DNA of 20,672 bases from a virus, in IMG/VR virus record IMGVR_UViG_3300011113_000381, positions 1-20,672 of that record; one strand, given 5' to 3'. Under the pieces are notes generated by a model. The model was not told the origin of the DNA and made no database searches. It was given only the letters and a program-made list of their open reading frames with translations. Both the position numbers and the translations under genes were made by a program. This document shows positions 1 through 20,672 of the stretch, one piece after another (the stretch's first letter is position 1; each line of letters begins with the position of its first letter).

Positions 1-3000
1 GTAGGAAAGAATGGAGAAACTGTTGTTGGAGGTGGTTGTCCAACATCATGTCTTACCATCACCGAAATGGGAATAGATAATCTTACTTCTGATGCCAATT
101 TAGATCCTTCAGCATGGTTATTAACAAATGATGGCGATCATGGTGAATATCCTAATAATCAAGTAATCTGGACTGATTATACAAGTCCTCCATATTACGG
201 AGGAAATCATTTGCCTTTCGGAATGAGAACTCTTTATCCGGAAGCATGTGAGGGATGGGGGGGAGGTACTGGTCTTTCTGCTTCTGGTTCTGATCTGGAA
301 AATTATGATGGTGGTTATACTCCGGCATTAGGATACGAAGATTCTCCTCCAGATCCGGTATTACTTGATGGATGTCCGTATTATGATATAAGAGGATGGG
401 CGGGTGCTGTAGGATTACATCCTCACGGTTATTTAAATTTTGATGGATCCGGTCCCACAATAGGTAGACCACCAGGATCTTTCAGACAGTTAAAACGAAT
501 AGAAGCAAGAGGACTATGTGGTTCTCCGGGAATAACCCTAACAACTCAAGTTGAAGGAATGGAAGATGTTGCTATGGTTGCGCCATCAGGACATCCATTA
601 GAAATACCACAAGACTTTTACGATCAGCTGTATCCTGATTATATTGCTAATCCTGAAGCGGTACCAGCAAAGGTTGTTGACATAGAATGTGGTGCGTATC
701 ATAACGTTGTAAGACTACAAGACAATTCTATTGTTTGCTGGGGATTAAATTCTATGGGTCAGTGTAATGTTCCTGATTCTCTTAAACCGGATTGGTCCAG
801 ACCAGTAGGAGTTAGTCCGCATCCTAAACGAGATTTAATTTGCAGTATTCATGCAGGATTTAGTACCACAGCAGTTTTATTTAATGATGGAACAGTTTTG
901 TGTTGGGGAGATCCTGATGTTGCTGATGTAGTTAATACATGGGAACATATACGAGTTTCTCCTATAAAAAGACACAGTGGTAATTATACTACATGTTGTA
1001 ACGGAGCAGAAACTGACGGATTCATAGATCCAAATTATCCAGATTTTCCAGCAAACAGATATCCAAACGGCACATACAATATTAACACAGATTGGTTTGG
1101 CCTTTGGAGAACAGGAAAACCAGCGTATCCTCATTTCGATTTAGGAGTAGAAACTAACAGAGTTTATCCTGTAGGTTGGGAAAATATAAGCAGTTTTAAT
1201 ACTTTAACTCCTGACGAAAAACTTATTCCTGGTTATTATTGTAATGTTTGTAATGATCCTAATCAAGGAGGAGTAACATTAGGTAAAGATTTTGCTGTCG
1301 CAATGTTAAGAACAGGTCAGATTGTCACCACAAGAAAAACAAATGCCAGAAATCCTAGTGCAACTTTGTGTAGAGATTGTAATATTGATCAACACTATTC
1401 TGTATCTAATGGACTGATTAAACAAGTAGATATTGGGCGTATGATTCGTTATGATGGTCTGGGAGTTGGTGGAACTTGTTTAGCACTTGCTTTGTTAAAC
1501 GGTGTGGTATTGGAGCAATGTCCAGATACTACATGCGACGAATATAAGCGTTGGAATTTACCACAACAATATACTGACTGTGGTGTATTAACAAATTTAG
1601 AAGGAATTGGTTGTTTTAGTTCTGACACCGGTTTAGAAGCAGCAATTCATGATGCAAACTGGGCAACCATTAGTGGATTTTATACACCAGCAAAACAAGT
1701 ACGACCCGCTTCTCATCCAAACGGAGCATTTCCATCTTGGAATAATGTGGAAGCATCATATGGATGGTCAACAAAAGTAGCTAATGTAGACAGATCTAGA
1801 TTAGGTAGCAACGGTGCTCTAAGTATACCTCCAGAATGCCGGTATCCTGATGACTATGTTCCTAGTAAATGTGTAATGGATTTAGGCAATAATCCTTGTA
1901 ACAGAATATGCCCCAGTCAAGGAGGTTGGGGCGATTTTCGTAGAAATGGTGATCAGAATGGTGTTCCTGGATTCTTTTCGTATCCTTTACATATGGCAAT
2001 AGCATTAAGTTGTGTTGCAGGAACTAATACTGTTAACTGGTTGCATTCGCCAAGAACTATCTCGCAAACTTTACTTGATGAACCAATAAGTTCTGGTGGT
2101 GGTCAGATTAAAGGATCTAACGTTTTAATTAACGATTGCACAAATTATCACCAGGCAAAAGCAGGATGTGGTGAATGTGATTATGTTGGTGGAAATCCTA
2201 ACTATCATTTTGATGAAGTTGCTAGCACCACTAACTCATGTATTTTTGGATTAAATGAGGACACTGATGGACAAGTTAATCCATTAAGGTTAGATAATTC
2301 TAATTGTGGAGGAACGCCCCAAATAGGAGCACTACAACAATTCATGCTTCCGACAAGGCCATGGGGTCCTTGGCAATTATTAACTTCTAGTGGTGTTGCT
2401 ACTCCTCCGTACATGGAAATGACTTTATGTAATTGGGGAGCATTAAGATTTGAATATTGTCCGTATACAACTATACGTCAAAACCCATATACTACTGCTG
2501 CTCCTTCTTTTAATTTAGGAGGTATAGAGTTTGGAAATAGTGATAATCTTCCTGGTTGGTTTGATTTGCATTATGGTGGAGGGCCAACTTATGTGACCAT
2601 ATCTCAAAACGGAACTAGTCCTATATTAAGAAGATCTATAAGAAGAGATGGTGGCATATGGCCAGTATCTGGTCCCTGGAAAGTTGCATTTTTTAATCCA
2701 AATACTCAAGCTCCTTGTTATTATCCTACAGAATGTAATACCCCCACACCAACACCGGACGAAATTCCTAATGACGCTGGACAATACAGCGGAAGATGTC
2801 CTAAAGCTCCACCAGATCCCACATCACCACAAGAACCATTGGCTTATCTTGATTGTTATGAAGGTGGCGCTGGTCCGTGTGCTGGTGGTCTTTTGGGAGG
2901 AGCATTACCTAATATAGCAAAATATTGCTATCCTGATACATTCCCGAGCAAGAAAACATGCACAGATAACAGTGCAGAAATTGTTTGTGGTGCATCTGGT

Positions 3001-3579
3001 TGCGATCAAGGAATGGGAGACGCGTGCAATCGATGGTTCTTTAATAATCCGTGTATATCGTATGCAACAGGAAAGGCATTCGGGGTTTTCTTAAGAAAAT
3101 CTCCTTGGTACAGAGGAATCTCTGGAAGTTCTGGGGTTACTAATGGAGAATTTATTTGGGATAAAACTTGTTCTACTATATCCAGTCAAACCAGACCTAG
3201 AGATTATAGTATTATGGGATGGGATAGACTTGTTCCAGGACTTTCTGGAATTAAAATATGGCTTACTGGAATATTACACGATCCGTGTCCACCATGGCCA
3301 TTAAAAGATGATGAGGGAGGAGCCACGTATGGGATTTATCCTTCATGGGTTCCTGTTCCAACTGCTTCTCGTTCAGCAAGAAAGGGAGGATGGACAGGAT
3401 CTGTTGGATCTAGAACATGGCAACAAATAGGGTTTACTGGGGCAACAGGTCATGAAACATCAATAAATATTAGTGGTTTTACATATAATAGTGTTGCTGT
3501 TCCTGGATTAAATTTATTTGATCCTGTGACATCTACTACTTTTAAAATAACTGAAGCATTGAGAGAATATATTTCATGA
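1..3579 (+). CDS. Large Cys-rich virion-type protein with RCC1-like blades (5' partial)
   Basis: The reading frame is open from base 1, so the true start lies upstream; the first in-frame ATG is at 67. The visible part is 1192 residues and ends in TGA. It contains about 46 cysteines (near 4 percent), very high for a phage structural protein, often in pairs such as CNVC, CRDC and CGEC. Residues about 221-305 hold two RCC1-like blades: the first has ECGAYHNVVRLQDNSIVCWG, the second HAGFSTTAVLFNDGTVLCWG. Weaker blade-like segments lie near residues 427-447 and 488-507. Around residues 755-782 a D-x-DG...GALQ pattern resembles the end of Pmp-type beta-helix domains, but that is weak. Composition is rich in Gly, Pro, Trp, Tyr and Asn, as in secreted or virion surface proteins. 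Function is not recognised; a tail or baseplate appendage is the likeliest role from composition and from the T4-like structural genes nearby. The next gene overlaps its stop by four bases. Confidence 0.75.
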   Translation, partial: VGKNGETVVGGGCPTSCLTITEMGIDNLTSDANLDPSAWLLTNDGDHGEYPNNQVIWTDYTSPPYYGGNHLPFGMRTLYPEACEGWGGGTGLSASGSDLENYDGGYTPALGYEDSPPDPVLLDGCPYYDIRGWAGAVGLHPHGYLNFDGSGPTIGRPPGSFRQLKRIEARGLCGSPGITLTTQVEGMEDVAMVAPSGHPLEIPQDFYDQLYPDYIANPEAVPAKVVDIECGAYHNVVRLQDNSIVCWGLNSMGQCNVPDSLKPDWSRPVGVSPHPKRDLICSIHAGFSTTAVLFNDGTVLCWGDPDVADVVNTWEHIRVSPIKRHSGNYTTCCNGAETDGFIDPNYPDFPANRYPNGTYNINTDWFGLWRTGKPAYPHFDLGVETNRVYPVGWENISSFNTLTPDEKLIPGYYCNVCNDPNQGGVTLGKDFAVAMLRTGQIVTTRKTNARNPSATLCRDCNIDQHYSVSNGLIKQVDIGRMIRYDGLGVGGTCLALALLNGVVLEQCPDTTCDEYKRWNLPQQYTDCGVLTNLEGIGCFSSDTGLEAAIHDANWATISGFYTPAKQVRPASHPNGAFPSWNNVEASYGWSTKVANVDRSRLGSNGALSIPPECRYPDDYVPSKCVMDLGNNPCNRICPSQGGWGDFRRNGDQNGVPGFFSYPLHMAIALSCVAGTNTVNWLHSPRTISQTLLDEPISSGGGQIKGSNVLINDCTNYHQAKAGCGECDYVGGNPNYHFDEVASTTNSCIFGLNEDTDGQVNPLRLDNSNCGGTPQIGALQQFMLPTRPWGPWQLLTSSGVATPPYMEMTLCNWGALRFEYCPYTTIRQNPYTTAAPSFNLGGIEFGNSDNLPGWFDLHYGGGPTYVTISQNGTSPILRRSIRRDGGIWPVSGPWKVAFFNPNTQAPCYYPTECNTPTPTPDEIPNDAGQYSGRCPKAPPDPTSPQEPLAYLDCYEGGAGPCAGGLLGGALPNIAKYCYPDTFPSKKTCTDNSAEIVCGASGCDQGMGDACNRWFFNNPCISYATGKAFGVFLRKSPWYRGISGSSGVTNGEFIWDKTCSTISSQTRPRDYSIMGWDRLVPGLSGIKIWLTGILHDPCPPWPLKDDEGGATYGIYPSWVPVPTASRSARKGGWTGSVGSRTWQQIGFTGATGHETSINISGFTYNSVAVPGLNLFDPVTSTTFKITEALREYIS

Positions 3580-4220
3580 ATAAAGAAAAAATTATTAATT
3601 GTATAAACACAATAAAAGAAAAACATAAAAAAATACAAAACAAAAATAATATATTAAAAACTCCAGAATTTTTAAAAGATTTAAAAGAATGTAATTCTTT
3701 TGCTACTAATAAATCTACAACAATATTATTTGATCAAAATATACAAAATAGAATAAAAGCGATCAATGAAAAATTTAAAAAAATAAAAGAAGAACAAGAA
3801 AAAATTGAAATTAAAAATAAAAAAATTTCTTTTTTTAAAAAAACAAAAATGTATATTTTGGCAGAATTAAATACTATTATTGAAGGCCAAATAAATAAAA
3901 GTCAATACGCTCAAAGAAAATCTGCTTGTTTAGATTGTCATGGTCGTGTAGATTCTATTGAAAATAAAACAGATCCGGGTGGAATAGGATTTTGTTCTCT
4001 TTGTGGTTGTGGTGCTAGTAAACGAGCAGCTTTGTCTGTTAAATTGACAATAGGTGGCGCATCATGTCCTTTAAATAAATGGGAATCACTTAAAGGAACA
4101 GAATGGTCATTTAAAACAGCATTACAAGCATCATCTGGTTTATTTACATCTTTTTATTATCATTTTATAAAAAAAGTAAAACAAATTATTAGAAATAATT
4201 ATAACAAAACGTCTATATAA
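3576..4220 (+). CDS. Coiled-coil protein with C-terminal zinc-ribbon-like motif
   Basis: A 214-residue protein whose ATG overlaps the stop of the upstream gene (ATGA), suggesting coupled translation; a GAGA sequence precedes it. Residues 1-95 are dominated by Lys, Glu, Ile and Asn and look like a charged helix or coiled coil. Residues 118-169 carry C118-x2-C121, C140-x2-C143-x-C145, then K149, C164-P165 and W169. This CxxC...CxxCGC...K...CPxxxW arrangement recurs in small zinc-binding domains of phage and bacterial proteins (DUF6171-like), so metal binding is probable. No catalytic motif is visible. Its place between a virion-type gene and gp33/gp32 does not decide whether it is structural or regulatory. 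The function is unknown; the zinc motif is seen directly and the binding role is inferred. Confidence 0.75.
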   Translation: MNKEKIINCINTIKEKHKKIQNKNNILKTPEFLKDLKECNSFATNKSTTILFDQNIQNRIKAINEKFKKIKEEQEKIEIKNKKISFFKKTKMYILAELNTIIEGQINKSQYAQRKSACLDCHGRVDSIENKTDPGGIGFCSLCGCGASKRAALSVKLTIGGASCPLNKWESLKGTEWSFKTALQASSGLFTSFYYHFIKKVKQIIRNNYNKTSI

Positions 4221-4226
4221 AATACA

Positions 4227-4457
4227 ATGGTATTATATTTTGATGAAGAAACGCAAAATGATTTTTGTAGACAAATAGAAAAATATGTGGAAGAATGGGG
4301 CGTATCTTACATGCATGCAGTTATTTCTGTGTGCGAATCAAAAGATATTCCTGTGGAAAGTGTTGGTAAAATTCTTTCTAAACCAATAATAGAAAAAATT
4401 CAACAAGAAGGACAAGAATTAAACTTTTTGCCCAAATCATCAAAGTTACCAATTTAA
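4227..4457 (+). CDS. 33: gp33-like late transcription coactivator
   Basis: A 76-residue protein. In T4, gp33 bridges RNA polymerase and the gp45 sliding clamp so that late promoters fire when replication is under way. The sequence shows the short marine-phage form as I recall it: an N-terminal acidic helix (DEETQNDFCRQIEKYVEEWG), the central SYMHAVISVCES segment followed by an acidic stretch and a second helix, and the terminal ELNFLPKSSKLPI, close to the LNFLPK...LPI ending of cyanophage gp33 proteins. T4 gp33 is longer (112 residues). It lies directly upstream of gp32; genes 33 and 32 also lie close together in T4. There is no clear Shine-Dalgarno; the start is preceded by an A/T-rich TATATAAAATACA. 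The assignment rests on remembered family patterns, not on a search. Confidence 0.7.
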   Translation: MVLYFDEETQNDFCRQIEKYVEEWGVSYMHAVISVCESKDIPVESVGKILSKPIIEKIQQEGQELNFLPKSSKLPI

Positions 4458-4458
4458 T

Positions 4459-4486
4459 TTGACTTTTCGTTAATACAGTGTATATT
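4459..4486 (+). promoter_or_regulatory. Probable sigma70-type promoter for gp32
   Basis: TTGACT at 4459-4464 is followed, after 16 bases, by TATATT at 4481-4486, both close to bacterial -35 and -10 consensus. It lies in the 48-base gap between the gp33-like gene and gp32, immediately upstream of the strongest ribosome binding site in this part of the window. It would let gp32 be expressed independently of the genes upstream. The call rests on sequence alone. Confidence 0.45.
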
Positions 4487-4494
4487 TACAATAA

Positions 4495-4500
4495 TAGGAG
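4495..4500 (+). promoter_or_regulatory. Ribosome binding site of gp32
   Basis: TAGGAG ends five bases before the ATG at 4506. It is a near-ideal Shine-Dalgarno, in contrast to the neighbouring gp33-like gene, which has none. It fixes the gp32 start and fits the high expression expected for a single-stranded DNA-binding protein. Confidence 0.7.
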
Positions 4501-4505
4501 AATAT

Positions 4506-5381
4506 ATGTCATTTAAAGATCTAAAGAAGAATTCTACATCAATGGCTTCCAAGCTTCAAGAAGAGCTAGAGAAGACTAATAAGACTAATGATTACAAGGA
4601 TGATCGATTTTGGAGACCGACTCTTGACTCTGCTAGTAATGGATATGCGGTTATCCGATTCCTTCCTTCAGTGGAAGGAGAAGACATTCCATGGGTTAAG
4701 CTGTACTCTCATGCCTTTAAGGGTAAGGGTGGCTGGTTTATTCACAATTGCCCCACAACCATTGGTCAAAAGTGCCCGGTTTGTGAAGCAAACTCTGATC
4801 TATGGAATAGTGGTACTGAAAGTGATAAGCGTATTGCTCGTGATCGTAAGCGTAAGCTTAATTATATTTCCAATATTCTTGTTGTCGAAGATCCCGCCGC
4901 TCCCCAAAATAAAGGTAAGGTGTTCCTATTTAAGTACGGCAAGAAGATTTTTGAGAAGATTCAAGAACAAATGAATCCAGAATTTGATGATGAGACTGCA
5001 GTAAATCCGTTTGACTTCTGGAAGGGTGCTAATTTTAAGCTCAAGGTTCGTAAGGTTGAAGGATATGTAAATTATGATAAGTCTGAGTTTAGTGCAGCAG
5101 CTCCTCTGTTTGATGGTGATGATGCCAAGCTTGAAACACTTTGGAAGACTCAATATGCTCTTAAGCCTTTTGTTGACCCTAAAGAGTTTAAGACATATCC
5201 AGAACTCAAAACCAAGTTGGTTGATGCTCTAGGTAATGATATCCGATCTTCTGGTTCTGATGAGAGGGAAGAAACGATTGAAGACGAACCAGTGGTTCGT
5301 TCAAATCGAAAGCCAGTAAAGACGGACGTGGATGATGATGTGGATGTGGATGAGTATCTAAAGACTCTTGGTGAAGAGTAA
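4506..5381 (+). CDS. 32: gp32 single-stranded DNA-binding protein
   Basis: A 291-residue protein matching T4 gp32 (301 residues), which coats single-stranded DNA during phage replication, recombination and repair. The N-terminal basic helix (MSFKDLKKNS...) corresponds to the cooperativity domain. The core zinc site is recognisable: H69, C82, C90 and C93 reproduce the spacing of T4 H64, C77, C87, C90, except that the middle gap is two residues shorter. The ISNILVVEDPAAPQNKGKVF segment and following KYGKKIFEKI match T4 NILVVKDPAAPENEGKVF and FGKKIWDKI almost residue for residue. The C terminus is strongly acidic (DVDDDVDVDEYLKTLGEE), as in the gp32 tail that recruits replication partners. The gene has its own probable promoter and strong RBS and ends just before a strong terminator. 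Its codon use is distinct: lysine is mostly AAG, whereas surrounding genes use AAA almost exclusively. Confidence 0.97.
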   Translation: MSFKDLKKNSTSMASKLQEELEKTNKTNDYKDDRFWRPTLDSASNGYAVIRFLPSVEGEDIPWVKLYSHAFKGKGGWFIHNCPTTIGQKCPVCEANSDLWNSGTESDKRIARDRKRKLNYISNILVVEDPAAPQNKGKVFLFKYGKKIFEKIQEQMNPEFDDETAVNPFDFWKGANFKLKVRKVEGYVNYDKSEFSAAAPLFDGDDAKLETLWKTQYALKPFVDPKEFKTYPELKTKLVDALGNDIRSSGSDEREETIEDEPVVRSNRKPVKTDVDDDVDVDEYLKTLGEE

Positions 5382-5410
5382 AAAAGGCCCCGAAAGGGGC
5401 CTTTTATTTT
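5382..5410. terminator. Bidirectional intrinsic terminator between gp32 and the minus-strand operon
   Basis: A perfect 10-base-pair stem, AAAAGGCCCC (5382-5391) with GGGGCCTTTT (5396-5405), closes on a GAAA tetraloop (5392-5395). On the plus strand it is followed by ATTTT; on the minus strand the GGCCCC/GGGGCC core is followed by TTTTTT. It therefore can stop transcription from gp32 and from the converging operon, whose last stop codon (5411-5409) lies within its tail. It is the most GC-rich short segment noticed in the window. Confidence 0.92.
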
Positions 5411-5942
5411 ACCCAGAAGAATCTCTCCAAGCAGGAGTAGATTGTGATTTTCTTTTTATAGACATCATATAGTCTGGAGTTATATTAGTAATGTACATGT
5501 TATTGTTTGTAACATTTGAATTCATACTATTGCCCCCTCCTCCGCTACCAGATTGTATTATTTGACCAGCACTTTCGTTTTGAAGTGTCATAGTACTTAG
5601 TTCATCTTCTTTTCTTTTTAAATCGTTTATACTATCGTAATTATTTTGTAAACTTTTTCCGTATGCTTCTGCAAATAAAAAGTCAGTATTAAATTCTGGT
5701 TTAATATTAACAGGTTTTATTGGAGACAACTGTTGTTCATTTTTAGAGTCTAATAACGATTGATACGTGTTTTTTGATCTTTCTTCACTTTGAGTATTTA
5801 ATATTTGTAATTGATTATTATTTAATGATGAAAAATAACTTTTAGCTTCTTCTATTTTTTTAATATAAGGAGCACTTAAAAATTGTTGCAGCTCGTTTGA
5901 AGGAAAGTTTGTATTAGGATTAGTTTGGTTTGGGGTGTCCAT
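5409..5942 (-). CDS. Unknown Asn/Gly-rich protein, last gene of the minus-strand tail operon
   Basis: A 177-residue protein, rich in Asn, Gln and Ser, with no recognised domain. The first half is hydrophilic and probably helical (for example the IKKIEEAKSYFSSLNNNQLQ stretch). Residues about 128-136 form a flexible QSGSGGGGN linker, followed by an Asn-rich SNVTNNNMYITNITPDYMMS segment and a C-terminal TPAWRDSSG. Short proteins ending in a WR motif near hub genes occur in marine T4-like phages as far as I recall, but I cannot name one securely. Its start is one base after the stop of the gp26-family gene, so it is surely co-transcribed with gp4, the tube protein and the hub protein. A role in hub or tail assembly is inferred from context only. 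Confidence 0.7.
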   Translation of the reverse strand: MDTPNQTNPNTNFPSNELQQFLSAPYIKKIEEAKSYFSSLNNNQLQILNTQSEERSKNTYQSLLDSKNEQQLSPIKPVNIKPEFNTDFLFAEAYGKSLQNNYDSINDLKRKEDELSTMTLQNESAGQIIQSGSGGGGNSMNSNVTNNNMYITNITPDYMMSIKRKSQSTPAWRDSSG

Positions 5943-5943
5943 A

Positions 5944-6831
5944 TTATTGGATTACTTGTGTTAGTCTTTGTTTGTTTTCGTTTAATTCTGCTCTTATTTG
6001 TTCCAGATATACTGTTCTTTCCCAAGGAATCATATTTTCTATTTCATTTAAATTATATTTATGTTTATATTTCATTTCAAAATTTTGTTGATAATATATT
6101 TGAAGATTTAGATGACTAAAAAACAAATTTATGTAATTTTTTAAACCTTTTATTGTTAGGTTTCTTTCTTTTCCGTCTGTTGTTGAATACTTTATTTTTA
6201 TTTGTAAATTGGGCAATTCTTCAAAAAAAGTCAATACTTTCTTGAATTGTTGAGAAGTTAATGTTTGAATAAACTCTGTTGTTTCTTGTAGTCCTATTTC
6301 TTTACAGTCTATTACTTCTCTTTTTGTTTGAATTTGTTTCAAACAAGATGCTATAAATTTATAATAATCGTTTTCAGATTCGGTATGTTCTGGACTATTT
6401 AATAAATCAGTAATAGTAGGAGTATTAAAAATTAATGCCAGATTATCTAACACGACTTTATTATTTACTTTTATTTTTTTATTTAAACTTATATCCTTTA
6501 ATAGATTAATTGTTATCTGAACTTCTTCATCCGTTTCTGGGCATTTTATTTTAAAATTTTCAATTTCTCCTATTGATTTTGCTCGTATTAAAAGAAATAA
6601 ATTTTCAAAATCCCATAAACTTAAATTGTTTACATCAATTGTTTTGTCTACACAATTTTGCATAACTTCTGATAAGGTTTTAATAGTACTTTTAAAGTTT
6701 TCAGATTGTTTGGAAATAAGTATAGCTTTTTCTTGAGAAACCACCATAGGTTTAAAACACATTTCTGTGCCAGATTCTAAAGAAAAACAATAATTTGGTA
6801 AATTTGTTAATAATAAATCTTTTAAAGCCAT
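5944..6831 (-). CDS. 26: Baseplate hub protein, gp26/gp51 (T4_baseplate) family
   Basis: A 295-residue protein of the family that includes T4 gp26 (208 residues), a component of the central baseplate hub. Family signatures are visible: KPMVVSQEKAIL at residues 27-38, a helical stretch ending LFLLIRAKSIGEI near residues 78-90, a CPET segment that may be a remnant of a Cys-containing loop (C97), and the C-terminal YKHKYNLNEIENMIPWERTVYL (split here: YKHKYNLNEIE, then NMIPWERTVYL), typical of the marine forms. It is longer than T4 gp26, as such proteins are in cyanophages. It starts one base after the stop of the tube-fold gene and is followed after one base by the unknown gene. gp26 versus gp51 cannot be settled by eye because both belong to related families; length favours gp26. 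Confidence 0.8.
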   Translation of the reverse strand: MALKDLLLTNLPNYCFSLESGTEMCFKPMVVSQEKAILISKQSENFKSTIKTLSEVMQNCVDKTIDVNNLSLWDFENLFLLIRAKSIGEIENFKIKCPETDEEVQITINLLKDISLNKKIKVNNKVVLDNLALIFNTPTITDLLNSPEHTESENDYYKFIASCLKQIQTKREVIDCKEIGLQETTEFIQTLTSQQFKKVLTFFEELPNLQIKIKYSTTDGKERNLTIKGLKNYINLFFSHLNLQIYYQQNFEMKYKHKYNLNEIENMIPWERTVYLEQIRAELNENKQRLTQVIQ

Positions 6832-6832
6832 A

Positions 6833-7402
6833 TTATGTAATCGTGTAATATCTATAGTTAATATCTACAGTCATAGTTAAATAGTTGTTAGCAGAATCAT
6901 TCATAAATTGAGTTGGTTGTATTGTGGCTGGCCATGCTCCGTATAATATTATAGTTTTATTAATATTGCTATTTTGATCTAAAGCGTAGATATTTAATCT
7001 TCCAACAATATTATCCCAATAATTTAATAGTTTTGATCCTTTATTTTGCAAAAAATTAGAATTGCCATCAACAAAAATTAAATCTAGCCAAGATTCAAAA
7101 AATTGCCGACAATTCCAATTTTTATCTATTATAAAATCTATAATAAAACGATTGTCGTATTCTCTTTTTACAGGTATATCAATAGTATTTGCTGAAGGAG
7201 ATAAGTTGTCTGAAAAATAATTTACAACTTGGCCAGGAACTTGGACCATTGTTGCAAATAGTGGCGGTGGAACCAATCCTAATTGTTGCGGAGGATCTAT
7301 ACTTATTTTAAAACGGTTAGATATTTGAAAACCAGATACCTTCTTAAAAAAAGATATTACGCTATTAACGTCAGAATTATTTAATCCGTTATTGTCTGGC
7401 AT
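6833..7402 (-). CDS. Tail-tube-fold protein (gp54-like tube initiator or gp19-like tube)
   Basis: A 189-residue protein with the pattern of myovirus tube proteins: FQISNRFKISIDPP, then an early strand with VQVPGQVVNYF, PVKREYDNRFIIDFIIDKNW (the R-x-x-x-x-x-F-x-V/I-x-F block), a helix RQFFESWLDLIF, and a late strand LYGAWPATIQP followed by NYLTMTVDINYRYYTI. These correspond to T4 gp19 features (TFDDWTVTVMND, a helix, IKGLWPTNVGEL, FEVTLALDYWE). Genomic place decides between paralogues: it sits with gp4, gp26 and gp48, not with sheath and portal genes, so the tube initiator gp54 is the better guess, though T4 gp54 is longer (320 residues). It starts 14 bases inside the end of gp4, so translation is probably coupled. 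Confidence 0.75.
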   Translation of the reverse strand: MPDNNGLNNSDVNSVISFFKKVSGFQISNRFKISIDPPQQLGLVPPPLFATMVQVPGQVVNYFSDNLSPSANTIDIPVKREYDNRFIIDFIIDKNWNCRQFFESWLDLIFVDGNSNFLQNKGSKLLNYWDNIVGRLNIYALDQNSNINKTIILYGAWPATIQPTQFMNDSANNYLTMTVDINYRYYTIT

Positions 7403-7835
7403 TTTTTGTTTTAAATAAACTTTCTTCTGTTAGAATTTTAAAATTCCAGCCATTTTTCTTACAATATTCTTCTGCAGCTTTCCATTTACAATTATTTATT
7501 TCAAATGTGATGCATTCGTTTAAATATGCTCTTTTATTTTTTTTGGTGTTTGGTTTTACTGTCTGTTTTTTGGGTTTGATTTCTACCACAAAAGTTTGTA
7601 CATCATTATTAACTTTTGCTTCAAATAAAAAGTCAGGATAATAATGATGAATCTGTTTGTCTATTGTAGAAAAATATGGAATTTTTAACTCTTCACTCGC
7701 CCATCTAACAATATTTTGATTTTTATCTAAATATTTACAAAACTTTCTTTCCCAGTTTGAACGACAGATTATATTATTAGAATTGCCAACATATTTGTCT
7801 GGATTTTCTGGAATGTATTTGGTTTTATACGCCAT
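7389..7835 (-). CDS. 4: gp4 head completion protein (PD-(D/E)xK nuclease-like fold)
   Basis: A 148-residue protein matching T4 gp4 (150 residues), also called gp50/gp65 in older work, needed after DNA packaging to complete heads before tail attachment. The start MAYKTKYIPENPDKY aligns with T4 MAYSGKW.P.N..KY, so the ATG at 7835 is chosen over an in-frame TTG nine bases upstream (7844). The RSNWERKF...YLDKN and WASEELKIPYF blocks match T4. Nuclease-like residues are present: P67-D68 in YYPDFLFE and E85-I-K87 in VVEIKPKK, plus E29. The C-terminal KWKAAEEYCKKNGWNFKILTEESL matches T4 KWKAAQSLAEKRGIKFRILTEDGL; to keep within limits, the key residues are KWKAAE and FKILTEE. It is the first gene of the minus-strand unit and diverges from gp48 with 26 bases between starts. 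Confidence 0.95.
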   Translation of the reverse strand: MAYKTKYIPENPDKYVGNSNNIICRSNWERKFCKYLDKNQNIVRWASEELKIPYFSTIDKQIHHYYPDFLFEAKVNNDVQTFVVEIKPKKQTVKPNTKKNKRAYLNECITFEINNCKWKAAEEYCKKNGWNFKILTEESLFKTKNARQ

Positions 7836-7848
7836 ATTTTCCAATATA

Positions 7849-7856
7849 TATTTATA
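7849..7856 (-). promoter_or_regulatory. Candidate T4-type late promoter for the gp4 operon
   Basis: The minus strand reads TATAAATA here, identical to the T4 late promoter core, 13 bases before the gp4 ATG. It is the only exact TATAAATA noticed in a gap between genes. A transcript starting 6-7 bases downstream would have a leader of about 7 bases, shorter than usual, so the site could be fortuitous in this AT-rich gap. A T4-like gp33 encoded nearby makes late promoters of this type plausible. Confidence 0.4.
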
Positions 7857-7861
7857 GTAAA

Positions 7862-8689
7862 ATGCCTACAGTATTACAATATCCTCCCCAATCTGAACCC
7901 TTTTCACTGGAAGTACCTGTATGGATGAATTTTAGGGCTGCTAATTACAGTACTTTTATTAAAAATAGGGTCTTTGATTATATATGGTCTAATGCCTATC
8001 TGGATATCCGTTTGCCATTTCCTAAAGCAATGGCTACTCAAAATTCTCAAAATTATCAAGTAGGCGGTTCTATGAATATATTAGCAGCAGAATTAGGAGC
8101 TGGAGCTGGATCGGCTCAAAGCGGGGGGATGTTCAGTGCACTTGCTCAAGTAGTGGCTGGAGCAGCAACAGGAATACCGTTTGCGCAAGAAGTTATGGCT
8201 AAATCGGAAGCGGAAGCATCGTTTAAGTCTGGAGGTGGTGTTATACGTTTTGATCATTTAGAAACGGTTTTAATGCCAGGAGCTAGACGGACTCACTCTT
8301 TTGTAATAGATTTAGTAGCAAAAACATCAGCTCAAGCATTTTATATAAACGAAATTGCCATGGCATTTCAGACTAATCTTTTTCCTATAGCAAATACCAA
8401 TTCAATTTATACTATGCGCCATCCTCCATTATGGGCAATGCAAGCTTTTGGACCTAATGAGCCAAGATATTGGGATGGTGCTCCACTAGTTTCTGTGTTA
8501 AAAAGTGTAGATATTAATCGTTCTCCTATTATTGCATCACCATTTACTACTGTAGACTATCGACCTTTAGCAGTAAATATAAAACTAGTATTCGTTGAAC
8601 TAGAACCGGCAATGCAGGTAGGTAATGGTAAACTTTCTATATTTTCTAGATCTGATAATATTGCTAAAAAATTAGGCGGAAGTTTATAA
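7862..8689 (+). CDS. 48: gp48 baseplate tail tube cap
   Basis: A 275-residue protein resembling T4 gp48 (364 residues), which caps the baseplate hub-tube junction and with gp54 starts tube polymerisation. The C-terminal half aligns with T4 gp48: HPPLWAMQAFGPNEPRYWDG (residues about 187-206) against T4 NPTVWMVKNFG...FDG, and the later SPFTTVDYRPLAVNIKLVF...E against STFTLEITMREI. A small-residue, hydrophobic helix-like segment (GGMFSALAQVVAGAATGIPF, within residues about 71-115) corresponds to the similar Ala/Gly/Ile stretch in T4. The shorter length reflects a reduced N-terminal region, as in cyanophage forms. No Shine-Dalgarno is visible; the ATG follows TATAGTAAA. It is the first gene of the plus-strand baseplate operon, and its stop overlaps the gp53 start (TAATG). 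Confidence 0.85.
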   Translation: MPTVLQYPPQSEPFSLEVPVWMNFRAANYSTFIKNRVFDYIWSNAYLDIRLPFPKAMATQNSQNYQVGGSMNILAAELGAGAGSAQSGGMFSALAQVVAGAATGIPFAQEVMAKSEAEASFKSGGGVIRFDHLETVLMPGARRTHSFVIDLVAKTSAQAFYINEIAMAFQTNLFPIANTNSIYTMRHPPLWAMQAFGPNEPRYWDGAPLVSVLKSVDINRSPIIASPFTTVDYRPLAVNIKLVFVELEPAMQVGNGKLSIFSRSDNIAKKLGGSL

Positions 8690-10530
8690 TGATTAATTTA
8701 TTTCCAACTATAGATTATAGTTTAATTAGTGGCCAAACTTTACAGTTTGTTGATATTTTTAAAACTGTTAATATAGAATTTAAAAATAAAAATTTATTAC
8801 AAACTACTACTAAAATAATAGGAGAAAGACCAGATCAATTATCGTATAGATTATATCAATCTTCTAATTATTACTGGTCTCTATTTTTAACAAATAACAT
8901 TAAAAATCCATTTAAAGAATGGGGTCAATCAGAAGAAGCCTTTAATAAAAAAATAGAAAAAGAATATGAAGGATTTGTATATCAGTTTGCAAATAATTCA
9001 AAATATCTTCCTCCAGAAAATTCTTATCCAATACAAAATACTGATATTGATGTTTATACTGGAGTAGATTTTTCTAATATATCTGCTGGTGATCTTATCA
9101 TGGTAGAAACCGGAGAAGGTTCTTATTCTATAAAATGTTTAGGAGCTGGTATTGTTGTTTCTACAGATTTTTGTGGTGATCCGCAACGAGGGCAGAGTAT
9201 AGTTCCAGATGATTTAGATATACAAAAAAATATTAAACAAGTTTCGTGTGGAGGATATTTTAGTTCTTGTTTAGATACTTCTGGAAGAATTTACGCATGG
9301 GGTAAAGACATAGGTTTTAATGATTCGCCTTATGGATTTTTATCAAAATCATCTAAAGGATTATATAAATCTATATCCTCTGGTTTTACTTTTATAAATG
9401 CTTCCGGAGACAGAATTATTGCAATAAAAAATGATGGTGGATTAACTTGTTTTGGAGATTGCTCTAAAGATTTTAGTATACATTATGATGGAGACACAGG
9501 ATTTGTTAAAACTTATTGGACTAAAGGTTTGTGTGGTGGTATAGGTATTAAAAATGACGGAACTGTTAAATATTATGGTATAACCGGTCCTAATGTTCAA
9601 TTACACGATGCAGATTGTGGTTTAAATTATTGTGTTGGAGTTTTAAAATCAAATTTTGGTTTAACCGGATTTGGTGGTATAAGTCCTTTTAATGAATATA
9701 AAACAAACTTTCCTTCTGGTATAACAGGATTTACTGGTGTGGCTGCAGGACTATATCACAATATAGCCATAAACAGTAAAGGAGGATTGTGTGGTTTTGG
9801 TATTAGTGCTGAAGGTAGAACAATTGTCCCTAATAGCACATCAATTTATAAAACAGTTTCTGCTGGCAGATATCATTCTGCGGCATTAGATCAAAACAAT
9901 AAATTAGTTACATGGGGAAGTATTGCCACATATCTTGGTAGTTGTGTGGGAACAGAAACTAAGGCATCGATTACAAATGTTAGTGGAACTTATTCTTTAT
10001 TGGATTCTGGATTTGATCATTTAATATTAAGAAGTTCAGGAACAGTAAAACGATATATTGGTGTAATTAATAGTGTTGACACTTTATTTAAAAAAATAAA
10101 TGTAAAATCTTATCAATACTCTGACATAAATCCTCTATTAACAACACAAGATATTGATCCTAGTGGTTCCGTTGTTTCTATTTGGAGATATAATCAAAGC
10201 TCAGAACAATATGAAGAAATTAAAACTATACAAAATAAACTGCTAACAATACAAAAATATTTAGATGGAGTTTTATATATTAAAATTGCAGGAAATGTTA
10301 TAGATCCGTCTGTTAATAATAATTTTAAAAATATATATTTGCCTAATTATAAAAATGCAGACGATGAAGAGTCTTTTGATACATTAAGAAAACAACTAAC
10401 AAATCAAAATATTTATAACACTAAACAAATAAAATATTTAAGTAATAACGGTGTACAAGTATTAGAAAATACTGTTTCTGGTATTTTGAATGGAACAACC
10501 ACTGAAACTACTGTAACGGATGTAACATGA
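8689..10530 (+). CDS. 53: gp53 baseplate wedge protein with inserted RCC1-like propeller region
   Basis: A 613-residue protein; T4 gp53 is 196 residues. gp53 clamps neighbouring baseplate wedges together around the hub. The N-terminal 110 residues are recognisable: VDIFKTV, then GERPDQLSYRLYQSSNYYWS, LFLTNNIKNPFKEWGQSEEAF, matching T4 GSPRPEELANAIYGNPQLYW, LLMCND..DP..GWITSQEAA. The C-terminal NTKQIKYLSNNGVQVLENTVSGILNG matches T4 LRQIKIIAKSDINSFMNDL (key part: KQIKYLS). Between them, residues about 180-458 form RCC1-like repeats: VSCGGYFSSCLDTSGRIYAWG, ISSGFTFI...AIKNDGGLTCFG, GGIGIKNDGTVKYYG, VAAGLYHNIAINSKGGLCGFG, VSAGRYHSAALDQNNKLVTWG, giving W204-G205 and W409-G410 anchors. The insert sits between GDLIMVETGEGSYSIK and KRYIGVINSVDTLFKKINV, which look like halves of one small beta domain. 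The start overlaps the gp48 stop; GGCGGA lies eight bases upstream. Confidence 0.85.
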   Translation: MINLFPTIDYSLISGQTLQFVDIFKTVNIEFKNKNLLQTTTKIIGERPDQLSYRLYQSSNYYWSLFLTNNIKNPFKEWGQSEEAFNKKIEKEYEGFVYQFANNSKYLPPENSYPIQNTDIDVYTGVDFSNISAGDLIMVETGEGSYSIKCLGAGIVVSTDFCGDPQRGQSIVPDDLDIQKNIKQVSCGGYFSSCLDTSGRIYAWGKDIGFNDSPYGFLSKSSKGLYKSISSGFTFINASGDRIIAIKNDGGLTCFGDCSKDFSIHYDGDTGFVKTYWTKGLCGGIGIKNDGTVKYYGITGPNVQLHDADCGLNYCVGVLKSNFGLTGFGGISPFNEYKTNFPSGITGFTGVAAGLYHNIAINSKGGLCGFGISAEGRTIVPNSTSIYKTVSAGRYHSAALDQNNKLVTWGSIATYLGSCVGTETKASITNVSGTYSLLDSGFDHLILRSSGTVKRYIGVINSVDTLFKKINVKSYQYSDINPLLTTQDIDPSGSVVSIWRYNQSSEQYEEIKTIQNKLLTIQKYLDGVLYIKIAGNVIDPSVNNNFKNIYLPNYKNADDEESFDTLRKQLTNQNIYNTKQIKYLSNNGVQVLENTVSGILNGTTTETTVTDVT

Positions 10531-12845
10531 CCGCGAACAGAAAAGAAGTACAATTTCCTAATATAGAAATAACTTCTGTAAATATATACAAAATTGTAGA
10601 GAAAACATCTACAAAAATTTCGTTATTTGATGTTACAGAGTCAAGACAAAATCCTGATGCTTTTTCGGGCATTTCAATACAAGAAATTATTTTGGATGAA
10701 GACATGTTTGGTGGAGCTGTTACTGGATTTATTACAATAAACGATTCTGTTGGTCTGTTAGAACAATTAAATTTTGGTATTCACGATTCTATAGAATTTA
10801 TATTAACTTCTCCTACAGAAACAAAACAATTAAAATTTGTTATATTAGATTATGAAATAAAAGATAATTTAGCAAAACGAGAAATACACGGTCCTTCTGG
10901 TATCAAAACCACTATAACTTTACGATTTACTAGTGATGCTTTTATGTATAGAGATTTTGATGTACAAACTGCCATGTCTAATTTTATTGGTAAAATATCA
11001 AAAGGATCTAAAGATAACGATAATTTTCAAAATATAGATTATCCCAATCTTGTCGATTTAGAAGAAGAAAAACAAATGAAAGGATTTCTTCAAGAATTGA
11101 TTAGAGAAGTTTCCGGAGAAGAAAAAGATGCAAAAGGTGATGGTCTTTTTGGTGGATCGCCACAATCTGGTAAAAAATTAATAGCAGATGATACTTATAA
11201 TGATATTTGGATAAAACCCAATCCTGTAATGTATCCATTTTCAAAACTTTCTAGTACTGCTAAACCTTTTGAATTATTTAATTATGTTTGTGAATATGCT
11301 TGTTGGAAAGAAGATCCTAATTCTGTTAATTTCTTTTTTTGGGAAGATTTAGATAATTGGAATTTTAGATGCATTTCTTCTTTAGCTACTGAGAAAACTA
11401 AACATTATTATGAAATAAATGAATATGAAAATTTTAATAGAAGCATAGTTAGTATGGAAGTAATAAATGATTCCAGAATAATGGAACTTATAGATAAAGG
11501 ATGTTTCTTCTCGGAGTATATACGAGTAAAGCCTAATTGGAGTAATCCGTATAGACATGTTTCGGATACTGGTAATTCTCTTACTAGAAAAAATATAACT
11601 TTTAATTATAAAGAAGATATAAAAACCACATTAACGGGTTATAAAATAGCTACAGATAGTGTGTTAGATAATATTAAAAATAATAAATTATTAAATTATA
11701 ATAATTTAAGATTAACAGACAACTTATTTGGATTTTATTCTACACCTTATAATTCTAGTTATTATAATTTTAATTGGTGGAACTATTATAATTTTAATAC
11801 CGATGGATTTACTGGAGAAAGAATACAAAGATTAGAATCTATAAACACCCCAGAGGATTTAATACAAAGAAAACCAGAAATATCAGAGATCTCTAGATTA
11901 GAAAATGAATATTGGCAATCACAGTTTGATTTTTGTGAATTGCCAGGAGCATTATTAAGAATAATATACAAAGAAATAAAGTATCCTTTAATTAAAGCTC
12001 GTTACGATTATTCTAAACTAAAAAATTTAAAAAATTCATGGATTGCTTATCGAAAAAATGTATGCTGTGAACGAGCCATTCCTTCCAACTTTTTTGCCAT
12101 ATTAACAGAAGCCGATAAAATACACGGATCAACTGGAGGAGTGCTAGAAAATGATTCGGGAGGGATATATGCATATAAATGGGCAGAAGTAGAATTTTGG
12201 CCAAAAGAACAAATTTTATTGAATAAAAATAACGAATTACAAGTAGAAATTTGGAAAAAAAATAAAAAAATAATAGAATTTGAAGACTCAAATTTTCCTT
12301 TTGTGTTTGTTATGCCTTCATATGCTTTAGTAGGGACTAATAGTGAAAAATATACCGTACCAAAAGGCATAACTACTACAGTTTCTGGTGTTTACAATAC
12401 ACCGGATAATAGAGCTTATAATTTAAACGAAATATTAAATTCTGTGGCTCCCACAAAATTTGAAGACGGACATCAAACTTTATTGATGAATTCTGGCGTT
12501 ACAGATATTTTAGGAACTATTGTAGATAGAAAAACAGTTACAAATTATCCCAGCAAAACAATAATGATGCCTGTTGGTAAATTTAGAATAATAAGCGAAA
12601 CTTGCCCGGATTTTTCTGAACCAGGAAATAAAATATCTTCTGCTCAAGAAAATAATAACAGTGGTGGTTTTTATTTTGGCGGAAGAATTGTTCAAATGAC
12701 AGCTATTCCCAAAGAAATACTTCAATCGTTTGTATCATTTTATCCGGGAACAACAGCAGGAATCACCGGAATGAACGATTATTTGTTTGTGTTTGATACT
12801 ATAAATGCTCACGATGGACTGTGTAATGATGAAAATTGTACATAA
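10527..12845 (+). CDS. Baseplate hub-type protein, N-terminal piece (gp27-like)
   Basis: A 772-residue protein starting four bases inside the gp53 stop (ATGA overlap). Residues about 10-145 look like the first beta-barrel of tail hub proteins: a strand ISIQEIILDEDMFGGAVTGF, FITINDSVGLLEQLNFGIHD, and an FVILDYEI...TLRFTSDAF pattern. Residues about 248-289 (FELFNYVCEYACWKEDPNSV, NFFFWEDLDNWNFRCISSL) match the hub motif in which a wall of the central ring carries an aromatic-acid segment then F-x-x-I/S-SL. The rest is long, Asn/Tyr/Lys-rich and not recognised. The C terminus ends NAHDGLCNDENCT with no typical hub closing barrel; that barrel appears in the next gene. T4 gp27 is 391 residues. Assignment as a gp27 counterpart rests on motif pattern and its place between gp53 and gp25, and is tentative. 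Confidence 0.6.
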   Translation: MTANRKEVQFPNIEITSVNIYKIVEKTSTKISLFDVTESRQNPDAFSGISIQEIILDEDMFGGAVTGFITINDSVGLLEQLNFGIHDSIEFILTSPTETKQLKFVILDYEIKDNLAKREIHGPSGIKTTITLRFTSDAFMYRDFDVQTAMSNFIGKISKGSKDNDNFQNIDYPNLVDLEEEKQMKGFLQELIREVSGEEKDAKGDGLFGGSPQSGKKLIADDTYNDIWIKPNPVMYPFSKLSSTAKPFELFNYVCEYACWKEDPNSVNFFFWEDLDNWNFRCISSLATEKTKHYYEINEYENFNRSIVSMEVINDSRIMELIDKGCFFSEYIRVKPNWSNPYRHVSDTGNSLTRKNITFNYKEDIKTTLTGYKIATDSVLDNIKNNKLLNYNNLRLTDNLFGFYSTPYNSSYYNFNWWNYYNFNTDGFTGERIQRLESINTPEDLIQRKPEISEISRLENEYWQSQFDFCELPGALLRIIYKEIKYPLIKARYDYSKLKNLKNSWIAYRKNVCCERAIPSNFFAILTEADKIHGSTGGVLENDSGGIYAYKWAEVEFWPKEQILLNKNNELQVEIWKKNKKIIEFEDSNFPFVFVMPSYALVGTNSEKYTVPKGITTTVSGVYNTPDNRAYNLNEILNSVAPTKFEDGHQTLLMNSGVTDILGTIVDRKTVTNYPSKTIMMPVGKFRIISETCPDFSEPGNKISSAQENNNSGGFYFGGRIVQMTAIPKEILQSFVSFYPGTTAGITGMNDYLFVFDTINAHDGLCNDENCT

Positions 12846-12868
12846 AAATAAAAAATAAATAAAAATAA

Positions 12869-13798
12869 ATGAAAAATTTTTCTTTAAATATTTCTGGGTT
12901 CGATCAAGAGATACTAACAAAAAGTATCTTTCCCGTAAAAATAACCACTACTTCTTTTGAAAATTCTTACGTGGGTCATTGTTTTAGCCCGTATGGATTA
13001 GTATCTAATTTAAATTGTCCTAAAGAATTTAAATTTTGTAATTGTGCTAATAATACTCATGAATTATTACCTAATGAAAAAGAACCATCAGACGCAGATT
13101 TATCTGAAGCATTAGAAAAAACAAAAGAATGTAAATTAATAATACAAAAATTTGCCAATAAACAAAAATGGAAAAAATTCTTTGGTGTAAATTTTGCAGA
13201 ACCAACGTGTTCTTATAATTGTTCTGAACTTTTAGATTTTAAGTCGTCTTCTAATTCATATTACACAGAAAAAGATAAAATATTAATAGGTTCGACTTCA
13301 GTTTACGATAATGCTGGTTATTTTTCTTATGCTAGGAGAAAAAGTTATACTGGTACTGGAACTGATATTTTAGCTTTTCCAACTTACGATATTAAAACAA
13401 ATTCTCCAATAATTTCAGATGAAAATCATAAAATAAATGGAGAATATTTTAAATATTATTTAGAGTATTCTAAAACAAATGCTACGTTCTGGAATACTCC
13501 TATAAAAACTCCTTTACTACGACAAGCACAAGTTAATTTATTATTTTATCAAAGAATTCAAATTTTAGTTAATGGAGATTTTAGTGTAAAACCTGGAGAT
13601 ATTGTTGAAATAGATTATCCAACACCACAAAATCCTGTAAAAAATAATAAATTTTCTGGTAAATGGATGGTATATAAAATTGTTAGAACTATAAATTCTC
13701 AAAAACACACAATGAAACTGTTTTTAATGAGAGATGGACCTGCCCAATCACCATCATTCTTTAACAATAAATTAGTAAAGGATAAAGGATCAATATAA
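12869..13798 (+). CDS. Baseplate hub-type protein, C-terminal piece (gp27-like closing barrel)
   Basis: A 309-residue protein. Its residues about 216-290 carry the closing barrel pattern of gp27-like hubs: LLRQAQVNLLFYQRIQILVN, GDFSVKPGDIVEIDYP, GKWMVYKIVRTINSQKHTMK, LFLMRDG, comparable to T4 gp27 [20 protein letters not shown] followed by NLTPGVKIIF, FYVDEVIHEL and THLYMFTN. The N-terminal 130 residues hold Cys-rich stretches (CPKEFKFCNC; CSYNCSELL) and may be an added domain. The only leader is a 23-base A/T-only run of AATAAA-like repeats, with no Shine-Dalgarno. It follows the larger hub-type gene and precedes gp25 by one base. Together the two genes would supply the first and last domains that other phages carry in a single hub polypeptide. 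Confidence 0.65.
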   Translation: MKNFSLNISGFDQEILTKSIFPVKITTTSFENSYVGHCFSPYGLVSNLNCPKEFKFCNCANNTHELLPNEKEPSDADLSEALEKTKECKLIIQKFANKQKWKKFFGVNFAEPTCSYNCSELLDFKSSSNSYYTEKDKILIGSTSVYDNAGYFSYARRKSYTGTGTDILAFPTYDIKTNSPIISDENHKINGEYFKYYLEYSKTNATFWNTPIKTPLLRQAQVNLLFYQRIQILVNGDFSVKPGDIVEIDYPTPQNPVKNNKFSGKWMVYKIVRTINSQKHTMKLFLMRDGPAQSPSFFNNKLVKDKGSI

Positions 13799-13799
13799 A

Positions 13800-14183
13800 A
13801 TGGCAAGATATACAGACATAGATTTTTTATTGTCTAAAAATGCAATAAATAACGATGCTAATGTTAAATTGGACATTAATGCTATATCACAATCAATAAA
13901 AAATATAATATTAACGTCTAAAACCGAAAAACCATTTAATCCACAATTTGGTGCAAATGGATACGATATACTCTATGAATCGCCGTCTACTATACAAAAA
14001 GACATAATAAAAAGTAGTATTGCTGCAGAATTGCGCTTACAAGAGCCTAGAGCAGAAATCCGAGAGATAAATATTGAAGATGGAAAAAATGGGAAAATAA
14101 CAATATCTGTTTTATTTTCTCCAATATATGACGAGACTGTAGTAAGAAATTTAAATTTAGAGTTTACGGTGTCTGGAGAATAA
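13800..14183 (+). CDS. 25: gp25 baseplate wedge protein
   Basis: A 127-residue protein matching T4 gp25 (132 residues), the small wedge subunit that sits at the sheath-baseplate interface and helps start sheath assembly. The family signature is clear: an N-terminal DIDFLLSKN...VKLDINAISQSIKNIILT, the KPFNPQFGANGYDILYE block (conserved PF.P.FG..... L.E), and E82-P83-R84 in LRLQEPRAEIREINIE, the EPR motif of gp25-like proteins. The C-terminal strand VVRNLNLEFTV is typical. An AAAGGA about ten bases upstream may act as the ribosome binding site. The gene sits between the hub-type genes and gp6, and gp25 and gp6 contact one another in the T4 wedge. Confidence 0.95.
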   Translation: MARYTDIDFLLSKNAINNDANVKLDINAISQSIKNIILTSKTEKPFNPQFGANGYDILYESPSTIQKDIIKSSIAAELRLQEPRAEIREINIEDGKNGKITISVLFSPIYDETVVRNLNLEFTVSGE

Positions 14184-14184
14184 A

Positions 14185-15921
14185 ATGGCAACCCCTAAAA
14201 TAAATATAGCTTCACTTGATTTTGATTCAATAAAAAATTCTTTAAAAGAATATATTAGTACTAAATCAGAATTTGCTGGTTATGATTTTAATGGTTCTGC
14301 CATGAATGCTTTATTGGATGTTTTTGCTTATAATACATTATTTTATGCTTATTACGCAAATTTGATAGCAAATGAAGCATATTTAGATAGTGCAACAATA
14401 CAAGAAAATATTATTTCTTTATTAAAACCTTTAGGTTATCTTGTTCCTGGTAGAACCTCTGCAAAAATTATAGTTACAGCAGAACCGACAGCATCCACAG
14501 CTACAATAATACCATATATCGATGCATTTGTTGGTCAAGATTCTTCTGGTTCTTTGTATAGATTTTATGCCATAGAAGATATAACTTTAACTGGTTCTTC
14601 TACTTTTAATTTATATGAAGCTAGTAGTGTAGTTAATGAAGTCCAATTAGATGTAAATACCACAACACAAAAAGTATTTTTAGGAAATGAAAATATTGAT
14701 ATTAACACAATTACACTAAAAGTAAATGGAGAAAAATGGTTAAAGGCTAACAACGACGATGAAACTTTAACATCTTCCAGTAAAGTATATTTTATAGATA
14801 GAAGCAATACTGGGTTTTATGTCGTATTCAGTAAAAAAACAGTAAACGATTTTGAAACCTCTTATGGAAAATCTATAATAAGTTCTGATATAGTAACTGT
14901 TTCTTATCTGGTTTCTTCTGGTAGTTCTGCTAATAATATATCTTCAGTAAATAATTCTAAAACATCAATAACATCTACCATTCCCTCTTATGGTGGAACG
15001 GATTCTCCTGATTTAGATTCTATTAAGTTTTTTGCTCCTAAATTGTTTGCTGGAAATAATAGAACTGTTACTCCTGATGATTATTATTCTATTTTATTAT
15101 CTTCAGGTTTATTACCTTCAGGAATAACTTCTCAGGCACAAATTAATATTTGGGGAGGAGATGATGCAGATCCTCCGGCATATGGTAGACTATTCATTTC
15201 ATATGCAGATGATGGTTTGACTGCTGGTTCTAATTATGTAAAAGATACCATAAATCTCGTATCTCCTAAATCTGTATTGACTGTCCTACCAGAATATGTT
15301 CAATCTCAACTAATAACAGCATATATTGGATTGACCGCCGCAGGAGCACAGAGTTCTCAACTTTCAAATATTTCTTCTGACGTGGCCTCTCTTTATAATA
15401 CAGTAAAAGTATTTAATAAAAATATAAGTTTTTCTGATATAAAACAAAAAGTTTATAATAATTATTCTAATATATTAAATTTAAATTTAAATAGTCTGTA
15501 TCTAGGAATAACGCTGAATGGTTCTGATGGTACAAAATCTGTTTCATTTAAAAATGAACTATTTCCAACAATAACAGGAAATAAAGGTTCGGCAGTTTTA
15601 AGTTCTGCTTTTATATACACCAGTCCTACTTCTGGAAATACTGCAAATATTATTTTGGCAGATAAACCAAGAATATATGACACTTCAAATATTTCTATAA
15701 AAGGAGATCTAGTTGCATTAGGAGCAACAACTTCTACGGAATTAACATCTTTTGGTATACTTGGAGGCGTAGATTATACTAAAGGTTATGTTTTAATAGA
15801 TCCTAATGTTGTTCCTTACGGAACTACCATAGAATTGTACGGATATCCAAGATATAAAGATAATGTATCAATCAAAAACGAATATCTACTTAAAGTATCG
15901 GTAACAACAACAACAACATAA
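14185..15921 (+). CDS. 6: gp6 baseplate wedge protein
   Basis: A 578-residue protein of the T4 gp6 family (660 residues), which forms the continuous ring of the inner baseplate (baseplate_J-like family) and drives the shape change on contraction. The N terminus is diagnostic: LKEYISTKSEFAGYDFNGSA, MNALLDVFAYNTLFYAYYAN, LIANEAYLDSATIQENIISL then LKPLGYLVPGRTSAKI, which follow the usual gp6 pattern. A central stretch with FFAPKLFAGNNRTVTPDDYY, INIWGGDDADPPAYGR and FISY matches the baseplate_J core (aspartate-rich GG-D-D loop, then P-x-x-x-G-R). The gene starts one base after gp25, and GGAGA lies five bases before the ATG. It is somewhat shorter than T4 gp6, as in cyanophage forms. Confidence 0.93.
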   Translation: MATPKINIASLDFDSIKNSLKEYISTKSEFAGYDFNGSAMNALLDVFAYNTLFYAYYANLIANEAYLDSATIQENIISLLKPLGYLVPGRTSAKIIVTAEPTASTATIIPYIDAFVGQDSSGSLYRFYAIEDITLTGSSTFNLYEASSVVNEVQLDVNTTTQKVFLGNENIDINTITLKVNGEKWLKANNDDETLTSSSKVYFIDRSNTGFYVVFSKKTVNDFETSYGKSIISSDIVTVSYLVSSGSSANNISSVNNSKTSITSTIPSYGGTDSPDLDSIKFFAPKLFAGNNRTVTPDDYYSILLSSGLLPSGITSQAQINIWGGDDADPPAYGRLFISYADDGLTAGSNYVKDTINLVSPKSVLTVLPEYVQSQLITAYIGLTAAGAQSSQLSNISSDVASLYNTVKVFNKNISFSDIKQKVYNNYSNILNLNLNSLYLGITLNGSDGTKSVSFKNELFPTITGNKGSAVLSSAFIYTSPTSGNTANIILADKPRIYDTSNISIKGDLVALGATTSTELTSFGILGGVDYTKGYVLIDPNVVPYGTTIELYGYPRYKDNVSIKNEYLLKVSVTTTTT

Positions 15922-15928
15922 TATAAAA

Positions 15929-17035
15929 ATGTTTTTAGTTTATTCAGACAGCATACCCAACAAGATATACGATATAAACAGTGATGTTTCTGGTTTTAGT
16001 TCTGCGCAACAGTTTACTTCTGGGTTCCAACCTATAACTTCATTTTTTTCTTACCTTCAAGGATTAAGTGCATCTTGTCAATATCCTATTTCTGTGAACG
16101 AGCTGTTTCCTTATTGGTTGAGAATACAAGGGGCTTCGGGTTCTGCTTTAATTTCTTTAACAGAAGAATATTATCAGTGGCTTTCTTGTAATTCTACCGA
16201 CATACGAGATGTTAGTTTTTTAAAGATGGAAGATCTATTTGACGTTGCTAATGTTCCTGTAGAATTATTATCTAATTTAAGCAATACTTACGTTAATTCT
16301 TTGCCTCCATCACAAATATCTAACATATCTTCTCATAGTTTAAGAAATTTAATAGAAAATGTAAAAATAAATTTATACTCTAAAAAAGGAACATCATCTA
16401 GTGTTAAATATTTGATATCTACATTATTTGGATACGATGCATCCGAAGTTTCTGTTTCTTATCCTAAACGATTTGTTTTCAGATTAAATGGTGGTAATTT
16501 TTCATGGATGCAAGATAATCTGTCTGCTTCAGGAATTTATTCACCAATAACGACAAGCTTTTATCCACAACTCACCGGAAGTAGATTAAATTTTTCTGTT
16601 TTACAAGATGGAGATTTATGGCAAGAACACTCTTATGTTGTTAATGCTTCAGGATTAACAGCAGAATATTATGAAAATATAGTTAAACCCATATTACACC
16701 CTTCTGGCACAAAATATTTTTTAAATGTAAAACCAGAAATATTTAATGACGAATTTGGCGGATTTAATGCTACATCAGTCATAACAATATACGAAATTCC
16801 AAAAATAGAAAATTATGCAGGATATACTTTAGGATCAACACAAACTATAGGATACACTTTTGGGTGTATTTCAGGTTTAACCGCACCGTATTATGTGTTT
16901 CCATCATGGGATTTTGAAATTTCTGGTTATCCTGGGGTGTCTTTTGGAAATATATATATTGATGATTTCTTGCGTTTGTCACCTTTACAGGGCGGAACAT
17001 TTCCCAATGAAACAATTCCATTCTGTGATGTTTAA
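15929..17035 (+). CDS. 7: gp7-like / tail protein I-like baseplate wedge protein
   Basis: A 368-residue protein directly downstream of gp6. Residues 78-170 follow the pattern of gp7 N-terminal or phage tail protein I domains: LTEEYYQWLS, then LFDVANVPVELLSNLSNTYV, and LRNLIENVKINLYSKKGTSS, SVKYLISTLFGYD (residues 138-170), where a helix with L-x-x-x-Y-x-x-K-G-T precedes a helix with L-F. This segment in relatives attaches the wedge to gp6 and outer baseplate. The rest is beta-rich (Ser, Tyr, Gly, Asn) and ends GGTFPNETIPFCDV. T4 gp7 is 1032 residues, so this would be a reduced form as in marine T4-like phages. No Shine-Dalgarno is visible; the ATG follows ATAATATAAAA. The gp7 label is by domain pattern and context. 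Confidence 0.6.
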   Translation: MFLVYSDSIPNKIYDINSDVSGFSSAQQFTSGFQPITSFFSYLQGLSASCQYPISVNELFPYWLRIQGASGSALISLTEEYYQWLSCNSTDIRDVSFLKMEDLFDVANVPVELLSNLSNTYVNSLPPSQISNISSHSLRNLIENVKINLYSKKGTSSSVKYLISTLFGYDASEVSVSYPKRFVFRLNGGNFSWMQDNLSASGIYSPITTSFYPQLTGSRLNFSVLQDGDLWQEHSYVVNASGLTAEYYENIVKPILHPSGTKYFLNVKPEIFNDEFGGFNATSVITIYEIPKIENYAGYTLGSTQTIGYTFGCISGLTAPYYVFPSWDFEISGYPGVSFGNIYIDDFLRLSPLQGGTFPNETIPFCDV

Positions 17036-17055
17036 CTAATTAAATATATAAAGAT

Positions 17056-17751
17056 ATGCCAGTTCCTTCACCATTTAGCACCGGATTTCCTCTAAAAGAA
17101 GACCCTTTTAGAAGCAGAGTAGAAAGCCAAATCAATAATAATAAAAATTATTATGGTTTAGCTTTTAAAGCAGGATATCCACTGCAAGCATCAGAATTAA
17201 ACGAATTACAAGAAATTTTTTATGTTCAATCTACATTAAATAATTTGTTACCTACTCAAACAGGATGGACTGCAGGAACAGTTCCTTGGAATGGGTCAAC
17301 TCCTTTTACTCCCGGGCTAATCACATCTGCTGGTACTAATTCTATAACAGCAACTGCAGATGCAGGCTGGTATCTGGTAGAAAAAACCGATGTGAATGGC
17401 GGCTTGGGTGTTTGGGTGTACAATCCAACAGCAAAAACAATAATATCTGGATTTACTGGAGCTCCAGGAACTACCGGAGACTACGGAATAGTTGTAACTC
17501 CTATTATTATATATTGCACAACAAACAGTCCAGCAGGAGTAACACAAGATAGAACGCTTCAAGATTCTCACAACATGAATATTATTAATGGTCCATGTGG
17601 TGCGGATCGTCTAAAACTAGATATTATAAAATTTGGTTTAACTGCAGCAACAGGTAGTTATCTTGCACCAATATTTGCAGCAACTAAATCTGGAAACACT
17701 GCTTCTATTACTTTTAAAAATAACTTACTAATAAGAGGAGTATCGGTTTAA
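17056..17751 (+). CDS. Small fibre or baseplate-adaptor protein, DUF4815-like N terminus
   Basis: A 231-residue protein between the gp7-like gene and the long fibre. The N-terminal block YYGLAFKAGYPLQASELNEL then QEIFYVQSTLNNLLP resembles the F-x-P/A-G-x-x-L/V-Q-A-x-E-L-x-x-L-Q motif at the start of DUF4815-type phage virion proteins that attach fibres to the baseplate. The remainder (WTAGTVPWNGSTPFTPGLIT and onward) is Gly, Thr, Asn and Ile rich, beta-structured and fibre-like, with an internal FTGAPGTTGDYG turn-rich piece. A weak AAAG precedes the start. Alternative: a small independent fibre or a counterpart of T4 gp8-gp10 outer wedge proteins, though no direct match to those was seen. Confidence 0.6.
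   Translation: MPVPSPFSTGFPLKEDPFRSRVESQINNNKNYYGLAFKAGYPLQASELNELQEIFYVQSTLNNLLPTQTGWTAGTVPWNGSTPFTPGLITSAGTNSITATADAGWYLVEKTDVNGGLGVWVYNPTAKTIISGFTGAPGTTGDYGIVVTPIIIYCTTNSPAGVTQDRTLQDSHNMNIINGPCGADRLKLDIIKFGLTAATGSYLAPIFAATKSGNTASITFKNNLLIRGVSV
17736..17740 (+). promoter_or_regulatory. Ribosome binding site of the tail fibre
   Basis: AGGAG inside ATAAGAGGAG lies 14 bases before the ATG at 17755. It is one of the few strong Shine-Dalgarno sequences in the window; spacing is on the long side. It lies within the end of the upstream gene. Confidence 0.45.
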
Positions 17752-17754
17752 TCT

Positions 17755-20672
17755 ATGCCTATTAATCCACTAAACGGAACTGACACGTTTAAAACATGGT
17801 TTGATAAAACCAATGAGGTAATTTCTGCTGTAAATGGAATTACTGCACTTGGTATTAGTGGTGGAACAGGAATTAATGTAACTTTTTCTGGTATAACTGC
17901 AGTAATATCTAACACAGGAATTGTGTCCATAACTGCTGGAAGCACAGGTATTGGAGTATCTACAACTGCTGGTGTTTCTACTATAATAAACACAGGAGTC
18001 TGGACCGTAAACGGATCAACAGGAAACGTTATAGTAACAGGACTGAGCGGCGATATAGTTACTTCTTTTAATGGTAGAACTGGTGGTGTTACTGGTATAG
18101 TAGATATATTTGCAGGTTCTGGTTTAATAAAATCTGGATCACAAACATTTCCTATATTAACAAATTCCGGTGTTTTAACTTTTAATGGTTCTACTGGAAA
18201 TGTTTTTGGTGTAAATTCTGTAAACGGACTAACAGGAAGTTTAACTGTAACCGGTTTCACAGGAATTAGTGTGTCTTCTAATGCTAAAGGAATTACAATA
18301 TTTAACACTGGCGTTTGGAGTGTTAACGGTTCTACCGGAAATGTTGTTTTAGATCTTGGTGCTGCTGCGGCTGCAGTGGTGACTTCTTTTAACGGATTAA
18401 CAGGAGCAGTTTCAGGAATTTGTGGTGCTACATCTAATACTTTTACTGCTTTACAGACGTTTGGAGAAGGTGTAATTTCTTCTACTGATATTCGTGTAAA
18501 CGGTATCAGTATGGGTAAAGGTGGTGGAAATGTAGCTACTAATCTTGCTATTGGTATTGATGCATTAGGAGGAAACACTGGATTAGGTTTATTTAATACC
18601 GCAATAGGAAGTTATGTTCTTTCAAGCCAACCACTATCGGGAGACAGCAATGTTGGCGTCGGATATAGTTCTCTTCAAAATACTACTACCGGAACCAGTA
18701 ATACTGCTGTAGGACATGAAGCATTAGTTTTTAATAATTCAGGAAATTCTAATACTGCTATAGGTAGAAATGCTTTACGAAACGGCGCTTTAGGTAATCA
18801 AAATGTTGCTGTTGGTGCTGAAGCTATAATTTCACACCAAACAGGAAACGATAACGTAGGAATAGGAAGAAGAAGTTTTTATCAGTTAATATCATACGAT
18901 AATAATATTGCTGTTGGTTCTGAAGCAGGCCGATACGTTGGAACTGGTACTAGTCCATTAAACGCAGCAACAGGTAGCATTTTTATAGGATATCGAGCCC
19001 GTGGATCTACTAACAGTCAACAAAATGAAATTGTGATAGGCACAAACGCTTTAGGTCTGGGCTCTAACACTGCAGTTCTTGGAGCAACTTTACAACAAGC
19101 AGCCACAATTTACGGTCAATTAAATCTTCCTGCAGGATTGACAGCACGTGGAGCAACTTTTGGAAGTTTAGTTGTCACTGGAATAACAAACAATATTAGT
19201 GGAGTTCGTATAGGAAGAGGAACCACTGGTGGTGCAGCTTCTAATGTTTTTGTAGAACCCGCAACATCAAATAGCCGAGCATACGAGTCTTTAAAAACTG
19301 GCAACATTAATAATATAGTTTTTGGTGCTAGAAATTTACCACGATCTCACTTTGATCATACCGCATCATTAAACTTTACTACTATATTGGGAAGTATTAA
19401 TTTGACAGGATTAACTTCTGATATTTTAGATCCTAATGTGTCTCAGCATTCATATAATACTGCTGTAGGAAATGCTTTAGGTAATCATATTGTGGAAAGC
19501 AATCAAAATGTATTTTTTGGTTATTCTATTTTCGGAGAACCAACAATAGGTTCTCTCCCACAGTATTACAGTAATCATACGGGAAACGTTTACATTGGTA
19601 ATTTTATTGGTAGTATTTCCTATGCACCATACCTTTCTACTGGTAATGTTCTTCTAGGAAATTCTTTATTAACCTCACTTCTTAATACCAACAAATTAGT
19701 TAACAATATAGTAATAGGAAGTAATTCATTACCAGCAGGTTCTAACGTTGAAAACAGTATAGCTATAGGTTCTGAATTAGGACAAAGATCTGTTGGTAAT
19801 GTTTTTAAATCCATACTTATTGGTACTTGTGCTGGTGTTTATTTTGGCTCTGAAGATGGTGAATTCGAAGCAGATTTTAATGATTCTATTTTAATTGGAA
19901 ATAATACCAGATCTGGTCTAAACGTTAATTCACAAAATGAAATAGTAATAGGAACAGATGCTGTAGGATCAGGATCATATACAACAACAATAGGAAGTGA
20001 TGGTCAAGTTTCTGCACATATTTGGGGAGTGTTAAACACGCCAGACGGAATAAGTGCTTCCGGCTTAACTGTTTCTGGAAACATTATTAGTGTTGGAGCT
20101 GTTTCTATAGGAGGTGATGAAGGAAGTAATGTTTTAATAGGTGAAGCTGCACTTGCTAGTATTCAAGGTGGTTCAGAAAATATTGCTATTGGTAGTAGTG
20201 CGCTTGAATTCAACACTCAAGGATCTGAAAATCTGGCTATTGGTTCGTCAGCTTTAAGAAATAATACTGTCGGAAACCAAAATGTTGGAATTGGCGGTTC
20301 TGCCCTGTTTAACGGTATTCAAAGCAATAAAGTTATTGCATTAGGTTCACTCGCAGCATATAACTTGATTGGTGCTACAGGTAGTATTTTTATAGGCAGT
20401 GGTAGTAATCCTTTAAATAATAATAGTGGAACCAATGAAATAGTTATAGGAACGGATGCTGTAGGTCTAGGATCTAATACTGCTGTGTTGGGTGCTACAC
20501 TGCAACAATCTGCTACAATATACGGAAATCTGTTTCTTACAACCGTAGGTATATCCACAAGCGGTGGTGCAACATTCGGTGGAAACATTTCTGCTCCTAA
20601 TGTTGTGTACAGTATTAATAATCAATCAGGTAATTTAACTATTGCTGGTCTTGGTGGAGATCTGGTTACAAC
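17755..20672 (+). CDS. Long repetitive tail fibre protein, YadA-head-like repeats (3' partial)
   Basis: Frame is open from ATG 17755 to the end of the window: at least 972 residues, incomplete at the 3' end. Starting MPINPLNGTDTFKTWFDKTN, it resembles the N terminus of marine phage fibres that dock on the baseplate. Residues about 80-222 contain six spaced copies of a short turn motif of the type V-x-S/T-F/V-N-G-x-T-G-x-V (for example VTSFNGLTGAVSG). From residue 263 onward come many copies of a YadA/Hia head-like unit with consensus N-x-A-I-G-x-x-A-L, in two regular tandem blocks with exact 17-residue spacing and looser copies between. Three copies of a terminal module starting NEIVIGT begin at residues 424, 728 and 894. 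Such units fold as trimeric left-handed beta-rolls, so the protein should be a long trimeric receptor-binding fibre. The last visible residues (YSINNQSGNLTIAGLGGDLV) begin another NG-T/S-G style module, so the repeat pattern continues beyond the window. Confidence 0.9.
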   Translation, partial: MPINPLNGTDTFKTWFDKTNEVISAVNGITALGISGGTGINVTFSGITAVISNTGIVSITAGSTGIGVSTTAGVSTIINTGVWTVNGSTGNVIVTGLSGDIVTSFNGRTGGVTGIVDIFAGSGLIKSGSQTFPILTNSGVLTFNGSTGNVFGVNSVNGLTGSLTVTGFTGISVSSNAKGITIFNTGVWSVNGSTGNVVLDLGAAAAAVVTSFNGLTGAVSGICGATSNTFTALQTFGEGVISSTDIRVNGISMGKGGGNVATNLAIGIDALGGNTGLGLFNTAIGSYVLSSQPLSGDSNVGVGYSSLQNTTTGTSNTAVGHEALVFNNSGNSNTAIGRNALRNGALGNQNVAVGAEAIISHQTGNDNVGIGRRSFYQLISYDNNIAVGSEAGRYVGTGTSPLNAATGSIFIGYRARGSTNSQQNEIVIGTNALGLGSNTAVLGATLQQAATIYGQLNLPAGLTARGATFGSLVVTGITNNISGVRIGRGTTGGAASNVFVEPATSNSRAYESLKTGNINNIVFGARNLPRSHFDHTASLNFTTILGSINLTGLTSDILDPNVSQHSYNTAVGNALGNHIVESNQNVFFGYSIFGEPTIGSLPQYYSNHTGNVYIGNFIGSISYAPYLSTGNVLLGNSLLTSLLNTNKLVNNIVIGSNSLPAGSNVENSIAIGSELGQRSVGNVFKSILIGTCAGVYFGSEDGEFEADFNDSILIGNNTRSGLNVNSQNEIVIGTDAVGSGSYTTTIGSDGQVSAHIWGVLNTPDGISASGLTVSGNIISVGAVSIGGDEGSNVLIGEAALASIQGGSENIAIGSSALEFNTQGSENLAIGSSALRNNTVGNQNVGIGGSALFNGIQSNKVIALGSLAAYNLIGATGSIFIGSGSNPLNNNSGTNEIVIGTDAVGLGSNTAVLGATLQQSATIYGNLFLTTVGISTSGGATFGGNISAPNVVYSINNQSGNLTIAGLGGDLVT
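18649..18954 (+). repeat. Tandem 51-base coding repeat, block 1 (six units)
   Basis: Six consecutive 51-base units begin at 18649, 18700, 18751, 18802, 18853 and 18904. Each encodes 17 residues of the form N-x-A/G-V/I-G followed by 12 variable residues, for example NTAVGHEALVFNNSGNS and NTAIGRNALRNGALGNQ. The spacing is exact while DNA identity is moderate, so the repeat is held at protein level. Confidence 0.9.
19024..19128 (+). repeat. NEIVIGT terminal module, copy 1
   Basis: A 35-codon segment encoding NEIVIGTNALGLGSNTAVLG then ATLQQAATIYGQLNL. Thirty of the 35 residues are identical to the copy at 20434-20538, and a diverged copy starts at 19936. Each copy follows a block of N-x-A-I-G repeats and marks the end of one fibre segment. 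Confidence 0.88.
19936..20037 (+). repeat. NEIVIGT terminal module, copy 2 (diverged)
   Basis: Encodes NEIVIGTDAVGSGSYTTTIG then SDGQVSAHIWGVLN. The first eleven residues match copy 3 exactly; afterwards it diverges while keeping an I-x-G-x-L ending, so this junction has been remodelled relative to the other two copies. Confidence 0.7.
20128..20382 (+). repeat. Tandem 51-base coding repeat, block 2 (five units)
   Basis: Units begin at 20128, 20179, 20230, 20281 and 20332 with exact 51-base spacing and encode NVLIGEAALASIQGGSE, NIAIGSSALEFNTQGSE, NLAIGSSALRNNTVGNQ, NVGIGGSALFNGIQSNK and a degenerate fifth unit with VIALG in place of N-x-A-I-G. Same family as the block at 18649. Confidence 0.88.
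20434..20538 (+). repeat. NEIVIGT terminal module, copy 3
   Basis: Encodes NEIVIGTDAVGLGSNTAVLG then ATLQQSATIYGNLFL. It differs from the copy at 19024 by five residues but by many synonymous third-base changes, which points to old duplication with selection on the protein. Confidence 0.88.

Follow-up and report, generated by a model that had tools for sequence, protein, structure and literature searches.

A cysteine-rich RCC1-type phage protein and its zinc-ribbon partner gene recur in T4-like phages and siphophages

Phage tail fibres and receptor-binding proteins with a dedicated chaperone are known, for example of the T4 gp38 or Tfa type. RCC1 repeats have also been found in phage particles: by mass spectrometry, virions contained three RCC1-like proteins in Escherichia phage W70 (PMC11370258), several "DNA condensation proteins" in phAPEC6 (PMC7247149) and the RCC1-like Gp1 in GAP32 (PMC5259590). 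For the first two phages the authors suggested, from the family name, a role in ordering DNA in the capsid (PMC7247149, PMC11370258). These PHROG 4219 proteins share RCC1 repeats with the protein analysed here but have a mass of ~30-44 kDa and often occur in several copies per genome, and the relevant passages of the reports describe no Cys-rich loops, no N-terminal head with three cysteines (CCC head) and no zinc-ribbon partner. Cellular RCC1, RPGR, UVR8 and BLIP-II match two blades of our protein by sequence; in contrast to them, it has ~1000 further Cys-rich residues, only these two recognisable blades, and no sign of an exchange-factor, light-sensing or inhibitor function. Like fibre and chaperone systems, the CCC protein and its partner gene, together referred to as the CCC module, have a conserved short N-terminus, an exchangeable body, a small adjacent downstream gene and, in several relatives, a late or tail gene setting. 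However, there is no sequence similarity to such systems, no trimeric fibre repeats were seen, the partner is a zinc-ribbon protein, and the head comprises only ~10 residues with three cysteines.

The window, i.e. the whole stretch of DNA that was analysed, is a complete viral record of 20,672 bases with T4-like genes for gp32, a head-closure protein, the baseplate protein gp53 and further baseplate proteins. The features of interest are:

1..3579, plus strand, Cys-rich RCC1-type protein, 1192 residues, 5' truncated at the contig end (open reading frame call and alignments)
673..762, plus strand, RCC1 blade, residues 225-254, VVDIECGAYHNVVRLQDNSIVCWGLNSMGQ (Pfam RCC1_2/WD40_RLD and PDB RCC1-fold chains)
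838..915, plus strand, RCC1 blade, residues 280-305, ICSIHAGFSTTAVLFNDGTVLCWGDP (second Pfam RCC1_2 stretch; coordinates by eye from the alignment)
1282..1338, plus strand, possible further blade, residues 428-446, GKDFAVAMLRTGQIVTTRK (family-wide conservation; alignment only)
1369..1380, plus strand, CRDC motif, Cys 457 and Cys 460, of which Cys 460 is invariant
3576..4220, plus strand, partner, a 214-aa helical protein with a zinc ribbon, its start overlapping the stop of the Cys-rich gene (ATGA)
3915..4076, plus strand, zinc ribbon of the partner, residues 114-167, R..C-x2-C...GFC-x2-C-G-C...K...CP, invariant in 33 sequences, pLDDT ~85-95
4506..5381, plus strand, gp32-like ssDNA-binding protein, given as context, the fixed right border of a variable slot

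The open frame at 1-3579 with its 1192 visible residues is real, as the initial annotation had it, and its 5' end is open; the cysteines, put there at about 46, number exactly 46, and the two RCC1-like blades are borne out by two Pfam RCC1_2 stretches (E 1.2e-14; 54 bits against a curated cut-off of 22). The label "giant" stands only in a relative sense because alignment to a full-length relative (L012) indicates that ~67 N-terminal residues are absent from the window and that the full protein is expected to have ~1260 residues. Full-length relatives have 1276-2210 residues with 47-71 cysteines and begin with MSRWNPCCC or a similar sequence followed by RAGWYHF, a stretch that reads as another RCC1 blade; judged from them, the missing residues should hold the CCC head and the first, or one more, blade. 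AlphaFold2 modelled the large protein with a mean pLDDT of 28, and only residues ~199-310 reached moderate confidence, with the blade at 838..915 at pLDDT 60-83. Beyond the two blades recognisable by sequence, alignment alone suggests others, of which residues 428-446 are a possible one, and the large protein may form a complete, seven-bladed RCC1-type propeller. Cys, Trp and Gly are abundant and lysine is low (2.4%). The earlier statement that the protein belongs to no recognised phage family also holds: its best PHROG match, phrog_4219, has an E-value of 0.12 over only 84 residues, which does not place it in that family, and there were no matches in 50,697 isolate phage records.

A single-sequence search of IMG/VR and isolate phages with the whole window ORF returned nothing. 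Searching with gp32 gave 80 related contigs, in ~10 of which a homologue of the window ORF lies upstream of gp32. A profile search extended the family to L100, a virus of quite another kind, and subsequently to eight contigs of siphophage type, whose homologues are 60-64% identical to L100 and ~30% identical to the window protein, with which they are collinear and aligned over the whole length. L100 encodes an HK97-type head protease, a major head protein, a head-tail adaptor and a major tail protein, and the GC content of this group is ~62%. The ORF and its cysteines are conserved across T4-like and siphophage backbones. A scan of bacterial genomes with the Cys-rich family recovered ordinary RCC1 proteins, none of which matched the Cys-rich part. 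The seven longest related records lack psbA, making a cyanobacterial host less likely.

In a 15-sequence alignment, counted wherever positions align, 14 cysteines of the window protein (301, 414, 460, 507, 512, 538, 624, 633, 637, 723, 726, 1001, 1057 and 1096) are invariant from T4-like members to the ~30%-identical siphophage homologues; the possibility that the cysteines are unconserved in homologues, which would have spoken against the initial reading, is thereby answered. Only Trp is more strongly conserved than cysteine, and 48% of aligned cysteines are at least 90% conserved. At each position of the CCC head, the residue is retained by 13 or 14 of the 14 members in which this region is present. 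One part of the initial description did not survive. Cysteines said to lie in many close pairs do so no more than by chance, i.e. 8 neighbouring pairs are at most 5 residues apart against 8.06 expected for 46 cysteines placed at random in 1192 residues, and most are scattered along the protein. As to the "secreted-looking" sequence, inspection by eye of the full-length relatives revealed no obvious N-terminal hydrophobic signal and, instead, the CCC head. Three spaced pairs, CxxC (723/726), Cx3C (633/637) and Cx4C (507/512), are invariant. Many lineage-specific cysteines are gained or lost together, two or more at a time, and 1110/1159 are jointly absent from several T4-like members, in an alignment that is small and in which related sequences are not independent.

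The structure model of the partner (mean pLDDT 82) consists of long helices and a ribbon holding six invariant cysteines; residues R114, C118, C121, G138, C140, C143, G144, C145, K156, C164 and P165 are invariant in 33 sequences, a pattern from which the protein probably binds zinc. Comparison of its fold gave matches to proteins of uncultured Caudovirales (E 2e-5 and up), all of them uncharacterised, and none in the PDB. Weak matches linked phrog_13558 to the small form of the partner (E 3.9e-5) and DUF6171 to 2 of 8 partners; these families are both of unknown function, and their descriptions, unlike the loci described here, mention no Cys-rich gene. Cyanophage matches to the partner fell short of significance (E 0.06 and above), lay in neighbourhoods without a clear pair, and were rejected.

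The conserved partner and the wider CCC module, which are our main result, lie beyond the 1-3579 stretch of the initial description and were not noticed there. Homologues of the partner trail the Cys-rich gene in both the T4-like and the siphophage viruses, and follow a different Cys-rich protein in two further contigs (L042 and L064). A search with only the partner found 75 loci, of which 73 were analysed; a Cys-rich gene lies immediately upstream in 70 of these 73, counts in which many loci are near-duplicates and, hence, not independent events. CCC is present within the first 80 residues as called in 63 of 67 complete upstream proteins; counted from the likely start, it usually lies within the first 10. 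As controls, CCC occurs in the first 45 residues of only 2 of 826 other ORFs of the partner loci, and a Cys content of 3.5% is reached by 85 of 691; many of these 85 are probably no genuine genes but spurious frames of the kind that GC-rich DNA produces. Stop and start overlap in 19 of 22 inspected pairs and are separated by at most 5 nt in the other 3 (counted by eye). Judging from this overlap, the two genes are apparently translated together. The partner is not obligatory, because it is missing from a 118-kb and a 154-kb record, possibly fragments, that carry a CCC protein or a family member. Partners of small CCC proteins (L222 7845-8354, L211, L216, L245 and L258) have, in addition, a Cys motif at the N-terminus, CDHWSxC...GGGCCAAGHYGGRPSxGVCxxCPHRV.

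BLAST groups the CCC proteins into ~19 clusters that have only the CCC head in common, and their Cys content ranges from 3 to 12%. One and the same head, (M/V)SMM(Q/M)AGCCCG, precedes bodies of 950 aa (with RCC1 repeats), 433 aa and 190-230 aa. A conserved N-terminal head is, therefore, combined with an exchangeable body, and a small adjacent gene follows with overlapping stop and start. Because the pair is present in very different phages, it looks like an exchangeable surface part. Isolate phages gave no match to the module, and family libraries gave weak ones only. A second very Cys-rich family (L263 4033-7809, plus strand, 1258 aa with 81 Cys; L250 3022-7839, plus strand, 1605 aa with 115 Cys) starts with MSCxC, without a CCC head, and is followed by the same partner; in another contig (L198), a 787-aa CCC protein (MGSRRCCC) lies just before a Cys-rich protein of this second type.

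The genomic setting differs between groups, with many of the neighbouring genes named by eye. In the window clade, the slot is flanked by a Dps-like gene and gp32, and close relatives hold different CCC proteins in it, some on the opposite strand. Placement in a tail or late cluster is observed in L004/L194, the siphophages and a bacterial locus (L279), but not in the window clade. Specifically, in L004 a 2247-aa CCC protein with RCC1 repeats lies inside a baseplate operon, between a hub-like gene and tail-protein/gp25/gp6 genes, and in the siphophages the pair is at the end of the late operon, after tape-measure and lysis-type genes (names partly by eye). In bacterial genomes, where the neighbourhood search started from Planctomycetaceae and a second centre, tail operons end with a gene for a short protein carrying a CGCC-type cluster, followed by a weak relative of the partner; in one of these operons (L279), the tape-measure protein is securely identified (E 2.9e-64). 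PHROG annotation of the neighbours in L264 and L267 gave nothing, and these loci were dropped as evidence of a structural setting. An exact T4 late-promoter box, TATAAATA, precedes the CCC gene by 18 nt in L004 and by 52 nt in L031, and the remaining intergenic copies mostly precede structural genes.

Several further genes were noted in these regions. In L031 (7572-9660, minus strand), L002, L005, L022 and others, two minus-strand genes occupy the slot before gp32, one encoding a protein of ~410 aa (MPDTD...) and the second variable, with no Pfam or PHROG match. A 76-aa gene before gp32 (window 4227-4457, plus strand), which from the T4 gene order we take to be possibly gp33-like, is conserved in relatives and preceded by the late-promoter box in L020, L021 and L024. 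The head-closure protein (window 7389-7844, minus strand; phrog_218, E 5.9e-53) includes an endonuclease domain resembling TnsA (Pfam, E 1.7e-20), and its gene lies by an exact box at 7856. RCC1 repeats recur elsewhere, too. The window's baseplate wedge protein gp53 (8689-10530, plus strand; Pfam Phage_gp53, E 1.8e-8) has an inserted RCC1 domain; it has whole-length relatives in many related contigs, and only its first ~90 residues match isolate phages. A common origin of this insert and the Cys-rich protein is unsupported beyond the shared repeat. In L196 (7126-11298, plus strand), a stand-alone 1390-aa RCC1 protein is encoded directly after a 1313-aa gp53-RCC1 gene in a baseplate operon. A 5041-aa ORF in L195 (2619-17744, minus strand) combines a collagen-like GPxGPx start with RCC1 repeats and 101 Cys, and is apparently a giant tail fibre.

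We suggest, with moderate confidence, that the Cys-rich protein is a late virion appendage, probably of the tail or baseplate and host-binding, with an N-terminal docking head and a dedicated assembly partner, by analogy to a tail fibre and its chaperone rather than as a member of a known family. Virion location, host binding, the chaperone role and the state of the cysteines are what we infer from the conservation and gene arrangements above. In this working model, the blades of an RCC1-type beta-propeller would alternate with long Cys/Trp-rich loops in the body, and propeller and loops together would make up a variable, exposed and probably host-binding part, and the short head ending in CCC would dock the protein to the particle or to the partner. 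The downstream coiled-coil/zinc-ribbon protein would be a dedicated chaperone or loader, made in step with the CCC protein, which it may recognise or protect such that thiols are kept reduced or zinc-bound until assembly. Bodies would be swapped freely between phages, with head and partner retained. Against an appendage, the gene in the window clade lies among non-structural genes (Dps-like, gp32), outside the tail operon.

The same neighbours, including a UV endonuclease-like gene named by eye, would suit an intracellular host-takeover or stress module in which the Cys-rich protein binds metals or thiols and the partner supplies or exchanges metal, as would the lack of an apparent signal sequence and the combination of 3-12% Cys with a zinc-ribbon partner. 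We judge this unlikely because one relative resides in a baseplate operon, siphophage copies follow tape-measure and lysis genes, bacterial relatives lie in a tail operon, a late promoter matches and RCC1 proteins are known in virions; moreover, a constant head with a wholly exchanged body is the typical pattern of a receptor-binding protein rather than of an enzyme or a metal store. The role proposed for the RCC1-like proteins of phAPEC6 and W70, namely DNA condensation or organisation inside the virion, would agree with the RCC1 similarity and with the published suggestion, which in the passages concerned rests on the family name (PMC7247149, PMC11370258). We regard such a role as very unlikely for a protein with so little lysine and so much Cys, Trp and Gly; because RCC1 repeats are also present in the window gp53 and the collagen-like giant protein of L195, a role as a tail part is more economical here.

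Within the appendage model, the cysteines might hold metal (zinc or iron-sulfur) instead of forming disulfides, with the partner as a metal chaperone. The invariant CxxC-type pairs allow for metal; the CCC head is in line with it, as is the partner's zinc ribbon. However, with most cysteines scattered and close pairs at chance level, we consider this variant improbable, and disulfides would fit better because Cys sets such as 1110/1159 come and go together, with the above reservation about a small alignment of related sequences. A more far-reaching version of the appendage model, which we consider rather unlikely, is that of an undescribed, widespread module in which a CCC thiol tag and a zinc-ribbon partner load very diverse Cys-rich proteins onto virions of unrelated phages, with cysteines reduced or metal-bound in the cell and converted to disulfides after release. 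If true, phages would here dock or mature their surface proteins in a redox-dependent manner.

RCC1 virion proteins are already known from other phages; for the pairing of a CCC protein with a zinc-ribbon protein, we found no description in the literature. Our analysis argues against naming phage RCC1 proteins for "DNA condensation". Surface proteins rich in disulfides or metal are hard to square with assembly in a reducing cytoplasm, and a head and a partner common to T4-like phages and siphophages offer a concrete, testable system for the handling of such proteins. Receptor-binding proteins of uncultivated phages are usually unrecognisable, and the rule of a CCC-head gene whose end overlaps a zinc-ribbon gene would point to likely host-binding proteins among them.

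Follow-up and report, generated by a model that had tools for sequence, protein, structure and literature searches.

An RCC1-type propeller within a gp53-type baseplate wedge protein of an uncultured T4-like phage

Gene neighbourhood and N-terminal gp53 region

The analysed stretch of DNA, here called the window, is the entire 20,672-base IMG/VR record IMGVR_UViG_3300011113_000381, a metagenomic contig whose source is an uncultured T4-like phage. Its gene order runs from a single-stranded DNA-binding protein resembling cyanophage gp32 through a gp48-like tube cap and gp53 to two phrog_350 ORFs, gp25, gp6 and later tail genes. The gp53-type baseplate wedge gene (8689..10530, plus strand) is an uninterrupted ORF of 613 aa identified by Pfam and phrog profiles, and its ATG overlaps the stop codon (TAATG) of the upstream gene, which encodes the gp48-like baseplate tail tube cap (7862..8689, plus strand; phrog_230, 4.9e-6). 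Two ORFs of 772 and 309 aa follow (10527..13798, plus strand), which by profile match jointly correspond to a single phrog_350 tail protein, and then the wedge genes gp25 and gp6 (13800..15921, plus strand; PF04965, PF21379, phrog_261, phrog_219). The gene thus has the neighbours of a gp53 wedge gene, with gp48 adjoining and gp25 and gp6 nearby; the T4 gp53 gene likewise adjoins the tube cap gene gp48 and lies near gp25 and gp6. The phrog_350 protein is encoded by a single 483-aa ORF in Pelagibacter phage Mosig and by two ORFs in the window and in one of its relatives (L098). At 17755-20670, a 972-aa ORF with an open end carries tail-spike-like repeats (phrog_4636, 2.5e-26). Searches of the window for tRNAs and Rfam families gave no match.

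Residues 1-96 of the 613-aa protein (8689..8976, plus strand) form a gp53 N-terminal region with a LysM-like core. PF11246 matched residues 14-93 at 1.8e-8 (34.8 bits against a curated cut-off of 21), phrog_232 matched residues 3-95 at 3.9e-17, our own gp53 HMM matched the protein at 8e-20, and PDB entries 5HX2 and 9F4A were found by profile. The family profile matched T4 gp53 (5HX2/5IV5) at 1.3e-6. Judged by these profiles, residues 2-94 are the LysM region of a gp53. T4 gp53 (PF11246, phrog_232; PDB 5IV5, 5HX2) shares this LysM-type region, but it has 196 residues and no propeller, and the C-terminal part of the 613-aa protein is barely recognisable by sequence.

A predicted seven-bladed RCC1-type propeller

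The original prediction saw RCC1-type blades at residues of about 180-458, and profiles, structure prediction and fold comparison all bore this out. An RCC1-type seven-bladed propeller was assigned to residues 181-458 (9229..10062, plus strand; PF13540, PF25390, PF00415), with blade cores at 9232-9303, 9385-9456, 9502-9576, 9601-9675, 9730-9801, 9847-9918 and 9988-10059 on the same strand. Pfam matches included RCC1_2 (4.5e-16) and WD40_RLD (2.7e-16, residues 173-432), and both RCC1 repeat profiles scored above their cut-offs (PF13540, 58.6 bits vs 22; PF00415, 23.9 vs 21.7). A crude repeat count gave 27 against a maximum of 11 in 60 shuffles, and the single best repeat pair scored barely above shuffles (41 vs 39).

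In an AlphaFold2 (AF2) model of the whole protein, built from a 12-row alignment, residues 182-464 are predicted to form seven blades of about three strands each, with pLDDT values mostly between 75 and 92. Outside the propeller pLDDT was mostly below 50, so the model leaves the orientation of the propeller relative to the core unfixed. Foldseek placed BLIP-II first (1.5e-17), followed by RCC1 and UVR8; the match to 1JTD had a TM-score of 0.78 of the target. From the AF2 strands and the Foldseek matches, the propeller is predicted to have seven blades, which would form a closed ring. The RCC1 family and BLIP-II, which gave the top Foldseek and sequence matches, share the repeat signature and the seven blades, but here the propeller is nested in a phage structural protein, and neither a Ran nor a beta-lactamase role is implied. 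There is no reason to expect Ran nucleotide exchange in a phage. With BLIP-II as the nearest solved fold, the propeller might be imagined as an inhibitor or effector acting in or on the host, for instance by a BLIP-II-like block of beta-lactamase, with gp53 as a mere carrier. However, such a fold match would be expected of RCC1-type propellers in general, and gp53, as a core wedge protein, is not known to be injected, which makes this explanation very improbable.

C-terminal end and insertion point

Both ends of the protein had been proposed to match T4 gp53. This held for the N-terminal 94 or so residues, whereas residues 454-613 alone gave no significant match to gp53 profiles and a standalone C-terminal match was rejected. 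When the propeller was removed in the alignment, the family aligned over nearly its full length to gp53s bearing the small beta-domain. The score of this chained alignment was 141.9, compared with a mean of 133.8 (SD 0.9) and a maximum of 138.2 in 100 column shuffles of the later part; the later part by itself remained within the shuffle range (16.0 vs a maximum of 16.5). Because the chained score exceeded all 100 shuffles, the C-terminal end is likely, if weakly, homologous to the gp53 C-terminus on sequence grounds. Its probable counterpart there is a helical segment at residues 560-600 (10366..10488, plus strand), a weak assignment made from its position in the chained alignment and modelled with low pLDDT.

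The propeller follows the LysM-containing core and precedes the C-terminal segment, and it probably interrupts a small beta-domain there. The putative first half, residues 127-152 (GDLIMVETGEGSYSIK; 9067..9144, plus strand), is conserved in relatives and was placed by chained hhalign against gp53s in which the beta-domain is uninterrupted. The last propeller strand leads into the putative second half at residues 454-480 (KRYIGVINSVDTLFKKI; 10048..10128, plus strand). That the insert splits this domain, as originally proposed (GDLIMVETG...KRYIGVINSVDTLFKKI), is suggested by one line of evidence, the chained alignment with gp53s whose 'GETITGLTSGATGTLTKK' domain is intact; in the AF2 model, strand 454-464 doubles as a strand of the last propeller blade.

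Relatives carrying the RCC1-containing gp53

A search with gp6 recovered four syntenic contigs (L098, L100, L101 and L102), which share the gene order and encode a full-length RCC1-containing gp53 at 38-63% identity, flanked by homologues of gp4, gp54, gp48, gp25 and gp6. L106, found by sequence, provided a fifth match to the whole protein, at 40% identity; lengths across the five records range from 612 to 634 aa. L098 and L100 are near-identical, so the five records amount to about four independent lines of evidence. The metagenomic origin of the window would permit a chimera produced by assembly or a gene-call error, but the recurrence of the whole protein in four syntenic contigs and the fifth match argues against an assembly chimera and leaves this explanation a negligible probability. 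Among the relatives found, no gp53 without the insert was seen. The RCC1 region alone retrieved no relatives from viral contigs, and the whole-protein profile had no match in genome contigs and therefore yields no clue to the host.

In a sixth relative, G001 (L107:4150-11166 and L147), the gp53 halves are carried by adjacent ORFs of 1350 and 1395 aa: query residues 1-334 align to the former and 334-610 to the latter. The break falls within the propeller, after blade 4, and both ORFs carry further RCC1 repeats; it may be a true gene split or an assembly frameshift. The original prediction had treated halves in unrelated genes of relatives as evidence against an insertion. Separate genes were seen in G001, where they adjoin, occupy the same slot and break inside the propeller, so the insertion idea is modified rather than refuted. 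RCC1 repeats were present in all records with the gene (6/6), confined to gp53 except in G001, where they occur in gp53 and the next ORF. Another RCC1-containing ORF of the window (1-3579; 1192 aa, 5' end open) lies upstream of the gp32-like gene and found no match in the phage collection searched.

Across the lineage dN was well below dS, and in every pair the propeller's identity was comparable to the range seen in the flanks. The pair L101/L106 is the most reliable for rates, since dS is near saturation in wider pairs: dN and dS were 0.074 and 0.68 for the propeller and 0.079 and 0.59 for the N-terminus. Selection on the propeller is purifying, and its rate of evolution does not exceed that of the flanks, which makes it ill-suited to being a hypervariable adhesin, a candidate for which the rate comparison gave no support. 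Such a slow rate would fit binding to a conserved host molecule as well.

Inserts in other gp53 proteins

In a sample of 118 complete gp53 ORFs from fetched loci, chosen by similarity and including the present lineage, the segment after LysM ranged from fewer than 100 to more than 1250 residues. In one class, about 793 aa long, a YVTN-type propeller was recognised by profile match to the surface-layer protein 1L0Q (1.7e-9); the AF2 model of this class had a mean pLDDT of only 33, and the assignment thus rests on that match. The YVTN-type class is also found in the cultured Synechococcus phage S-SCSM2R. Like the window protein, the gp53s of S-SCSM2R (780 aa), S-H9-2 (675 aa) and the marine 793-aa class have a large beta-rich insert, located after LysM and before the C-terminal motif. 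In S-SCSM2R and the 793-aa class it consists of a YVTN-type propeller and Gly-rich beta repeats; in S-H9-2 only the repeats aligned. These gp53s lack RCC1 repeats and, unlike the window gp53, retain an intact C-terminal motif. A 485-aa gp53 (L141:2206-3660) has a dockerin-like repeat, with residues 294-322 matching dockerin type I (2.6e-5), and in others small beta-domains fill the segment. Inserts in this segment thus differ between phage groups; the RCC1 propeller is conserved within its lineage.

The unrelated inserts in one segment give gp53 the look of a socket into which add-on domains can be fitted again and again. Such a socket might be general to aquatic T4-like phages, with RCC1 and YVTN propellers having entered independently and a two-chain gp53 in G001 whose blades would have to associate to restore a single gp53; we regard this extension as possible, if on the doubtful side. 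The size variation and differing inserts, together with the expanded repeats and split gene of G001, could suggest a tolerated passenger in a permissive loop, functionless itself and kept since its loss would unfold the protein. Against this stand purifying selection on the propeller equal to that on the core, a modelled fold complete in 7/7 blades and the lack of any insert-free member seen in the lineage, and we consider a passenger quite unlikely.

Proposed role of the propeller

Profile searches, AF2 modelling, synteny among relatives and the diversity of inserts elsewhere together uphold the earlier proposal of a propeller inserted in gp53 at a permissive place, which is therefore probably exposed. 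In T4, it is the binding of gp53 that causes the six wedges to associate (PMC3004832). The gp53 core of the present phage would assemble into the wedge as usual, and a domain entering after LysM would have to leave the core towards the outside, so that each gp53 copy (six in T4) would hold one propeller outside the dome. In that position the propeller could serve as a rigid module for protein-protein contacts, docking or bracing a peripheral component such as a fibre base, a sheath-proximal element or a neighbouring wedge. A precedent is wedge protein gp31 of phage A-1(L), whose insertion domain (residues 81-180) reaches out and holds the long tail fibre (PMC10966104); there, too, a wedge protein bears an extra domain, but it is a different wedge protein.

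Among the roles first suggested, decorating the baseplate or binding a fibre is preferred in view of this precedent, and binding of a host-surface molecule is disfavoured. An adhesin on the baseplate rim would agree with propellers being common ligand-binding folds and with inserts that differ between phage groups, as expected if they track host surfaces; since propeller evolution is not accelerated within the lineage and a separate tail-spike-like gene lies downstream (17755-20670), we hold it to be unlikely. Given the slow evolution and the fibre-holding domain of A-1(L), our best reading is an exposed accessory module, more probably for protein docking or bracing than for direct receptor binding. 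To the full reading, a wedge gp53 whose inserted propeller lies outside the dome and docks or braces a peripheral component instead of reading a fast-changing host receptor, we assign a probability of roughly 0.45.

A conserved propeller of about 280 residues and differing inserts elsewhere mark a baseplate site where functions can be added with assembly unbroken. Such a site would help to explain the large gp53s of aquatic phages, and it offers a testable place to study what add-on domains do. Searches of the available literature on phage, RCC1 and baseplate and on cyanophage, beta-propeller and baseplate, plus looser searches, found no report of an RCC1-gp53 fusion. Other tailed phages also possess propeller proteins, although a fusion to gp53 is not reported in the sections available to us: jumbo phage phAPEC6 has RCC1-like proteins and phage CBB has Kelch propellers, with one Kelch protein located in the virion (PMC7247149, PMC5259590).
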